In this document: one piece after another, positions 1 to 64,000 of the stretch
Position numbering within the stretch: the stretch's first letter is position 1
Layout of the letters: every line of letters starts with the position of its first letter
DNA from: Streptomyces sp. NBC_01478
GTDB taxonomy: Bacteria; Actinomycetota; Actinomycetes; Streptomycetales; Streptomycetaceae
Assembly (NCBI RefSeq): GCF_036227225.1
Contig: NZ_CP109444.1
Coordinates: forward strand, 8,475,501-8,539,500
Direction of reading: 5' to 3'
DNA: 64,000 bases
Program-made: the position numbers and the translations under genes
The notes under the pieces: generated by a model
What the model saw: only the letters and a program-made list of their open reading frames with translations
Database searches by the model: none
Told to the model about the DNA's origin: nothing

Positions 1-1
1 G

Positions 2-940
2 CCCGGGGTCGACCTGCTCCGGGCCCGATACATCCGTAAGACCTTCGTGCGGCACACGCACGAGAACTTCGTCATCGCCGCCATCGCGGACGGCGCCGAG
101 GTGTTCCGCCACGGCGGGACCGATGTCTACGCCGGGGCGGGAGCGCTCGCGCTGGTGAACCCGGACACTCCGCACACCGGCCGGGCGGGTGTTCCCGAGG
201 GCTGGCGGTACGGGGCGGTCTACCCGTCGCCCGAGGTGGTGGCCGCGATAGCCGCCGAGACCACCTCGATCCGCGGCACTCCCGGCTTCGTCGATCCCGT
301 GCTCGACGACCCTTACACCGTCGGACTGGTCCATCAGGTCCTGCGCGCGGCCGACGAGGGCAACGCGCTCGCCGCCGACACCTTGCTGCGGGTCGCGGTC
401 ACCAGGCTGCTCCGGCTGAACGGCGGACCGCTGCCGCAGCGCGTCGTCCCCACGGCGGGCGGTGGAGTCGCGGCACGCGCGCGTGCCGTGCTGGAGGAGC
501 GGATGGCGGATCCGCCCACCCTGGAGAAGCTCGCCGGGGACCTGGGGACCAGCCCGTTCGCGCTGCTGCGCGCCTTCCGCGACGCCTACGGGATGCCGCC
601 CCACACCTGGCTGACCGACGCCCGTGTGCGCCGTGCCCGCCGACTCCTGGACGCGGGTACGGCGCCCGCGGAGGCGGCCGTCGTCGTCGGGTTCACGGAC
701 CAGCCGCACCTCAACCGGCACTTCGCCCGGATCGTGGGAGTGCCGCCGGGCGCGTACCAGCGGGAGCGCAAGAACGTACAAGACGCGGAACGCCGGCCGC
801 TCGTACCGTCCGACACGTGGCAGAACAGATCGCTTCAGAAGACATACGCGCCGGAACGGGAGGAGGACAGGGCCCCGAGGCCGGGGGAAAGCCGGACTCC
901 GCCGTCGTACGGGACGCCCTCGGGGTCGGGGTCGCCGTAG
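2..940 (+). CDS. AraC-family transcriptional regulator, 5' truncated by window edge
   Basis: The reading frame is open from base 2, and the residues before the first GTG at 47 already read like an AraC sensor (RARYIRKTF then HTHENFVIA), so the gene begins outside the window. The N-terminal part is a cupin-like AraC ligand-binding domain. The C-terminal HTH_18 region lies at about nt 500-765, with the typical ending (GFTDQPHLNRHFARIVGVPPGAYQ). AraC proteins usually stop just after this motif, but this frame runs on for about 60 residues rich in Pro, Arg and Glu and overlaps the following azlC gene by 124 nt. That suggests loss of an ancestral stop or a frameshift. By position it probably regulates azlC-azlD; this is an inference, common for AraC-AzlCD neighbours. 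The family call is firm; the ligand is unknown. Confidence 0.85.
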   Translation, partial: PGVDLLRARYIRKTFVRHTHENFVIAAIADGAEVFRHGGTDVYAGAGALALVNPDTPHTGRAGVPEGWRYGAVYPSPEVVAAIAAETTSIRGTPGFVDPVLDDPYTVGLVHQVLRAADEGNALAADTLLRVAVTRLLRLNGGPLPQRVVPTAGGGVAARARAVLEERMADPPTLEKLAGDLGTSPFALLRAFRDAYGMPPHTWLTDARVRRARRLLDAGTAPAEAAVVVGFTDQPHLNRHFARIVGVPPGAYQRERKNVQDAERRPLVPSDTWQNRSLQKTYAPEREEDRAPRPGESRTPPSYGTPSGSGSP

Positions 941-1611
941 GGCTGTCCGGGTTCGCCTTCGGGGTGACCTCCGCCGGTGGCGGGCTCACCGTGCTGCAGA
1001 CCTGCGCCCTCAGCCTCCTGGTGTTCACCGGCGCCTCCCAGTTCGCCCTCGTGGGAGCGCTCGCGGCCGGCGGGAATCCGCTCACCGCGGCGGCGGGAGC
1101 CTTCTTCCTGGGCGTGCGCAACACCTTCTACGGGCTGCGCCTCTCGCAGTTGCTGGCCCTCCCGCGCGCGGTGCGGCCGTTCGCCGCCCAGTGGGTCATC
1201 GACGAGACGACGGCCGTCACCCTCGCGCAGCCCACGCGGCGTGCCGCGCGGATCGGGTTCACCGTCACCGGGCTCACCCTGTACCTGCTGTGGAACCTCA
1301 CCACGCTGCTCGGCGCGCTGGGCGCCAAGGCCATCGGGGACACGGACGCCTGGGGTCTCGACGCGGCCGGTCCCGCCGTCTTCCTGGCGCTGCTCGCGCC
1401 CATGCTCAAGACCACCACCGAGCGTACGGTCGCCGCGCTCGCGGTCCTGCTGGGACTGGGGCTGCTGCCCGTGCTGCCGGCCGGTGTGCCCGTCCTGGCG
1501 GCGGCTCTCGCGGCCCCGATCGCCCTCTACGTAGAGGGCCGTCGGCAACGAGGGACCCGTGGCGACGCACAACGAGGGACCAGTAACGACGCACAGGAGG
1601 AAGACCGTTGA
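817..1611 (+). CDS. azlC: AzlC family branched-chain amino acid exporter, large subunit
   Basis: A 264-residue hydrophobic protein starting at GTG 817. It has the AzlC hallmark segments: a glycine-rich first membrane region (GVGVAVGLSGFAFG), then LVFTGASQFALVGAL and FFLGVRNTFYGLRLSQ, followed by further membrane helices. AzlC is the large subunit of a two-component exporter of branched-chain amino acids and their analogues, made with the small AzlD subunit. AzlD follows immediately and overlaps by a few bases, so the two are translationally coupled. About 40 polar residues precede the first helix. The start lies inside the end of the upstream AraC frame. Function is inferred from family and the azlD neighbour; the substrate is not shown. 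Confidence 0.88.
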   Translation: MAEQIASEDIRAGTGGGQGPEAGGKPDSAVVRDALGVGVAVGLSGFAFGVTSAGGGLTVLQTCALSLLVFTGASQFALVGALAAGGNPLTAAAGAFFLGVRNTFYGLRLSQLLALPRAVRPFAAQWVIDETTAVTLAQPTRRAARIGFTVTGLTLYLLWNLTTLLGALGAKAIGDTDAWGLDAAGPAVFLALLAPMLKTTTERTVAALAVLLGLGLLPVLPAGVPVLAAALAAPIALYVEGRRQRGTRGDAQRGTSNDAQEEDR

Positions 1612-1916
1612 GCATCTGGATCGCGATCGCGGCGACCGCTCTCGGCTGTTATGTCGTCAAGCTCGCCGGACTGCTGGTGCCTGCGGGCGCGTTGGAGCGG
1701 CCGTTGGTGAGGCGGCTCGCTGCGCTGCTGCCGGTCGCGCTGCTCGCCGCGCTCACGGCCCAGCAGACCTTCGCCGACGGGCACGCGCTCGTGCTCGACG
1801 CCCGGGCCGCGGGGCTCGCGGCCGCCGCCGTGGCGCTGGTGCTGCGGGCACCGTTCCTGCTCGTCGTCGCGGCGGCCGTGCTGGTGACGGCGGGAGTGCG
1901 GGCCATCGGGGGCTGA
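1608..1916 (+). CDS. azlD: AzlD family branched-chain amino acid exporter, small subunit
   Basis: A 102-residue protein with three to four hydrophobic segments, as usual for AzlD (about 100 residues). It begins with TTG at 1608, overlapping the azlC stop, and is preceded by a strong AGGAGG ribosome-binding site at 1595-1600. That spacing and overlap fix the start and show translational coupling. AzlD partners AzlC in the inner membrane to export branched-chain amino acids. It ends 12 nt before the convergent gene on the other strand. Confidence 0.87.
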   Translation: MSIWIAIAATALGCYVVKLAGLLVPAGALERPLVRRLAALLPVALLAALTAQQTFADGHALVLDARAAGLAAAAVALVLRAPFLLVVAAAVLVTAGVRAIGG

Positions 1917-1928
1917 GGCGGCCCGGGG

Positions 1929-2873
1929 TCAGCCCACGGAGCGGCCGTACGCCTTCAGTGTGCGCAGTGCCTGGATCGTCACCATGGGGCGTGCCTCCAG
2001 GGCGATGCCCGGCGCCCACTGGCGCCAGCGGATCGGCCAGCCGCCGTCCTCCTGCTGATCGCCCGCCAGGTGGTCCAGGGAGCGGGCCATCTCGTCGTCC
2101 GTGAACCACGCGCGCGAGAGGGAACTCGGCGTCTTCGCGTAGTCGTAGGGGAAGTGGTGCTCGCCCGGCGCGTACCCGGGGGCGACCGGATAGGCCTCCA
2201 GGTGCTCAGGGTCCAGGGCGGCGAGCCGGTGCTCGCGGACCAGGCGGCCGAGGCGGTCGGCGGCGGCCTCCGCGCGCGGGCGGTCGGGTGCCGAGTCCAG
2301 GAAGGCCACGGCGGCCTGGATCTCGTAGGGGTGCGACTTCTCCAGGGAGTCGACGGCCTGCCAGCAGAAGTCGGTGGCCCGGAACAGCCAGGCGTGCCAC
2401 ACCTCGTTGCGGTGCAGCTGGCCCACCACCGGCCCGGTGGCGAGGAGTTCGCTGGGCGGGTCGTCCACGATCGGCACGAAGGGCGCCGTCGGATAGCCGC
2501 GCTGGCCGGGAAGGATCGCCGGCAGGGCACCGTCGGCCGTGGAGACCGAGGTCAGATAGCGGCACACGCGTTCCACCCGCTGTCCGCCGCACCGCCCGAT
2601 GGAGTCCAGGACGCGCAGCGCGTGCCCGGTGTGCAGCGGCTGGCTGACCGGGCCGCGCAGATCGGGTTCCAGGGCGTGGCCGTACCCGCCGTCCTCGTTG
2701 CGGTAGGCGTCCAGTGCGGTCTCCACCGGATCGGGTTCGCCGTTGAGGAAGTGGTACGCGAAGAGGCGCTGTTCCAGCACGCGCGCGGTGAGCCACACGA
2801 AGTGCTCGGCGCGGAAGAGCGGGGAGTGCGCCGGGGGCGTCGGGGGGAGTGGGGAAGCTCCTGTTTCGGCCAT
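1929..2873 (-). CDS. Hypothetical protein with prenyltransferase/alpha-alpha-toroid-like repeats
   Basis: A 314-residue soluble protein of unknown function. It contains motifs such as NEDGGYGHALEPDLR near residue 60 and EDGGWPIRWRQW near the C-terminus. These resemble the QW/GG repeats of alpha-alpha-toroid proteins (squalene cyclase and prenyltransferase beta-subunit fold). There is no obvious catalytic DxDD motif, so a real cyclase activity is unlikely. No signal peptide or membrane segment is visible. The start ATG at 2873 lies 81 nt from the divergent DUF3046 gene, so the two promoters share that gap. It converges with azlD. Conservation in Streptomyces is expected from memory; the role is unknown. 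Confidence 0.7.
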   Translation of the reverse strand: MAETGASPLPPTPPAHSPLFRAEHFVWLTARVLEQRLFAYHFLNGEPDPVETALDAYRNEDGGYGHALEPDLRGPVSQPLHTGHALRVLDSIGRCGGQRVERVCRYLTSVSTADGALPAILPGQRGYPTAPFVPIVDDPPSELLATGPVVGQLHRNEVWHAWLFRATDFCWQAVDSLEKSHPYEIQAAVAFLDSAPDRPRAEAAADRLGRLVREHRLAALDPEHLEAYPVAPGYAPGEHHFPYDYAKTPSSLSRAWFTDDEMARSLDHLAGDQQEDGGWPIRWRQWAPGIALEARPMVTIQALRTLKAYGRSVG

Positions 2874-2954
2874 GCGTCAGACCGTAGGACGGAAAGCGGT
2901 CTCGGCGAGCGGCCTCGGCCCGGGCCCACTCTTCAGGGGCGGGATACTGGTGTC

Positions 2955-3149
2955 ATGCGGTTGACGGTCTTCTGGCAGCGGATGACGGAGCACTTCGGCG
3001 CGGGGTACGCCGAGAGCTTCGCGCGCGATCACGTGATGACGGAACTCGGCGGACGGACGGTGCACGAGGCGCTGGACGCGGGCTGGGAGGCCAAGGACGT
3101 GTGGCGCGTGGTCTGCGCGGTCATGAACGTTCCGCAGGAAAGTCGCTGA
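2955..3149 (+). CDS. DUF3046 family small protein
   Basis: A 64-residue protein starting at ATG 2955. It reads MRLTVFWQRM and contains HVMTELGGRTVHEAL followed by a W-x-V/A-VCAVMNVP ending, the DUF3046 pattern. This small actinobacterial family usually lies just upstream of recA and has no assigned biochemical role. It is shorter than the open frame around it; the start is set by the family N-terminus and by the -10-like TACTGG stretch just upstream. It is probably expressed from its own promoter in the 2874-2954 gap. Confidence 0.85.
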   Translation: MRLTVFWQRMTEHFGAGYAESFARDHVMTELGGRTVHEALDAGWEAKDVWRVVCAVMNVPQESR

Positions 3150-3208
3150 TCGGTCACGAAGATCGACGGCGGTGACCGGTTGTCAGCGGCGTAGGCGAGA
3201 CTTGCACC

Positions 3209-4615
3209 GTGGCAGCCACTGACGAGACCGGGCACGACGCCCAGCAGGCACCCCCGTCCGGTACGACGCCGCCGACCCGGCCCCCGGTCGACGACGCCGC
3301 GCCGGGTACGGGCATGCCGCGCTGGCTGCCCCGCGCCATGGTGCTCGCGCTCGCCCTCGTCGCCGTGTTCCAGTTGGGCAGTTGGGCCTTCCACCAGCTC
3401 ATCGGGCTGCTGATCAACATCCTCATCGCGTTCTTCCTGGCCCTCGCCATCGAGCCCGCCGTGAGCCGGATGGCCGCCTACGGCATGCGCCGGGGGCTGG
3501 CCACCTTCCTGGTCTTCCTCGGCCTGCTGATCGTGAGCGCCGGGTTCGTCACCCTCCTCGGGTCGATGCTGGCCGGCCAGATCATCAAGATGATCGAGGA
3601 CTTCCCGGACTACCTCGACTCCGTCATCAACTGGATCAACACGCACTTCCACACCGACCTGAGACGGGTCGACATCCAGGAGGGGCTGCTCCACTCCGAC
3701 TGGCTGCGCAAGTACGTGCAGAACAGCGCCACCGGAGTGCTGGACGTGTCCACCCAGGTGCTCGGGGGCCTCTTCCAACTCCTGACGATCGGTCTGTTCT
3801 CGTTCTACTTCGCCGCCGACGGGCCGCGACTGCGCCGCGCGCTGTGCTCCGTACTGCCGCCCGCCCGGCAGGTCGAGGTGCTGCGCGCGTGGGAGATCGC
3901 CGTCGACAAGACAGGCGGCTACATATACTCACGCGGCCTGATGGCGCTGGTCTCCGGAGTGGCGCACTACATCCTGCTGCAGGCGCTGGGCATCCCGTAC
4001 GCGCCCGTGCTCGCCGTCTGGGTGGGCCTGGTCTCCCAGTTCATCCCGACCATCGGCACGTATCTCGCGGGCGCCCTGCCCATGCTGATCGCCTTCACCG
4101 TGGACCCCTGGTACGCGCTGTGGGTGCTGATCTTCGTCGTGGTCTACCAGCAGTTCGAGAACTACATGCTGCAGCCCAAGCTGACCGCGAAGACCGTCGA
4201 CATCCACCCCGCCGTCGCCTTCGGCTCGGTCATCGCGGGCACCGCGCTCCTGGGTGCCGTGGGCGCGCTGATCTCCATCCCGGCCGTCGCCACGCTCCAG
4301 GCGTTCCTCGGGGCGTATGTGAAGCGGTACGCCGTCACGGACGACCCCCGGGTCCAAGGCCACCGGATCCGCGGCTCCGGAGGGCCCGGCATGCTGGCAC
4401 GCGCGCGGCGGGTCTGGGACCGGAGGCAGGGGGCGGAGGACGGCACGGCGGCCGACTCCGTCGATACGACCGATTCCGATACCGCCGATTCCGGTACGGC
4501 CGACTCCGGGGCAGCCGAATCGCGGCCGACCGGTCCGAAGCCGGCAGGCCCCGAATCAACAGACTCCGAATCGACCGACTCCGAACCGAAGGACTCCGGA
4601 GACGGCTCCTCCTGA
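3209..4615 (+). CDS. AI-2E family transporter (PerM/TqsA-like permease)
   Basis: A 468-residue membrane protein starting at GTG 3209. A proline-rich cytoplasmic N-terminus of about 45 residues is followed by about eight hydrophobic segments and the AI-2E core. The core includes the central soluble region (IIKMIEDFPDYLDSVINWIN) and the family signature region (GLVSQFIPTIGTYLAGALP, then QQFENYMLQPKL). The family includes the E. coli AI-2 exporter TqsA and Na+/H+ exchangers, so the substrate cannot be assigned. The last 75 residues are an acidic Ser/Asp/Thr repeat tract (DSxxTxDSxTADSG), encoded by an imperfect 15-18 nt repeat around 4450-4600 that probably expands and contracts. Confidence 0.85.
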   Translation: MAATDETGHDAQQAPPSGTTPPTRPPVDDAAPGTGMPRWLPRAMVLALALVAVFQLGSWAFHQLIGLLINILIAFFLALAIEPAVSRMAAYGMRRGLATFLVFLGLLIVSAGFVTLLGSMLAGQIIKMIEDFPDYLDSVINWINTHFHTDLRRVDIQEGLLHSDWLRKYVQNSATGVLDVSTQVLGGLFQLLTIGLFSFYFAADGPRLRRALCSVLPPARQVEVLRAWEIAVDKTGGYIYSRGLMALVSGVAHYILLQALGIPYAPVLAVWVGLVSQFIPTIGTYLAGALPMLIAFTVDPWYALWVLIFVVVYQQFENYMLQPKLTAKTVDIHPAVAFGSVIAGTALLGAVGALISIPAVATLQAFLGAYVKRYAVTDDPRVQGHRIRGSGGPGMLARARRVWDRRQGAEDGTAADSVDTTDSDTADSGTADSGAAESRPTGPKPAGPESTDSESTDSEPKDSGDGSS

Positions 4616-4649
4616 GGGATGATCCGGCGAGAACATCAGGGCGCCGCGG

Positions 4650-5408
4650 TCAGTACGTGAGCACCGCCCACACCCCGGCCCCGGCCACGGCGACCACGTA
4701 GCAGCCGACCGCGACTGTGACGGTCCGCCGCCGTACCGCCTCGCTCCAGGACGTGCGGGACAGCAGCCAGGCCAGGGCCGGCAGCACCAGGACGGCGTGC
4801 AGGCTCACCCCGTGCAGCGGCTTGAGCGGGGCCGTCGAGTGGTACGCCGCCTCCTGGTGGCCGGTCCGGGCGAGGACGACCCCGCGCGCGATCATCGCGG
4901 CGCCCGAGGCCAGCGCCACGAGCAGGATCGCGAATCCCGAACGCACCGCGAGCGCCATCCCCGTGGGCCCCGTCGGCCGGTGCCGGAAGGACGCCACCGC
5001 GAACACGGTGAGCAGCACCACGAGGACACCGCCGCCCACCGCGAGCGTCATGGACACCGCCGTGTCGAAGGACGTCTCCATGTCGAGGTGCGACGGCACC
5101 CGGCGCCATGCCTGGAGGGTGATGCCGCCGACCTCGACGACACAGTCGGCGGCGAACACGACGAGCAGCACGGTACGCAGCCGGGCCCCGACACGCAGAT
5201 ACGACGTCACCCAGGTGACCGCGATCAGCGTCGCCCCGAAGGAGAGCCCGAAGGTGACGGGCTTGCGCCAGGAGACGGGCCCGTACCAGGGGCCGCCGTC
5301 GACCGCGAACACCACCAGGTGCACCAGGCCGGAAAGGATCAGCAGGACACCGGTCGCGTGGCAGAGCCGATCGGCGGGGCGTGGGTGGTTCGTCATGGCC
5401 CGGGTCAT
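4650..5408 (-). CDS. Multi-pass integral membrane protein of unknown function
   Basis: A 252-residue protein with about seven hydrophobic helices and short arginine-bearing loops. It begins MTRAMTNHPRP; a second in-frame ATG at 5396 is possible, but the GAGG 9 nt before 5408 favours the longer form. Recognisable stretches are SGLVHLVVFAVDGGPWYGPVSWRKPVTFGLSFG near the N-terminus and a C-terminal two-helix pair. I do not recognise a catalytic or transport motif. It converges with the AI-2E transporter gene, leaving 34 nt between the two stops. Confidence 0.65.
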   Translation of the reverse strand: MTRAMTNHPRPADRLCHATGVLLILSGLVHLVVFAVDGGPWYGPVSWRKPVTFGLSFGATLIAVTWVTSYLRVGARLRTVLLVVFAADCVVEVGGITLQAWRRVPSHLDMETSFDTAVSMTLAVGGGVLVVLLTVFAVASFRHRPTGPTGMALAVRSGFAILLVALASGAAMIARGVVLARTGHQEAAYHSTAPLKPLHGVSLHAVLVLPALAWLLSRTSWSEAVRRRTVTVAVGCYVVAVAGAGVWAVLTY

Positions 5409-5611
5409 GGGCCGAGCCTCGCGGGAACTCGCGGCGCGGTCGTCGTACGGCCGAAGACACCCGCCGTACGCCAGGAGAAGTAGCGCGGTCGGAGACTTCG
5501 GGCGATGAGTTCCGGGAGCGCGCCGGGTCTACGGCTACGAAAGCCGTCCGGAATCAGCGGAACGCTGAACGCGGACAGCGGAACGGTGACCCACGGAGAC
5601 GAGGATCGATC

Positions 5612-6187
5612 ATGCCCACCTCACCCTTGGCGGACCCGGCACCACAGACGGCGGCGGGCAAGGTGCTCTGGCACTTCACGATGTCGCTGGACGGGTTCGT
5701 GGCGGGGCCGGACCACGCGATGGACTGGATGACGGGGTTCTCGTTCCGGCCCGGCCTCGTCGAGGAGTACACCGCGACGACCGGTGCCGTACTGGGCGGC
5801 AGGGACGGCTTCGACGCCTTCCCCGATGCCGGTGCCGTCTATGGAGGCGCGTGGCAGGGACCGGTGTTCGTCCTCACGCACCACCCCGACGACGCGCCGT
5901 CCGCCCCCGGGGTGACCTTCCTGAACTGCGATATGGCCGAGGCCGTCCGCATCGGGCTGGCGGCCGCAGCCGGCAAGAACCTCGAAGTCCTCTCGCCCAC
6001 GATCGGCCGACAGCTCCTGGAACGCGAACTGATCGACGAGATCGACCTGCACATCGTGCCGGTGCTCCTCGGCGACGGCATCCGGCTCTTCGACAACCCT
6101 GGCGGCGCCCCGGTCCGGCTCAGGCTGCTGAACGGCGACGACCGCTCGGCCTCGGTGAACGTGCGCTGCCGGCCGGTCGGGACGTGA
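5612..6187 (+). CDS. Dihydrofolate reductase family protein (RibD C-terminal fold)
   Basis: A 191-residue protein. ATG 5612 is preceded by GGAGACGAGG, which decides the start against longer upstream options. The N-terminal KVLWHFTMSLDGFVAGPDHAMDWM is the classic opening of the DHFR/RibD-C family, and LEVLSPTIGRQLLERELIDEIDLHIVPVLLGDG is the conserved second half with the NADPH-binding glycine region. Proteins of this group are NADPH-dependent reductases of pterin- or pyrimidine-like substrates; the actual substrate is unknown. It appears monocistronic, with the converging small secreted peptide gene ending 29 nt downstream. Confidence 0.85.
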   Translation: MPTSPLADPAPQTAAGKVLWHFTMSLDGFVAGPDHAMDWMTGFSFRPGLVEEYTATTGAVLGGRDGFDAFPDAGAVYGGAWQGPVFVLTHHPDDAPSAPGVTFLNCDMAEAVRIGLAAAAGKNLEVLSPTIGRQLLERELIDEIDLHIVPVLLGDGIRLFDNPGGAPVRLRLLNGDDRSASVNVRCRPVGT

Positions 6188-6216
6188 CCGTCCTGGGGCA
6201 GCGGAGTTCGAGGGTG

Positions 6217-6423
6217 CTACTGGTAGCAGCCACCGCTGCACAGGACGGTGACGGTACCGGTCCCGTCGGCCGAGGAGACCGCCGTGCCCTGTGCGGGCGT
6301 GGGCTGATGCACGCGGCTGGTCTCCCAGGACGTGGGGGCGGCCGATGCCGCCGGACTCATGATGCCGACGGTCGCCGCGGCCACCACTGTCACGATCCCC
6401 ACACGCTTCCACACCGTCATCAC
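6217..6423 (-). CDS. Small secreted peptide, Cys-containing
   Basis: A 68-residue protein beginning MMTVWKRVGIVTVVAAATVG with a clear Sec signal peptide and an AxA cleavage site (SPAASAA) near residue 29. The predicted mature peptide is about 40 residues, Thr/Ser/Val rich, ending LCSGGCYQ, so the two cysteines could form a small disulfide loop. GGGGAGAG precedes the start by a proper distance. There is no family I recognise. It is divergent from recA and shares the 6424-6755 gap. A shadow frame is unlikely given the signal peptide and ribosome-binding site. Confidence 0.6.
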   Translation of the reverse strand: MMTVWKRVGIVTVVAAATVGIMSPAASAAPTSWETSRVHQPTPAQGTAVSSADGTGTVTVLCSGGCYQ

Positions 6424-6566
6424 GCTCTCCCCGCGTCGAATGCCGTTGACTGCTGCCAGTCAACGGGCCCGGCCCCCGGCACAGGAAGGATTTCCATGTC
6501 CTTCGAAGCGTCGCCACGGCGCTCGGAGTCACCGGACATCGATGACGCGAGTGCCGCGTGGTGCGC

Positions 6567-6596
6567 TTGACACGAAAATCGAACATCCATTCTCAT
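6567..6596 (+). promoter_or_regulatory. recA promoter with embedded LexA (SOS)-type box
   Basis: TTGACA at 6567-6572 fits a -35 element, and the TTCTCAT stretch from about 6590 is the probable -10 at 17 nt spacing. Between them, 6579-6594 reads TCGAAC-ATCC-ATTCTC. This matches the left half of the actinobacterial LexA box (TCGAAC-N4-GTTCGA) and only part of the right half. The box sits between the promoter elements, so LexA would block polymerase. The start codon is 160 nt downstream, implying a long leader. The rest of 6424-6755 shows no other gene. Confidence 0.7.
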
Positions 6597-6755
6597 GGAA
6601 GCTCCGGCGAGGCCATGACGGGCATTTCGACAGGCTTTTGATGGTGAAGTGTCCGAGTTATCCACAGGCTGGACGGGCGTCGGGGCGCATTGTCAGTGGC
6701 AGGCGTTAGCGTCTTTGACGTGAAGCGATCGACACAAGCAAATCGGGTGGAACCC

Positions 6756-7883
6756 ATGGCAGGAACCGACCGCGAGAAGGCGCTGGACGCCGCGCTCGCA
6801 CAGATTGAACGGCAATTCGGCAAGGGCGCGGTGATGCGCCTCGGCGAGCGGCCGAACGAGCCCATCGAGGTCATCCCCACCGGCTCGACCGCGCTCGACG
6901 TCGCCCTCGGTGTCGGCGGCCTGCCGCGCGGCCGAGTGGTGGAGGTCTACGGCCCGGAGTCCTCCGGCAAGACGACCCTGACCCTGCACGCGGTGGCGAA
7001 CGCCCAGCGGGCCGGCGGCCAGGTCGCGTTCGTGGACGCGGAGCACGCCCTCGACCCCGAGTACGCGAAGAAGCTCGGCGTCGACATCGACAACCTGATC
7101 CTGTCCCAGCCGGACAACGGCGAGCAGGCCCTGGAGATCGTGGACATGCTGGTCCGCTCCGGCGCCCTCGACCTCATCGTCATCGACTCCGTCGCGGCAC
7201 TCGTCCCGCGCGCGGAGATCGAGGGCGAGATGGGAGACAGCCACGTCGGTCTCCAGGCCCGCCTGATGAGCCAGGCGCTCCGCAAGATCACAGGCGCGCT
7301 CCACCAGTCCGGGACCACCGCGATCTTCATCAACCAGCTCCGCGAGAAGATCGGCGTGATGTTCGGCTCCCCGGAGACCACGACCGGTGGCCGTGCGCTG
7401 AAGTTCTACGCCTCGGTGCGACTCGACATCCGCCGTATCGAGACCCTGAAGGACGGCACGGACGCGGTCGGCAACCGCACTCGCGTCAAGGTCGTCAAGA
7501 ACAAGGTCGCGCCGCCCTTCAAGCAGGCCGAGTTCGACATCCTCTACGGCCACGGCATCAGCCGCGAGGGCGGCCTGATCGACATGGGCGTGGAGAACGG
7601 CTTCGTCCGCAAGGCCGGCGCCTGGTACACGTACGAGGGCGACCAGCTCGGCCAGGGCAAGGAGAACGCGCGCAACTTCCTGAAGGACAACCCCGACCTG
7701 GCCAACGAGATCGAGAAGAAGATCCTGGAGAAGCTGGGCGTGGGTGTCCGTCCGGAGACGCCCGCAGCCGAGCCGGCCGTGGACGCGGCGGTCCCCGCCG
7801 CCACGGACGACGCCGCCAAGGCGGTGCCCGCTCCGGCCGCGGCCAAGACCACCAAGGCCAAGGCCACGGCAGCCAAGAGCTGA
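6756..7883 (+). CDS. recA: Recombinase RecA
   Basis: A 375-residue protein starting at ATG 6756 ([14 protein letters not shown]). Walker A is at residues 66-73 (GPESSGKT), followed by the DAEHALD and [11 protein letters not shown]alker B region, the L1 loop ([18 protein letters not shown]) and L2 ([22 protein letters not shown]). Length and all ATPase/DNA-binding motifs are typical of Streptomyces RecA. The C-terminus has the family's Ala/Pro/Lys-rich tail. RecA forms the strand-exchange filament and stimulates LexA self-cleavage. recX follows 3 nt after the stop, a coupled operon. An upstream in-frame GTG exists but lacks family similarity. Confidence 0.97.
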
Positions 7884-7886
7884 CCC

Positions 7887-8876
7887 GTGACACGACGAAC
7901 GGACTGGGCCGAGTACGCGTATCCCGGCGCCCCGCAGGGGCGCGGGGGAGGCGGCGACGGCCTGGCCTACGGCGCGGACGGCGGGCCCGAGGAGCCGTAC
8001 GGCACGGACGGGCCGTACGGCGACGAGCCGGGCGGCGAGTGGTCGGCCGACGGCTTCGCGGGTTTCGCGGGTGAGACCGGTCCGCCTTTCGGCGGCTCGG
8101 AGTCCGGTGACGGTTCGACGGGCACCGGCCGGCCCTTCAGGAGCTCGGCGCCCGGTGGCATGCCGCCCGGCGACGGGTCCGTCGACGGCGATGCGCCCGG
8201 CCGTGGCGCGCGCCGCGACCGTGGAGCGCGTGGCGAGGGCGGCTCGCGAGGGTCTACGGCGCGCGGTGACGGCGCGCGCGGTAGGCGTGGGCGCCGTGGC
8301 CGAGGCTTCGGCGAGTCGTCCGGTGAGGGCGGAGGTGACTTCTCCTCGTCGAGGGCCGAGAAGGAGGAGCCGCCGGCGGACCCGGCTGAGCGGGCGCGGG
8401 GGATCTGCCTGCGCCTGCTCACCGGGAACCCGCGCACCCGCAAGCAACTCGCGGACGCCCTGCGCAAGCGGGAGATTCCGGACGAGGTGGCGGACGAGGT
8501 GCTGTCGCGGTTCGAGGAGGTCGGACTGATCAACGACGGCGCGTTCGCGGACGCCTGGGTGGAGTCCCGGCACCACGGCCGGGGTCTGGCCCGGCGCGCG
8601 CTCGCCCAGGAACTGCGCACCAAGGGCGTCGACCCGACGCTGATCGACGAGGCCGTCTCCCAGCTCGACTCCGACCAGGAGGAGACGACGGCCCGCGAAC
8701 TGGTCGACCGCAAACTGCGGTCCACCCGGGGCCTCGACCGCGACAAGAGGCTGCGCCGCCTCGCGGGCATGCTGGCCCGCAAGGGCTACTCCCAGGGCAT
8801 GGCCCTCAGAGTGGTCCGACAGGCGCTGGAGGAAGAGGGCGAGGACACGGAGTTCCTCGGGGACGAGGGGTTCTGA
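7887..8876 (+). CDS. recX: RecA regulator RecX with long disordered N-terminal extension
   Basis: The C-terminal 160 residues are a complete RecX: ICLRLLTGNPRTRKQLADALRKREIPDEVADEVLSRFEEVGLINDGAFA, then ESRHHGRGLARRALAQELRTKGV and the final LARKGYSQGMALRVVRQAL, three helical repeats. RecX binds and trims the RecA filament. From GTG 7887, only 3 nt after the recA stop, the protein would carry about 165 extra residues. These are first Gly/Asp/Glu rich, then Arg-Gly rich (RGARGEGG, GRRGRRGRG), unlike the 150-190 residues usual for RecX. Tight coupling to recA supports the early start, but an internal start cannot be excluded. Confidence 0.88.
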   Translation: MTRRTDWAEYAYPGAPQGRGGGGDGLAYGADGGPEEPYGTDGPYGDEPGGEWSADGFAGFAGETGPPFGGSESGDGSTGTGRPFRSSAPGGMPPGDGSVDGDAPGRGARRDRGARGEGGSRGSTARGDGARGRRGRRGRGFGESSGEGGGDFSSSRAEKEEPPADPAERARGICLRLLTGNPRTRKQLADALRKREIPDEVADEVLSRFEEVGLINDGAFADAWVESRHHGRGLARRALAQELRTKGVDPTLIDEAVSQLDSDQEETTARELVDRKLRSTRGLDRDKRLRRLAGMLARKGYSQGMALRVVRQALEEEGEDTEFLGDEGF

Positions 8877-8877
8877 T

Positions 8878-8908
8878 CCGGAGCCGATCTGATCTGGAGC
8901 CGCTCCGG
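8878..8908 (+). terminator. Candidate recA-recX terminator
   Basis: CCGGAGC at 8878-8884 pairs with GCTCCGG at 8902-8908, and an inner GGAGC-CG-CTCC hairpin overlaps it. It begins two bases after the recX stop. There is no clear U tract, as usual in Streptomyces. Confidence 0.4.
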
Positions 8909-9391
8909 TTCTGATCCCTCGGTGATGCGAACGTCCTGAACACGGTGGACGCGCGGGGGCGCCGACCGCGTTCAGGCAAGCACCGGCCGGTTCCTGAGGC
9001 AGGGCCAACTCCCGGCTGAGAACGCCGGATTGCCCGCAGTGCACAGGCACCTGCGCACAAAGTCCGGGCGGCCACGGTGGCGACCACCCGGGAGTGAGCG
9101 AGGGAACCCGTCGGCGGCTGCCCCGGAAGCCTCTCGCCTCAAGACAACCCGCCAGTCGGCTGTCCCGGGCGTCACTCGCGTCACCGAAGCGTACGTATTG
9201 CGCACACTTAGCGTGCACTACGTAGAGGGTGCGCATGTTTGGCGTGGGGGTAGCTTCTGCTGCCGACCCCAGGCCCTCCACGCTTGCCGACCCTTCGGCC
9301 CTCTCCGCCCGCTGAGCCGCAGTCAGGTCTGCCCGAGTGCCTCCGGCCGCTTCGCCGACCGGTCCTCGTACGCGCTGAAAGGCGGCCCCTC
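8909..9391. other. Gene-free interval upstream of the sugar-binding lipoprotein
   Basis: About 480 nt without a convincing gene. Short frames here lack ribosome-binding sites and family similarity. Near 9198-9220 there is an imperfect inverted repeat around GCACACTTAGCGTGC, beside a TTGCGC/CGTAGA pair at about 17 nt spacing, a possible regulated promoter for the lipoprotein gene. The length leaves room for a structured leader, but I recognise no known riboswitch. Confidence 0.35.
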
Positions 9392-10360
9392 TTGTTCTTG
9401 TCCCTGCCCGCTCACCACCGAAGAACACTGGTGGTCCTCCTGGTCGGTGCCTGTCTCTTACTGAGTGGTTGCGGACTGGAGTCCGGTGCCACGCCCGCCG
9501 ACGACGGGCCCACCGTTCTCGGATTCGTCAACGGCGGCAGCACCGAGTTCCACACCTGTCTGCAGCAGTCGATCGAGAACACGGCCAGGAGCAACTTCGC
9601 GAAGCTCGTCACGGCCGACTCGCATCAGGACGCCGCGCAGGAACTGGCCAACATCCGGGCCATGATCGCGCGCCATGTCGACGCGATCATCGTGCAGACC
9701 GTAGACACCACCGTGCTCAAGAGCGACATCGCCCAGGCCAAGAGCGCGCACATCCCGATCTTCCTGACCTCGGTCAGCGCCGATCCGTCCGACATCCTCG
9801 GGGCCGTCGTCGTCGACCTGAAGGGGGTGGGCAAGCTGGACGCCGACTGGATCACAGACGACGCCGCGGGGCGCGAGGTGCAGGTGGCCGTCATCGCGGG
9901 CGCCCCCGGTGCCGCCTCAGACCTGCTCGTCGGCGGATTCACCAAGGGGCTGCCGGCGAACGTGCAGGTGGTCGCGAACCAGCCCGCCATGTTCGTCGCC
10001 GCGAAGGCGAAGACCGTGGCCGACGGCATGATCAAGGCGCACCCCGATCTGGACTACGCCTTCGTCGCCAACGAGGAGATGGCGTTCGCCGCCCGCAAGG
10101 CCTTCGACGCGGCCGGCGGCAAGAAGGTCAAGATCGTGACGGTCAACGGCACCGACGAGGCCCTCGCCGCCCTCAAGGACGGCCGTTTCGCCGCCACCGT
10201 CTCCAACTCGGCCAAGGACACCGGCGAACTGGCCGTCACCAACACCATCAGCCTTCTCCGTAAGGAGAAGGTGGAGAAGATCGCCACCACACCGGCCCGC
10301 CTGATCACCAGGACCAACGCGGACACCGCCCCGCTCTACTGCCCCTCCGACGGGTCCTGA
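9392..10360 (+). CDS. Periplasmic-binding-protein-like lipoprotein (sugar ABC type)
   Basis: A 322-residue protein if begun at TTG 9392, which has GAAAGG upstream and gives a short signal peptide ending in the lipobox LLSGC. A longer frame from 9284 has an implausible Pro/Arg-rich lead. The mature part is a type I periplasmic-binding fold: TVLGFVNGGSTEFHTCLQQSIENTAR, AQELANIRAMIARHVDAIIVQTVD, then a GxxxKG region and a second lobe with VTVNGTDEALAALKDGRFAATV. Relatives bind ribose-like sugars or autoinducers. No permease or ATPase lies next to it, so it is an orphan receptor that may feed a transporter elsewhere or a sensor. Substrate unknown. Confidence 0.82.
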   Translation: MFLSLPAHHRRTLVVLLVGACLLLSGCGLESGATPADDGPTVLGFVNGGSTEFHTCLQQSIENTARSNFAKLVTADSHQDAAQELANIRAMIARHVDAIIVQTVDTTVLKSDIAQAKSAHIPIFLTSVSADPSDILGAVVVDLKGVGKLDADWITDDAAGREVQVAVIAGAPGAASDLLVGGFTKGLPANVQVVANQPAMFVAAKAKTVADGMIKAHPDLDYAFVANEEMAFAARKAFDAAGGKKVKIVTVNGTDEALAALKDGRFAATVSNSAKDTGELAVTNTISLLRKEKVEKIATTPARLITRTNADTAPLYCPSDGS

Positions 10361-10370
10361 GCGGGCCGGG

Positions 10371-10407
10371 CTGTCACGTCGTAGACAGAGCCTCTACGAC
10401 GTGACAG
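10371..10407. terminator. Bidirectional terminator overlapping the rhodanese stop codon
   Basis: A perfect 15-bp stem: 10371-10385 pairs with 10393-10407 around a 7-nt loop. It follows the lipoprotein stop by 10 nt. On the other strand the stem's arm encodes the last residues and stop of the rhodanese gene (10394), so it serves converging transcripts. Confidence 0.8.
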
Positions 10408-10795
10408 GCAGTCCCGCCGCCTTCCAGGCCTGGAAGCCGCCGACGAGGTCCGTCGCGCGGTGCAGGCCCAGTTGGTGCAGGGACGCGGCTGCCAGGGTGG
10501 ACGCGTAGCCCTCGTTGCAGATCACCACGACGCGCAGGTCGTGGCCGGTGGCCTCGGGGGCGCGGTGGCTGCCCTGGGGGTCGAGGCGCCACTCCAGTTC
10601 GTTGCGCTCGACGACCAGGGCGCCCGGGACGAGGCCGTCCCGGTCGCGCAGGGCGGCGTAGCGGATGTCGACCAGGAGGGCCTCGCCGGCGCGGGCCGCG
10701 TCGTACGCCGCCCGTGCCTCGATCCGCTCGTAGTTCTGGCGCACCCGCTCCAGCAACTCGTCTATGCCGAGCGGCTGTTCGCGTACGGCACTCAC
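10394..10795 (-). CDS. Rhodanese-like domain protein
   Basis: A 133-residue single-domain rhodanese starting at GTG 10795 (SAVREQPLGIDELLERVR). The fold markers are GEALLVDIRYAALRDRDGLVPGALVVERNELEWRL and the active-site loop VVVICNEGYASTLAA, with the catalytic Cys of CNEGYAS; LHRATDLVGGFQAWKAAGLP closes the domain. Rhodaneses transfer sulfane sulfur as a cysteine persulfide. Its start overlaps the stop of the cysteine dioxygenase gene by 3-4 nt, so the two are coupled and probably act together in handling cysteine-derived sulfur. Expression should depend on the upstream leader peptide. Confidence 0.87.
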   Translation of the reverse strand: MSAVREQPLGIDELLERVRQNYERIEARAAYDAARAGEALLVDIRYAALRDRDGLVPGALVVERNELEWRLDPQGSHRAPEATGHDLRVVVICNEGYASTLAAASLHQLGLHRATDLVGGFQAWKAAGLPVTS

Positions 10796-11331
10796 TGCCA
10801 GTCCGCCGGGCGCTCGACCTGCTCCAGGCGCAGCACCGGACCCGTGCGGCTGTAGCGGCGGATCTGCGGAAGCGGCGGGTAGTAGGCGTGGACCGAGATC
10901 GCGTGCTCCTCGGTGGACTCGTTGATCACCTCGTGGACGTGGTGGCGGCCGAAGGCGCGGCCCTTGCCGGTCGGCAGCCGTCGCTCGCGGTCCACGCCCT
11001 CTTCCAGTTCGAGGGTCTTCCAGCCGTCGCTCGGGAGTCGAGCGGCGAGCGAGTTCTCCTTGAGTTCGCCGGCGGCGGTGAGGAAGGCGCCGACCGACTC
11101 GGCGTGGTCGTGCCAGCCCGTCCCGCTGCCGGGCGGCCAGCCGATCAGCCAGGCCTCGCTGCCGCCGGGACCTTCGAGCCGCACCCAGGTGCGGCCCTCG
11201 GGGTCGAGGGGGAGCGAGGCGATCAACTCGGCGTCGGCGGCCGTACGGCGGACGAAGTCGAGCAGGTCCGCCTGCGTCGGGGCCTGGGCGGGTGCGGCGG
11301 GGGACGCGGAGGCAGAAGGAGAGACAGACAC
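10792..11331 (-). CDS. Cysteine dioxygenase
   Basis: A 179-residue cupin protein. GTG 11331 is preceded by AGGA at 8 nt spacing, so I take this rather than an upstream frame that runs through the leader region. Iron ligands are visible in the cupin motif GTGWHDHAESVGAF, with the later histidine in GRHHVHEVINES. The C-terminal SVHAYYPPLPQIRRY is typical of bacterial CDO, which oxidises L-cysteine to cysteine sulfinate. Translational overlap with the rhodanese gene makes a cysteine catabolism/sulfur detoxification operon. A Cys-rich leader peptide lies 79 nt upstream, pointing to control by cysteine supply. Confidence 0.87.
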   Translation of the reverse strand: MSVSPSASASPAAPAQAPTQADLLDFVRRTAADAELIASLPLDPEGRTWVRLEGPGGSEAWLIGWPPGSGTGWHDHAESVGAFLTAAGELKENSLAARLPSDGWKTLELEEGVDRERRLPTGKGRAFGRHHVHEVINESTEEHAISVHAYYPPLPQIRRYSRTGPVLRLEQVERPADWQ

Positions 11332-11362
11332 GTGCACCGTCCTGATGAGAGTTCGCGAAGGT

Positions 11363-11389
11363 GCGCGCGGACACACAGAAGTGGCGCGC
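11363..11389 (-). promoter_or_regulatory. Candidate hairpin between the leader peptide and cysteine dioxygenase
   Basis: GCGCGC at 11363-11368 can pair with GCGCGC at 11384-11389 in the 79-nt spacer between the leader stop and the dioxygenase start. The stem is only 6 bp. It is a possible element of the attenuation or translation-control switch, not a proven terminator. Confidence 0.3.
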
Positions 11390-11410
11390 GTGAGTGAGAG
11401 AGATGCGAAT

Positions 11411-11497
11411 TCAGCAGGAGACGTGACAGACGCAGCCCACATAGCGGACGAGGTCCAGATGGACCTTCCGCCACAGGTGGACAGAGGTGTCGGTCAT
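11411..11497 (-). CDS. Cysteine-rich leader peptide (attenuation-type uORF)
   Basis: A 28-codon ORF beginning MTDTSVHLWRKVHLDLVRYV and ending GCVCHVSC directly before the stop. Three Cys codons lie in the last seven sense positions. The HxDLVRY...C pattern matches the putative leader peptides that Streptomyces and mycobacteria place upstream of sulfur-metabolism genes, where ribosome stalling at Cys codons reports cysteine charging. The promoter (TTGACC-17-TGTACT at 11533-11505) predicts transcription starting at or next to the ATG, so the peptide is probably translated leaderlessly. Downstream, 79 nt away, is cysteine dioxygenase. It is too short for ordinary gene finders. Confidence 0.75.
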   Translation of the reverse strand: MTDTSVHLWRKVHLDLVRYVGCVCHVSC

Positions 11498-11504
11498 GAT
11501 CCGG

Positions 11505-11533
11505 AGTACAGCACGGCGGTGCGTGCCGGTCAA
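11505..11533 (-). promoter_or_regulatory. Promoter of the leader peptide-cysteine dioxygenase-rhodanese operon
   Basis: On the minus strand TTGACC (11533-11528), a 17-nt spacer and TGTACT (11510-11505) form a good sigma-70-like promoter. Only 7 nt separate the -10 from the leader ATG at 11497, so a leaderless transcript is expected. Confidence 0.6.
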
Positions 11534-11571
11534 CTCAGCGTCACTATGTGGACAGTTCGGGTACGGAGGGC

Positions 11572-13257
11572 TCAGCGGGAACCGGCCGTGGCCTCCGTCT
11601 TCGTCGGGCCGCCCAGGGTCGCCTCGGCCGCCGCGTACAGGTCGGCCGGGCGGACCCCGCTCAACGCGGTGACCAGGTGACCGTCGGGCCGTACGAGCAG
11701 GACGGTGTGGGCGGCGGCGCCCGGGTAGGTCTCGGCGACCAGGAGCTCGGCCGGGTGCGGCAGCGCCGTCACCGCGGCCGCCAGGCGGGGCATGATTCCG
11801 GCGGTCACCCAGTGCTTTCGCTCCCACACGCCCGTGCCCGGCGCGACCAGGACGACCAGCAGGGAGCCGCGCCCGAGGCGGTCCCGCAGCCGTACGAAGG
11901 CGCCGTCCTCGGCGGTGACCAGGACGTCGGCGACCGGCGCGCCGGGCGGGGTGTCGACGGGGACCTCCGCCTCGATGTGCCGGGGCGCGAGCGGCGAGTC
12001 GGCGTACGCCCCCGGCGCACCGAGCGCGCCGTGCCCCAGGTGACCGTCCGTGAGCAGTACGTCGTGGCCGCGGGCCGAGCCGGGCACGACCGCACGCAGC
12101 CCGGCCCCGCCGCGCACCAGCGGCAGCGCCTGGTCGGCGGCGCGCAGCCGGCCCGCGACGACGGCCCGCCGCTCCGCCTGATAGCTGTCGAGCAGCGCCT
12201 CGTGCGGCCCGTGGTGCCAGGCCAGCGCCAGCTTCCAGGCGAGGTTGTCGGCGTCCCGCAGCCCCTCGTCCAGCCCCTGCGTCCCGAGCGCCCCCAGCAG
12301 ATGCGCCGCGTCCCCGGCGAGAAACACCCGCCCCACCCGCCACCGGCGCGCGAGCCGGTGGTGCACGGTGTGCACTCCCGTGTCGAGCAGTTCGTACGGC
12401 GGTGTCGGGCCCTCGGTCCAGCCCGCGAGCGTCTCCCGGATGCGGGCCAGCAGCAGCTCGGGGGTGACCAGGTCCTTGCCCGGCGGCAGCAGCCAGTCCA
12501 GGCGCCACACGCCGTCCGGGAGGGGGCGTCCGGTGACCTCCCCGGCCGAGGGTCCGGACGTCCGCCACGGCGGCACCCGATGCAACAACGCCCGGTCGGG
12601 CCACGGGAGTTCCGTGCGCAGTGCGGCCACGGCGTGTCGCTCCACCGCCGTACGGCCGGGGAAGCGGATGTCGAGGAGTTTGCGGACGGTCGAGCGCGGG
12701 CCGTCGCAGCCGACCAGGTGACTGCCGCGCCACCAGGTGCCGTTGGGGCCGCGGGTGTGGGCGGTGACGCCCGAGGGTTCCTGTTCGAGCGCGTCGAGGC
12801 GGTTGTCCACGGCGATCTTCACGAGCCGCTCGCCCGCGAGGGCCTGGCGGAGGGCGCCGGTGAGGACGTGCTGGGCGATGTGCAGGGGGGCGGGCTCGGT
12901 CTCGTCGAACGTGATCTCGCGCATCACCTGCTTGCGCCGCATCGACCGCCATCCGGCCCAGTGCGTCCCGGCCTTGCCGAGCGACGTGCCGGTCAGCCGC
13001 TCCAGCAGTGCCGCGGTGTCCTCGCGCAGGACGACGGTGCGTGCGAGGCGTTGCTCGTCCTTGCCGGGACCCTCGTCGAGGACGACGGAGGGCACCTCCT
13101 GCCGCGCCAGTGCCAGGGCGAGCGTGAGCCCCACGGGCCCCGCCCCGACGATGATCACCGGGTCCACGGTGCGGCGCCCCCTGCCCGTGACGGTGTCCTC
13201 AGGGACGTATGTGAACAGGAAGTTGGAGCAGGGTGCACGATCACAGAACGTATGCAA
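11572..13257 (-). CDS. FAD-dependent aromatic monooxygenase (PHBH/UbiH type)
   Basis: Up to 561 residues from ATG 13257; an internal GTG just before DPVIIVGAGPVGLTLALALARQ would give about 530. The Rossmann GxGxxG (VGAGPVG), the middle DG motif (LVGCDGPRSTVRKLL) and the late GD motif (VFLAGDAAHLLGALGTQGLDEGLRDADNLAWKLA) mark a class A flavoprotein hydroxylase. The C-terminal 150 residues are the thioredoxin-like extension of the phenol-hydroxylase/PHBH group. Such enzymes hydroxylate phenolic or polyketide substrates using NAD(P)H and O2. No biosynthetic cluster surrounds it; the substrate is unknown. It lies upstream of, and in the same orientation as, the cysteine operon, but that operon has its own promoter. 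Confidence 0.85.
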   Translation of the reverse strand: MHTFCDRAPCSNFLFTYVPEDTVTGRGRRTVDPVIIVGAGPVGLTLALALARQEVPSVVLDEGPGKDEQRLARTVVLREDTAALLERLTGTSLGKAGTHWAGWRSMRRKQVMREITFDETEPAPLHIAQHVLTGALRQALAGERLVKIAVDNRLDALEQEPSGVTAHTRGPNGTWWRGSHLVGCDGPRSTVRKLLDIRFPGRTAVERHAVAALRTELPWPDRALLHRVPPWRTSGPSAGEVTGRPLPDGVWRLDWLLPPGKDLVTPELLLARIRETLAGWTEGPTPPYELLDTGVHTVHHRLARRWRVGRVFLAGDAAHLLGALGTQGLDEGLRDADNLAWKLALAWHHGPHEALLDSYQAERRAVVAGRLRAADQALPLVRGGAGLRAVVPGSARGHDVLLTDGHLGHGALGAPGAYADSPLAPRHIEAEVPVDTPPGAPVADVLVTAEDGAFVRLRDRLGRGSLLVVLVAPGTGVWERKHWVTAGIMPRLAAAVTALPHPAELLVAETYPGAAAHTVLLVRPDGHLVTALSGVRPADLYAAAEATLGGPTKTEATAGSR

Positions 13258-13283
13258 CCCATTGCCGGTGCTTGCGTCAAGTG

Positions 13284-13317
13284 ACGGAGGCAGTGGCGAT
13301 CATGCCACTGCCTCCGT
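13284..13317 (-). terminator. Terminator of the gluABCD operon
   Basis: A perfect 14-bp stem, 13284-13297 with 13304-13317, 6-nt loop, beginning 25 nt after the gluD stop on the minus strand. Confidence 0.78.
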
Positions 13318-13342
13318 GTCGTTCATGCCACTTGACCGATCA

Positions 13343-14251
13343 TCAGATCGAGCCGCCGGCACCGGTCCCGAAGCCGCCCGGCACCTGCGCGGGGTTGATC
13401 CCTGTGACGTCTTCGAGGTCGACGGTCGCGCCTGTGCTCTTCTTGCTGCGCCGCAGCCTGCGCTCCAGCCAGCTCGCGAAGGTGGTGAGCGCGAGGTTGA
13501 GCAGGATGAAGATGATCCCGACGACGATGAAGCTCGCCACCACATTGGCGTAGTTGGCCGCCAGGGTGCTGCGCGCGTTGAGCAGCTCGGTGAAGCCCAG
13601 CATCACGCCGCCCAGTGCGGTGTCCTTCACGATGACCACGAGCTGGCTGACGATGGCCGGCAGCATGACGGTGACGGACTGCGGGAGCAGGATGCTCGTC
13701 ATCGTCTGGCCCTTGCGCAGACCGATCGCGTGCGCGGCCTCCGTCTGCCCCTTGGGGAGGGACAGGATGCCCGCCCTGACGATCTCGGCGAGCACCGAGG
13801 CGTTGTAGAGCACCAGGCCGGTGACGACGGCGTACAGGGGCCGTTCCTCGCTGCCGACGCCCGTGGAGCGGACGTAGAACTCGTTCGCGAAGAGCATCAG
13901 CAGCAGGACCGGGATCGAGCGGAAGAACTCGACCACCACTCCGGCGGGGACGCGCACCCACCGGTGGTCGGACATCCGGGCGATACCGAAGAACGCGCCC
14001 AGGGGGAGGGCGATCACCATGGCGAGACCGGCGGCCTTGAGGGTGTCGCCGAGTCCCGGCAGCAGATACGTCGTCCAGGCGTCCGACGTGGTGAACGGCT
14101 GCCACAGGGCCCACTTCAGTTGGCCCTTGTCGTCCATCGTCTGCCAGATCCACCACAAGAAGAGGGCGAGCAGGACGAAGAACACGACCGAGAGGAGCAC
14201 GTTGCGCCGCTTGGCGCGGGGGCCGGGCGCGTCGTAGAGGACGGAGGTCAT
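13343..14251 (-). CDS. gluD: Glutamate ABC transporter permease GluD
   Basis: A 302-residue HisM/GlnP-type permease. A cytoplasmic N-terminus and a first helix (NVLLSVVFFVLLALFLWWIW) are followed by the amino-acid permease core: FGIARMSDHRWVRVPAGVVVEFFRSIPVLLLMLF and the EAA loop that contacts the ATPase (EAAHAIGLRKGQTMTSILLPQSV). A Gly-rich tail closes the protein. It overlaps gluC by 4 nt (ATGA type). With GluC it forms the membrane channel of the high-affinity glutamate uptake system characterised in Corynebacterium and Streptomyces. It is the last gene of the operon and is followed by a strong hairpin. Confidence 0.93.
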   Translation of the reverse strand: MTSVLYDAPGPRAKRRNVLLSVVFFVLLALFLWWIWQTMDDKGQLKWALWQPFTTSDAWTTYLLPGLGDTLKAAGLAMVIALPLGAFFGIARMSDHRWVRVPAGVVVEFFRSIPVLLLMLFANEFYVRSTGVGSEERPLYAVVTGLVLYNASVLAEIVRAGILSLPKGQTEAAHAIGLRKGQTMTSILLPQSVTVMLPAIVSQLVVIVKDTALGGVMLGFTELLNARSTLAANYANVVASFIVVGIIFILLNLALTTFASWLERRLRRSKKSTGATVDLEDVTGINPAQVPGGFGTGAGGSI

Positions 14252-14916
14252 CGCTTCACCGCCATTCGCTTGCCCAGCCAGCCGAGGAAGAGGCCGGTGG
14301 GCAGGGTCAGTACCACGAATCCCAACGCGAAGACCGCGCCGATGGCGACCGTCTGGGCCTCGTTCTCGATCATCGTCTTCATCAGGGCGGCCGCCTCGGC
14401 GACACCGATCGCGGCCGCCACGGTGGTGTTCTTGGTCAGGGCGATCAGGACGTTGGCCAGCGGTGTGATGACCGCGCGGAACGCCTGCGGAAGGATGATG
14501 ATCCGCAGCACCTGGCTGAAGCTCAGCCCGATGGCGCGGGCCGCCTCCGCCTGTCCGACGGGCACGGTGTTGATGCCGGAGCGCACCGCCTCACAGACGA
14601 AGGCCGCGTGGTACGCCGCGAGGCCCAGCAGTGCCAGCCGGAAACCCTGCACCTTGAAGTCGTCGGACGCGCCCATGGTCACGCCGAAGATGTCGGCGAG
14701 GCCGAGCGAGGTGAAGACGATGATGACCGTCAGGGGGATGTTCCGGACGGTGTTGACGTAGAAGGTCGCGAAACCACGCATCAGTGGGACCGGGCTGACC
14801 CGCATGCCGGCCAGCAGTGTGCCCCAGACCAGGGAGCCGAGGGCGGAGAGGACGGTCAGTTTCACCGTCATCCAGAACGCCCCGAGGACGTCATAACCTT
14901 GAAGAAAGTCGAACAC
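14248..14916 (-). CDS. gluC: Glutamate ABC transporter permease GluC
   Basis: A 222-residue amino-acid ABC permease (MFDFLQGYDVLGAFWMTVKLT). It has the conserved FVRNIPL-like segment (TVRNIPLTVIIVFTSLGLAD) and the EAA loop (EAARAIGLSFSQVLRIIILPQAFRAV). Length matches GluC homologues. Its stop overlaps the gluD start, and gluB lies 51 nt upstream, so it is transcribed in the gluABCD operon. Partner of GluD in the cytoplasmic membrane. Confidence 0.93.
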   Translation of the reverse strand: MFDFLQGYDVLGAFWMTVKLTVLSALGSLVWGTLLAGMRVSPVPLMRGFATFYVNTVRNIPLTVIIVFTSLGLADIFGVTMGASDDFKVQGFRLALLGLAAYHAAFVCEAVRSGINTVPVGQAEAARAIGLSFSQVLRIIILPQAFRAVITPLANVLIALTKNTTVAAAIGVAEAAALMKTMIENEAQTVAIGAVFALGFVVLTLPTGLFLGWLGKRMAVKR

Positions 14917-14967
14917 GATCTCCCGCGCTTCCGGGTATGGGGCCTGCCTTACCGGTGTTTTCTCGGG

Positions 14968-15810
14968 TTACTTGACGATGTCGCCGATCTTCGGGGCGGG
15001 CTCGTTCTTGTAGTCGGCCGGGCCGAAGTTCTTGGTGACCGCGGTGTCCCAGGCGCCGCTGCTGACCATCTTCTCCAGCGCGGTGTTGATCTTGGTGACG
15101 GTCGCGGAGTCGCCCTTCTTGACGCCGATTCCGTAGTTCTCGTTGCTGAGCTTCAGGCCGGCGAGCTTGAACTGGCCCTTGAACTTGTCCTGCGCGGCGA
15201 AGCCCGCGAGGATCGAGTCGTCGGTGGTCACCGCGTCGACGGCACCGCTCTGGAGGGCCGCGATGCACTCCGAGTAGCCCGAGTTCTCACGGAGGTTGGC
15301 CTTCGGGGCGATCTTGTCCTTGATGTTCTGCGCCGAGGTCGAGCCGGTCACGGAACAGAGGTTCTTGCCGTTGAGGTCCGTCGCCTTGGCGATCGTCGAG
15401 TCCTTCTTGACGAGCAGGTCCTGGTGGGCCAGCAGGTAGGGGCCGGCGAAGTCGACCTTCTTCTTGCGCTCGTCGTTGATCGAGTACGTGGCCGCGATGA
15501 ACTTGACGTCACCGCGCGCCAGGGCGTTCTCACGGTCGGCGCTCTTGGTCTCGACCCACTCGATCTGGGCGGGCTTGTAGCCGAGTTGCCCGGCCACGTA
15601 GGTCGCCACGTCCACGTCGAAGCCGGCGTAGGTCCCGTCCGGCTGCTTCAGGCCGAGGCCCGGCTGGTCGAATTTGATACCGATCTTGATCTTGCCGCCG
15701 CCGCTGGAGCTCGAACCCGAGTCGTCCTTGTCGCTGCTCCCGCAGGCCGTCGCGGCGAGCGAGAGGACGAGAGCGGTGGTCGCGAAGACGGTGACCTTGC
15801 GGAGCTTCAT
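14968..15810 (-). CDS. gluB: Glutamate-binding lipoprotein GluB
   Basis: A 280-residue solute-binding protein. I start at ATG 15810 (MKLRKVTVFATTALVLSLAATACG) because AAAGGA lies 8 nt before it; the ATG at 15819 is too close to that site. The lipobox is LAATAC, followed by a Ser/Gly linker. The SBP_bac_3 domain carries IGIKFDQPGLGL, DGTYAGFDVDVA, ATYSINDERKKKVDFAGPYL and a DAVTTDDSILAGFAA hinge. It captures glutamate at the outer membrane face and delivers it to GluCD. gluA lies 183 nt upstream, so a second promoter or processing site may exist there. Confidence 0.93.
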   Translation of the reverse strand: MKLRKVTVFATTALVLSLAATACGSSDKDDSGSSSSGGGKIKIGIKFDQPGLGLKQPDGTYAGFDVDVATYVAGQLGYKPAQIEWVETKSADRENALARGDVKFIAATYSINDERKKKVDFAGPYLLAHQDLLVKKDSTIAKATDLNGKNLCSVTGSTSAQNIKDKIAPKANLRENSGYSECIAALQSGAVDAVTTDDSILAGFAAQDKFKGQFKLAGLKLSNENYGIGVKKGDSATVTKINTALEKMVSSGAWDTAVTKNFGPADYKNEPAPKIGDIVK

Positions 15811-15993
15811 GATGAACATCCTTTGGCTGGTGAGGAGATGAGGGTCCGTCAGAGCGTGTGACGGCGGCTCTGAGGGTGTGCGGGACCCTCAGCGGCAGTC
15901 GGCGACCGCCCGTCGTCGGCGGGCCGCCAGTGGCTGGCTGTAGCGGTTCGTCAGCGTTCGTGGCTGATCGTCAGTGGTCGGCGGCGCTTGTCG

Positions 15994-16770
15994 TCAGTGG
16001 TGAAGGATCTTCGAGAGGAAGTCCTTGGCCCGGTCACTGCGCGGGTTGCTGAAGAACTGGTCCGGCACAGCCTCTTCGACGATGCGGCCGTCGGCCATGA
16101 ACACCACTCGGTTGGCAGCCGAACGAGCGAAACCCATCTCATGGGTGACGACGATCATCGTCATCCCGTCCCGGGCGAGCTGCTGCATGACCTCCAGCAC
16201 CTCGTTGATCATCTCCGGGTCGAGGGCCGAGGTCGGCTCGTCGAAGAGCATCACCTTGGGGTCCATGGCCAGCGCCCGCGCGATGGCGACGCGCTGCTGC
16301 TGACCGCCGGACAACTGGGCCGGGTACTTGTCCGCCTGCGTGGCCACGCCGACCCGGTCGAGCAACGCCCGGGCCTTCTCCTCGGCCTGCTTGCGGTCGG
16401 CCTTGCGGACCTTGATCTGGCCCAGCATCACGTTCTCGAGCACGGTCTTGTGCGCGAAGAGGTTGAAGGACTGGAAGACCATTCCGACGTCCGCACGCAG
16501 CCGGGCCAGCTCCCTGCCCTCCTGGGGCAGCGGCTTGCCGTCGATCGTGATCGAACCCGAATCGGTCGTCTCCAGGCGGTTGATGGTGCGGCACAGAGTG
16601 GACTTTCCGGACCCGGAGGGCCCGATCACCACGACGACTTCGCCGCGGGCGATCGTCAGATCGATGTCCTGGAGTACGTGCAACGCGCCGAAGTGCTTGT
16701 TGACGCTCTTCAGGACGACGAGTTCGCCGGTCGCGGCCACATCTTCCTTGGCCACCGATACTTCGGTCAT
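15994..16770 (-). CDS. gluA: Glutamate ABC transporter ATP-binding protein GluA
   Basis: A 258-residue ABC ATPase of the polar amino-acid class. Walker A is at residues 50-58 (GPSGSGKST), Q-loop at [13 protein letters not shown], signature LSGGQQQR at 153-160, Walker [13 protein letters not shown] at 173-184 and H-loop VVTHEMGFA. It energises GluBCD. First gene of the operon, divergent from gluR across 313 nt. Published work on S. coelicolor (from memory) shows GluR controls this operon in response to external glutamate. Confidence 0.94.
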
Positions 16771-17083
16771 CGCTTGCTGGCTCCGTCCTCGTCGGTTGCG
16801 GAGGACAGTAGTGAGGCCGTACGACCAGCGTCATCACATCTGAGCGAGATCTGAGCATCACGATCGGATAGCAATCGGACACGTGTCGTAGCAGTTCGCC
16901 GACGAGACCCTTACCGGCCGGACGGGCGAGACGCGTACCGGCTGGGTAACGGAAGCCGCGCGCAACCGGAACCCACTTGACGGCGTCTTCGTCCATCGGC
17001 GTGACTGCCTGGGTGCACGCGCGCGTGAGACGTGCTTTTGTACAGGCCGACACCATACGAACGATGAACCGGAGGGGGCCGGG
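16771..17083. promoter_or_regulatory. gluA/gluR divergent control region with 11-bp-spaced direct repeats
   Basis: 313 nt without a gene between divergent gluA and gluR. ATCTGAGC occurs at 16838-16845 and again at 16849-16856, an 11-bp period, about 70-85 nt before gluA. GATCGG/AATCGG at 16862-16867 and 16873-16878 repeats with the same period. OmpR-family regulators bind direct repeats at one-helical-turn spacing, so this is a candidate GluR site (inference). Confidence 0.45.
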
Positions 17084-17770
17084 ATGCGACTGCTCCTCGT
17101 CGAGGACGACAACCATGTCGCCGCCGCTCTGTCCGCGGTCCTGGCGCGGCACGGATTCGACGTCACGCACGCCCGCAGCGGCGAGGAGGCCCTCCAGGCA
17201 CTCGTCCCGGAAGGCGACGTCTTCGGTGTCGTCCTCCTCGACCTCGGCCTGCCCGACCAGGACGGCTACGAGGTCTGCGGCAAGATCCGCAAGCGCACCA
17301 GCACCCCGGTGATCATGGTCACCGCCCGCTCCGACGTGCGCTCCCGCATCCACGGCCTCAACCTCGGAGCCGACGACTACGTGGTGAAGCCGTACGACAC
17401 CGGGGAGCTGCTCGCCCGTATCCACGCCGTGAGCCGGCGCAGCGTCCCCGAGGACGCGAGCGGGGGCGGCGACACCGCGCTGAAGCTCGGCCCGGTGCGC
17501 ATCGAACTGCCCACCCGTCAGGTCAGCGTGGACGGTTCGATCGTCCAACTGACCCGCAAGGAGTTCGATCTGCTCGCACTGCTGGCACAGCGCCCAGGAG
17601 TGGTGTTCCGGCGGGAGCAGATCATCAGCGAGGTGTGGCGCACCAGTTGGGAGGGCACGGGACGCACCCTGGAGGTGCATGTCGCGTCCCTGCGCGCCAA
17701 ACTGCGGATGCCCGCGCTGATCGAGACCGTACGAGGCGTCGGCTACCGGCTCGTCGTCCCGGCCGCGTAG
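17084..17770 (+). CDS. gluR: OmpR-family response regulator GluR
   Basis: A 228-residue regulator with a strong GGAGGGGG ribosome-binding site. The receiver domain has the acidic pocket D8/D9, phospho-acceptor D53 (LLDLGLPDQDG), T80 and K102 (YVVKPYD). The winged helix follows, with QVSVDGSIVQLTRKEFDLLALLAQRPGVVFRREQII and the VHVASLRAKL recognition region. In S. coelicolor the orthologous pair GluR-GluK senses extracellular glutamate and activates gluABCD (recalled literature). The histidine kinase gene follows 9 nt after the stop. Confidence 0.92.
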   Translation: MRLLLVEDDNHVAAALSAVLARHGFDVTHARSGEEALQALVPEGDVFGVVLLDLGLPDQDGYEVCGKIRKRTSTPVIMVTARSDVRSRIHGLNLGADDYVVKPYDTGELLARIHAVSRRSVPEDASGGGDTALKLGPVRIELPTRQVSVDGSIVQLTRKEFDLLALLAQRPGVVFRREQIISEVWRTSWEGTGRTLEVHVASLRAKLRMPALIETVRGVGYRLVVPAA

Positions 17771-17779
17771 CGGGCACGG

Positions 17780-19192
17780 GTGCGTACACGTCTTCTCCCG
17801 CTGCTCATCGTCCTGATGGCGGCCGTGCTGCTGGCCCTCGGCGTCCCGCTCGCCATCAGCGTCGCCAGGGCGCAGCAGCAGGAGGTGATCGTCGACCGTA
17901 TCGACGACACCGCGCGGTTCGCGGCACTCGCCCAGTTCGTCACCGACGTCCCCACGGGATCACGCCCCGCCGACACGGTCCCGGACGAGCGCCAGCAGAC
18001 CCTGAGCCGCGAACTCGCCAGCTACTACGAGGTCTACGGCATCCGCGCGGGCGTCTTCTACCGCACCGACACCTCCATGGCGAACGCGCCGGACGACTTC
18101 CTGCTGCCCAAGACGGGCGAGGTGCGCGACGCGTTCGCCGAGGCACTCCTCAGCCGCCGCAGCCACGACCCCGAGCAGGTGTGGCCCTGGCAGCGCAACC
18201 GCCTGGTCGTCGCCTCGCCGGTCATCCGGGACGGCGACGTCATCGCGGTGGTGGTCACCGACTCGCCCACCGGGCCGATGCGTTCACGGACCCTGCGCGG
18301 CTGGCTGACGATCGGCGCCGGCGAGATCGCCGCGATGCTGCTGGCCGTCGGCGCGGCCCTACGGCTGACCGGCTGGGTCCTGCGACCCGTAAGGGTCCTC
18401 GACGCCACCACCCACGACATCGCCACCGGACGCCTCAAGTCCCGGGTCGCGGCCGCCGGCGGGCCGCCGGAACTCCAGCGCCTGGCCCGCTCGTTCAACG
18501 AGATGGCGGACAACGTCGAGGACGTGCTGGAGCAGCAGCGCGCCTTCGTCGCCGACGCCTCGCACCAGTTGCGCAACCCGCTCTCGGCGCTGCTGCTGCG
18601 CATCGAACTGCTCGCGCTCGAACTGCCGGAGGACAACGACGAGATCGCCTCGGTCCGCACCGAGGGCAAACGCCTGACCCAGGTCCTGGACGACCTCCTC
18701 GACCTGGCCCTGGCCGAGCACGCGGAAGCGGACCTCAGGATCACCGACATCGGCGCGCTGACCGCCGAGCGCGTCGCGGCCTGGGCACCGACCGCCGAGG
18801 CCAAGGGCGTGCGCCTGGTGGGCAGTTGCCCGCCCACCACGGCCTGGGCCGACCCGGTCACGCTGTCCAGCGCACTGGACGCGGTGATCGACAACGCGGT
18901 GAAGTTCACGCCCGAGGACGATTCCGTCGAGGTGACGGTCGCGTCGAACGGCGAGACCTCGACCGTCGTCGTCACGGACCACGGCCCCGGCCTCACCGAG
19001 GACGAACTCGCCCGTGTCGGCGACCGCTTCTGGCGCAGCGGCCGCCACCAGAACATCAAGGGCTCAGGCCTCGGCCTGTCCATCTCCCAGGTTCTGCTGG
19101 CCGCGGGCGGCGGTTCGCTCACGTACGACCACCACGAACCGCGCGGCCTCAAGGTGACCGTGTCGGTGCCCAGGAGCGGGCCTACGACCTGA
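17780..19192 (+). CDS. gluK: Glutamate-sensing histidine kinase GluK
   Basis: A 470-residue sensor kinase from GTG 17780. An N-terminal helix (LLPLLIVLMAAVLLALGVPLA) and a second near residues 175-200 bracket an extracytoplasmic sensor of about 140 residues with no known ligand-domain signature. HAMP follows, then the H-box FVADASHQLRNPLSALLLRIE with phospho-His 262. The N-box VIDNAVKFTP, G1 DHGPGL and G2 GSGLGLSIS complete the ATPase. It partners GluR. The next gene, convergent, encodes a TAXI-type binding protein, a family with known glutamate-binding members, which is suggestive for sensing. Confidence 0.91.
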   Translation: MRTRLLPLLIVLMAAVLLALGVPLAISVARAQQQEVIVDRIDDTARFAALAQFVTDVPTGSRPADTVPDERQQTLSRELASYYEVYGIRAGVFYRTDTSMANAPDDFLLPKTGEVRDAFAEALLSRRSHDPEQVWPWQRNRLVVASPVIRDGDVIAVVVTDSPTGPMRSRTLRGWLTIGAGEIAAMLLAVGAALRLTGWVLRPVRVLDATTHDIATGRLKSRVAAAGGPPELQRLARSFNEMADNVEDVLEQQRAFVADASHQLRNPLSALLLRIELLALELPEDNDEIASVRTEGKRLTQVLDDLLDLALAEHAEADLRITDIGALTAERVAAWAPTAEAKGVRLVGSCPPTTAWADPVTLSSALDAVIDNAVKFTPEDDSVEVTVASNGETSTVVVTDHGPGLTEDELARVGDRFWRSGRHQNIKGSGLGLSISQVLLAAGGGSLTYDHHEPRGLKVTVSVPRSGPTT

Positions 19193-19221
19193 ACGGGCGC
19201 CCCCAGGGCCGGTGTTGGGGT

Positions 19222-19247
19222 CCCGAGGCCTGAGCGGCCCGCTCGGG
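19222..19247. terminator. Weak candidate terminator between gluK and the TAXI gene
   Basis: CCCGAG at 19222-19227 pairs with CTCGGG at 19242-19247 in the short gap between converging genes; the loop is 14 nt, so support is modest. Confidence 0.35.
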
Positions 19248-19269
19248 GGCCCGGACGGGCCCTGTGGCG

Positions 19270-20268
19270 CTACGGCTTGACGGAGCGGTAGTAGCGCCGG
19301 GCGCCCTCGTGCAGGACCAGGGGGTCGGTGTAGATCGCCGTGCGCAGGTCCACCAGTTGCGCGGAGTGGACGCGCTTGCCGATGCCGTCACGGCTCTTGA
19401 TCACGGTCTTGGTGATCCACTCGGTGAGCCTGGCGTTCACGTCCTTGCGGGTCATCAGCAGGTTGGACACGGCGATCGTCGGGACGGTGGCCCCCCGCTG
19501 GATGGTGGGGTAGGCCGACTCCGGCATGTTGGTGGCACGGTAGTAGCGGGTGGCGTCGCCCTCCTCGTGCATCTTGGCCACGAGGCTCGCCTCGATCGGC
19601 ACGAACCGGAACGCGTAGTTCTTGGCAAGGTCCTTCAGGCCGTCCGTCGGCAGCCCGCCCGACCAGAAGAACGCGTCGATCTTGCCCCGCCTGAGCAGGT
19701 CCGGCCCGGTGTCGATACCGGCCGCCACCGGCTCGATGGCCTTCTTCGGGTCGATGCCCGCCGCCGTCAGCACCCGGTTGGCGATCAGCCGCACACCGGA
19801 GCGGTTCGGCCCTATGGCCACCCGTTTGCCCCGAAGGTCGGTGACCGAGTCGATGTCCGAGTCACGCGGCACGATGAGCTGGACGTAGTCGTCGTAGAGC
19901 CGCGCGACCCCGCGCAGCCCGGCCGCACCCGGCTTGCCGTCCACTTCGTACGCCCCGACCGCGTCGGCCGCGGCGATGGTGAAGTCGGCGTGGCCGGTCG
20001 CCACGCGCGCGACGTTCTCCTGCGACCCGTCGCTGTTCGCCAGCGTCACCTTGAGGCCCGGCATGTCCTTGTCCAACTCGGTGCGCAGGAGCTTGCCGTA
20101 CTCCTGGTAGACCCCGAGCCGGGTCCCGGTGCTGAAGGTGATCGTCCCGGTCGGCGGCTCGTCGCCCAGGGGCAGCAGCCACCAGAGCAACAGCCCGAAC
20201 GCGACGAAGCCGGCGGCCGCGCCCTGGAGGGCCCGGCGCCTGCTGATACGGGAGAACACCTTGAGCAT
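19270..20268 (-). CDS. TAXI family TRAP-type solute-binding protein (orphan)
   Basis: A 332-residue protein starting at ATG 20268. The N-terminus MLKVFSRISRRRALQGAAAG plus a hydrophobic stretch is a signal anchor with a twin-arginine-like SRRR. The mature protein is a TAXI receptor: GTITFSTGTRLGVYQEYGKLLRTEL, SDGSQENVARVATGHADFTIAAADAV, LRGKRVAIGPNRSGVRLIANRVL, and FFWSGGLPTDGLKDLA. TAXI proteins normally work with a TRAP membrane pair, which is absent here. The structurally studied Thermus member binds glutamate/glutamine. Convergent with gluK, so a sensory or accessory role in glutamate detection is an attractive but unproven idea. Confidence 0.85.
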   Translation of the reverse strand: MLKVFSRISRRRALQGAAAGFVAFGLLLWWLLPLGDEPPTGTITFSTGTRLGVYQEYGKLLRTELDKDMPGLKVTLANSDGSQENVARVATGHADFTIAAADAVGAYEVDGKPGAAGLRGVARLYDDYVQLIVPRDSDIDSVTDLRGKRVAIGPNRSGVRLIANRVLTAAGIDPKKAIEPVAAGIDTGPDLLRRGKIDAFFWSGGLPTDGLKDLAKNYAFRFVPIEASLVAKMHEEGDATRYYRATNMPESAYPTIQRGATVPTIAVSNLLMTRKDVNARLTEWITKTVIKSRDGIGKRVHSAQLVDLRTAIYTDPLVLHEGARRYYRSVKP

Positions 20269-20535
20269 GCGCGCGATCCTGCCAGTCCGCGCGCGGTGCT
20301 GACCAGGGCATGGCGGCGGGGTGGAGGCGGCGGAGCGAATCGACGGTCGCTGATCGGTGCCGGTGAGCGGGGGCTGGTGCGTGGGGCCCTCAAGTGAAGG
20401 CGGTGCGGTGCGGGGTCGGCAGTCGGTGGCCGATGAGACGGCGGCGGAGTGTGCGCCGACCCGCGTCTGCGGGCTTGCCCGCCCCGAAAACCCCTGGCGG
20501 GCCGGAGTGTCAGTGGCGGCCACTAGGGTCGTGGC

Positions 20536-20940
20536 ATGAGTTCTTCGCCCGCCGACCTGGTCCGCGAATTCCATCTGGCCTTCGGGCTCGACGCCCGCAG
20601 CACACCCACCGAGATCGCCCCCGACCTCGCCGCCCACCGGGGCGGACTGCTCGCCGAGGAGGCCGCGGAGGTCGTCGAGGTCTCGGTGAGCGGCCCCCTC
20701 GACCGGCTGGCGCACGAGCTGGCCGACGTCGTCTACGTCGCGTACGGCACGGCCCTCGTCCACGGCGTCGACCTCGACGCGGTGATCGCCGAGATCCACC
20801 GCGCCAACATGACCAAGCTCGGCCCGAACGGCGAGATCGCCCGCCGGGCCGACGGCAAGGTGCTCAAGGGGGAGCACTACGAGGTGCCGGATGTGTCCGG
20901 GGTGCTGCGCAAGCAGGGGTGGGGCACCGGCGACGAGTGA
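20536..20940 (+). CDS. MazG-like nucleotide pyrophosphohydrolase
   Basis: A 134-residue all-helical protein. The metal-binding signature EExxE...ExxD is present (LLAEEAAEVVEV, then LAHELADVVYVAYG), followed by HRANMTKLGPNGEIARRADGKVLKGEHYE, the ending typical of the phosphoribosyl-ATP pyrophosphohydrolase-like group in actinobacteria. It probably hydrolyses a nucleoside triphosphate to monophosphate and PPi (house-cleaning or phage-linked); the exact substrate is unknown. It lies 63 nt upstream of miaB in the same direction and may share its transcript. Confidence 0.82.
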   Translation: MSSSPADLVREFHLAFGLDARSTPTEIAPDLAAHRGGLLAEEAAEVVEVSVSGPLDRLAHELADVVYVAYGTALVHGVDLDAVIAEIHRANMTKLGPNGEIARRADGKVLKGEHYEVPDVSGVLRKQGWGTGDE

Positions 20941-21003
20941 CGTGAGGCACGGCGGTTCTCGGCCACCGGAAGAGTGACTCCCGGCACCGCCTACCCTTGT
21001 CAC

Positions 21004-22521
21004 ATGAGCAGCAGTGACCGGAGCGGGGCAGTGGACGTCAAAACGTACGAAGTGCGCACCTACGGGTGCCAGATGAACGTCCACGATTCCGAGCGGCTCT
21101 CCGGTCTCCTGGAGGGGGCCGGTTACGTGCGCGCGCCCGAGGGTTCGGACGGGGACGCGGACGTCGTCGTCTTCAACACCTGCGCCGTGCGCGAGAACGC
21201 AGACAACCGGCTCTACGGCAACCTCGGCCGGCTCGCCCCGATGAAGACGAAGCGCCCCGGGATGCAGATCGCCGTCGGCGGCTGCCTCGCCCAGAAGGAC
21301 CGCGACACCATCGTGAAGAAGGCGCCCTGGGTGGACGTCGTCTTCGGCACGCACAACATCGGCAAGCTGCCGGTCCTGCTGGAGCGCGCACGCGTGCAGG
21401 AAGAGGCGCAGGTCGAGATCGCGGAGTCCCTGGAGGCCTTCCCCTCGACACTGCCGACCCGGCGCGAGAGCGCCTACGCGGCCTGGGTGTCGATCTCCGT
21501 CGGCTGCAACAACACGTGCACCTTCTGCATCGTCCCGGCGCTGCGCGGCAAGGAGAAGGACCGCCGTACCGGCGACATCCTCGCCGAGATCGAGGCCCTG
21601 GTCGGCGAGGGCGTCTCCGAGATCACGCTGCTCGGCCAGAACGTCAACGCGTACGGCTCCGACATCGGCGACCGCGAGGCCTTCAGCAAGCTGCTCCGCG
21701 CGTGCGGCGCGATCGAGGGCCTGGAGCGGGTCCGGTTCACGTCCCCGCACCCGCGTGACTTCACCGACGACGTCATCGCCGCGATGGCCGAGACGCCGAA
21801 CGTGATGCCGCAACTGCACATGCCCATGCAGTCCGGCTCCGACCCGATCCTCAAGGCCATGCGCCGGTCCTACCGCCAGGAGCGCTACCTGGGGATCATC
21901 GAGAAGGTCCGCGCGGCCATCCCGCACGCCGCCATCACCACCGACATCATCGTGGGCTTCCCCGGGGAGACCGAGGAGGACTTCCAGCAGACGATGCACG
22001 CGGTCCGCGAGGCACGCTTCGCGCAAGCGTTTACGTTCCAGTACTCCAAGCGGCCCGGCACCCCGGCCGCGACCATGGAGAACCAGATCCCCAAGGAGGT
22101 CGTCCAGGAGCGCTACATGCGTCTGGTCGCCCTCCAGGAGGAGATCTCCTGGGACGAGAACAAGAAGCAGGTCGGCCGCACCCTGGAGCTGATGGTCGCC
22201 GAGGGCGAGGGCCGCAAGGACGGCGCCACCCACCGCCTCTCCGGGCGCGCCCCCGACAACCGCCTCGTCCACTTCACCAAGCCGGACCAGGACGTCCGCC
22301 CCGGCGACGTGGTGACGGTCGAGATCACGTATGCCGCCCCGCACCACCTCCTCGCCGAGGGCCCCACTCTGAACGTGCGCCCCACGCGCGCGGGTGACGC
22401 CTGGGAGAAGCGCAACGCGGCCGAGGCCGCCAAGCCGGCCGGCGTGATGCTGGGCCTGCCGAAGATCGGCGCACCCGCGCCGCTGCCGGTCGCCACGGGG
22501 AGCGGCTGCGGCTGCGACTGA
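21004..22521 (+). CDS. miaB: tRNA-2-methylthio-N6-dimethylallyladenosine synthase MiaB
   Basis: A 505-residue methylthiotransferase from ATG 21004. The N-terminal UPF0004 domain binds the auxiliary 4Fe-4S cluster through C22 ([12 protein letters not shown]), C60 ([11 protein letters not shown]) and C94 (GGCLAQKDR). The radical SAM cluster uses C168, C172 and C175 (CNNTCTFC). The C-terminal TRAM domain (LMVAEGEGR...) recognises tRNA. A tail rich in Cys and Gly (GSGCGCD) ends the protein. It adds the methylthio group to A37 after MiaA prenylates it; miaA is 1.9 kb downstream, so the pathway is clustered. Confidence 0.95.
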
Positions 22522-22628
22522 GATCGTGACCCGCTGAGCGACGCCGGGTCGACGGCTCGGCCATGCGGACTGCTGGCCATGTGGACTGTCGGCGTGCCGT
22601 GTCAGTGCGGCTTGTTAGTGTTCCGGCC

Positions 22629-23354
22629 ATGCTCGTAGCCGCCGCCGTCTGCCCCTGTCCTCCGCTCCTCGTCCCCGATGTCGCCGCAGGCGCGGCGCCC
22701 GAGCTGGCCGCCGCGCGGGCCGCGTGCACCGACGCGCTGGGCGTGCTCGCCGCCGCCCGGCCCGACCGCCTGGTGGTTGTCGGACCCGCCGAGCAGAGCG
22801 GGCGCGGGCCACACCCTGAGGGCACCCGGGGTTCGTTCCGCGGCTTCGGCGTGGATCTCGACGTACGGCTGGGCGGCGACCGGTCCGTGGACAGTGGCGC
22901 GGCATCGGAGCGTGCGCTTCCGCCTTCGCTGGCCGTCGCCGCGTGGCTGTTGGAGCGGACCGGGTGGTCCGACGCCCCGATCGAGGGACTCGGCGTGGGG
23001 GAACCTCTTGAGGCCGAGCGGTGTATTCAAACCGGGAGGGACCTCGTCGCGCAGGCCGACCGGGTCGCGCTGCTGGTGATGGGCGACGCCAGCGCCTGCC
23101 GGACGCTGAAGGCACCGGGCTATCTCGACGAGCGGGCGGCACCCTTCGACGCGGAGGTCGCGCGTGCGCTGGGGGCGGCGGACGTGGCGGCCATCAAGGC
23201 GCTGGACACCGAGCTGGCGTACGAACTGAAGGCCTCGGGCCGCGCCCCCTGGCAGGTCCTCGCAGGCGCTGCCGAGGGCGCGGACCTCGGCGGTGCGCTG
23301 CTGTACGAGGACGCGCCGTACGGGGTCGGGTACGTGGTTGCCACCTGGTCGTAG
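22629..23354 (+). CDS. Class III extradiol dioxygenase-like protein
   Basis: A 241-residue protein starting at ATG 22629 (MLVAAAVCPCPPLLVP). The N-terminal fold resembles LigB/Memo-type class III extradiol ring-cleavage dioxygenases, with ARPDRLVVVGPAE, a central LLVMGDASA and KALDTELAYELKASGRAPWQVLAGAAEG. This actinobacterial version between miaB and miaA lacks an obvious full set of metal-binding histidines in the visible motifs, so catalysis is doubtful. It lies 107 nt after miaB. Conserved context suggests a link to tRNA modification, but that is speculation. Confidence 0.7.
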   Translation: MLVAAAVCPCPPLLVPDVAAGAAPELAAARAACTDALGVLAAARPDRLVVVGPAEQSGRGPHPEGTRGSFRGFGVDLDVRLGGDRSVDSGAASERALPPSLAVAAWLLERTGWSDAPIEGLGVGEPLEAERCIQTGRDLVAQADRVALLVMGDASACRTLKAPGYLDERAAPFDAEVARALGAADVAAIKALDTELAYELKASGRAPWQVLAGAAEGADLGGALLYEDAPYGVGYVVATWS

Positions 23355-23655
23355 GCGCGGGTGCGGATGCGGGTACCCGCGCGTGGGGCGAGGGTGATTT
23401 GCCCTATGTGACGTTGCCCGTGGGTGGTGTGGCGCGTGTCTCAGCGCGGCCGGTGCGGTCGCGAGGTAGGCGTGTGCGTCGCCGACGCGGGTGTCGCGCG
23501 GCGGTCGTAACGCCCACGAACCGAGTCCACCCGCCCGACCTGAAGAGGCGAACGCAGCACTACGACCTCCGCACCCGACCCCACCTCGCAGATCGGTGGA
23601 CGGCCGCGGAGCAGTACGCTCCGCGGCCGTCCACCGATCGATGTGCGGGTGCCGT
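23355..23655. other. Gene-free interval between converging genes
   Basis: 301 nt with no credible gene. It contains the 22-bp terminator hairpin at 23591-23639; the rest is G-rich with short degenerate GGGTGCGG-like stretches and nothing else recognisable. Confidence 0.4.
23591..23639. terminator. Strong terminator hairpin (22-bp perfect stem)
   Basis: 23591-23612 is exactly complementary to 23618-23639 with the 5-nt loop AGTAC, one of the longest perfect stems in the window. It starts 17 nt beyond the stop of the minus-strand antitoxin-like gene and can also stop transcripts from the dioxygenase-like gene. Confidence 0.85.
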
Positions 23656-23955
23656 TCAGGAAGCCGGCGGGGGCGATTCCGGGGGCGTGGTCGTGCCGCC
23701 GCCCTCCGGACTTGTGCTCCCCGTGTTCCCTGTGCCACCCGGGGCGTCCTTGTGCGCGAGTCGGTCCATGGCGTCCTTGGCCTTGCCCGTGCCTGTCTGG
23801 ATCTTGCCGCTGTACTTGCCCTTGGTCTTCGCGTCGACCATTTTCGCGGCTTTGTCCAGGCCGTTCTCGATCTTGCCTCCGTGCTGCTGAGCGAGGCCCG
23901 AGACCTTCTCCTTCGCCGGGGCGAGTTTGGCCTTGAAGCTGTCCATCAGACCCAT
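23656..23955 (-). CDS. Rv0909/MT0933-family antitoxin-like small protein
   Basis: A 99-residue protein MGLMDSFKAKLAPAKEKVSGLAQQHGGKIENGLDKAAKMVDAKTKGKYSGKI..., condensed here to its family core: an amphipathic helical KAKLxPAKEKV stretch, then GLDKAAKMVD and KTKGKYSGKI. This is the pattern of PF14013, described as antitoxin-like and common in actinobacteria. The last 30 residues are Gly/Ser/Thr/Pro rich and disordered. No partner toxin gene is adjacent, so a toxin-antitoxin role is doubtful; many Streptomyces members occur alone. A Lys-rich helical protein with possible DNA or membrane contact is all that can be said. Confidence 0.72.
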   Translation of the reverse strand: MGLMDSFKAKLAPAKEKVSGLAQQHGGKIENGLDKAAKMVDAKTKGKYSGKIQTGTGKAKDAMDRLAHKDAPGGTGNTGSTSPEGGGTTTPPESPPPAS

Positions 23956-23979
23956 GGTTCACCTTTCCACGCGGGGCAG

Positions 23980-24249
23980 TTACGTGCGGGCGCCTTCACC
24001 GGCCTCGTTGTCGGCGGTCGCTTCGGCGGACTGCTGCTTGGGGATCTCGACGCCGTCCGCGGCCTCGACAGCCTCCGTCGCCGTCGTCCCCGCCGCTTCC
24101 TGGACGCCTGCCCCCGCTTCGGTCTCCGACACCTCGTCCGCCGCGTCAGCCGTCAGGGAGTCGGCCGACTGTGCGCCGGCCTGCGCTTCGGCGGTTGACG
24201 CCTCCTCCGTAGCCTTCGACCTCCGAAGAATCCGGTCCAAAACGCCCAT
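23980..24249 (-). CDS. Small acidic, alanine-rich protein of unknown function
   Basis: An 89-residue protein starting at ATG 24249 with GGAG 6 nt upstream; longer frames upstream lack a ribosome-binding site. It begins MGVLDRILRRSKATEEAST, a short basic amphipathic helix, then becomes Ala/Glu/Thr/Ser rich and acidic to the end. No domain is recognised. It sits 24 nt upstream of the antitoxin-like gene in the same direction, so the two are probably co-transcribed, both small and helical at the N-terminus. Confidence 0.6.
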   Translation of the reverse strand: MGVLDRILRRSKATEEASTAEAQAGAQSADSLTADAADEVSETEAGAGVQEAAGTTATEAVEAADGVEIPKQQSAEATADNEAGEGART

Positions 24250-24432
24250 ATCAACTCCATACGTTACTCGTGCGGGCGAAATCCCGCGTAGCCCGGTGCA
24301 TCCGTTTGCGTCGCCCGGGTCACCGCCTCCCGAAACCGGCGGCGGGGTACCTCGCAACGGGCAACGACCCCACGAGCGGGCCGTCACGTAACTCGTTCGA
24401 GCCCTGGGTCCGAGGTTTGCGAGACTGGGAAC

Positions 24433-25371
24433 GTGAGCAGCGCACCCCCCGCCCCCCGAGTCATCGCCGTCGTCGGACCGACCGCGGCCGGAAAGTCCGA
24501 TCTGGGCGTCTTCCTGGCCCAGCGCCTAGGTGGCGAGGTCGTCAACGCCGACTCCATGCAGCTCTACCGAGGGATGGACATCGGCACCGCCAAGCTGACG
24601 CCCGAGGAACGCGACGGCGTCCCGCACCACCTCCTGGACATCTGGGACGTGACGGTCACTGCCTCCGTCGCCGAATACCAGCGGCTCGCCCGTGAGCGCA
24701 TCGACGCACTGCTCGCCGAGGGGCGCTGGCCGATCCTGGTCGGCGGCTCCGGGCTGTACGTGCGCGCTGCGGTCGACAACCTGGAGTTCCCCGGCACCGA
24801 CCCCGAGGTCCGGGCCCGCCTGGAGGATGAGCTCGCCCTGCGCGGCTCCGGTGCCCTGCACGCCCGCCTGGCCGCCGCCGACCCCGAGGCCGCGCACGCG
24901 ATCCTGCCGAGCAACGGCCGCCGTATCGTCCGGGCCCTGGAGGTCATCGAGATCACCGGCAAGCCCTTCACCGCCAACCTTCCCGGCCACGACTCGGTCT
25001 ACGACACCGTCCAGATCGGCGTCGACGTGGCGCGTCCCGAGCTGGACGAGCGCATCGCGCGCCGGGTCGACCGGATGTGGAGCGCGGGGCTCGTGGACGA
25101 GGTGCGTGCGCTGGAGGCGCACGGGTTGCGCGAGGGGGTCACGGCGTCCCGCGCGCTCGGCTATCAGCAGGTGCTCGCGGCGCTCGCGGGAGCGTGCACG
25201 GAACAGGAGGCGCGCACGGAGACCGTGCGTGCCACCAAGCGCTTCGCGCGCCGCCAGGATTCGTGGTTCAGACGCGATCCCCGGGTGCACTGGTTGAGTG
25301 GGGCTGCGGCGGATCTCACAGAACTTCCGCACCTGGCACTGGCGTTGGTCGAACGACCGGTCACAGCCTGA
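24433..25371 (+). CDS. miaA: tRNA dimethylallyltransferase MiaA
   Basis: A 312-residue prenyltransferase from GTG 24433. The P-loop GPTAAGKS is at residues 15-22, then VVNADSMQLYRGMDIGTAKLT, the DVTVTASVAEYQ region, VGGSGLYVRA, and GRRIVRALEVIEITGKP. The C-terminal TKRFARRQDSWFRRDPRVHWL matches the tRNA-binding ending. It transfers the dimethylallyl group to A37 of tRNAs reading UNN codons; MiaB then methylthiolates. Its 5' region lies divergent from the small acidic gene. Length is normal. Confidence 0.95.
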   Translation: MSSAPPAPRVIAVVGPTAAGKSDLGVFLAQRLGGEVVNADSMQLYRGMDIGTAKLTPEERDGVPHHLLDIWDVTVTASVAEYQRLARERIDALLAEGRWPILVGGSGLYVRAAVDNLEFPGTDPEVRARLEDELALRGSGALHARLAAADPEAAHAILPSNGRRIVRALEVIEITGKPFTANLPGHDSVYDTVQIGVDVARPELDERIARRVDRMWSAGLVDEVRALEAHGLREGVTASRALGYQQVLAALAGACTEQEARTETVRATKRFARRQDSWFRRDPRVHWLSGAAADLTELPHLALALVERPVTA

Positions 25372-25479
25372 TCACGTCATGGCATCGGGACGCTCCGGCC
25401 GCCGTTGTGGCCTTCGGGGGCGTGCCATCATCGAGCTTCGATCGACCAAGTGGAGTCCGAGTTGGGAGGGCGCGTGGCG

Positions 25480-25980
25480 ATGGAGGCCGGCCCTCGCGAC
25501 ACCGCAGAAGGCATCGAGCAGGTCACTGCGGGCCGTACTGAACCGGAAGAGGGCGACGGCCTGCTGAGCCCGGACGGCCCGGACGAGATCCAGGGCGGCG
25601 TGACCGCCGACGGTCCCGGGCCCGACGAGATGTTCGCCGGACCCGAGGTCGAGGTGGAACTCCGCCCGCAGCGCCGGCTGCGGATCTGGCAGCTCGCCCC
25701 CATCGTGGCCCTGGCCGCGGTCGGTTCCCTCATGTTCGCCTTCCCGCTCGCCTTCGACTTCGGCGACAGCGGGGCCGTGATCGCCATGCTCGGCCTGCTC
25801 ATCTGCTGCTGCGCGGCCGGCTGGGGCACGACGGCCGCCCGCCGCGTCGGCTACACCTGGCCGGGCTTCCCGCAGCGCGGCTCCGGCCGCCGCCCGGACT
25901 GGCGGGTCGTCGTCGCGTACGTCCTCGTGCTGACCGTGGTGGCGGTGCTGGCCGTGTGGCGCGTGGCCCGGCTGCGCTAG
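25480..25980 (+). CDS. Two-to-three-helix membrane protein of unknown function
   Basis: A 166-residue protein. ATG 25480 is about 10 nt after GGGAGG; a GTG at 25474 is too close. The first 70 residues are acidic and Pro/Gly rich (disordered), followed by RRLRIWQLAPIVALAAVGSLMFAFPLAF, a second helix containing LLICCCAAGWG with three adjacent cysteines, and a third at the C-terminus (WRVVVAYVLVLTVVAVLAVW). No family is recognised. It lies between miaA and dapF in the conserved order, 108 nt after miaA. Confidence 0.62.
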   Translation: MEAGPRDTAEGIEQVTAGRTEPEEGDGLLSPDGPDEIQGGVTADGPGPDEMFAGPEVEVELRPQRRLRIWQLAPIVALAAVGSLMFAFPLAFDFGDSGAVIAMLGLLICCCAAGWGTTAARRVGYTWPGFPQRGSGRRPDWRVVVAYVLVLTVVAVLAVWRVARLR

Positions 25981-26181
25981 GCACTTCGCTGGTGATGCGG
26001 CGCTACGCCGTAGATCGCCTGTGGTGCTGTTGCGGCTGGACGCGGCTGAGCCGTACGTCACATCGCCCCGCGCCCCTTCGAGGTGCTCCTCCGGTGCGGC
26101 GGACGTCGCCCGACAGGGGCGGCATCCGAGTCCTGTCACCGTGATCGTCGGGATGTCATAGCCACCCCGTACGATCGAGGA

Positions 26182-27051
26182 ATGAGCACGCGGATCGCCT
26201 TCCTCAAGGGGCACGGCACCGAGAACGACTTCGTGATCGTCCCGGACCCCGAGAACGTCATCGACCTGCCCCCGGCCGCCGTGGCCGCCCTGTGCGACCG
26301 CCGCGCGGGCATCGGCGGCGACGGACTGCTGCACGTGGTGCGGTCCGCCACGCACCCCGACGCGCGGGACATGGCGGCCGAGGCGGAGTGGTTCATGGAC
26401 TACCGCAACGGCGACGGGTCCGTCTCCGAGATGTGCGGCAACGGAGTGCGTGTGTTCGCGCGCTATCTCCAGCGTGCCGGACATGTGGCCGAAGGGGATA
26501 TCGCGGTTGCCACACGCGGGGGAGTCAAGACCGTCCACCTCGCCAAGGACGGTGACGTGACCGTCGGCATGGGCACGGCCCGCCTCCCCGAAGGGGACGT
26601 CACGGTGAGCGTCGGCGAGCACAGTTGGCCCGCGCGGAACGTGAACATGGGCAACCCGCACGCGGTCGCCTTCGTCGAAGACCTCGCGCAGGCCGGTGAC
26701 CTGTACTCCGCGCCGCCCTTCAGCCCGGCCACCGCCTACCCGGACGGTGTGAACGTGGAGTTCGTGGTCGACCGCGGCCCCGGGCACGTCGCCATGCGCG
26801 TGCACGAGCGCGGCGCCGGCGAGACCCGTTCGTGCGGCACGGGCGCGTGCGCGGTCGCCGTGGCCGCCGCCCGCAGAGCCGGCAGCGACCCGGCCGCCAC
26901 CGGGACGCCCGTGACGTACACGGTCGATGTGCTCGGTGGAACGCTGGTGATCACCGAGCGGCCCGACGGCCAGATCGAGATGACCGGTCCCGCGGTGATC
27001 GTCGCCGAGGGCGAGATCGACGCGGAATGGCTGGAAAGCGCCATCCGCTGA
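26182..27051 (+). CDS. dapF: Diaminopimelate epimerase DapF
   Basis: A 289-residue enzyme from ATG 26182, the length of Streptomyces DapF. The two catalytic cysteines are C85 (MCGNGVRVFARYL) and C218 (RSCGTGACAVAVAAA); the substrate-contact GTENDFVIV, GIGGDGLL and NVNMGNPHAV segments are in order. It converts LL- to meso-diaminopimelate for peptidoglycan and lysine synthesis. Transcribed alone or from a promoter in the 200-nt gap upstream. Confidence 0.95.
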   Translation: MSTRIAFLKGHGTENDFVIVPDPENVIDLPPAAVAALCDRRAGIGGDGLLHVVRSATHPDARDMAAEAEWFMDYRNGDGSVSEMCGNGVRVFARYLQRAGHVAEGDIAVATRGGVKTVHLAKDGDVTVGMGTARLPEGDVTVSVGEHSWPARNVNMGNPHAVAFVEDLAQAGDLYSAPPFSPATAYPDGVNVEFVVDRGPGHVAMRVHERGAGETRSCGTGACAVAVAAARRAGSDPAATGTPVTYTVDVLGGTLVITERPDGQIEMTGPAVIVAEGEIDAEWLESAIR

Positions 27052-27334
27052 ACGGGTGATTCGCAGTTGTGGCGGCTCCGGGCACACTGATCGGAAGCCT
27101 CCGGCGCCCGATGTGGCCCGAAACCACGGCCGACTTCTTGTCCTGTGGCGCGAAACCGTAAACCCTCTGACCTTCGCTCGAATGGGTGATCCGTTTCACG
27201 CTCGGCGAGAGGCGGTCAGTCGCACGTGGTGGGCTCGGTAGCATCAAGCACCGGCCCGGACGGGGGATCGAAGATCCCCTGAGCCGAGTACGCCATGGGG
27301 CACCCGTCCGCCGGTCAAGCAGCCGGAGGTGCCC

Positions 27335-29563
27335 ATGAGTGCGGAGGCCACGAACCCTGCGAGCCCAGGCCCTGTGATCAACACAGTGCCCCGCAGGAAG
27401 GCCCGCCCCCGGATCGACCTGCGCCGGCTCGGCCGGGCCGCCCTGCTCGGTCCCACTGCGCGCGACCGGCTGCCCGACGCCATCGGCCATGTCGCCGAGG
27501 CGCATCGCGCCCACTATCCCGACGCCGATCTCGAACCGCTGCGCCACGCCTGGGTCCTGGCCGAGTCCTCGCACCGCGGTCAGATGCGCAAGAGCGGCGA
27601 GCCGTACATCACGCACCCCCTCGCGGTGACCCTGATCCTCGCCGAACTCGGCGCCGAGACAACGACGTTGACTGCCTCCCTGCTCCACGACACCGTCGAG
27701 GACACGGAAGTGACACTCGATCAGGTCGGCAAGGAGTTCGGCGCGGAGGTGCGCTATCTCGTCGACGGCGTCACGAAGTTGGAGAAGGTCGACTACGGCG
27801 CCGCGGCCGAGCCGGAGACCTTCCGCAAGATGCTCGTCGCCACCGGCAGCGACGTCCGCGTGATGTCGATCAAACTCGCCGACCGCCTGCACAACATGCG
27901 CACCCTGGGCGTGATGCGCCCCGAGAAGCAGGCCCGCATCGCCAAGGTCACCCGGGACGTCCTCATCCCGCTCGCCGAACGGCTCGGCGTCCAGGCGCTC
28001 AAGACCGAACTGGAGGATCTTGTCTTCGCGATCCTCCACCCCGAGGAGTACGACCACACACGCGAGTTGATCGTCGACAACGCCTCCCGCGCGGACGACC
28101 CGCTCGCCGAGGTCACCGACGAGGTGCGCACCGTCCTGCGCGACGCCGGCATCCAGGCCGAAGTCCTCATCAGGCCACGGCACTTCGTCTCCGTGCACCG
28201 CGTCGCCCGCAAGCGCGGCAGGCTGCGCGGCGCCGACTTCGGCCGTCTCCTGGTGCTGGTGAACGAGGACGCGGACTGTTACGGCGTCCTCGGCGAGCTG
28301 CACACCTGTCTGAAGCCGGTCGTCTCGGAGTTCAAGGACTTCATCGCCGTACCCAAGTTCAACCTGTACCAGTCGCTGCACACCGCCGTCGCACACACGG
28401 ACGGCCAGGTCGTCGAAGTCCTCATCCGCACCCACCAGATGCACAAGGTCGCCGAGGCCGGCGTCATCGCGCTCGGCAATCCCTACGCTCCTCCTTCGGA
28501 GGAGCAGCAGGCCGCGAACGACGGCGAGCGCGCCGACCCCACCCGCCCCGGCTGGCTCTCCCGCCTCCTCGACTGGCAGGAGGGCGCGCCCGACCCCGAC
28601 ACCTTCTGGTCGACGCTCCGCGAGGACCTCGCCCAGGACCGCGAGATCACCGTGTACCGGCCCGACGGCGGCACCCTGGGCCTGCCCGACGGCGCGACCT
28701 GTGTGGACGCCGCGTACGAGCAGTACGGCGAGGACGCCCACGCCTGCATCGGCGCCCGCGTCAACGGCCGCCTGGCGACCCTCAGCACGGTCCTGAAGGA
28801 TGGCGACACCGTCCAGCTCCTCATGGGCCAGGACCCTGCCTCCGAGCCCTCCAGGGAGTGGCTGGAGCACGCGCACACGCCCGCGGCCCGGATCGCCATC
28901 CAGCGGTGGATCGCGGCGCACCCGGGGAGCGCCGACGGAGACGGTCCCCAAGGAGGGATTGCCCACGGAGAGGGTGCCCGCGGAGGGAGTGCCGAGGCGG
29001 ACAGGAGCGCGAAGCCGGCCGAGGGCGCGAAGGCGGACAACGGGGCGCAGAGCCATCGATCAGCGCCCCCCGCTTCCGAAGACACCCTGGACGGCTCCAC
29101 AGCACCGAGCCCGGCCACCCCCGTCGTGGACCAGCCCGGCGCGACCGTGCGGCTCGCGGGCTGCTGCACGCCCGTACCGCCCGACGAGGTCACCGGATTC
29201 TCGGTGCGCGGCGGGGTCGTGACCGTCCACCGCGTGGAGTGCAGCGCGGTGGCGCACATGAAGGGCGTGGGGCGCGCGGAGGTCGGTGTGCGCTGGGGCG
29301 ACACCACCGAGTGCCGGGTCACGCTGGTAGCCGAATCGTTCGGCCGCCCGCATCTGCTCGCCGATCTCACCGAGGCGATCGCCCTGGAGGGCGCGGAAAT
29401 CGTCTCGGCGACCGTGGAACCCCCGACCCAGCAACGCGTCCGCCACACCTACACACTCCAACTCCCGGACGCGGCCCACCTCCTGACCCTCATGCGGGCG
29501 ATGCGCAACGTACCGGGCGTCTACGACGTGAGCCGGGCCCAGCACCATACGGCGGCCTTCTGA
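27335..29563 (+). CDS. rshA: RelA/SpoT-homologue (p)ppGpp metabolism protein RshA
   Basis: A 742-residue RSH protein from ATG 27335 (CCGGAGG just upstream). The HD hydrolase domain is intact: HRGQMRKSGEPYITHP, LLHDTVEDT, KLADRLHNMRTL. The synthetase domain keeps VPKFNLYQSLHT and the VEVLIRT glutamate, but the usual RFKD motif reads EFKD, and the segment normally YDLxGIRV reads ADFGRLLV. TGS follows (ITVYRPDGGTLGLPDGAT). A disordered 100-residue Gly/Ala/Glu linker leads to a C-terminal CTPVPPD zinc-finger-like part and an ACT domain. In S. coelicolor rshA is the second RSH gene beside relA (recalled). Probably hydrolase-dominant here; this is inference. Confidence 0.9.
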   Translation: MSAEATNPASPGPVINTVPRRKARPRIDLRRLGRAALLGPTARDRLPDAIGHVAEAHRAHYPDADLEPLRHAWVLAESSHRGQMRKSGEPYITHPLAVTLILAELGAETTTLTASLLHDTVEDTEVTLDQVGKEFGAEVRYLVDGVTKLEKVDYGAAAEPETFRKMLVATGSDVRVMSIKLADRLHNMRTLGVMRPEKQARIAKVTRDVLIPLAERLGVQALKTELEDLVFAILHPEEYDHTRELIVDNASRADDPLAEVTDEVRTVLRDAGIQAEVLIRPRHFVSVHRVARKRGRLRGADFGRLLVLVNEDADCYGVLGELHTCLKPVVSEFKDFIAVPKFNLYQSLHTAVAHTDGQVVEVLIRTHQMHKVAEAGVIALGNPYAPPSEEQQAANDGERADPTRPGWLSRLLDWQEGAPDPDTFWSTLREDLAQDREITVYRPDGGTLGLPDGATCVDAAYEQYGEDAHACIGARVNGRLATLSTVLKDGDTVQLLMGQDPASEPSREWLEHAHTPAARIAIQRWIAAHPGSADGDGPQGGIAHGEGARGGSAEADRSAKPAEGAKADNGAQSHRSAPPASEDTLDGSTAPSPATPVVDQPGATVRLAGCCTPVPPDEVTGFSVRGGVVTVHRVECSAVAHMKGVGRAEVGVRWGDTTECRVTLVAESFGRPHLLADLTEAIALEGAEIVSATVEPPTQQRVRHTYTLQLPDAAHLLTLMRAMRNVPGVYDVSRAQHHTAAF

Positions 29564-29599
29564 CGCGCGGGCGGGTTTGAGCGCCGTCGGATCCACTGG

Positions 29600-29990
29600 G
29601 GGCACGCTCCGACCCCGAGCGCGCTCCGGGTGTTCCGGGGCTTGCGTTGGTCGTTAGTGAGCTCTGGTCTCTTGGGTCCTGGGCCCGGCTGTGAGCGGGT
29701 CGCAGTTCCTGAGCCATGTGCGGACGCTGGGGATTGGGTCGGCCGTGAGTGACCCTTGGCTTGCTGGTCGACGGGTTGCCCGTGAGCGAGCTCCGGCTCT
29801 TGAGCCACCTGCCGATGTTGGGCGGCCTCTGGCTCGCAGGGGTCTGCGCCGATCGCAGGCCAGCCTCGGCACCTGAGCCACGTGCCGACGCTGAGCGTCC
29901 TCTGGCTTCCTGGGGCTTGCGCCGCCCGTGAGTGAGCCCGGCCTCCTGAGGCACCTGCCGCCAGTGAGCCAGTCTCGGCGTCCTGGGGCG
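29600..29990. repeat. Degenerate tandem repeat tract (about 65-75 bp period) beside the transposon
   Basis: Four to five imperfect copies of a unit containing CTGAGCCAC, TGCCGACGCTG, CCTCTGGCTT, GGGGCTTGCGCCG and CGTGAGTGAGC. The period is not a multiple of three and no frame gives a believable protein. It ends exactly where the left terminal inverted repeat begins, and may be native intergenic DNA or debris from the element. Confidence 0.5.
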
Positions 29991-30032
29991 ATGGGGTGCC
30001 GGTAAGAACGCTGTCACCAGCCGCAAACGGCG
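29991..30032 (+). repeat. Left terminal inverted repeat of the Tn3-family element
   Basis: Begins ATGGGGTGCCGGTAAGAA and ends CCGCAAACGGCG. It is the reverse complement of 39207-39248 with a single C/T mismatch. The tyrosine recombinase stop codon lies 4 nt inside it. Confidence 0.92.
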
Positions 30033-30036
30033 AGGG

Positions 30037-31030
30037 TCACGTCTGGCGACGTGCGGCGGGGTCGCGTTCTGCGACGTGTCGGGCGACCGAGTCGACGCCG
30101 GGGCGGGCGTACCGCTCCAGGGAGCGGACGGAGGCGTGGCGGGAGCGTGCGAGCAGCATCGGGGTGGAGGTGCCGTCCTCGGCGTCGTGTGTCAGGGCAC
30201 TGTGACGTAGCCGGTGCAGGGTCCAGCCGTCCAGGTCCTCGATGTCCTCGGGTGAGGCGAGCGGGTTGGCCAGCAGCCGGGTCTTCTCCTCGAAGATCTC
30301 CTCAGCCCGGCGGTAGGAGAGTCGGGCCCGGCCGGTCTCCGGGCACACGTCTAACGTCGGCGTTCCGGCCGGTGCCTTGCGGTCGGTGAGGAACAGCGGG
30401 CCGCGGGTGCGTCGGCCGATGAGTCGGGGCAGCAACTGGGCGGTGCCGGACTGCCAGTGAATCCACTCGGTCGCCCCGCCCTTGGCGGTGATCTTCCCGC
30501 GCTTGTCCTGCGGGTACAGGTCTTCCACGTTCAGGCACAGCACCTCGTCGGCCCGTGCCTCGGACTCGTAGAGCATCTTCCACTGCGTCTTCTCCCGCAG
30601 GGCGACATCCAGGCGCCACAGGGCGGCGATCTGGTTTTCCGCCAGGGCCTTGGTGCGGTCCGGCGGTGCCGGCCGCCGCTCGATGCCGATCGTCGGGTCG
30701 CCTTCGATCCAGCCCTGTCGCTGCCACCAGCCGATCGTCTTGCGCGATGGACAGCTCCCGGTTGACGGTGGCGGCGTCCATCTCGTCCGCCCGCGCCGCC
30801 GCCAGCTTGGCCAGCACCTCCGGCAGCGCCGGATCGTCGATTGCGGCGACGGGGACGAGGGGCGGCTTCGCGCTCCGGCGGGCGGGTCCGGTCGGCGCCG
30901 GTTCACCGGCGAACATCCACCCCCACGTCGTCAGCGAGATCCTGTAGATCCGCGCGGACGACTTCGCGATACCCGCACCAGTGAGGTACCGCTCGACCGC
31001 CGCGATGTACGTGGCCGGAGGAGCGGACAT
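30037..31030 (-). pseudogene. TnpI-like tyrosine recombinase, frameshifted
   Basis: Reads from ATG 31030 (MSAPPATYIAAVERYLTGAG) with a SAM-like core-binding domain up to TVNRELSIA, then continues in another frame from KTIGWWQRQGWIEGDPT to the end. The catalytic domain is complete: first Arg in EARADEVLCL, HRLRHSALTH box, SRHASVRSLERYARP with the nucleophile Tyr. The break is at about 30742-30747, where GCGC replaces a GCGCGC expected from the protein, a 2-nt deletion. Intact, it would be a site-specific recombinase resolving transposition cointegrates at the site just upstream. It could alternatively be a sequencing error; the repeat context makes either possible. Confidence 0.8.
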
Positions 31031-31126
31031 GGGCACGACGCGGGCGCGCGGCAACCGCAACGCGCCCCCGCTTCCGAGTTCGGTCACTGGTTCGATCGCC
31101 ACGCCCGCCCCGTCCTCCCGGCGCTG

Positions 31127-31230
31127 CCGCAGTAAATGCGTACACCTCGCCCCGGCGGCCGGATTGCCCCGCCGCAGGTCGCGATGATCACGGTAGGGGT
31201 CCGCCGCAGTAAATCCGGTATTCACTGCGG
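31127..31230. promoter_or_regulatory. IRS-like recombination (resolution) site for the tyrosine recombinase
   Basis: CCGCAGTAAAT at 31204-31214 and ATTCACTGCGG at 31220-31230 form an inverted pair (10 of 11) around the 5-bp spacer CCGGT, a classic tyrosine-recombinase core. A third, directly repeated CCGCAGTAAAT stands at 31127-31137. Core plus accessory repeats upstream of the recombinase gene is the layout of the Tn4430/Tn5401 IRS. Confidence 0.72.
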
Positions 31231-31474
31231 AGCCATCCCGGCAGACCGCCGGTGAGCGGAAGTCCGATCAGCCGACCTCGAAGCGGAACGATTGCCATCG
31301 ATCTCCGCTGCGCCGTCGACCCTCGCGCCGACCGTAGACCTGAGCATTACGCAGTGGTACACCCCACCTGGCCGCAACTACACGAGGACAGAGCCGGTTC
31401 GACGACGTCCAGAGGCGGCGTCACGCCCAACGCGTTCCCGGCTCCCGTCCTCACGCGGGTACGGGAGCCGATTC
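31231..31474. other. Interval between IRS and tetR, no gene seen
   Basis: 244 nt that hold only the tetR terminator hairpin near the right end; short frames lack ribosome-binding sites. Confidence 0.4.
31439..31470 (-). terminator. Terminator of the transposon TetR regulator
   Basis: CGGCTCCCGT (31439-31448) pairs perfectly with ACGGGAGCCG (31461-31470), 4 nt beyond the tetR stop. Confidence 0.75.
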
Positions 31475-32125
31475 CTAGCGCGTCGCGTACGCGCGGATGA
31501 ACGCGTGGACTCCGTCGGCCATGGTCTGGCGGACCTTTTCCGGGTCGGCGGTGGCGGGGACCGGTTGACGTTCGTAGGCCAGGAGGACGGTCAGGGCGCT
31601 GAAGTGGTCGGCGGCCAGGCGTGGGTTGTCCGTGTCCAGGAGCCCGGCGCCGACGAAGTGAGCGATACGTTCCGCCAAGTCTTCCGACGCCGCTTCCGTC
31701 GCGAGATCGTCCGCGGTCGTCGGCGTCCGCAGGCGCTCCTGCGCGACGAGGGCGAAGGCGGCGGCGTAGTCGGCGGAGCCGACGATCGACGTACCGAAGT
31801 CGATCGCCAATGCCGTGAGCGCCTTCTCCAGTTGCGGCACCGTCGTGATCGCCGCGCCCTCGGGGAGATGCTCGTCGAGGGCGCGGCGGCTGGTGGCCAG
31901 CATCGACTCGGACGCGGCGGATAGGATGGCCAGGAAGAGCCGCCGCTTGTCGCCGAAGTAGTCGTACACGGTGCGCTTCGACACCTCGGCCCGGGCCGCG
32001 ACGGCGTCCATGCTGACGCGGTCCACCCCTTGATGTACGAACAGGTCCCGTGCGGCGGCGAGGATCGCCGTCCGCTTCTCCAGGGACCCCTCGCGCACCG
32101 TCTTCTCCGTACCAACAGCGTTCAT
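31475..32125 (-). CDS. TetR/AcrR-family repressor of the transposon cargo
   Basis: A 216-residue regulator. ATG 32125 follows GGAGG at the right distance; an in-frame TTG at 32137 overlaps that site and is rejected. The N-terminal HTH is canonical: RTAILAAARDLFVHQGVDRVSMDAVAARAEVSKRTVYDYFGDKRRLFLAIL. The ligand domain (residues 70-216) is of the AcrR/AefR C-terminal type. A 39-bp perfect palindrome lies between it and the divergent MFS gene, so it almost certainly represses both itself and the pump, with the pump substrate as likely inducer. Located within the Tn3 element. Confidence 0.88.
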   Translation of the reverse strand: MNAVGTEKTVREGSLEKRTAILAAARDLFVHQGVDRVSMDAVAARAEVSKRTVYDYFGDKRRLFLAILSAASESMLATSRRALDEHLPEGAAITTVPQLEKALTALAIDFGTSIVGSADYAAAFALVAQERLRTPTTADDLATEAASEDLAERIAHFVGAGLLDTDNPRLAADHFSALTVLLAYERQPVPATADPEKVRQTMADGVHAFIRAYATR

Positions 32126-32145
32126 TCCCACCTCCAAGGCCCACC

Positions 32146-32184
32146 CTACACCGTGCAGTGTACGTACTACACTGCACGGTGTAG
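32146..32184. promoter_or_regulatory. 39-bp palindromic TetR operator (17-bp arms, 5-bp spacer)
   Basis: CTACACCGTGCAGTGTA at 32146-32162 and its exact reverse complement at 32168-32184 flank CGTAC. It fills most of the 69-bp gap between tetR (32125) and the MFS start (32195), so binding must cover both promoters. Confidence 0.85.
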
Positions 32185-32194
32185 TGTGCTCGCC

Positions 32195-33655
32195 GTGACT
32201 TCAACAGCTACGGCCGCACAGGCCACGACGCCGCCGGTGACCGATCGCCGGCTGAACCTGATCAGCCTCGTCCTGGCCCTCGGAGTGTTCATCACGCTCC
32301 TGGACACGACGATCGTCAACATTGCCCTCGACCATCTGCGCACGGTGTTCGACGCCTCGGTCGCCCAGACGCAATGGGTCGCGACGGGCTACCTGCTGGC
32401 TTTCGTGTCGGTGATCCCGGTGAGCGGGTGGCTTTCCGAACGGTTCGGGGCGCGCAACGCCTGGATGTTCGCCGTGGGCGCCTTCCTCGTCGGTTCGCTC
32501 CTCTGCGGCCTCGCGGGTTCCCTGCCCGAACTCATCGCCTTCCGGGTGGTCCAGGGGATCGGCGGCGGCATGGTGATGCCGATCACGCTCTCCATCGTCA
32601 CGCGGGCAGCCGGCCCGGAACGCCTCCACAAGGCCACAGCCGCAGTCGCGCTCCCCGGACTGCTCGGCCCCATTCTCGGATCGGTGCTGGGCGGTGCCAT
32701 CGTGCAGTCGCTGAGCTGGCACTGGATGTTCCTCGTGAACGTGCCGGTCTGCCTCGTCGCACTCGTGCTCGGCCGGTTCCTGCTGCCCGCGACCGCCGGA
32801 CAGCGTGGCCACCGACTCGACGTTTCCGGCTTCCTTCTGCTCACGCCCGGCGTCGTCGGCGTCGCCTACGGCATAGGTGAGGTATCGGGAAAGGACGGCT
32901 TTGCCGCCGCTCGCGCCTGGCTCCCGCTCTTCATCGGTGTCGTACTGCTCGCCGCCTTCACGGTCCACTCCTTGCGCGCCCGTCGTCCCGCTCTCATCGA
33001 CGTACGCGTGTTCGCGCGGCGCAGCTTCGGCCTGAGCGGGGTCATCACCTTCGCGAGTGGGTTCTCGACCTACGCCCTGTCGTTCCTGCTCCCCCTCTTC
33101 TACCAGCAGGTTCGCGGCGAGACGGTGCTGCACACGGGCCTGCTGCTCATCCCGCAGGGACTCGGCACGATGTTCTTCGTCGTGGCCCTGCGCAACCTCG
33201 CGGCCCGTCTCGACGGCCGCTTCGTCGTCGCCGCCGGTGTGCTGCTGACCATGATCGGGACCGTGCCGTTCGCCCTCGCGGACGCACACGGCAGAACAGC
33301 ACTACTGCTGGCCGGGCAGTTCGCCCAGGGACTCGGCTTCGCCGCCACCACGTTCCCGGTGATGGCACTCGCCCTTTCGAGCCTGAGCCACGACGAGACT
33401 CCCCGTGGCAGTGCGGCGTTCAGCGTCGTGCAGCGCGTCGGCGCGCCCTTCGGCGTCGCGGTCATCGCCGTGATCCTGCAGAACCGGCTCGCCGGTGCCG
33501 CCACGGCGACGGACGGACTCTCGGCGTTCTCCGGAACGTTCTGGTGGATCGTCGGCCTCAGCGCCGTCCCGCTTGTCCTCGCCTTCTTCGTTCCGTCACA
33601 GAAGCGCACCGAGCCCGAGCCGGAGCCCACAGCGCCCACCGTCCCGGCGCAGTAG
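32195..33655 (+). CDS. MFS drug efflux transporter (EmrB/QacA, DHA2 type)
   Basis: A 486-residue, about 14-helix transporter from GTG 32195; GTG 32186 is an alternative. There is no Shine-Dalgarno in the 11 nt between operator and start, so the mRNA is probably leaderless. Family marks: ALGVFITLLDTTIVNIAL (motif D1), QTQWVATGYLLAF, SGWLSERFGARNAWM (motif A), FRVVQGIGGGMVMP (motif C region) and SWHWMFLVNVPV. DHA2 pumps export drugs by proton antiport. It leads an operon-like run of three cargo genes under the TetR operator. Substrate unknown. Confidence 0.9.
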   Translation: MTSTATAAQATTPPVTDRRLNLISLVLALGVFITLLDTTIVNIALDHLRTVFDASVAQTQWVATGYLLAFVSVIPVSGWLSERFGARNAWMFAVGAFLVGSLLCGLAGSLPELIAFRVVQGIGGGMVMPITLSIVTRAAGPERLHKATAAVALPGLLGPILGSVLGGAIVQSLSWHWMFLVNVPVCLVALVLGRFLLPATAGQRGHRLDVSGFLLLTPGVVGVAYGIGEVSGKDGFAAARAWLPLFIGVVLLAAFTVHSLRARRPALIDVRVFARRSFGLSGVITFASGFSTYALSFLLPLFYQQVRGETVLHTGLLLIPQGLGTMFFVVALRNLAARLDGRFVVAAGVLLTMIGTVPFALADAHGRTALLLAGQFAQGLGFAATTFPVMALALSSLSHDETPRGSAAFSVVQRVGAPFGVAVIAVILQNRLAGAATATDGLSAFSGTFWWIVGLSAVPLVLAFFVPSQKRTEPEPEPTAPTVPAQ

Positions 33656-33756
33656 ACGGACACATCCGGCCCGAAACGCGTCGGCCGCACCCGCCACCGG
33701 CGCATAACCCACCGTCGGTCAGGCCCGCCGGCCCCTCCATGGGAGAGGAATCACCC

Positions 33757-34461
33757 GTGCCCCAAGCACCCGCCCTCATCGGCAGCATCGTCGCGTCCGC
33801 TCTCGGGCGCCGAGCCCACGTGCTCGGCCTCCATAAGCCCGCCCCTGGCTTCCTGGAACTGCAGCTGCGCGCCGCCGCGCCGCCTGGCGGCTGGCACCCC
33901 GGCCACGAGGTCCAGTTCCGCGTCGCCCCCACCCTGGGTCGCCGCTACACGGTTCGGACAGTGAGCGGCCCAGACTCCGAGCACATCAGCATCCTCGCCG
34001 CCACCGACGCCTCAGGTCCCGGCACGGCGTGGATCCGCCGCCTGTGCCCCGACAGCCGCACGACGGTGCTGGCCGGCCGGCACCGGCCGCTGCGCGAGAA
34101 CGGGATCCGCCGCCTCTACCTCGGCGACGGCTGCTCCCTCGGCACCCTCGACGCCCACGCCCAGCACAGCGACGCATCGATCGTGACCGTGGAGGTACCG
34201 GCGAACGCCGTCGCGCCCCTCGCCGACCGCTGGCCCCGGTACAACTTCCTGCCCGCAGCAAAAGCGCCTGGTGACGCACTACAGACCTGGCTGGAACATG
34301 CCCTCACGGGCGGCGAGTTGACGGATATCGACGGCGCTCTGCTGCTGGGTCACGCCCAGTCCATCCAGCGCCAGCGGCGTGCGCTCATCGACCACCAGAA
34401 CCTGGCGCGCCGCGCCGTCACCACAAGGCCGTACTGGGCCACCGGCAGGCAGGGGCTCTAG
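33757..34461 (+). CDS. Siderophore-interacting protein (SIP) family flavoprotein
   Basis: A 234-residue protein; GTG 33757 has GGAGAGGAA 6 nt upstream. The FAD-binding RxYTxR motif is RRYTVRTV near residue 64. Further family marks are RRLYLGDGCSLGTL (the GDxTALPAL position of SIP reductases), RWPRYNFLPAA and the C-terminal LLLGHAQSIQRQRRALIDHQNLARRAVTTRPYW (usual GEAxxxRxxRRxL...YWRRG). SIP proteins are NAD(P)H-dependent ferric-siderophore reductases. In this operon, between an efflux pump and a FAD monooxygenase, a role in supplying electrons or processing the pump's substrate is conceivable. It is slightly shorter than usual but complete. Confidence 0.78.
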   Translation: MPQAPALIGSIVASALGRRAHVLGLHKPAPGFLELQLRAAAPPGGWHPGHEVQFRVAPTLGRRYTVRTVSGPDSEHISILAATDASGPGTAWIRRLCPDSRTTVLAGRHRPLRENGIRRLYLGDGCSLGTLDAHAQHSDASIVTVEVPANAVAPLADRWPRYNFLPAAKAPGDALQTWLEHALTGGELTDIDGALLLGHAQSIQRQRRALIDHQNLARRAVTTRPYWATGRQGL

Positions 34462-34732
34462 CGCCCCGGCACGAGAACGAGCCGCAAAAGCTGACGGGTG
34501 GTAGCGCCGGCCTCATGCGTCACTTCCACGACCACAAGGAAATCCCCGTGCCCCCGTCCCGTGCGGAGCAAGACTCCGCGGGGCCCGCCTGCCTGTGGCC
34601 TGCGGAGATCGACTGCGCACCTTCGGGCGCCGCTCCGCACAGCGGCCCACCGCGCCCCCAAAAACAAGGAACCTCAAGTTCGGCATCTGGCTGCCCGACG
34701 CATCGACGCGGCGCGGCCAGGAAGGATCGACC

Positions 34733-35929
34733 ATGACCGAGACACACCACCACCTCCCCAACCGCTCCGTTCTCGTCTCCGGCGCGAGTATTGCCGGCCC
34801 CGCGGTCGCCTATTGGCTGCACCGCTACGGCTTCGACGTCACCGTCGTCGAGAAGGCGGGCACTGTGCGCGGCGGCGGCTACCCCATCGACATCCGCGGC
34901 ACCGCCCTGGAGGCGGTGCGGCGCATGGGCCTCCTGCCCCAGCTGCAGAAGGCTCACGTCAACACCCACCGCATCACCTTCCTGGATGCCGACGGCGGCA
35001 CCGTCGCCGCACTGCGCCCCGAGAGCATGGCCATCGGCGCCGACGGTGACCTCGAGGTGCGGCGCGGCGACCTGACCGAGATTCTCTACGACGCCGTCCG
35101 CGACTCTGTCGCATTCATGTTCGACGACTCCATCGCCGCCCTCGACGACCGCTCCGACGGCGTCGAGGTGACCTTCCACAGTGGTGTCCGCCGCACCTTC
35201 GATGTCGTCATCGGGGCCGACGGACTCCACTCCAACACCCGTCGGCTGATCCTTGGTCCCGAGGAGCGCTTCCACCACTGTCTCGGCGCCTGTTTCGCAG
35301 GCTTCACCCTGCCCAACCACCTCGGGCTTTCCTCCGAGGGCCTGCTGTGGAACACCCCTGGTCGGTCCGCCGCCCTCTATGCCGTCGGCTCCGGCCAGGA
35401 CGTGTTCGGGCTGCTCACCTTCAGGCGCTCCGACCCGCCCTTCGACGCCTTCCGCAACCCCGACGCGCAGCGCGAGCTGCTCGCCGCCACCTTCCCGGAC
35501 GACCGTTGGGAGATTCCGCGGATGGTCGCCGAGATGCGATCCGCCGAGGACCTGTTCTTCGATGTCGTCAGCCAGATACGCATGACGAGCTGGTCCGCGG
35601 GCCGGGTCGCGCTGATCGGCGACGCCGCCTATGCGCCGTCCTTCCTGACGGGGCAGGGCACCAGCCTCGCCCTTACCGGCGCCTATGTGCTGGCCGGCGA
35701 GTTGGCCGCGCATGCCGACCAGGCCAATGCGTTCGACGCCTATGAGCGCGTGATGAGGCCGTTCGTGACCCTCAACCAGGCGCTTGCCAACGAGGGCGAC
35801 ACGGAGCTCTTCCCCTCCACCGAGCAGGCCCTCCAGCAGCGCAACGCCGCCTTGCGCACTCTCTCCGCCCTCCCCGCCGACCGGCCGCACGCCGAGTACA
35901 GCGCTCTCACCCTTCCCGACTACCACTGA
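34733..35929 (+). CDS. FAD-dependent monooxygenase, PHBH/TetX-like
   Basis: A 398-residue class A flavoprotein from ATG 34733 (AAGGA upstream). The N-terminal dinucleotide fold SVLVSGASIAGPAVAYWL has GxSxxG in place of the usual GxGxxG, a known variant. The DG motif is VVIGADGLHSNTRRL, and the GD motif VALIGDAAYAPSFLTGQGTSLALTGAYVLAGEL contains the helix that closes on the isoalloxazine. Relatives hydroxylate aromatic metabolites, and some inactivate antibiotics (TetX, rifampicin monooxygenases). Its placement on a transposon behind a TetR-controlled pump argues for a resistance function, unproven. The 271-nt gap upstream holds no convincing gene and may have its own promoter. Confidence 0.82.
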   Translation: MTETHHHLPNRSVLVSGASIAGPAVAYWLHRYGFDVTVVEKAGTVRGGGYPIDIRGTALEAVRRMGLLPQLQKAHVNTHRITFLDADGGTVAALRPESMAIGADGDLEVRRGDLTEILYDAVRDSVAFMFDDSIAALDDRSDGVEVTFHSGVRRTFDVVIGADGLHSNTRRLILGPEERFHHCLGACFAGFTLPNHLGLSSEGLLWNTPGRSAALYAVGSGQDVFGLLTFRRSDPPFDAFRNPDAQRELLAATFPDDRWEIPRMVAEMRSAEDLFFDVVSQIRMTSWSAGRVALIGDAAYAPSFLTGQGTSLALTGAYVLAGELAAHADQANAFDAYERVMRPFVTLNQALANEGDTELFPSTEQALQQRNAALRTLSALPADRPHAEYSALTLPDYH

Positions 35930-36074
35930 CCCACGGCTTCCGGTTCGCCTTCTTCACCTCCTGGGCTGGGCGAGGCTTGCGGTGATCAGCTCCTGCCCCG
36001 GCCGCCCCCGCCCGCCCATGCGGTCGAAGCCGTGCACCAGGCCCAAGCCACTCGGCGGTGGCGCCTGGTCCGGT

Positions 36075-39000
36075 TCATTCGTTCTCCACAGTGGATCGCG
36101 CGGACTGGTCAGTCGGGGCCCTGGGCACCGGTACGGAAGCTGCGGCGAGGTTGAGACGGGCGCCCATGTCGAGGTTCACCTCACCGTACGGCCGGACGTG
36201 GGACCAGAAGAGCGGGGTCAGGCCGCGCCGGTCGGCGGGTGTGAGGAGGTCCGCCCACTCCGGTTCGCCGAGGACGTCCTGGAGCATCAGGGTGTTCACG
36301 TAGACGAGAGCCGATTGCAGAATCCGCAGGCACAGCACGAACATCTCCTGCTCGTCGCGCCTGTTCGAGACGATCTCGCCACCCTTGCCGTAGGCGACCA
36401 CGGAGCTCGCGCCGTTGGAGGACTCCATGACGTTCAGGCCCTCCTCGATCTCCCGCTGGAGGTCGCGCAGTCGCAGGTAGCGGGCCACGAAGATGGTCTT
36501 CTGGGCGCGGCCGACCTCCAGCATCGCCGCGTAGGTGGGGTGAGAGGCGTTGCGGGTGAAGCGGCGCGGGATCATCGCCTCCGTGGACGCGGTCCGGGTC
36601 CGGATCGCGGTCGCGTACTTGATCATCTGGTCGTACTGCTGGGTGATGAGTTCCCAGCGGATCGGGCGGGTCAGCGCCGGAGTCAGCTGCGGGTACGCGT
36701 CCGGTTCGCCGGCCACCGGCCGGTACAGCTTCACCTTGTTGATCCGCTTGATACGCGGCAGCAGGTCGAAGTTCAGCAGCCTCGTGATGCCAAACCCGAT
36801 TTCCGACTGGCCATGACTGTCCGTGTAGTTGGTCTCCACGTCCATCGTGGTGCCGTGCCGCATCGCGCCCTCGATCATCGCGGCGACCTCGGACGCGGTC
36901 AGTTGATCAGCTGGGAGTGGATGGCCAGCGACTTCTTTTCCACGTGCCAGTAGATGAGCACCCCACGTCCGCCGTAGCGCGAGTGCCACTCCGTGAAGAG
37001 GTTCCGGTCGTACGCGCGTACGTGAGTGGAGTCGGAGGCGACCGCCGTCGAGCCCTGGCCCCACAACTGGGCGCTGCGGGCGGCGAAGGTGGCGTTCGCG
37101 ATCTGGATGGCGATGGCGCGGGCGGCCTCGGCGGACAGGTACCGGCGGCGTACGTAGCGCAGTTCGTCCTCGGTGTGGCCGTGGCCGCCGGAGGCCACGG
37201 CTTTGATCCCAGTGTTCGTGCCGTACGCGTAGATCACCAGCAGTAGGCGTTCGGCCAGCACTTCCGCCGAGAGGCTGCCGCCGCCGGAGACGGAGGTGAC
37301 CGCGTCCAGGCAGCCGGTGCGCAGCACCGCTTCCTTCAGCATGTCGACAAGCTGCACAACGCCCCAACGCCCCAACGCCTCTGCACCTCGGCCTTGACCC
37401 TGCGCAGGTTGCGCGGCTCGGGCTGGGCCTCGGCCGCCGTCAGCCGGATCACCCCGGACTTCCGCTCGGCGATGTCCAGCCAGGACAGCTTCGGCATCCC
37501 GTCGTTGAGCAGGGTCAGCTCGGCCGTCATCTGCTCGCGCAGCTCGTCGACGAACACCGCGGCGTCCAGCGGCTTGCGCAGCTCCCGGTAGTTCTCCGCC
37601 CGCCTCGCCTCGAAGTCCTGCGGCAGGTCCTCGTCCGGGTTGCGCCACTTGTCGGCGCCGACCACCCAGATCTCCTTGCACTTGAGCTGATCGCGCAGGG
37701 CCTGGAAGGCGACGACCTCGTAGACCATGCGCACCACCCGGCGCCGGCCTCGCTTGTCGGTGCGGTGGACGACCTCCGCCCAGTCCCCGCCCATCGCCTT
37801 GTGGACCGGCACCGTCTCACCCAGCGGGTAGTACGTCGTGTTCCCCGCATTCGCGTACCGCGCCACCAGCGCCAAGGCCTCGATCACCGGCCGGTGCGTG
37901 TGGTTGGAGGAGCGGAACTCCAGCACGTCCAGCAGTTTGATCAGCCCGCGCCGGTAGTGGTTGGTGTACGACGCTTTCAGCGTCGTCTGCACCGTGCTCC
38001 GGTAGACCGGACCGCGGGTCTTTAACTCGTGCACCAGCTCCCGCAGCGTCGCCTCGCCCCCGGACACCGCCGGGAACACGACCTGGCGGACCGTCCCCTC
38101 CGGGGTGTCGAGCGACGCCTCGGTGAGCTTGAAGAGGATGTTCTCCTTGCCCGACACCTTCTTGAACGCGTTGATGAGCTGCTCGGTGACCTTCTTCTCC
38201 GCCCGCGCCCCGATCCGGTGCACCGTGGAGATCAGCAGCTCCACGAGCGTGTCGGTGATCTCCCGCTCCCGTTCGTGCAGCAGTGCGGCCAGCAAGGTCA
38301 CCCGCAGCGCCACCGGGTGCGTCCGCAGGTGGGAAGGCGACTCCACCGCGGCCCGCGCCCGCCAGCCGGCCACGACCTTCGGCGCGACGTCGATGAACAG
38401 ATCCCGTGGCAGGCCGATCGCCCGCACCGCCAGGAGCTTGTCGATCTCGGTGAGCATCGTCTCCAGGCTCACGTTGCCCGGCGCTTCCTTGACCTTCGCC
38501 AGCACCGGCGGCGCGTCCTCGCCCTCCGTACCGCCGCCCGCAGGTCCGGCGTCGTCTGGTCGGCGCCGGCCACCAGAGCCACGATCTGCTCGATGCTCTC
38601 CACGGTCAGGCGCGAGGAGATCAGGGCAGTCAGTGACTCCTCGGCCGCTCGCAGAGCGGCCCCCACAATGCGGTCGCACCGGCCCGATGCGGGAGGCTCG
38701 ATGCTCTCCGTGCGGCAGCGCACCAGCAGTTCCACCCGGACCTGCTCGGGCCTGCGCTCCTTGTGCGCGACGTGCACGGCCAGATACGCCGTCAGCTTCT
38801 CCGCGTCCGCGACGCTGCACTCACGGAAGCCGAGGTGCTCCCGGATCTGCGCACGGTGGTACTCGACCGTGCGGCCCGTCCAGTCGTAGGACTCCAGCTC
38901 CAAGGCGGGAACCTGTACCTGACGGGCGACGAACTCCACGGCCGCACCGGGCAGTTCTGCCCGGTTTCGGGGAAACCGGCCGTACTGCGTGTAGAACTTC

Positions 39001-39152
39001 AGCAGCACGGCGAACCCCAGTCGCGTCGCACCACGCTTGCCGGACACGAGCGCCTGCTCGTCCTTCAGCAGCGTCCAGTGCTCGACGAGTTGGTCCAGGT
39101 CCAGCGGAGTACGGGCCACGATCGACGATCGTCCCCGCAGAGCTTCACCCAC
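36075..39152 (-). pseudogene. Tn3-family transposase TnpA with three frameshifts
   Basis: About 1,020 codons in four frame segments. 39152 to about 38530 carries the N-terminal DUF4158-type domain (DLDQLVEHWTLLKDEQALVSGK). About 38530 to 37370 is the central part. About 37370 to 36905 contains the first catalytic Asp region (VASDSTHVRAYDRN) and VEKKSLAIHSQL. About 36905 to 36075 holds the second Asp (NYTDSHGQSEIGFG) and the last Glu region (NRRDEQEMFVLCLRILQSALVYVNT). Breaks: an indel near 38530; a 7-nt tandem duplication of GGGGCGT near 37365; a 1-nt loss near 36905 creating a TGA. All DDE residues survive in pieces. No single full-length product is possible without three recoding events. 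Confidence 0.88.
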
Positions 39153-39206
39153 CGCAGCCGTACGGCCCCGGACTCACCCACACGGGTGACGCCCTCCCAA
39201 GATCAC

Positions 39207-39248
39207 CGCCGTTTGCGGCTGGTGACAGCATTCTTACCGGCACCCCAT
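39207..39248 (-). repeat. Right terminal inverted repeat of the Tn3-family element
   Basis: Mirror of 29991-30032 with one mismatch. tnpA starts about 55 nt inside it. The base next to it outward begins GAAGCACG, the C-rich native flank. Confidence 0.92.
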
Positions 39249-39407
39249 GAAGCACGCCCGTCGCCGAGCGCCCCCGCCCCCGAAAACACACCCCCGCGCA
39301 CGCGCCCCCGGTCGCCAAGCCCCCGTAGCACCCCCGAAGGACCCCGTTCGAGTGGGCCGGGCGCGAGTCGTCGCCGTAGGGCACGTGTGCGCTGGTAGCG
39401 GTGGTGC

Positions 39408-40937
39408 ATGCTGCTCACCCCTCGCACCGGTACGACCGGCATCGGCATCCCCCGTACTCGCGCCGGTGATCCGGTCTCACCGCCGCGCACCAGGAACTCC
39501 CGACGGCTGAAGGCGGCGCTGCTCGCCTCCGCCGTGTCCGTCTGTCTCGTCGCCGCGAGTGCTCCGCCCACGCCCCTGGGGGTCGGTGACCGGCTCTTCC
39601 CGACCCTGGGCAACCCGGGGTACGACGTGGCGTCGTACGACCTCTCGTTCACGTATCCCGGAAGCAACACCAAGCCGCTCCAGGCCGTCACCACCATCGA
39701 CGCGTGGACGACCGAGACGCTGGACCGGATCAACCTCGACTTCACGCACGGCACCGTGGACTCGGTCGAGGTCGACGGGCGGCCCGCGACCTTCGCCAGT
39801 GCCGGTGAGGATCTGGTCGTGACCCCGGAGAGGTCGATTTCCGAAGGGAGCTGGACGCGGATCACCGTGCGGCACACCAGCGACCCCGTGTCCGCCAAGG
39901 GCCAGGACGGCGGCTGGGTACGCACCAAGGACGGGCTCGCGATGGCCAACCAGGCCGACGCCGCGCACCTGGTGTTCCCGTGCAACGACCATCCCTCCGA
40001 CAAGGCGCTGTTCACCATCAGGGTCACCGCCCCCAACGCCTACACGGCCGTGGCCAACGGACTGCCGGCCGGCGTCGACAAGGTCGGCGGGAACACCACC
40101 TGGACGTACCGCACCCAGCACCCCATGGCCACCGAACTCGCCCAGGTGTCCATCGGCCGTTCCGCCGTGCTGCACCGAACGGGACCGCACGGACTGCCGA
40201 TGCGCGACGTCGTGCCCGCAAAGGACGCCGACCAGCTCGAACCGTGGCTCAAGAAGACCCCCGACCAGATCGCCTGGATGGAGGGCAAGGTCGGCCGGTA
40301 CCCCTTCGAGACGTACGGGCTGCTCATGGCCGACGCGTCCACCGGCTTCGAACTCGAGACGCAGACGATCTCTCTCTTCGAGAGAGATCTCTTCACCGAG
40401 CCCGCCTACCCCAAGTGGTACGTCGAGTCGATCATGGTGCACGAACTGTCCCACCAGTGGTTCGGCGACAGCGTCAGCCCCCGCACCTGGTCCGACCTGT
40501 GGCTCAACGAGGGACACGCCACCTGGTACGAGGAGCTGTACGCCGAGGAGAAGGCGCACCGGCCGATGGAGACACGCATGAAGGCGGCCTACGCGGCCTC
40601 CGACCGCTGGCGCGCCGCCGGAGGACCGCCCGCACTCCCCAAGGCACCCGCGCCCGGCCAGAAGATCAGCATCTTCCGCCCGAACGTCTACGACGGCGCC
40701 GCCCTCGCCCTCTACGCACTGCGCCAGGAGATCGGCCGCCCGGCCTTCGAACGCCTGGAGCGCGCCTGGGTGCACATCCACCACGACAGCACGGCCACCA
40801 CGGCGGACTTCGAGGAACTCGCCTCCGCGATCTCCGGCCGCGACCTGAGCGACTTCTTCCAGGCCTGGCTCTACGGCGAGAAGACCCCGCCGATGCCGGG
40901 GCACCTGGACTGGAAGTCGCAGGCACCCGCGAAATAA
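39408..40937 (+). CDS. Secreted M1 family metallopeptidase
   Basis: A 509-residue protein from ATG 39408. A basic N-terminus and a hydrophobic segment (LKAALLASAVSVCLVAASAPP) form a signal peptide. The zinc site is H345-E-L-S-H349 with E368 (LNEGHATWYEEL), the HExxHx18E arrangement of gluzincins. The exopeptidase GAMEN-like region is degenerate around DASTGFELETQTISLF. M1 enzymes remove N-terminal residues; at about 510 residues it lacks the large C-terminal ERAP domain, as in short streptomycete forms. It is 159 nt from the right end of the transposon, whose insertion may have replaced its upstream region. Confidence 0.88.
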   Translation: MLLTPRTGTTGIGIPRTRAGDPVSPPRTRNSRRLKAALLASAVSVCLVAASAPPTPLGVGDRLFPTLGNPGYDVASYDLSFTYPGSNTKPLQAVTTIDAWTTETLDRINLDFTHGTVDSVEVDGRPATFASAGEDLVVTPERSISEGSWTRITVRHTSDPVSAKGQDGGWVRTKDGLAMANQADAAHLVFPCNDHPSDKALFTIRVTAPNAYTAVANGLPAGVDKVGGNTTWTYRTQHPMATELAQVSIGRSAVLHRTGPHGLPMRDVVPAKDADQLEPWLKKTPDQIAWMEGKVGRYPFETYGLLMADASTGFELETQTISLFERDLFTEPAYPKWYVESIMVHELSHQWFGDSVSPRTWSDLWLNEGHATWYEELYAEEKAHRPMETRMKAAYAASDRWRAAGGPPALPKAPAPGQKISIFRPNVYDGAALALYALRQEIGRPAFERLERAWVHIHHDSTATTADFEELASAISGRDLSDFFQAWLYGEKTPPMPGHLDWKSQAPAK

Positions 40938-41082
40938 GGCAGTGACGTGGCGATCCGCGCCGTGCGACCATCGTCGGGTCGGCGGCGCGGGTCACCCGGG
41001 GCACACCCGGCAGCCACCGGGAATCTCCGGAGGCGCTCGCACGTTATGACCTTTGCAGGACTCCCATCGACGTAAGGACCCA

Positions 41083-42576
41083 ATGACCTCCTCTTCTTCC
41101 CCTTCCCAGGACACTGAGCGCCTCGCGCACGCCTACCCCGAAGGTCTTCGGGCCGATGCCCTGATGGAAGAGGACGTCGCCTGGAGCCACGAGATCGACG
41201 GAGAGCGGGACGGCGACCAGTTCGACCGGTCCGAGCGCGCGGCCCTGCGCCGTGTCGCCGGCCTCTCCACCGAACTCGAGGACGTCACCGAGGTCGAGTA
41301 CCGACAGCTCCGCCTGGAGCGCGTGGTACTCGTCGGCGTCTGGACCACGGGCACGGTGCAGGACGCGGACAACTCGCTCGCCGAGCTTGCCGCCCTCGCG
41401 GAGACTGCGGGCGCCCTCGTGCTCGACGGTGTGGTCCAGCGCCGCGACAAGCCGGACGCGGCCACCTACATCGGCTCGGGCAAGGCCAACGAACTGCGGG
41501 ACATCGTCCTGGAGACCGGCGCCGACACCGTCATCTGCGACGGTGAGCTCAGCCCGGGCCAGTTGATCCACCTCGAAGACGTCGTCAAGGTCAAGGTCAT
41601 CGACCGTACGGCCCTGATCCTCGACATCTTCGCCCAGCACGCCAAGTCCCGAGAGGGCAAGGCGCAGGTCGCGCTCGCGCAGATGCAGTACATGCTGCCG
41701 AGGCTCCGCGGCTGGGGTCAGTCGCTGTCCCGTCAGATGGGCGGCGGCTCGGGCGGCGGCCTGGCCACCCGTGGTCCCGGTGAGACCAAGATCGAGACGG
41801 ACCGGCGTCGTATCCGCGAGAAGATGGCGAAGATGCGCCGGGAGATCGCGGCCATGAAGACGGGCCGCGACATCAAGCGCCAGGAGCGCCGGCGCCACAA
41901 GGTGCCCTCGGTCGCGATCGCCGGTTACACCAACGCCGGAAAGTCGTCCCTGCTGAACCGTCTGACCGGCGCGGGCGTCCTTGTCGAGAACGCGCTGTTC
42001 GCGACCCTCGACCCGACCGTGCGCCGGGCCGAGACCCCGGGCGGGCGGCTCTACACGCTGGTCGACACCGTCGGATTCGTCCGGCACCTGCCGCACCACC
42101 TGGTCGAGGCCTTCCGCTCCACGATGGAGGAGGTCGGCGACGCCGACCTGATCCTGCACGTGGTCGACGGTTCGCACCCGTTCCCGGAGGAGCAACTGGC
42201 CGCCGTACGCGAGGTGATCCGGGATGTCGGCGCCACCAAGGTGCCCGAGATCGTCGTGATCAACAAGGCGGACGCGGCCGACCCGCTGACGCTCCAGCGG
42301 CTGATGCGGAACGAGAAGCGTTCCATCGCCGTCTCGGCCCGTACCGGCCAGGGCATGGACGAACTGCTCGCGCTCATCGACAGTGAACTGCCGCGCCCCT
42401 CGGTCGAGATCGAGGCGCTCGTGCCGTACACCCACGGCAAGCTGGTCGCCCGCGCCCACTCCGAGGGCGAGGTGATCTCCGAGGAGCACACCCCGGAGGG
42501 CACCCAGCTCAAGGTGCGGGTGCACGAGGAACTGGCGGCGGACCTCGCACCGTACGTCCCGGCACCGCTGGCCTGA
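41083..42576 (+). CDS. hflX: Ribosome-associated GTPase HflX
   Basis: A 497-residue protein from ATG 41083 (TAAGGA upstream). The N-terminal HflX domain (ERVVLVGVWTTG, AATYIGSGKANEL, LILDIFAQHAKSREGKAQVALAQMQYMLPRLRGWG) is followed by a glycine-rich switch (GGGSGGGLATRGPGETKIETDRR). The G domain starts at G1 residues 281-289 (GYTNAGKSS), G3 DTVGF and G4 NKAD. HflX splits stalled or hibernating 70S ribosomes, giving heat and antibiotic tolerance. It ends 26 nt before a strong terminator. Length equals the S. coelicolor protein as I recall. Confidence 0.95.
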   Translation: MTSSSSPSQDTERLAHAYPEGLRADALMEEDVAWSHEIDGERDGDQFDRSERAALRRVAGLSTELEDVTEVEYRQLRLERVVLVGVWTTGTVQDADNSLAELAALAETAGALVLDGVVQRRDKPDAATYIGSGKANELRDIVLETGADTVICDGELSPGQLIHLEDVVKVKVIDRTALILDIFAQHAKSREGKAQVALAQMQYMLPRLRGWGQSLSRQMGGGSGGGLATRGPGETKIETDRRRIREKMAKMRREIAAMKTGRDIKRQERRRHKVPSVAIAGYTNAGKSSLLNRLTGAGVLVENALFATLDPTVRRAETPGGRLYTLVDTVGFVRHLPHHLVEAFRSTMEEVGDADLILHVVDGSHPFPEEQLAAVREVIRDVGATKVPEIVVINKADAADPLTLQRLMRNEKRSIAVSARTGQGMDELLALIDSELPRPSVEIEALVPYTHGKLVARAHSEGEVISEEHTPEGTQLKVRVHEELAADLAPYVPAPLA

Positions 42577-42602
42577 CCGGTCGTAACGCGGTAACTCGTA
42601 AC

Positions 42603-42638
42603 TCCGAAGGCTCGCCCCACCCGGGGCGAGCCTTCGGA
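42603..42638 (+). terminator. hflX terminator
   Basis: A 16-bp perfect stem: 42603-42618 pairs with 42623-42638 around a 4-nt loop, 26 nt after the hflX stop. Confidence 0.9.
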
Positions 42639-42975
42639 CGTACAGGTGGCTTACCGGCGGGTCACTGACCGCCGTACGTCCTGCTCATGTTCTGGCGCCC
42701 ATCGAGCCGACCTCCGTCGCGGGCGGCGAGCCGAGAAGCCCCCGCCGAGTGCGGCGCCGACCGTCTCCGAGCCGTCTTGGATCCACGTCGGCGTCGGTGT
42801 CGACACGGCGCAGGCGTACGTGCGGAACGCATGGTGCGATGACTGCTGTGGGGAAACCACTGGTCGGTTTCAACGCCCCACCACGCCAGGGGAGTTGGGG
42901 AAGAACGCCGGTGAGGCGGTGCGGTCTGTGAGACACCGCACCGACGCCCGTCCCCGACTGTGCCTGCCGCCGCGC
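42639..42975. other. Interval between hflX and the protease gene
   Basis: 337 nt between converging genes. It holds the protease terminator at 42917-42943. A short ORF set around 42650-42900 has no ribosome-binding site or recognisable family; I see no gene. Confidence 0.4.
42917..42943 (-). terminator. Terminator of the trypsin-like protease gene
   Basis: CGGTGCGGT (42917-42925) pairs with ACCGCACCG (42935-42943), 9-nt loop, about 30 nt after the protease stop on the minus strand. Confidence 0.65.
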
Positions 42976-44205
42976 CTACTGGCCGGCGAACTTCTTGCTG
43001 ACCGAGTCGTACACACCCTTGGCCACATCACCCAGCCGCGGCCCCGCCAGCCAGCCCGAAGTCACCGGCCCGATCGAGGTGTTGGACACCAGCGACGGCT
43101 TGCCGTCGGAGCCCGTCTCGACCCAGCCGCCGCCGGACGAACCGCCGGTCATGCTGCAGCCGATGCGGTACATCGTCGGGTCCGAGGCGTTGATCGACAG
43201 GCGCCCCGGCTTGTCCGTGCACTGATACAGCGTCGAACCGTCGTACGGCTTCGCCTCGGGGTAGCCGGTCGCCGTGATGCTGGACACCTTCGGCACGGCC
43301 GGCGCGCCGAAGTTCACCGGCAGGGCCGAACCGACCGTCTCCTCAAGGGACTTGCCCCCGTTGCCCTTCTCGGGCGTCACATGGATCACGGCGTAGTCGT
43401 ACGACGAACCCTGCCCGCCGGTCTCGCCGCCCTGGTCGATCCACTGCTGCGAGGTCTGCGCCCAGTCGGCCCACCAGACACCGTACGGAGCGACCTGGTC
43501 CCGGCTCGCGGTCTCCAACTGTGCTGCCGTCCGGCCCGCGTTGTTGTACGACGGCACGAACGCGAGGTTGCGGTACCAGCCGCCCTTCTTGCCCGCGTGC
43601 ACGCAATGGCCCGCCGTCCACACCAGGTTGGACTTGCCCGGGTGCGCCGGGTCCTCCACGACCGTCGCCGAGCAGACCATCGTGCCCTCGGGGGAGTCGA
43701 AGAACACCTTGCCCGCCGTCGCCGCGTTGGCGTGGTACGTAGGCGACACGGCCTTCGCGTCCACCACTGCGGGCGTCGGGTCGGTCACGCCCTGGTCACC
43801 GGAGATGTCGTTGGTGTCGACGCCCGTGTCCGGGTCGTTGGCGTCCTGCATCCGGCCGGAACTCCACAACCCCTTGATGATCGGGTTGATGTAGTCGTCG
43901 GCCTCGCGCAGCCAGTCGTCCTTGTCCCAGTTCTTCCAGGCGCCGTCCTTCCACTTGTCGATGTCGATCCCGTGCTCTTTGAGCTTGTCCTTGATGTCGT
44001 CCGGGATCTTGATCTTGCCGTCACCGGTGTCACTGCTGGTGGCGGACGCGGTGGACTTGCCATCGGCCTTCGTGTCACTGGAACCGCACGCGGTCGCGGT
44101 GAGCGCGAGCGCCGAGGTGAGGGCAACAACGGCCAGCACGGGGGAGGTTCCGCGACGCGCGCCCCTCCCTCGACGGGCGGTGAAGGACGGCCGTATCGAT
44201 CGCAT
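42976..44205 (-). CDS. Trypsin-like serine protease lipoprotein
   Basis: A 409-residue protein. The signal peptide ends in the lipobox LTATAC with C40 as lipidated residue, then a Ser/Thr/Asp linker and a Lys/Asp-rich helical region (DDIKDKLKEHGIDIDKWKDG). The chymotrypsin-fold catalytic triad is visible as LVWTAGHCV (His), SSYDYAVIHV (Asp) and GCSMTGGSSGGGW (Ser). It is probably anchored outside the membrane and may process surface proteins. It has its own promoter region with an unusual set of three half-sites (44260-44289). Substrate unknown. Confidence 0.88.
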   Translation of the reverse strand: MRSIRPSFTARRGRGARRGTSPVLAVVALTSALALTATACGSSDTKADGKSTASATSSDTGDGKIKIPDDIKDKLKEHGIDIDKWKDGAWKNWDKDDWLREADDYINPIIKGLWSSGRMQDANDPDTGVDTNDISGDQGVTDPTPAVVDAKAVSPTYHANAATAGKVFFDSPEGTMVCSATVVEDPAHPGKSNLVWTAGHCVHAGKKGGWYRNLAFVPSYNNAGRTAAQLETASRDQVAPYGVWWADWAQTSQQWIDQGGETGGQGSSYDYAVIHVTPEKGNGGKSLEETVGSALPVNFGAPAVPKVSSITATGYPEAKPYDGSTLYQCTDKPGRLSINASDPTMYRIGCSMTGGSSGGGWVETGSDGKPSLVSNTSIGPVTSGWLAGPRLGDVAKGVYDSVSKKFAGQ

Positions 44206-44509
44206 GGTCTAACTCCCCCTGGGTGAACGGATGGTGCGCCACGGCTGTGATCTCAGCCGGAACTCATGGTGAGTTCACGCTGAACTCACTGCCTTCGGGA
44301 ACGGCACCACACACTATGCGCTCGCTGTGGGGGACTTCCCACGGAACGGCAACGGTTCCGTCACGGCAAGGATCTTGAGGCGACCCGTAACCCCGTGGGC
44401 GGTGCGGGGTTGGTAGCGATGGGGGGCCTGCTGTCGATGCGCGGTCCCCTGCGCCCATGGCGACGCGCGACCTCAACTCGCCTTCGGACAGCGGGAGGGA
44501 CAGAGAACC
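44206..44509. other. Divergent interval between protease and siderophore locus
   Basis: 304 nt. The part next to the protease holds the GAACTCA half-sites. The part next to the aminotransferase remnant has no recognisable iron-repressor (DmdR/IdeR) box of the TTAGGTTAGGC type, although a siderophore locus would normally have one. Confidence 0.45.
44260..44289. promoter_or_regulatory. Three alternating GAACTCA half-sites upstream of the protease
   Basis: GAACTCA (44260-44266), TGAGTTCA (44270-44277) and TGAACTCA (44281-44288) alternate in orientation with about 3 nt between them. GTGAGTTCA-CGC-TGAACTCAC forms a perfect 9-bp inverted repeat. Located 55-84 nt before the protease start; a likely operator, regulator unknown. 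Confidence 0.5.
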
Positions 44510-45295
44510 GTGGCCGACTCGGCGTCTGCGTACGGGAGATGGCGGCCCGGTGGGGGTGGGGTGCGCGGACTCTGCGGTGGGCGCGCGGTGGTGCGCGGGG
44601 TGGGGGAGGGAGGCGTGGGGCCTCGGTCGGTGCGCGAGTCGGCGGCACGGGGCTATGCGCGGGCCCTTTCCGATGTGCCGGTGCCGGTGCACGCGTGTGG
44701 CCTGGCTGCCGAAGGCGCTGACGGCCGCCGCTACTTGGACTGTGCTTCGGGCACCGGGACTCTGTCCGTCGGGCACAACCACCCCGTGGCCCGTGAGGCG
44801 ATCTGCGGCGTCCTCGAATCGGGCGCCCCGCGCCATGCCCTCGACGACCCCAACTCCGAGGTGCCGAACCCCGCCGGAATGATCCGCACCTCCGCAGACG
44901 CGTTCCGCGCCAACCGACTCGCCATGGCCGCAGGTAGCGCGAGTCTCGCCTTCGTCTGCGAGAACGGCCCCGCTGGACGCGCGGCTCAGCTCAGCGCGCG
45001 GGTGCTTGCTCAACTCCGGCGGCTGGTCGGTGAGTTCGCCGGTATGGGGGATGTGCGGGGGCGGGGGTTGAAGACCGGGGTCGACTTCGTGGCTGGGAGC
45101 GGTGCAGGCGGGTGGTGCGTGTCGAACATGGTCGCGCTGCAACGGCCCGTGGACGGCCCCTGTCCCGTCGCCCCGGGAGTCGCCGGCGCGGTGGAGGCCG
45201 TAGCCCGAGGTCAGACTGATGGCAGCGCGGGCGTACTGGCGGGCGTACTGCCCGTCACTCCGAGTGGGCCGGGTAGTGCGCCGCAGACGGTGTGA
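44510..45295 (+). pseudogene. Diaminobutyrate-type aminotransferase remnant (internal deletion)
   Basis: The frame is open for 261 codons but encodes a chimera. Residues about 38-120 match the N-terminus of diaminobutyrate-2-oxoglutarate aminotransferases (RESAARGYARAL, EGADGRRYLDCASGTGTLSVGHNHPV, LESGAPRHALD). The next recognisable piece (AFRANRLAMAAGSASLAFVCENG, then GDVRGRGLKTGVDFV) is from the last third. About 200 residues including the PLP-binding lysine are gone, and the C-terminal 75 residues no longer resemble the family. No aminotransferase activity is possible. In S. coelicolor an intact homologue starts the equivalent siderophore locus (recalled). Confidence 0.82.
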
Positions 45296-45529
45296 TCGAT
45301 GCGTTCGCGTGCGTGGATGGGCTGCTACTTCGACGCATCGGTACGTCGATCAGTCGCCCAGTCGCCACTGGTACGCCGGAGCGACCGCTCTGGAGGGCAG
45401 AGCGCCACCCCGGACCAACTCGGCTTGGCCGCAGCACCAGTTGCAGAACACCCGAGCTCAACGCGCCCCAGAACACCGGGACTCGATCCCACCCGATTCC
45501 CACTCCGAAACACCTCCCGAGGAACAGTC

Positions 45530-47827
45530 TTGAATCCCACGCCCACCTCTGACGGCCACTCCTACGAGGCGATCCTTCGACACACGCAGACCCTGACGGA
45601 GTCTGCGTCGGAGTCGGTGTCGTCGTCTCGCGAGTCCGTTCCCCGGCAGCAGCCCCGTAGCCCGGAAGTCGGTCAACCGCGCGGCACAATCGCCGACCTC
45701 CTGGAACACCCCGACCCCCACACCGTCGCCCAGACCGCAGCCGTCGAGAATCTCCTGCGCTGCTGGGTGCGCGAAACGAACCTCCCCGCCCCCACCAACG
45801 GCACCCTCCTCATCCCCCTCCCTGCCAGCAACACGGCCCTGCTCGCCAAGGTCCACTACTGGTCCCCGACGGGCTGGCACCGTTTCGGCCTTCCGTATCT
45901 GTCCAACGTTCCCCACGGCGCACCACCGGCCGACGCGGTGACGGTCGCGGCGTTGCTCGCCAGAGAGACGGCTGTGCACGGCGGCGGCTCTGTAGCGGGT
46001 GCCGACACTGCGACCACCTCCGCGAGAGGGGAGGCGAAGGGCGCCGATCACGTCGCCGGGGTCGCCGACGTGTCGCCAGTCCCCACCGCCCTCTCGACTT
46101 CGGCACTTCCCGGCGCACCCTCGGCTGTCGACGAAGCGGTGACAGTGGCAGCGACGAGGGCATCCGCAACAGCACTCACAACGGCACCTGCAACAGCACC
46201 CGAAACCGTGACCGATCTGGTGGCCCGCGTAGCCGACTCCGTCCGCCGTACCGTCACCTTCGTCACCGACCGCCGCGCACGCCCGGCCGACGGTCCCGAT
46301 CTCTTCCTCTCCGCCGAACAAGCTCTTCTGCTCGGCCACCCTTTGCACCCGACCCCGAAGAGCCGCGAGGGCCTCTCCGAGGCCGAAGCCCGCCTGTACT
46401 CACCGGAGTTGCGCGGCGCCTTCCCGCTGCACTGGCTGGCTGTCGCCCCTGCCGTGGTCGCCACCGACTCGGCCTGGACCGAACGCGGCCGACCTGTCCC
46501 CGCCGCCCACCTCACGGCCCGACTCGCCGGCCCCGAACTGCCGTTGCCCGAAGGCCATGCCGCTCTTCCCCTTCACCCGTGGCAGTGGCGCGAGATCCAA
46601 CACCGTGCCGATATCGCGGCCTTGCTCGACGCCGGTCTGATCCAGGACCTCGGCAACCATGGCGCCCCGTGGCACCCCACGTCCTCCGTGCGAACCGTCC
46701 ACCAATCCGGCGCCCCCGCCATGCTCAAGCTCTCCCTGGGCCTCCGCATCACCAACTCCCGCCGTGAGAACCTCCGCAAAGAACTCCACCGAGGCGTCGA
46801 GGTACACCGCCTGCTCCGCACCGGCCTGTCCCAGCACTGGCACGCCATTCACCCGGGCTTCGACATCGTCCGCGACCCGGCGTGGCTGGCCGTCGACGCG
46901 CTGGATGCGTATGGCGTCGACTCGGGGGAGCGTGGTGCGAGTGCGAGTGCGAGTGCGGGTGCGGGTGAGTGCGATGCCGACCTTGGCGCGAACGGTGTCG
47001 ACCGCGTTGGCCATGGCGAGCGCGGTGCCCGTGTTCCCCTGGCCGGCATCGACGTGGTGATCCGGCACAACCCGTTCAGCGCGTCCGACGATGTGTCCTG
47101 CGTCGCCGGGCTCGTCTCACTCCGGCCGTACGTCGGACGCAGCGCCACCGCCGGTGGACCGGCGACAACCTCGCACACCGGCCACTCCGCGTCCGGCGCA
47201 CCGCAGTTGCGGTCCCGACTGGCCGAGGTCGTCACGGGCCTCGCCGCGCGTACCGGCCGGTCCTGCGGAGCCGTCGCCGCCGAGTGGTTCCTGCGCTACC
47301 TGGAGCAGGTCGTCCGTCCCGTGCTGTGGCTGGACAGCGAGGCGGGGATCGCCCTGGAGGCACACCAGCAGAACACACTGCTTCTGCTGGACGGTGAAGG
47401 TTGGCCCGTGGGCGGCCGCTACCGCGACAACCAGGGTTACTACTTCCGCGCATCCCGGCGTGCGGAACTCGACGCCCGGCTGCCCGGCATCGGCGAACAC
47501 AGCGACACCTTCGTCTCCGACGAGGTCACCGACGAACGCTTCGCGTACTACCTCGCCATCAACAACGTGCTCGGTCTCATCGGAGCGTTCGGCTCACAAC
47601 GCCTCGCCGACGAGCGGCTGTTGCTCTCCGCCTTCCGCCGCTTCCTCGGCGATGTGGCCTCCGGTCCCGCCCGGTTGCGCACCACCCTGCCGGCCCGCCT
47701 GCTCGACTCACCCGTCCTGCGCTGCAAGGCCAACCTGCTGACCCGGCTGCACGGCCTCGACGAACTCGTCGGCCCGGTCGACACCCAGTCCGTCTACGTC
47801 ACCATCGCGAACCCCCTTCATTGCTAG
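45530..47827 (+). CDS. IucA/IucC family NIS siderophore synthetase with low-complexity insertions
   Basis: A 765-residue NRPS-independent siderophore synthetase; TTG 45530 follows GAGGA and is preferred over a long upstream frame lacking similarity. Family motifs: LLLGHPLHPTPKSREG, HPTSSVRTVHQSGAPAMLKLSLGLRITNSRRENL, VVIRHNPFS, EAHQQNTLLLLDGEGWPVGGRYRDNQGYYF. These enzymes adenylate a carboxylate (citrate or similar) and couple it to an amine or hydroxylamine. The protein is about 150 residues longer than usual because of an Ala/Thr/Val-rich tract (nt about 45985-46215) and a hexanucleotide-derived GASASASAGAG tract (nt about 46935-46985). The core motifs are intact, so activity is possible. 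Confidence 0.85.
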   Translation: MNPTPTSDGHSYEAILRHTQTLTESASESVSSSRESVPRQQPRSPEVGQPRGTIADLLEHPDPHTVAQTAAVENLLRCWVRETNLPAPTNGTLLIPLPASNTALLAKVHYWSPTGWHRFGLPYLSNVPHGAPPADAVTVAALLARETAVHGGGSVAGADTATTSARGEAKGADHVAGVADVSPVPTALSTSALPGAPSAVDEAVTVAATRASATALTTAPATAPETVTDLVARVADSVRRTVTFVTDRRARPADGPDLFLSAEQALLLGHPLHPTPKSREGLSEAEARLYSPELRGAFPLHWLAVAPAVVATDSAWTERGRPVPAAHLTARLAGPELPLPEGHAALPLHPWQWREIQHRADIAALLDAGLIQDLGNHGAPWHPTSSVRTVHQSGAPAMLKLSLGLRITNSRRENLRKELHRGVEVHRLLRTGLSQHWHAIHPGFDIVRDPAWLAVDALDAYGVDSGERGASASASAGAGECDADLGANGVDRVGHGERGARVPLAGIDVVIRHNPFSASDDVSCVAGLVSLRPYVGRSATAGGPATTSHTGHSASGAPQLRSRLAEVVTGLAARTGRSCGAVAAEWFLRYLEQVVRPVLWLDSEAGIALEAHQQNTLLLLDGEGWPVGGRYRDNQGYYFRASRRAELDARLPGIGEHSDTFVSDEVTDERFAYYLAINNVLGLIGAFGSQRLADERLLLSAFRRFLGDVASGPARLRTTLPARLLDSPVLRCKANLLTRLHGLDELVGPVDTQSVYVTIANPLHC

Positions 47828-48087
47828 CCATCCCTGGCTACGAGGGCCACCATCAGCGGCCTCCCGATCCGACCACCACCAACGGCCTCCGGTTCGGACC
47901 GTCGGCAACTGTCTGCGGCTCCGACCGTCAGCAACTGTCTCCAGCCCTGACCAGCACCGGCTCCTTCCGACTTCGACCGCCACTGACCCCCGTCGATCCC
48001 GACCAGCGCCGACCAATCCCGACCACCACCAACTCCCTTCGCACCTGGGGAACATGACCCACCCCATCTCCTGAGAGGAGCGTCACC
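47828..48087. repeat. C-rich degenerate repeat spacer between NIS and GNAT genes
   Basis: 260 nt with recurring CCGACC, GACCACCACCAAC (twice), CGTCGGCAACTGTCT / CGTCAGCAACTGTCT. Non-coding by frame; the GNAT ribosome-binding site GAGAGGAGCG sits at its end. Confidence 0.5.
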
Positions 48088-49062
48088 GTGCCTCCCATCG
48101 ATGCGAGCGCCGACACCGCGACCGCCCCCGGCTCCGACCTGGGCACCAGCGCGAACGCGAGCCAATGCCCCGGCACGGACGGCGAGGACACCCTCGACCT
48201 CCGCCTGCCCGAGGAGTTCATCGCGCTCTGCGCCGAGGCGGACGCAACTGACGCGGTACTCCACCGTGCGGCAGCCTGCGACGCGGTAGTCCGCCACACA
48301 TCCGCCCCTGGTCCGGCCGCCCTTGATCCGACCGTCCCCGATCCGGTCGACCTCGATCCCGTCGCCCTCGACGAGGCCGACACCGTCGGGCGACAGATCC
48401 CGCCACAGGACGCGGAGGACACGACCCGGCCCGCCTCCGACGCCGCGTCCGCCTCCGAAGTCTCGCCCAACTCCCATATCCCGCCCGGCGACGACCTCCT
48501 CGACCGCGTCGGCGACTGGGGGCCGACCCACACCCCCGCAGGCACCTTCCACCTCCTCCCTGTCCACATCGAACGCGACCTGCCGCTGATCAACCGCTGG
48601 ATGAATGACCCTGCCGTCGCAGAGTTCTGGGAACTGGCCGGCCCTCAGGCACTGACCGAGGACCACCTGCGCGTCCAACTCACCGGTGACGGACACAGCG
48701 TTCCCTGTCTCGGCGTGCTGGACGGGACCCCCATGAGCTACTGGGAGCTCTACCGGGCGGACCTCGACCCCCTGGCCCGCCACTACCCCGCCCGACCGCA
48801 CGACACCGGGATTCACCTCCTCATCGGTAGCGGCACCGACCGAGGAAGAGGGCTGGGCGGCACCCTCCTTCGAGCCGTCGCCGACCTCGTCCTCGACAAG
48901 CGCCTCACCTGCGCTCGCATCGTCGCGGAGCCCGACATTCGCAACACCCCTTCTGTGGCCGCTTTCCTGGGCGCCGGTTTCCGGTTCTCCGCCGAGATCG
49001 ACCTGCCCGCCAAGCGGGCCGCCCTCATGGTCCGAGACCGTTCCGTGCGTGATCTGCTGTAG
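48088..49062 (+). CDS. GNAT N-acetyltransferase of the siderophore locus (IucB-like)
   Basis: A 324-residue protein from GTG 48088 (GAGAGGAGCG upstream). The first 155 residues are low complexity (Ala/Asp/Pro/Thr), then a complete siderophore-type acetyltransferase: TFHLLPVHIERDLPLINRWMNDPAVAEFWELAGP, GVLDGTPMSYWELYRADLDPLARHY, HLLIGSGTDRGRGLGGTLL (acetyl-CoA loop) and RIVAEPDIRNTPSVAAFLGAGFRF. Such enzymes N-acylate a hydroxylated diamine before NIS condensation. The usual length is about 170-200 residues, so the N-terminal part looks like expanded repeat DNA. It follows the NIS gene in one direction. Confidence 0.82.
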   Translation: MPPIDASADTATAPGSDLGTSANASQCPGTDGEDTLDLRLPEEFIALCAEADATDAVLHRAAACDAVVRHTSAPGPAALDPTVPDPVDLDPVALDEADTVGRQIPPQDAEDTTRPASDAASASEVSPNSHIPPGDDLLDRVGDWGPTHTPAGTFHLLPVHIERDLPLINRWMNDPAVAEFWELAGPQALTEDHLRVQLTGDGHSVPCLGVLDGTPMSYWELYRADLDPLARHYPARPHDTGIHLLIGSGTDRGRGLGGTLLRAVADLVLDKRLTCARIVAEPDIRNTPSVAAFLGAGFRFSAEIDLPAKRAALMVRDRSVRDLL

Positions 49063-49377
49063 CGCCACGTGGGCGCGCCATCACTTTTGGTACAGCGCTC
49101 GGTCCGATCCGGTTCCCACTCCCTCGAATCGGATTCCGGCCGTCGTCGCGCCGCTCGGCGTCGCTCCGACCTCCATCTCCAGGGCCCCGACCTCCACGCA
49201 CCAACTTCCACTCCCCGAACGAACTCCCGTCCGCTCCAAACCGATCCCCACCCGAACCGACCCGATCCCCACCCGAACAAAAACCACCCCCACCCAAAAG
49301 CCCCCGGTCTTGATCCACCCCCTCCGTCCAGCCTTGATCACCCGGTTGTCAGTCCCGCCCCGTAGGGTGGTCGGGCT
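49063..49377. repeat. C-rich interval with direct repeats upstream of the DinG-like helicase
   Basis: 315 nt, no gene. CCGATCCCCACCCGAAC occurs twice about 23 nt apart around 49238-49280, with many CCGACCTCCA-like near copies. Strong strand asymmetry (C on the plus strand) could favour G-quadruplex formation on the minus strand. Confidence 0.5.
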
Positions 49378-51360
49378 ATGACGAAGCCCTCACTCCCCGA
49401 ACTCCTGCATGCTGCCGTCACTGCCGTCGGCGGTTCGGAGCGCCCCGGCCAGGTGACCATGGCCGAAGCCGTCGCGGAGGCGATCGACGACGGCTCCCAT
49501 CTGCTGGTCCAGGCAGGCACCGGCACCGGAAAGTCGCTCGGCTACCTCGTGCCCGCGCTCGCGCACGGTGAGCGGGTGGTCGTAGCGACCGCCACGCTCG
49601 CGCTCCAACGTCAGCTGGTGGAACGCGACCTGCCGCGCACGGTCGACGCACTGCATCCTGTCCTGCGCCGCCGCCCCCAGTTCGCGATGCTCAAGGGCAG
49701 GTCGAACTACCTGTGCCTGCACCGACTCCACGAGGGCATGCCGCAGGACGAGGAGGAGGGCCTCTTCGACCAGTTCGAGGCGGCCGCCCCCACCAGCAAG
49801 CTGGGCCAGGACCTGCTGCGGCTGCGCGACTGGACGGAAGAGACCGAGACCGGCGATCGCGACGACCTCACGCCCGGAGTCTCCGACCGCGCGTGGGCGC
49901 AGATCTCGGTGTCCTCCCGTGAGTGCCTGGGCGCCCAGAAGTGCGCCTACGGAGCGGAGTGTTTCGCCGAGGCGGCCCGCGAGCGCGCCAAGCTCGCCGA
50001 CGTCGTCGTCACGAACCACGCGCTGCTCGCGATCGACGCCATCGAAGGTGCCCCCGTCCTCCCGCAGCACGAGGTGCTGATCGTCGACGAGGCCCATGAA
50101 CTGGTCTCCCGGGTCACTGGAGTCGCCACCGGCGAGCTCACCCCGGGCCAGGTCAACCGCGCGGTGCGCCGGGCCGCGAAGCTGGCCAACGAGAAGGCCG
50201 CCGATCAGCTCCAGACCGCCGCCGAGGGCTTCGAGCGGCTGATGGAGCTCGCCCTGCCGGGCCGCCTGGAGGAGATCCCGGAGGACCTCGGTTACGCCCT
50301 CATGGCGCTGCGCGACGCCTGCCGTACGGTGATCTCCGCGATCGGCGCCACCCGCGACAAGTCCGTGCAGGACGAGGACGCGGTCCGCAAGCAGGCGCTG
50401 GCCTCCGTGGAGAGCGTGCACGACGTGGCGGAGCGGATCACCAACGGCTCCGAGTGGGACGTCGTCTGGTACGAACGCCACGACCGCTTCGGGGCCTCCC
50501 TGCGCGTCGCCCCCATGTCCGTGTCGGGCCTGCTGAGGGAGAAGCTCTTCGCGGACCGTTCGGTGACCCTGACCTCCGCGACGCTGAAGCTCGGCGGCGA
50601 CTTCAACGGCGTAGGGGCCTCCCTGGGCCTCGCCCCCGAGGGCACGGCGGGCGACGATCTGCCGCAGTGGAAGGGCGTCGACGTGGGCTCGCCCTTCGAC
50701 TACCCGAAGCAGGGCATCCTGTACGTCGCCAAACACCTCGCGCGCCCCGCGCGGGACGGCGATCGCGCCGACATGCTGGACGAGTTGACGGAGCTGATCC
50801 AGGCGGCCGGCGGTCGCACCCTGGGCCTCTTCTCCTCGATGCGGGGCGCCCAGCTCGCCGCCGAGGAGCTGCGTTCCCGTATCCCGGAGTACCCGATCCT
50901 GCTCCAGGGCGAGGAGACGCTCGGCGAGCTGATCAAGAACTTCGCGGCCGACCCGAAGACCTGTCTCTTCGGCACGCTGTCGCTCTGGCAGGGCGTCGAT
51001 GTCCCCGGACCCAGTTGCCAGTTGGTCGTCATGGACAAGATCCCGTTCCCGCGTCCGGACGACCCGCTGATGAGCGCCCGCCAGAAGGCGGTGGAGGACG
51101 CCGGGGGCAACGGCTTCATGGCGGTGGCCGCCACGCACGCGGCGCTCCTCATGGCCCAGGGAGCAGGTCGCCTCGTCCGTGCGTCGGGAGACCGAGGCGT
51201 GGTCGCCGTGCTCGACCAACGGCTGGCCACCGCCCGCTACGGCAGCTATCTCAAGGCGTCACTGCCCGACTTCTGGTACACCACCGACCGTAACCAGGCC
51301 CGTAGGTCTCTGGCGGCGATCGACGCGAAGGCGAAGCAGGAGGAAGCCGCATCGGAGTGA
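49378..51360 (+). CDS. dinG: ATP-dependent DNA helicase, DinG/XPD-like
   Basis: A 660-residue superfamily 2 helicase from ATG 49378. Walker A is AGTGTGKS at residues 46-53, the DEAH box is IVDEAHELVSR, motif V/VI QGAGRLVRASGDRG. Four cysteines spaced for an Fe-S cluster occur in SNYLCLHR, SSRECLGAQKCAYGAEC. DinG unwinds DNA with 5'-3' polarity and resolves R-loops and damaged forks; in E. coli it is SOS-induced. It converges with lexA across a shared hairpin. No LexA box was seen directly upstream. Confidence 0.9.
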   Translation: MTKPSLPELLHAAVTAVGGSERPGQVTMAEAVAEAIDDGSHLLVQAGTGTGKSLGYLVPALAHGERVVVATATLALQRQLVERDLPRTVDALHPVLRRRPQFAMLKGRSNYLCLHRLHEGMPQDEEEGLFDQFEAAAPTSKLGQDLLRLRDWTEETETGDRDDLTPGVSDRAWAQISVSSRECLGAQKCAYGAECFAEAARERAKLADVVVTNHALLAIDAIEGAPVLPQHEVLIVDEAHELVSRVTGVATGELTPGQVNRAVRRAAKLANEKAADQLQTAAEGFERLMELALPGRLEEIPEDLGYALMALRDACRTVISAIGATRDKSVQDEDAVRKQALASVESVHDVAERITNGSEWDVVWYERHDRFGASLRVAPMSVSGLLREKLFADRSVTLTSATLKLGGDFNGVGASLGLAPEGTAGDDLPQWKGVDVGSPFDYPKQGILYVAKHLARPARDGDRADMLDELTELIQAAGGRTLGLFSSMRGAQLAAEELRSRIPEYPILLQGEETLGELIKNFAADPKTCLFGTLSLWQGVDVPGPSCQLVVMDKIPFPRPDDPLMSARQKAVEDAGGNGFMAVAATHAALLMAQGAGRLVRASGDRGVVAVLDQRLATARYGSYLKASLPDFWYTTDRNQARRSLAAIDAKAKQEEAASE

Positions 51361-51366
51361 TTCGGG

Positions 51367-51400
51367 GCGGTGTCGGCCCGGCGCGCCGGCCCGACACCGC
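51367..51400. terminator. Bidirectional terminator between the DinG-like gene and lexA
   Basis: A near-perfect 16-bp stem from GCGGTGTCGG (51367-51376) and CCGACACCGC (51391-51400) plus an inner GC-rich helix, one mismatch, 2-nt loop. Confidence 0.8.
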
Positions 51401-51515
51401 ATCGACAACCGGCTGCCACCGGGGTCCGCACAGCACAGGACCCCGGAACCGGCGCAGGGGTCCCGGGGTCCGGTCAGGGGGCCGGGCCGATGTGGCCCGC
51501 CCGCCGCAGCCGCCG

Positions 51516-52295
51516 TCACACGCGCCGCAGCACCGCCACCACCTTGCCGAGGATCGTCGCGTCGTCGCCGGGGATCGGCTCGTAGGCCGAGTTGTGCGGG
51601 AGGAGCCAGACGTGGCCGTCCTCGCGCTTGAAGCGCTTGACGGTGGCCTCGCCTTCGAGCATGGCGGCCACGATGTCGCCGTTCTCGGCGACCGGCTGGC
51701 GGCGCACGGTCACCCAGTCGCCGTCGCAGATCGCGGCCTCGATCATCGAGTCACCGACGACCTTGAGGACGAACAGCTCACCGTCACCGACCAGTTGGCG
51801 GGGGAGGGGGAAGACGTCCTCGACCGACTCCTCGGCGAGGATCGGGCCACCGGCGGCGATCCGGCCCACCAGCGGGACGTACGACGCGGCGGGCTTGCCC
51901 GCGGTGTCCGTGGGCTGCACCGACGAGGACTGGTCGCTGCCGCGGACCTCGTACGCGCGCGGGCGGTGCGGGTCGCGGCGCAGGAAGCCCTTGCGCTCCA
52001 GTGCCATCAGTTGGTGTGCGACCGAGGATGTGCTGGACAGGCCCACGGCCTGGCCGATCTCGCGCATCGACGGCGGGTAGCCCCGTCGCTGCACCGAGTC
52101 CCTGATGACCTCGATCACCCGGCGCTGCCGGTCCGTGAGTCCCGAGCTGTCCGCCCGGATGCCGGGAGGTCGGCCCGGCAGGGAGCGCTTGTGTCCCTCG
52201 GGATTCGCGGCTTCGTTCATTGCATGCACCGGCTCGAGTCGGCCCTGGGAGCGATCCTGGGCAGTGATGGTGGCACTGTCTGCGGTGGTGGTCAC
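51516..52295 (-). CDS. lexA: SOS repressor LexA
   Basis: A 259-residue product from GTG 52295, which has GAGAGGGG upstream; an internal ATG at 52220 ([13 protein letters not shown]) would give 234 residues, the length I recall for S. coelicolor, so the start is uncertain. The winged HTH reads [46 protein letters not shown]. The self-cleavage site is in GRIAAGGP, the nucleophile Ser in [15 protein letters not shown] and the Lys in EGEATVKR. RecA filaments trigger cleavage and derepression. A consensus box upstream predicts autorepression. Confidence 0.94.
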
Positions 52296-52354
52296 GTCGG
52301 CCCCTCTCGATGGTCTCCCTGCTGGACAACGGTAGTTGCTTTCGAAAGGTTGCG

Positions 52355-52370
52355 CCAAACACACGTTCGA
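52355..52370 (-). promoter_or_regulatory. LexA box of lexA
   Basis: Minus strand TCGAAC-GTGT-GTTTGG, close to the actinobacterial SOS consensus TCGAAC-N4-GTTCGA, 60 nt before the lexA GTG. Confidence 0.85.
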
Positions 52371-52671
52371 GTGAAAAAACGCGGATAGCCTGTCGCGATC
52401 ATGCGTCTGGGTGTATGGCCAACGTGGCACCTGGCGGACAAAAGAGTTCATTGTTGTACTCTTCGCCGCCGGGGTGGTGGCCTCGTGGGTTGTCGCTCAG
52501 TCTGCCACCCGGTGTCCCGGCGGTCGGGGGCCGGTCCCGTTCTGCGCGGGAGCCCCACGCCTCCTCCGTGCCGCGTTCACGGTATCCCCGTAAGTGGCCT
52601 GGCGGTACGGCTGTGCGCCCGCGTGTTCGGGGCGACGGGACGGTCGTATGGCACATGCCAATACGGGTGCG

Positions 52672-52720
52672 ACACGCGCGTGCAGCGTGTTTGTGTGAGC
52701 CAATCACCACATCTAGTGGT
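52672..52720. promoter_or_regulatory. Candidate tandem NrdR boxes upstream of nrdR-nrdJ
   Basis: ACCAC-ATCTA-GTGGT (52706-52720) is a perfect inverted repeat; ACACG...CGTGT (52672-52690) is a second. Their centres are about 32 bp apart, three helical turns, the spacing typical of paired NrdR boxes. Confidence 0.6.
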
Positions 52721-52859
52721 TGGATTGCGGCAGCAGCCCAGAAGTTGTGGTCCCCCGGGTCTCCGGAGTCTCGGCCATCGCCTATGCTTGGGGCTGCTTC
52801 GAGAGGTCCAAGAGGTCTCACGAGGCTATTGAGTCTGCTGTGAGGGAGGGTTGGAGACC

Positions 52860-53411
52860 ATGCACTGCCCCTTCTGCAGGCACCCCGACAGCCGTGTCGT
52901 CGACAGCCGTACGACCGATGACGGCACGTCGATCCGCCGGCGCCGCCAGTGCCCTGACTGCTCCCGTCGTTTCACGACCGTGGAGACGTGCTCGCTCATG
53001 GTGGTCAAGCGGTCCGGAGTCACCGAGCCTTTCAGCCGCACCAAGGTCATCAACGGTGTGCGCAAGGCATGCCAGGGACGGCCTGTCACCGAGGACGCAC
53101 TCGCCCAGCTCGGCCAGCGGGTCGAAGAGGCGGTGCGGGCCACCGGAAGCGCCGAACTGACCACCCATGACGTCGGGTTGGCCATACTCGGCCCGTTGCA
53201 GGAGCTCGACCTCGTCGCCTATCTGCGATTCGCCTCCGTCTACCGGGCGTTCAACTCGCTCGAGGACTTCGAGGCCGCGATCGTGGAACTGCGGGAAGCG
53301 ACGCCAGGCCCCGCCGCGGACGACGAAGACGCGGTATCGGGGAGCCAGCAAGACGACGGCGGGTCCGGAGGGACTGTTCAGGTCCCCGTGCCCGCCCACT
53401 CCGCCGACTGA
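52860..53411 (+). CDS. nrdR: Ribonucleotide reductase repressor NrdR
   Basis: A 183-residue protein from ATG 52860 (GGAG upstream). The zinc ribbon uses C3, C6, C31 and C34 (MHCPFC...CPDC), followed by the ATP-cone ([25 protein letters not shown]) that senses ATP/dATP. The tail beyond residue 150 is acidic and disordered. It represses RNR operons when dATP is high. nrdJ follows after 165 nt in the same direction; in S. coelicolor they form the nrdRJ operon (recalled). Confidence 0.95.
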
Positions 53412-53576
53412 CCGACGGGCCGGAACCGGGCGGAGACCCCGGGTCCGGTCGGGCGGCGGTGGACCAGGACTTGTCGCGGAGCCATGAGCGTGTGGGCTGC
53501 CGTGACACCAGACAAACACTCTGCCACGGGAACATCGTGGCATTTCAGGGCGTTTTTGCCTGTAGAGGGAGGCGGC

Positions 53577-56471
53577 ATGACAGAGACGGCGAGCGGTCCG
53601 GCACGAGGTTCCCGCGCGAAGGGCACCAAGGCCACCAAGGGACTGCGCATCGAGCGTATTCACACCACCCCTGGCGTGCATCCGTACGACGAGGTGGAGT
53701 GGGAGCGTCGTGACGTCGTCATGACCAACTGGCGCGACGGCTCGGTCAATTTCGAGCAGCGTGGCGTCGAGTTCCCCGCCGAGTGGGCGGTGAACGCGGT
53801 CAACATCGTCACCAGCAAGTACTTCCGCGGCGCTGTGGGCACCCCGCAGCGCGAGGTGAGCCTCAAGCAGCTCATCGACCGCATCGTGAAGACGTATCGG
53901 AAGGCCGGCGAGGACCACAAGTACTTCGCCTCGCCCGCCGACGCCGAGATCTTCGAGCACGAGCTGGCGTACGCCCTCCTGCACCAGGTCTTCAGCTTCA
54001 ACAGCCCCGTCTGGTTCAACGTCGGGACCCCGCAGCCCCAGCAGGTCTCGGCCTGCTTCATCCTGGCCGTCGACGACTCCATGGAGTCGATCCTCGACTG
54101 GTACAAGGAAGAGGGCATGATCTTCAAGGGCGGTTCCGGCGCCGGCCTGAACCTGTCCCGCATCCGCTCCTCCAAGGAGCTGCTCTCCTCCGGTGGCAAC
54201 GCCTCCGGTCCGGTCTCCTTCATGCGCGGCGCCGACGCCTCCGCGGGCACCATCAAGTCCGGTGGCGCCACCCGCCGCGCGGCCAAGATGGTCATCCTGG
54301 ACGTCGACCACCCCGACATCGAGGACTTCATCCAGACCAAGGTCAAGGAAGAAGAGAAGATCCGCGCGCTGCGTGACGCGGGCTTCGACATGGACCTCGG
54401 CGGCGACGACATCACGTCGGTGCAGTACCAGAACGCCAACAACTCGGTCCGAGTGAACGACACGTTCATGAAGGCCGTCGAGAACGGCGACAAGTTCGGC
54501 CTGACGTCCCGTATGACCGGCGAGGTCATCGAGGAGGTCGACGCCAAGGAGCTCTTCCGCAAGATGGCCGAGGCCGCCTGGGCCTGCGCCGACCCGGGCA
54601 TCCAGTACGACGACACCATCAACCAGTGGCACACGTGCCCGGAGTCCGGCCGTATCAACGGCTCGAACCCGTGCAGCGAGTACATGCACCTGGACAACAC
54701 GTCGTGCAACCTCGCCTCGCTGAACCTGATGAAGTTCCTGAAGGACGACGGCAAGGGCCACCAGTCCTTCGAGGTCGAGCGCTTCGCCAAGGTCGTCGAG
54801 CTCGTCATCACCGCGATGGACATCTCCATCTGCTTCGCGGACTTCCCGACGCAGAAGATCGGCGAGAACACGCGCGCGTTCCGCCAGCTCGGCATCGGCT
54901 ACGCCAACCTCGGCGCCCTGCTGATGGCGACCGGCCACGCGTACGACTCCGACGGCGGCCGTGCCCTCGCGGGTGCCATCACCTCCCTGATGACCGGCAC
55001 GTCGTACAAGCGTTCCGCCGAACTCGCCGCGGTCGTCGGCCCGTACGACGGCTACGCCCGCAACGAGCAGCCGCACCTGCGTGTCATGAAGCAGCACGCC
55101 GACGCCAACGCCGTGGCCCCGCGCGCGGACGACCTGGACACGCCCATCTGGGCCGCGGCCACGGAGTCCTGGCAGGACGTGCTGCACCTCGGCGAGAAGA
55201 ACGGTTTCCGTAACTCGCAGGCGTCCGTCATCGCCCCGACCGGCACCATCGGTCTCGCGATGTCCTGCGACACCACCGGACTTGAGCCCGACCTCGCCCT
55301 GGTCAAGTTCAAGAAGCTGGTCGGCGGCGGCTCGATGCAGATCGTCAACGGCACCGTCCCGCAGGCCCTGCGTCGCATGGGCTACCAGGAGGAGCAGATC
55401 GAGGCGATCGTCGCCCACATCGCCGACAACGGCAATGTGATCGACGCCCCGGGCCTCAAGCAGGAGCACTACGAGGTGTTCGACTGCGCCATGGGCGAGC
55501 GTTCCATCTCCGCGATGGGCCACGTGCGCATGATGGCCGCGATCCAGCCCTGGATCTCCGGCGCGCTCTCCAAGACGGTCAACCTGCCGGAGACGGCGAC
55601 CGTCGAGGACGTCGAAGAGGTCTACTTCGAGGCGTGGAAGCTGGGCGTCAAGGCGCTCGCGATCTACCGCGACAACTGCAAGGTCGGCCAGCCCCTCTCC
55701 GCCAAGACCAAGGAGAAGGAGAAGGTCGAGGTCACCGCCAAGGCCGAGGAGACCATCCGCACCGCGGTCGAGAAGGTCGTCGAGTACCGCCCCGTCCGCA
55801 AGCGTCTCCCCAAGGGCCGCCCGGGCATCACGACCTCCTTCACGGTCGGCGGCGCCGAGGGCTACATGACCGCCAACTCCTACCCGGACGACGGTCTCGG
55901 CGAGGTCTTCCTGAAGATGTCCAAGCAGGGCTCGACCCTCGCGGGCATGATGGACGCCTTCTCGATCGCCGTCTCCGTAGGCCTGCAGTACGGCGTGCCC
56001 CTGGAGACGTACGTCTCGAAGTTCACGAACATGCGCTTCGAGCCGGCCGGCATGACGGACGACCCGGACGTGCGGATGGCGCAGTCGATCGTCGACTACA
56101 TCTTCCGTCGCCTGGCGCTCGACTTCCTGCCCTTCGAGACGCGCTCCGCGCTCGGCATCCACTCCGCCGAGGAGCGTCAGCGTCACCTGGAGACCGGTTC
56201 GTACGAGCCGACGGAGGACGAGGTCGACGTAGAGGGCCTGGCCCAGTCGGCGCCGCTCGCCCAGGAGTTGAAGGCCGTGGCCCCGCCGAAGGCCGTGGCC
56301 GAGGCGCCCAAGCCCGCTCCGCAGCAGGCGCACACCAGCGCCGAACTGGTGGAGATGCAGCTCGGCATCCAGGCCGACGCCCCGCTGTGCTTCTCCTGCG
56401 GTACGAAGATGCAGCGGGCCGGTTCCTGCTACATCTGCGAGGGGTGCGGCTCGACCAGCGGATGTAGCTGA
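53577..56471 (+). CDS. nrdJ: Adenosylcobalamin-dependent (class II) ribonucleotide reductase NrdJ
   Basis: A 964-residue enzyme from ATG 53577 (GAGGGAGG upstream). Active-site stretches: FNSPVWFNVG, FKGGSGAGLNLSRIRSSKE, NPCSEYMHLDNTSCNLASLNL, and IAPTGTIG near the radical region. The C-terminus has a redox/zinc ending (CFSCGTKMQRAGSCYICEGCGSTSGCS, given here as CxxC repeats). It reduces ribonucleotides to deoxyribonucleotides using vitamin B12 coenzyme, oxygen independently. Together with nrdR it is controlled by the upstream boxes. Confidence 0.96.
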   Translation: MTETASGPARGSRAKGTKATKGLRIERIHTTPGVHPYDEVEWERRDVVMTNWRDGSVNFEQRGVEFPAEWAVNAVNIVTSKYFRGAVGTPQREVSLKQLIDRIVKTYRKAGEDHKYFASPADAEIFEHELAYALLHQVFSFNSPVWFNVGTPQPQQVSACFILAVDDSMESILDWYKEEGMIFKGGSGAGLNLSRIRSSKELLSSGGNASGPVSFMRGADASAGTIKSGGATRRAAKMVILDVDHPDIEDFIQTKVKEEEKIRALRDAGFDMDLGGDDITSVQYQNANNSVRVNDTFMKAVENGDKFGLTSRMTGEVIEEVDAKELFRKMAEAAWACADPGIQYDDTINQWHTCPESGRINGSNPCSEYMHLDNTSCNLASLNLMKFLKDDGKGHQSFEVERFAKVVELVITAMDISICFADFPTQKIGENTRAFRQLGIGYANLGALLMATGHAYDSDGGRALAGAITSLMTGTSYKRSAELAAVVGPYDGYARNEQPHLRVMKQHADANAVAPRADDLDTPIWAAATESWQDVLHLGEKNGFRNSQASVIAPTGTIGLAMSCDTTGLEPDLALVKFKKLVGGGSMQIVNGTVPQALRRMGYQEEQIEAIVAHIADNGNVIDAPGLKQEHYEVFDCAMGERSISAMGHVRMMAAIQPWISGALSKTVNLPETATVEDVEEVYFEAWKLGVKALAIYRDNCKVGQPLSAKTKEKEKVEVTAKAEETIRTAVEKVVEYRPVRKRLPKGRPGITTSFTVGGAEGYMTANSYPDDGLGEVFLKMSKQGSTLAGMMDAFSIAVSVGLQYGVPLETYVSKFTNMRFEPAGMTDDPDVRMAQSIVDYIFRRLALDFLPFETRSALGIHSAEERQRHLETGSYEPTEDEVDVEGLAQSAPLAQELKAVAPPKAVAEAPKPAPQQAHTSAELVEMQLGIQADAPLCFSCGTKMQRAGSCYICEGCGSTSGCS

Positions 56472-56641
56472 GTCAGGGCATCTGCCTGAGGTGAACTAGC
56501 AGGTCAGGGCGGTGGAGTCGGAATTCCGGCTTCGCCGCCCTCGGCGTTTCCCGGCCCCGGGCGAATCCGGTTTCCCAGTGGAACGATCAGCGGTTAATCT
56601 CCCTCAGCGCGCACAGTGTGCGCACAGGGGAGGGTGGGGGC

Positions 56642-57337
56642 ATGAGCGACGATTCCGTCGAGCCCGAAAGAGGTATGGGGGCGGGGGCCCAGGCGGTCGC
56701 GGCGGTGGTGCTGGTCGGGGGTGTCGTGGGCGGCATGTGGGGACTTGGGGAAGTCCTGCCGAAGACGACGTCACAGGACAGCAAACCGGCGACCTGCTCG
56801 GCGAGCACGGACAAGACACTGCCGGCGCGGTACGCCTCACCGAAGGCGCTCTGTACGGCGCTGAACCGCGCGGACCTTCCGGTGCTCCTGGGGACTCCGG
56901 ACGAACACGCGGAGAGCGCCTCGGGCAGTGCGGGCTGGATGACGCTCGCGGGGGGCACCAAGATCGCCAGCCCCGAGGCAGACGTGGACCTGGAGACCTA
57001 TTCGGTGCGGCTGTCGGCGTCCTACGACGACATTCCCATCACCGAGGCGGCCCGCTACGTGGACTCGACCTCGCAGGTGAAGACGGTCCTGGGGCACCCG
57101 GCGGTCCTCTACTCGGACCGGACGATCGCCATCAGCTTCAGTCTCGGCGGGGGCAAGGCCAGTACGGGCCCCGGGGGCATCGCCCGCAGCCTGCTGGTCT
57201 CCACGAGCGCGAAGGACGGGGGCGACTCCTTCGAGATATCCATCTGGCGGCAGGACGACGTGCCACCGGATGACGAGGCGCTGTTCCGCATCGCCGAGGA
57301 GGTGCTGCCGACGGTCCCGGGCTGGACCGCCGGCTGA
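56642..57337 (+). CDS. DUF6215-like single-pass membrane protein
   Basis: A 231-residue protein from ATG 56642 (MSDDSVEPERGMGAG). One N-terminal transmembrane helix (AQAVAAVVLVGGVVGGMWGLGEVL) and an extracytoplasmic domain that contains CSASTDKTLPARYASPKALCTALNRADLPVLLGTP. Two cysteines could pair. This matches my recollection of DUF6215, a Streptomyces-rich family without known function. It converges with terD, sharing an overlapping hairpin. Confidence 0.68.
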   Translation: MSDDSVEPERGMGAGAQAVAAVVLVGGVVGGMWGLGEVLPKTTSQDSKPATCSASTDKTLPARYASPKALCTALNRADLPVLLGTPDEHAESASGSAGWMTLAGGTKIASPEADVDLETYSVRLSASYDDIPITEAARYVDSTSQVKTVLGHPAVLYSDRTIAISFSLGGGKASTGPGGIARSLLVSTSAKDGGDSFEISIWRQDDVPPDDEALFRIAEEVLPTVPGWTAG

Positions 57338-57348
57338 CGCGCCGTCCC

Positions 57349-57378
57349 GATGGGCAGGGCTGCTACGCCTTGCCCATC
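57349..57378. terminator. Bidirectional terminator between DUF6215 and TerD genes
   Basis: An 11-bp stem (57349-57359 with 57368-57378, one G-U pair), 8-nt loop; it overlaps the last codons of the TerD gene. Confidence 0.65.
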
Positions 57379-57887
57379 GTCCTGGTGAAGGTCGCGGGAT
57401 CGTCCTCGAAGCCCCGGATGCCGGGATGGAAGTCCCAGCCTCCGGACTCGTCCCGGACGAACTCCCCGACCGTCGCCGCCGTCGCACCGAGGACGTCACC
57501 GAAGTCGTGCTCGGTGAGGACGGTGTACCCCTCGCGGATCCGCAGCTTCGGGTTGAGGACGTTGACGAACGTGCGGTGGGCGGCACGCTGTTGGATGACG
57601 ACGCCGACCACCACGCGCGCGTACCGGTCGGCGAGCCGGTCCAGCTCCAGCGTCATGACCTCGTCCCAGCCGAAGCCCTTGCCGTCCTTGCTGTCCCGGT
57701 TGAGATAGATGGTGCCGTCGGGGGAGCGGCTGTCGAAGTGCACCGCATACGCGGGAGCGCCGTGCGGATCACCCGCCACATAGGTGGTGGCGACGATGTC
57801 CAGATCGACGGGCGGCTGCCCGGTGGGACTCGGATCCCACTGGAGCCCGACTTCGGCCTTGCGGATCCCCTTGCTGAGGCCGTTCAC
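57363..57887 (-). CDS. TerD family protein
   Basis: A 174-residue protein; GTG 57887 has GGAAGGGG 7 nt upstream, so I reject the longer frame to 57965. TerD hallmarks are VGLQWDPSPTGQPPVDLDIVATTY (the calcium-binding Asp-rich turn), SKDGKGFGWDEVMTLELDRLADRYARVVVGVVIQQ and FVNVLNPKLRI. TerD/CABP proteins bind Ca2+ and are tied to tellurite, phage and stress responses, and to development in streptomycetes. It is a solitary copy with no ter operon neighbours. Confidence 0.85.
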   Translation of the reverse strand: MNGLSKGIRKAEVGLQWDPSPTGQPPVDLDIVATTYVAGDPHGAPAYAVHFDSRSPDGTIYLNRDSKDGKGFGWDEVMTLELDRLADRYARVVVGVVIQQRAAHRTFVNVLNPKLRIREGYTVLTEHDFGDVLGATAATVGEFVRDESGGWDFHPGIRGFEDDPATFTRTMGKA

Positions 57888-58042
57888 CACAGTTCCCCTT
57901 CCCCGTTCGCCTTGATCGCGTGCCCCAACTGCTGGGCAATCAGCGTTCGTTGTCCATCGTGCCACGCGCGCGGGGGCGTGTGCGCCGACGATCTCCGCCG
58001 GAGCGTGACCGGCGCCACGCTCCGTGGCCTTACGATGGCGCG

Positions 58043-58648
58043 GTGCTGGTCAAGTGGATTCGCTGCACCGTGGTGGACCGCCGCGGCTTCGAGCGCGGGC
58101 AGCGAAAGTGGGCGGGGCTTCTGGGGGAGCCGGGATTTCGGGGACAGGGGGGAGGCTGGAGCAGAGCGCGGCCAGGAGTGGCGCACATTTTCGCGTTCTG
58201 GGAAAGCCGTGCCTTCTACGACTCGTTCATGGCCCGATCACATGACCGACTGGCCTCGTCTCAGGCGGGCACCTTCAAGGACGCCCAGGTCAAGCTGTTC
58301 GACCATCGCTTCGACGTGAAGACAGGTTTCGAGCCGCGCTTCACCGATGCCGACCTGGTGCGGGTGGCCCTGTGCCGAGTCCACGAGGAGCGCGCCGAAC
58401 ACTTCACGCTGATGCAGGAGAAGGTCTGGAACCCGGCGATGGCCGGTTCCCCCGGCATGCTCCGGGGGCTCTTCGGCGAGGCACCGGAACACGAGTTCAT
58501 GGTGCTGTCGATGTGGCACTCGGCCGCCGAGCACGGCAAGTACCGCACCGAACGGGTGGAGCGGCTCGCACTGAGGGCCCAGATCGAGGCGGACATCGTG
58601 TCGCTCACGGGGGACATCGTGCAGTTGGAACCGAGCTGGATAGTTTGA
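58043..58648 (+). CDS. YdbC/DUF4937 family protein
   Basis: A 201-residue protein beginning VLVKWIRCTVVDRRGFERGQRKWAGL at GTG 58043. Two ferredoxin-like ABM repeats (FAFWESRAFYDSFMARSHDRLA and later LSMWHSAAEHGKYRTERVERL) resemble the YdbC antibiotic-monooxygenase-like family. No catalytic residues are known for the group; it may bind a small hydrophobic ligand. It is divergent from terD by 155 nt. Confidence 0.7.
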   Translation: MLVKWIRCTVVDRRGFERGQRKWAGLLGEPGFRGQGGGWSRARPGVAHIFAFWESRAFYDSFMARSHDRLASSQAGTFKDAQVKLFDHRFDVKTGFEPRFTDADLVRVALCRVHEERAEHFTLMQEKVWNPAMAGSPGMLRGLFGEAPEHEFMVLSMWHSAAEHGKYRTERVERLALRAQIEADIVSLTGDIVQLEPSWIV

Positions 58649-58788
58649 AATCCAGACTGACGTCATCGACGTCCCGGTGCGTGAATCGTGCGCCCCTATG
58701 TGGCTCATCGGGCAGAATTCGTGTGACCTACGCCGTATGGAGCCCGTACGACTGCTCGATATGCCGTCACTCGATCTAGGGTTTTGGC

Positions 58789-59448
58789 ATGGCACGACCA
58801 CGGCGCATCGTCCTTGTCCGGCACGGCGAGTCAACGGGCAATGTTGATGACACCGTCTACGAGCGTGAACCCGACCATTCCCTGGCGCTGACCGACCAGG
58901 GTTGGCGGCAGGCTGAGGAGACCGGCAAACGGCTGCGGGAGGTCTTCGGCCGCGAGCGCATCAGCGTGTACGTCTCCCCGTACCGCCGTACGCACGAGAC
59001 CTTCCGCGCCTTCCACCTCGACCCCGACCTCGTCCGCGTACGCGAGGAACCCCGGCTGCGCGAGCAGGACTGGGGGAACTGGCAGGACCGGGACGACGTA
59101 CGCCTCCAGAAGGCGTACCGGGACGCGTACGGGCACTTCTTCTACCGCTTCGCCCAGGGCGAGTCCGGCGCCGACGTGTACGACCGCGTGGGCGGCTTCC
59201 TGGAGAGCCTGTACCGCAGCTTCGAGGCCCCCGACCACCCGCCGAACGTGCTCCTGGTGACCCACGGCCTGGCGATGCGGCTGTTCTGCATGCGCTGGTT
59301 CCACTGGACGGTCGCGGAGTTCGAGTCACTGTCGAATCCGGGGAACGCCGAGATGCGGATGCTCGTTCTGGGAGACGACGGCAGGTACGCGCTGGACCGG
59401 CCGTTCGACAGTTGGCGAGACCCGGAGCCGTACGGGATCAGTGGATAG
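58789..59448 (+). CDS. Histidine phosphatase (phosphoglycerate-mutase-like)
   Basis: A 219-residue protein. The catalytic RHG motif is LVRHGESTGNVDD near residue 11, a second Arg in SPYRRTHETF, and the late His in LLVTHGLAMRLF. The proton-donor Glu is probably in REEPRLREQDWGNWQ. Lacks the long insertions of cofactor-dependent glycolytic mutase, so it is a general phosphatase. The ADP-ribosylglycohydrolase gene follows 11 nt after its stop, likely co-transcribed. Confidence 0.88.
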   Translation: MARPRRIVLVRHGESTGNVDDTVYEREPDHSLALTDQGWRQAEETGKRLREVFGRERISVYVSPYRRTHETFRAFHLDPDLVRVREEPRLREQDWGNWQDRDDVRLQKAYRDAYGHFFYRFAQGESGADVYDRVGGFLESLYRSFEAPDHPPNVLLVTHGLAMRLFCMRWFHWTVAEFESLSNPGNAEMRMLVLGDDGRYALDRPFDSWRDPEPYGISG

Positions 59449-59459
59449 GGTGCGGAGCG

Positions 59460-60407
59460 ATGACCTCTGACTCCTCTCCCGACCATCCCGACCTCGACTC
59501 TTCAGATTCTCCCGGCTCTCCCGACGCGCGTCTGGGCCGAGCCCTGGCCAGCCTGCGGGGGCTGGCCGTGGGGGACGCGCTGGGCTCGCAGTTCTTCGTG
59601 CCCGCGAACCACCCGCTGCTCAAGCGCCGCGAACTGCCTCCGGCTCCTTGGCAGTGGACGGACGACACGGAGATGGCCGCCTCCGTGGTCGCCGTCCTGG
59701 CAGACCACCAACGCATCGACCAGGACGCCCTGGCGCATTCCTTCGCCCAGCACCACGACTTCGACCGCGGCTACGGCCCTGCGGTCAACCGACTCCTGCG
59801 CCTTGTCCGCGAAGGCGGTGACTGGCGCGAGCTGTCCGCCGCGCTCTTCAACGGTCAGGGGTCTTGGGGGAATGGTGCGGCGATGCGGATCGCGCCCCTG
59901 GGCGCCTGGTACGCGGACGACCCAGAGCAGGCCACCCACCAGGCGGAGATCTCCGCCTACCCCACACACCAGCACCGTGAGGCCGTCGTCGGCGCCATGG
60001 CCGTCGCCGCGGCCGCCGCGCTGGCCGCGGCCCCCGACGGCCCGCCCGGCCCCGAGGCACTCCTCGACGGCGTCATCGCACTCGTACCGAAGAGCGCGGT
60101 CGGCGCGGGCCTTCGGCGCGCCCGGGACATGCTCGACTACGCCGATCCGGGCACCGTCGCGGCCGTACTGGGCTGCGGACGCCGTACGTCCGCTCATGAC
60201 ACGGTCCCCTTCGCGCTCTGGTCGGCCGCGCGTGGCCTGGGCGACTACGAGGGGGCGTTCTGGGCCACCTCCCAAGTCGGCGGGGATGTGGACACCACCT
60301 GCGCGATCGTGGGCGGCGTGATCGCCGGCGGGAAGGCGGGGACGCCGCCCGCCGGGTGGGTGGAGCAGACGGAGGCGCTGCCGGGCTGGGTTCCGACGTC
60401 CGGCTGA
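59460..60407 (+). CDS. ADP-ribosylglycohydrolase family protein
   Basis: A 315-residue protein from ATG 59460. The bimetal site is built from WTDDTEMAASVVAVL (early Asp pair) and GGDVDTTCAIVGGVIAG (late Asp/Thr), the DraG signature; GLAVGDALGSQFF opens the domain. It removes ADP-ribose or a similar group from proteins or small molecules. Coupled to the phosphatase gene upstream. Confidence 0.9.
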   Translation: MTSDSSPDHPDLDSSDSPGSPDARLGRALASLRGLAVGDALGSQFFVPANHPLLKRRELPPAPWQWTDDTEMAASVVAVLADHQRIDQDALAHSFAQHHDFDRGYGPAVNRLLRLVREGGDWRELSAALFNGQGSWGNGAAMRIAPLGAWYADDPEQATHQAEISAYPTHQHREAVVGAMAVAAAAALAAAPDGPPGPEALLDGVIALVPKSAVGAGLRRARDMLDYADPGTVAAVLGCGRRTSAHDTVPFALWSAARGLGDYEGAFWATSQVGGDVDTTCAIVGGVIAGGKAGTPPAGWVEQTEALPGWVPTSG

Positions 60408-60589
60408 AGCCTCCAACTCCTCGCCCGGTCAGCGCCTCCGCACGCGACTGAAACTCTCTGTGCCCGTCGGGAACTCTCCGTGACCGCCCGGCCGTTGTCC
60501 TGGCAGCCGCTGTGTGACACATGAGTCCACACGGCAGACAGGACACGGCAGTTGCAGGGGGTGGTCATGAGGTCTTCGTCGTTGCCGGT

Positions 60590-60616
60590 CGGCCGGGTCC
60601 CGACCGGGCCCGGCCG
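60590..60616 (-). terminator. Terminator of the chromosomal MFS gene
   Basis: CGGCCGGG (60590-60597) pairs with CCCGGCCG (60609-60616), immediately after the MFS stop on the minus strand. Confidence 0.55.
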
Positions 60617-60617
60617 G

Positions 60618-62165
60618 TCAGCCGATCCCCGGACCCGCCGTGCCCGCGAGGGCGTCGAGATCGCTCTTGCGGACCCGGATCACCAACCAGGCGGTGACCA
60701 GGGCGAGTACGGCCATCGCGGCGGCCGGGATGAAAGCCGTCGAGATGCCGTGCGCGAGCACCTCGTGCCCCCATGGCGCGGGCAACTGGTGTGTCTTGCC
60801 GAACTCGGCCTTCTGCTCTGCCGATCCGTGGGCGAGGAACTTCGGCAGTTGCTTCTTCGCCTCGTCCCTGCTGGCCGAGCCGAACACCGTGGTCAGGATG
60901 GACAGACCGAGCGAACCGCCCACCTGCTGCATGGCGTTGAGCAGCGCGGACGCCGCGCCTGCCTCGTGCGGGGCGACACCCGACACCGCGGTGATCGTCA
61001 GCGTCACGAAGTTCAGGCCCATGCCGAAGCCGAACACCAGCATGGGGCCGAGCACTCCGCCGACGTACGAACTGTCCGAGCTGATGAGGGTCTGCCAGGC
61101 CAGCCCGATCACCGCGAGGGCCGAGCCGACGAGCATGAACGGCCGTGGCCCGAACCTCGGCAGGAACTGCTGGGACAGCCCCGCGCCGGCCGCGATCACG
61201 ACCGTCACCGGCAGGAAGGCGAGACCCGCCTGGATCGGGCTGTACCCCAGCATGTTCTGCACGAAGAGCACGATGTAGAAGAACATGCCGAACATCGCGG
61301 CGGCCAGGCTCAGCATGATCACGTACGTGCCCGAGCGGTTGCGGTCGGCGAACATCCTCAGCGGGGTGATCGGCTCCTTGGCCCTGGACTCGATGATCAC
61401 GAAGCCCAGCAACAGGACGGCCGCCGCACCGAAGGACCCGATGGTCAGGCTGTCGCGCCACCCCTTGTCCGCCGCGCGGATGAAGCCGTACACGAGGGAG
61501 GCCATACCCGCCGTCGAGGTGAGCGCGCCCGCGATGTCGAACCGGCCGGTGTGCCGTTCGGACTCACTGATGTACAGCGGCGTGAGTACGGCGATCAGCA
61601 GGCCGATCGGCACATTGACGAAGAGCACCCAGCGCCAGTCGAGCCACTCGGTGAGCATGCCGCCCGCGAGCAGACCGATCGCGCCGCCACCCGCCGAGAC
61701 CGCGGCGAAGACTCCGAACGCCCTGTTCCGCTCCGGGCCTTCGGGGAACGTGGTGGTGATGAGCGCCAGCGAGGTGGGCGACGCGATCGCGCCACCCACG
61801 CCCTGCAGGACGCGCGCGGCCAGCAACTGCCATGGTTCCTGGGCGAGTCCGCCGAGCAGCGAGGCGAAGGTGAAGAGCAGGATGCCGGTGGTGAACACCC
61901 GGCGCCGACCGAGGATGTCGCCGGCCCGGCCGCCGAGAAGCAGCAGACCACCGAAGGTGAGCGTGTAGGCGCTGACGACCCACGTGAGGTCGGTGGTGCT
62001 GAAGCTGAGCGCGGCTTGAATGTGCGGGAGCGCGATGTTCACAATCGTCGCGTCGAGTACCACCATGAGTTGGCAGGCCGCGATGACCGCGAGCGCGATG
62101 CCGGGATGCCCCTCCCGGCGGGCCGCTCCTGGTTTTGGGTCCTGAATCAACTGAGAGGTCGTCAC
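60618..62165 (-). CDS. MFS drug efflux transporter, DHA2 family
   Basis: A 515-residue, 14-helix transporter. Motifs: VVLDATIVNIALPHIQ (D1), TWVVSAYTLTFGGLLLLGGRAGDILGRRRVF (A), RVLQGVGGAIASPTSLALI (C) and DWRWVLFVNVPIGL. It exports drugs or metabolites by proton antiport. It is divergent from a TetR gene with two identical palindromic operators between them. Distinct in sequence from the pump on the transposon. Confidence 0.9.
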   Translation of the reverse strand: MTTSQLIQDPKPGAARREGHPGIALAVIAACQLMVVLDATIVNIALPHIQAALSFSTTDLTWVVSAYTLTFGGLLLLGGRAGDILGRRRVFTTGILLFTFASLLGGLAQEPWQLLAARVLQGVGGAIASPTSLALITTTFPEGPERNRAFGVFAAVSAGGGAIGLLAGGMLTEWLDWRWVLFVNVPIGLLIAVLTPLYISESERHTGRFDIAGALTSTAGMASLVYGFIRAADKGWRDSLTIGSFGAAAVLLLGFVIIESRAKEPITPLRMFADRNRSGTYVIMLSLAAAMFGMFFYIVLFVQNMLGYSPIQAGLAFLPVTVVIAAGAGLSQQFLPRFGPRPFMLVGSALAVIGLAWQTLISSDSSYVGGVLGPMLVFGFGMGLNFVTLTITAVSGVAPHEAGAASALLNAMQQVGGSLGLSILTTVFGSASRDEAKKQLPKFLAHGSAEQKAEFGKTHQLPAPWGHEVLAHGISTAFIPAAAMAVLALVTAWLVIRVRKSDLDALAGTAGPGIG

Positions 62166-62188
62166 TATGGGTCCCCCATAAGTGTGTT

Positions 62189-62256
62189 AGTGAACGCTCG
62201 CGTTCACTGCCGCGTCAACGGTAGTGAGTCCCCAACAGTGAACGCAAGCGTTCACT
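62189..62256. promoter_or_regulatory. Two identical palindromic TetR operators
   Basis: AGTGAACGC-TC-GCGTTCACT at 62189-62208 and AGTGAACGC-AA-GCGTTCACT at 62237-62256; arms are identical, centres 48 bp apart. One lies 24 nt from the MFS start, the other nearer the TetR gene. Confidence 0.88.
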
Positions 62257-62353
62257 TAACTCGGCTTCGAGCGGCGCATCCCCCCGTCGCTGCCGAGTGA
62301 CGCATCCCCGATCCCCGGAATCCCCCATTCCACTGCTCGCTGGAGACACTCAG

Positions 62354-62977
62354 ATGGTTACTTCGGGCTGGACGGCCGCCCCCGCTCAGACGGCCTCCCT
62401 CCGCCGCCGCGGCGCCGTGCTCGAACGCGCGATCCTGGACGCCGCGCTGGAACAACTCAGCACGGTCGGATGGAACGCCCTCACGATGGAAGGCGTCGCT
62501 GCGGGCGCCCAGACGGGCAAAGCGGCGGTGTACCGGCGCTGGTCCTCGAAGGAGGACCTCGTCGCAGACGCGTTGCAGGCCGGACTGCCGCGTCTGGAGG
62601 AGGCACCCGACCTGGGAAATGTGCGCGAGGATCTGTTGGCGCTGTGCAGGCGGGCGCGCGACGCGATGTTCTCGCGCCCTGGATTCGCCCTCCGTGCGGT
62701 GATTCACGAATGCGACACCGTGCAGGCGGAGCGCTTCCACGGCGTGATCTTCGAAGGAGTCGTGGAACCGACGATCAAGATGCTCCGGGAGGCGATCAAC
62801 CGTGGAATAGAGCGAGGTGAGGTCCGCTCGGACGCGTCCAACAGCTATGTCTTCGATGCCATCCCGGCGATGATGATGTACCGCTCGAAGATGTGCGGCA
62901 GCGAATGGGGAGACCGCGACATCGAGGAAATGATCGACCAGTTGATGCTTCCGTTGCTCCGGCCGGGCAGTGCGTGA
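62354..62977 (+). CDS. TetR/AcrR-family regulator of the MFS pump
   Basis: A 207-residue regulator from ATG 62354 (GGAGA upstream). The HTH reads [50 protein letters not shown]. The C-terminal domain is of the TetR_C_11-like type. Divergence from the MFS gene with two operators between shows control of both. rnhB follows 82 nt downstream. Confidence 0.88.
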
Positions 62978-63059
62978 ACCGGCTCGGAACGGTCCGGGAA
63001 GTGGGCTGGGGAAACCCGGGTGTCGCAAGGGGTTCCGGGCGGCGTACCCTGAGGGCGCC

Positions 63060-63761
63060 ATGCCGTACGAACCACCCACTCATACCGTCGAGCGCTCACT
63101 CCGCGCCACGACCGGGGCCAAGGTCATTGCCGGCGTCGACGAGGTGGGGCGCGGTGCGTGGGCCGGCCCCGTCACCGTCTGCGCGGCGGTCACCGGACTG
63201 CGCCGACCCCCCGAAGGCCTCACCGACTCCAAACTCATCGCGGTCAGACGACGCACCGAACTCGCCGAGGAACTCCGCAAGTGGGTCTCGGCGTACGCCC
63301 TGGGACATGCCTCCCACGAAGAGATCGACGACCTGGGGATGACGGCCGCGCTGCGGCTCGCCGCGGTGCGGGCTCTTGAGGCCTTGCCCGTACGCCCCGA
63401 CGCGGTCATTCTCGACGGGAAGCACGATTACCTCGGGGACCCCTGGCGGGTTCGTACGGTGATCAAGGGCGACCAGTCGTGCGTGGCGGTCGCGGCCGCT
63501 TCGGTGATCGCCAAGGTTCAGCGCGACAAAATGATGGCCGAACTGGGCATCGACCATGCAGACTTCGCTTTCGCGGCCAACGCCGGGTATCCCTCACCCG
63601 TGCACAAGGCCGCACTGGAGGAGCGGGGCCCCACCCCGTACCACCGGTTGTCGTGGGCGTATCTTGATGCGCTGCCCCAGTGGCGGCACCTCAAGAAGGC
63701 CCGCAGTTGGGCGGAGGGAAACGTTCCGAAGATCGAGGGCCAACTCGGATTCGACTTCTGA
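63060..63761 (+). CDS. rnhB: Ribonuclease HII
   Basis: A 233-residue protein from ATG 63060. The metal-binding acids are in [14 protein letters not shown] (Asp, Glu) and in [11 protein letters not shown] (Asp); LTDSKLI and [15 protein letters not shown] complete the RNase HII signature. It removes ribonucleotides misincorporated in DNA and RNA primers. A C-terminal [22 protein letters not shown] tail is typical of streptomycetes. Confidence 0.95.
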
Positions 63762-63829
63762 CCGTTCCGCTCGCACTCATGTGCCACCCGCTGCCGCAAG
63801 CCGCACCAGTGTTTGATAAAAATCAGCTC

Positions 63830-64000
63830 ATGCCTCTCATTCCCGAGGAGCCTCAGATTCACGAGAGTGCCCAGGGTCCCCGCGCCACTCCGGCCAGTGG
63901 CCGCGTCGCGCCGACCCCCCGCCCTGTACCCGGTCCCCGCCCCGCGGCTCCGTCGCGTCCCGGTCGCCCCGGCCCCCTGCGGCCCACGGCTCCGGCGCAA
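63830..64000 (+). CDS. Proline/arginine-rich protein, 3' truncated by window edge
   Basis: From ATG 63830 the frame is open to the window end, 57 codons: MPLIPEEPQIHESAQGPR then a Pro/Arg/Gly-rich stretch. Probably the disordered N-terminus of a larger protein conserved after rnhB in Streptomyces. No domain is visible in this part. Confidence 0.6.
   Translation, partial: MPLIPEEPQIHESAQGPRATPASGRVAPTPRPVPGPRPAAPSRPGRPGPLRPTAPAQ

Follow-up and report, generated by a model that had tools for sequence, protein, structure and literature searches.

A defective Streptomyces Tn3-family transposon with a tyrosine recombinase-res cassette that may have been exchanged between lineages

We find that a 64,000-nucleotide stretch of the chromosome of Streptomyces sp. 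NBC_01478 (the window) contains a defective member of a Streptomyces Tn3 lineage, here named type A. Taken as a whole, the evidence is best explained by a defective type A Tn3 transposon, with resolvase-res cassettes exchanged between transposons and cargo swapped via res, a reading to which we assign a probability of about 80%. At the sequence level the element has a pair of 38-bp ends, with a Tn3 transposase at one end, a recombinase and res at the other, and cargo between them (Table 1).

Results

A preliminary description of this DNA had reported a 42-nucleotide inverted pair with GGGG ends at 29991-30032 and 39207-39248. This pair is present and 98% complementary, but its outer 2 bp lie outside the repeat. 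Since the 5-bp duplications of relatives directly abut GGGG, we attribute the outer AT to chance; the terminal inverted repeats are therefore 40 bp with 1 mismatch, with termini GGGG at 29993 and CCCC at 39246. When the 12.12-Mb genome was searched with the 40-mer (≤3 mismatches), the window's two ends were the only sites found, and a reversed control pattern gave 0 sites in the same genome.

Table 1. Features of the element, in positions of the window.
Feature	Position	Strand	Remarks
Tn3-family transposon relic	29993..39246	.	9,254 bp; without 5-bp target duplication
Terminal inverted repeat, 38 bp, resolvase end	29993..30030	+	0 mismatches to family pattern
Tyrosine recombinase gene (predicted)	30037..31102	-	PF00589 on 30037-30906; one frameshift
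Accessory half-site of res	31127..31137	+	77 bp from core
res palindromic core, 27 bp (putative recombination site)	31204..31230	.	homology between loci stops at outer edge
TetR-family regulator	31475..32137	-	PF00440, PF14246
Inverted repeat between TetR and MFS genes	32142..32188	.	arms 32142-32162 and 32168-32188, 95% complementary
DHA2-type MFS efflux transporter	32207..33655	+	TIGR00711, 304 bits against cut-off 230; start not fixed
Open frame without family match	33544..34461	+	no Pfam or NCBIfam hit
FAD-dependent monooxygenase	34733..35929	+	tetracycline destructase-like, under family cut-off
Tn3 transposase gene tnpA	36075..39152	-	PF01526 and DUF4158; three frameshifts, four frame pieces
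Terminal inverted repeat, 38 bp, transposase end	39209..39246	-	1 mismatch to family pattern

The element lies between rshA (RelA/SpoT family) and an M1 peptidase gene, as originally placed, and these flanks are 17-292 bp apart in 18 of 19 loci of relatives. About 0.45 kb to the left and 0.1 kb to the right of the block were unmatched in the relatives' loci; the left piece, which occurs once in the genome, contains a degenerate 73-bp repeat with no second copy found there. The window copy has no 5-bp target duplication, GCGAT and ATGAA standing outside its ends. Copies elsewhere, which the preliminary description had named as support, were found: the end is present in 31 of 392 Streptomyces genomes and, in a survey of 41 fetched loci plus the window, exact 5-bp duplications flank 11 of the 23 end pairs, a total that includes the window's own pair. 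Given the two sites in its own genome and the duplications around ends elsewhere, we rejected the idea that the ends are a mere intergenic repeat. Neither finding that would have spoken against a mobile element was thus encountered, as the flanks adjoin in relatives and the ends are those of a mobile element.

The window copy has a Tn3-type DDE transposase and ends of about 38 bp starting with GGGG, both Tn3-family traits, and a third trait, a site-specific recombinase with a resolution site, is predicted from its sequence. PF01526 matched two of the tnpA frame pieces (1e-73 and 1e-36), DUF4158 matched a third and NF033527 matched all four; the pieces share 88-95% identity with their intact counterpart in L003. 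With the additional frameshift in the recombinase gene, the copy carries four. As tnpA and the recombinase gene are frameshifted and the target duplication is missing, the window copy is a defective relic; with both genes broken, it is unable to move or resolve by itself. The ends and res appear undamaged and could perhaps still serve in trans. The four frameshifts and the missing duplication had escaped the preliminary description.

The recombinase frameshift separates the N-terminal part from the catalytic part, and the gene aligns as two tblastn pieces of a 355-aa intact relative. A PDB search with the recombinase gave no match at E 0.1, and "integrase" was the only label returned by a PHROGs search. 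Half-sites were sought within 160 bp allowing ≤1 mismatch; in the window there is one besides the core, and the half-site was found in 25 of the 29 loci that have both a recombinase match and a core. The matches to PF01526 and PF00589, together with a res-like palindrome and half-site, lend support to the initial proposal that this is a Tn3-family element whose resolution module is built on a tyrosine recombinase.

The cargo had been called resistance-like. TetR, MFS and FAD-monooxygenase genes are indeed present, but the label holds by similarity only. Against NF033476, the NCBIfam model for tetracycline destructases, the flavoenzyme scored 285 bits, under the cut-off of 550, and we therefore rejected its designation as a proven tetracycline destructase. 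Its top matches among solved structures are the tetracycline destructases Tet(50)-Tet(56), to which it is similar in sequence (Tet(55), 255 bits), and it is matched nearly equally by proteins deposited as 6-hydroxynicotinate 3-monooxygenase. The inverted repeat between the TetR and MFS genes is a possible operator. For the open frame that matched no family, DNA matches to the region occur in G076 and G334, and the true gene start in this frame probably lies further downstream.

The window element has its ends, recombinase, res, cargo and tnpA in the same arrangement and direction as relatives flanked by duplications, L064 and L060 among them. Within the type A lineage, the resolvase adjoining the end is of either the serine or the tyrosine type. 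The serine-resolvase elements (L003, L063, L067, L071 and others) have the same ends, closely related tnpA genes and a resolvase likewise beside the far end, but a serine recombinase replaces the tyrosine recombinase. The window's own tnpA end is closest (94%) to a copy of the serine type. On the tnpA tree (15 rows, 4 without a resolvase label) the two types are mixed, with identical resolvase position, and about 40% of label shuffles were at least as clustered as the observed labels. From the serine/tyrosine comparison, 28 duplicate ends were omitted. Among 7 type A rows, the tyrosine type is mostly damaged. The alternative use of serine and tyrosine resolvases within the type A lineage is new as far as we searched, and no report of such a swap in Streptomyces was found in the open-licence literature.

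The tyrosine cassette was found in at least 4 Tn3 lineages with differing ends, which is also new as far as searched, and it lies inside elements with other ends that are flanked by duplications. There are 32 loci with a recombinase match, the Tn4556-type L098 and L101 standing outside this count. For context and identity we compared 28 of the 32, excluding L060, L075, L145 and L170 as fragments or for having no core beside the gene; 25 of the 32 were used in two further comparisons. L150 is identical to L009 across 1,300 bp and contributes no extra context. Across the 28 loci, which represent 13 contexts, identity is 91% within the res core and only 29% three bp past it, and this sharp drop suggests that exchange occurs at res. 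Such a drop at the res edge across contexts is new as far as we searched, and no report of cargo-trading break points at the res edge was found in the open-licence literature. Beyond res there are 6 contexts among the 7 loci with the L154-type end and 4 among the 5 with the type A end. Among the matches listed, homology stops ≤2 bp from the res edge in 42 of 60 genome alignments reaching res, the junction is at the edge in 11 of 17 plasmid alignments, and homology continues 24 to 167 bp beyond it in 10 of 60 genome and 6 of 17 plasmid rows. Loci whose ends differ (WIN, L008, L157, L166 and L168 among others) have one context in common, so the cassette does not always end at res. The junction of the recombinase gene with the end, where there is no known site, is equally abrupt; res recombination alone is insufficient to carry the recombinase into a lineage with other ends.

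Discussion

By analogy with its family, an intact copy would move by TnpA-driven replicative transposition, joining donor and target as a cointegrate, which the tyrosine recombinase would separate through recombination between the two copies of res at their 27-bp cores, presumably with help from the half-site, which lies at a distance of 77 bp. The comparisons further suggest that the recombinase-res cassette may pass between transposons, and that recombination between the res sites of co-resident transposons could swap the sequence beyond res, that is, the cargo. In the broadest form of this proposal, to which we give even odds, Streptomyces has a portable tyrosine recombinase-res cassette, shared by at least 4 Tn3 lineages with unlike ends and interchangeable with a serine cassette in the same position, and the resolvase also acts as a cargo shuffler through res recombination between co-resident transposons. 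If true, cargo shuffling by a resolvase would have an integron-like evolutionary effect, and the way in which such elements trade cargo could be read from break points at the res edge, with exchange predicted inside the 27-bp site. Kholodii reportedly proposed, in 2001, shuffling by serine resolvases at res.

Other accounts of the window copy and of the res junctions deserve weighing. That the frameshifts are sequencing errors in an intact element is very unlikely: the single-contig assembly is of unknown method and four indels fall within two genes, but the cargo frames and neighbouring genes are open and the absent target duplication likewise indicates decay. The same absence, the unmatched flanking pieces, the single-copy left piece with its 73-bp repeat and a tnpA end closest to a serine-type copy could instead mean that the two ends come from separate insertions or inter-copy recombination, making the block a composite rather than one transposition unit. 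We consider this unlikely, as the parts are arranged as in L064 and L060, and a missing duplication is common in the family (no exact one at 12 of 23 pairs). Somewhat less improbable is the view that the abrupt res junctions arose through ordinary deletions and insertions next to a selectively retained site rather than by site-specific exchange. If res is needed for resolution, surviving breaks cannot fall within it; the rows extending past the edge and the abrupt junction at the recombinase 3' end also fit. This account predicts scatter beyond the edge, yet most of the listed genome rows end at it, and 13 unrelated contexts start there. 

The preliminary description had further held that a Tn3 element with such a resolution system and flavoenzyme cargo in a Streptomyces chromosome may be undescribed. 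As regards the resolvase this did not stand: Tn4556 of S. fradiae is described as a Tn3 element with 38-bp ends, 5-bp target duplications and a PF00589 resolvase (PMC6403206), so the combination is not new for the genus. Those shared traits, seen also in L098, would favor regarding the window element as simply a diverged Tn4556, and both have a PF00589 resolvase with a palindromic core. The Tn4556 recombinase shows about 35% identity to an intact relative of the window recombinase (E about 1e-43); ahead of it stand one half-site and a 27-bp palindromic core whose outer arms are the same. However, its TnpA is only about 22% identical to that of the window lineage, its ends are unrelated and its cargo is different. 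The arrangement differs as well, since in Tn4556 res lies between the end and a recombinase that reads away from the end, whereas the recombinase gene of the window element is oriented toward the end and has res on its cargo side. Simple divergence from Tn4556 is thus scarcely credible; we rejected the identification on the TnpA identity, and regard the window lineage as distinct in TnpA, recombinase and ends.

In a library of 190 Tn3 elements published in 2020, TnpI-type resolvases are listed for three only, Tn5401, TnBth4 and Tn4430 (PMC7157771). Streptomyces genomes and plasmids contain numerous Tn3 elements that carry a different tyrosine resolvase. Compared by published description rather than by TnpI sequence, Tn4430 and Tn5401 resemble the window element in belonging to the Tn3 family, in having a tyrosine recombinase and in the inverted repeats that make up the core, but their irs is described as IR1-IR2 plus direct repeats DR1 and DR2 (PMC7157771), where we found one half-site. 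The TnpA of Tn4430, whose tnpI and tnpA are described as colinear (PMC7157771), is matched along its length by that of an intact relative (196 bits). No tyrosine recombinase was found in three plasmid stretches carrying Tn4430-like transposases.

TIMEs and TIME-RES derive from Tn3 elements and lack a transposase; one of these units has a resolvase module called portable (PMC4133298). The TIME-RES module is described as tnpR-type (PMC4133298), whereas the window element retains tnpA and a recombinase gene, both broken. Solo res sites were also recovered; most of those fetched adjoin a dienelactone hydrolase gene within a unit some 1.2 kb long, a pattern that L135 and L148 do not fit. Four such units (L137, L138, L139 and L144) have Tn3-like ends on both sides, and an interpretation of solo res as chromosomal dif-like sites was rejected in view of these hydrolase-gene units. 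In build, the units are similar to TIMEs and TIME-RES as described (PMC4133298).

Ends, insertion locus and gene content of the window element

The inverted 42-nt pair that the preliminary description had placed at 29991-30032 and 39207-39248 was present and 98% complementary. Because the 5-bp duplications of relatives sit directly outside GGGG, we set the termini at 29993 and 39246, which gives an element of 9,254 bp. Within the single 12.12-Mb contig of the strain's own genome, the 40-mer end was found only at the two places of this element, and a reversed control pattern of the 40-mer was absent. The end of this Streptomyces Tn3-family lineage, referred to as type A by its terminal inverted repeats, was found (≤3 mismatches) in 31 of 392 Streptomyces genomes, own genome counted. 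From 41 fetched loci and the window, 23 type A end pairs were recovered, 11 of which are flanked by exact 5-bp duplications; the 12 pairs with no exact 5-bp duplication include that of the window, which is flanked by GCGAT and ATGAA. Type A is a genuine Tn3-type lineage, whose copy in the window has decayed or been rearranged.

Three short type A pairs (L062, L066 and L074; 1.1, 3.6 and 1.4 kb) each have exact 5-bp duplications with transposase and resolvase matches absent or fragmentary, and look like non-autonomous derivatives. On a linear S. anulatus plasmid (L005, 11124-19126), ~370 bp separate the end of a type A element from a cas operon annotated as type I-E.

Features of the window element and its neighbours, from left to right
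Feature	Position	Strand	Remarks
rshA, RelA/SpoT-family gene	27329-29563		left neighbour of the element, behind dapF
Left end	29993		
Tyrosine recombinase gene		minus	reads toward the left end
res half-site (putative)	31127-31137		upstream of recombinase; sequence reading
res palindromic core, 27 bp (putative)	31204-31230		upstream of recombinase; sequence reading
TetR gene			
MFS transporter gene			DHA2 type
Family-less frame			
FAD monooxygenase gene			
tnpA, transposase gene		minus	reads inward from the right end
Right end	39246		
M1 peptidase gene	39408-40937		right neighbour of the element, then hflX

A right-flank search covered 61 genomes including the strain's own, and 19 relatives' loci were inspected. 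The matched flanks lie 17-292 bp apart in 18 of these loci, with a single flank visible in the other (L055), and ~9.8 kb apart in the window. About 0.44-0.45 kb to the left of the block (29550-29992) and ~0.1 kb to its right were unmatched in the 19 loci. The left piece, between rshA and the transposon, is a single-copy sequence in the own genome and includes a degenerate tandem repeat of 73 bp. The closeness of the flanks in the relatives demonstrates an insertion; given the unmatched side pieces, none of the 19 loci provides an exact empty site.

In the window, tnpA is broken by three frameshifts into four frame pieces and the recombinase gene by one into two; intact copies of both occur among relatives. 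The window block is a real, decayed Tn3-family transposon. Among solved proteins, the FAD enzyme is closest to Tet(55) (255 bits) and Tet(56) (245 bits); 6-hydroxynicotinate monooxygenase entries match it almost as well, and its score is far under the NCBIfam destructase cut-off. Cargo homologues also occur without type A ends: the TetR, hypothetical and FAD stretches are found together in one searched genome (G076) and the MFS and hypothetical stretches in another (G334), neither with a type A end match at ≤3 mismatches.

Serine and tyrosine resolvases alternate within the type A lineage

With 28 duplicate ends removed, 7 rows had a tyrosine recombinase next to the type A end and 18 rows (16 loci) a serine recombinase; in 18 rows the lineage's own tnpA lay there, in one another tnpA and in a further 18 none of these. 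On a tree of the tnpA end (15 rows, 11 with a resolvase label) the serine and tyrosine types are intermixed, and the supported branches require at least three changes of resolvase type, with many branches open. The row nearest to the window, L003, is of the serine type and 94% identical.

The recombinase-res cassette is shared among lineages and joined at the res edge

The half-site and core upstream of the recombinase form a putative resolution site (res), as judged from sequence; the half-site was present in 25 of the 29 loci having both a recombinase match and the core. The cassette of recombinase and res, with recombinases 85-95% identical to that of the type A locus L006, was also found in elements that have different ends and are flanked by duplications: L152 (9,780 bp, duplication GACAC, TnpA 58% identical to that of type A), L154 (6,474 bp, CTGTT, TnpA a 30% partial match only) and L166 (7,982 bp, GGAAA, TnpA 49% to Tn4556). 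A further such element, L168 (7,041 bp, TGCTC), contains a degenerate cassette. Together with type A, these elements place the cassette in at least four lineages.

Among the matches listed that reach res, 42 of 60 genome rows and 11 of 17 plasmid rows stop aligning to the window at the core's outer edge (31228-31230). The remaining 18 genome rows comprise 10 that extend 56-167 bp past the edge, one that extends 8 bp and 7 that end earlier; the remaining 6 plasmid rows extend 24-59 bp. Across 28 loci, 13 contexts can be distinguished in the 100 bp outside the core, and mean identity between representatives, one per context, drops from 91% in the core to 57% over the next 3 bp, 29% over bp 4-10, 29% over bp 11-30 and 26% over bp 31-60. 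The end typified by L154 is found with 6 contexts in 7 loci, and the type A end with 4 contexts in 5 loci. Exchange through recombination at res would account for this pattern better than scattered events. Two points complicate the picture. One context, to which the window belongs, recurs at loci whose ends differ, so ~100 bp beyond res can accompany the cassette. Nor can recombination confined to res deliver the recombinase to other ends; the border at the recombinase 3' end is abrupt and lies outside what such recombination accounts for. The L154-type end directly adjoins this 3' end in 7 of 19 loci read there.

Solo res sites were found at L136-L144. At every locus from L136 to L145, and also at L154, L160 and L165, res has as its neighbour a dienelactone hydrolase gene (245 aa, 91-100% identical). 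At L137, L138, L139 and L144, Tn3-like ends (GGGGT..CCGAGATACGCGCC) bound a ~1.2-kb unit that contains neither transposase nor recombinase; this dienelactone hydrolase unit is a candidate transposase-less cassette. The own genome has another damaged site, L145 (C1:5503000-5513000), where two weak res cores ~1.7 kb apart occur together with the dienelactone hydrolase gene, a fragment of the recombinase (70%) and two type A ends that form a 671-bp pair, with 4 mismatches each and no duplication. Solo res sites also occur at L135, where the core is perfect, and at L148; their neighbours are ABC-transporter or response-regulator genes, and the fetched 10 kb contain no recombinase.

Comparison with Tn4556 and Tn4430

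Tn4556 of S. fradiae has ends of 38 bp, duplications of 5 bp and a PF00589 resolvase of 324 aa (PMC6403206). Using its published primer, we located a matching element in G386 (L098), flanked on both sides by AGGTC. Frame lengths of 324, 258 and 345 aa agree with the publication; the transposase frame is 1,018 aa, versus 994 aa from a later start in the published description. Intact proteins of the window lineage differ from those of Tn4556, with ~22% identity for TnpA (L003) and 35% for the recombinase (L006), and the Tn4430 transposase scores 196 bits against the L003 transposase versus 368 bits against that of Tn4556. As in the window lineage, the Tn4556 recombinase is preceded by one half-site and a 27-bp core, whose outer arms are the same. 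Tn4556 is a precedent for a tyrosine resolvase in a Streptomyces Tn3 element; what is new is the lineage, its serine-tyrosine swap and the placing of junctions at the res edge. In a plasmid record from Klebsiella grimontii (L172), an unusual host for an element of the Bacillus type, a transposase that shares 75% identity with part of the Tn4430 one lies beside a collagen-like gene.
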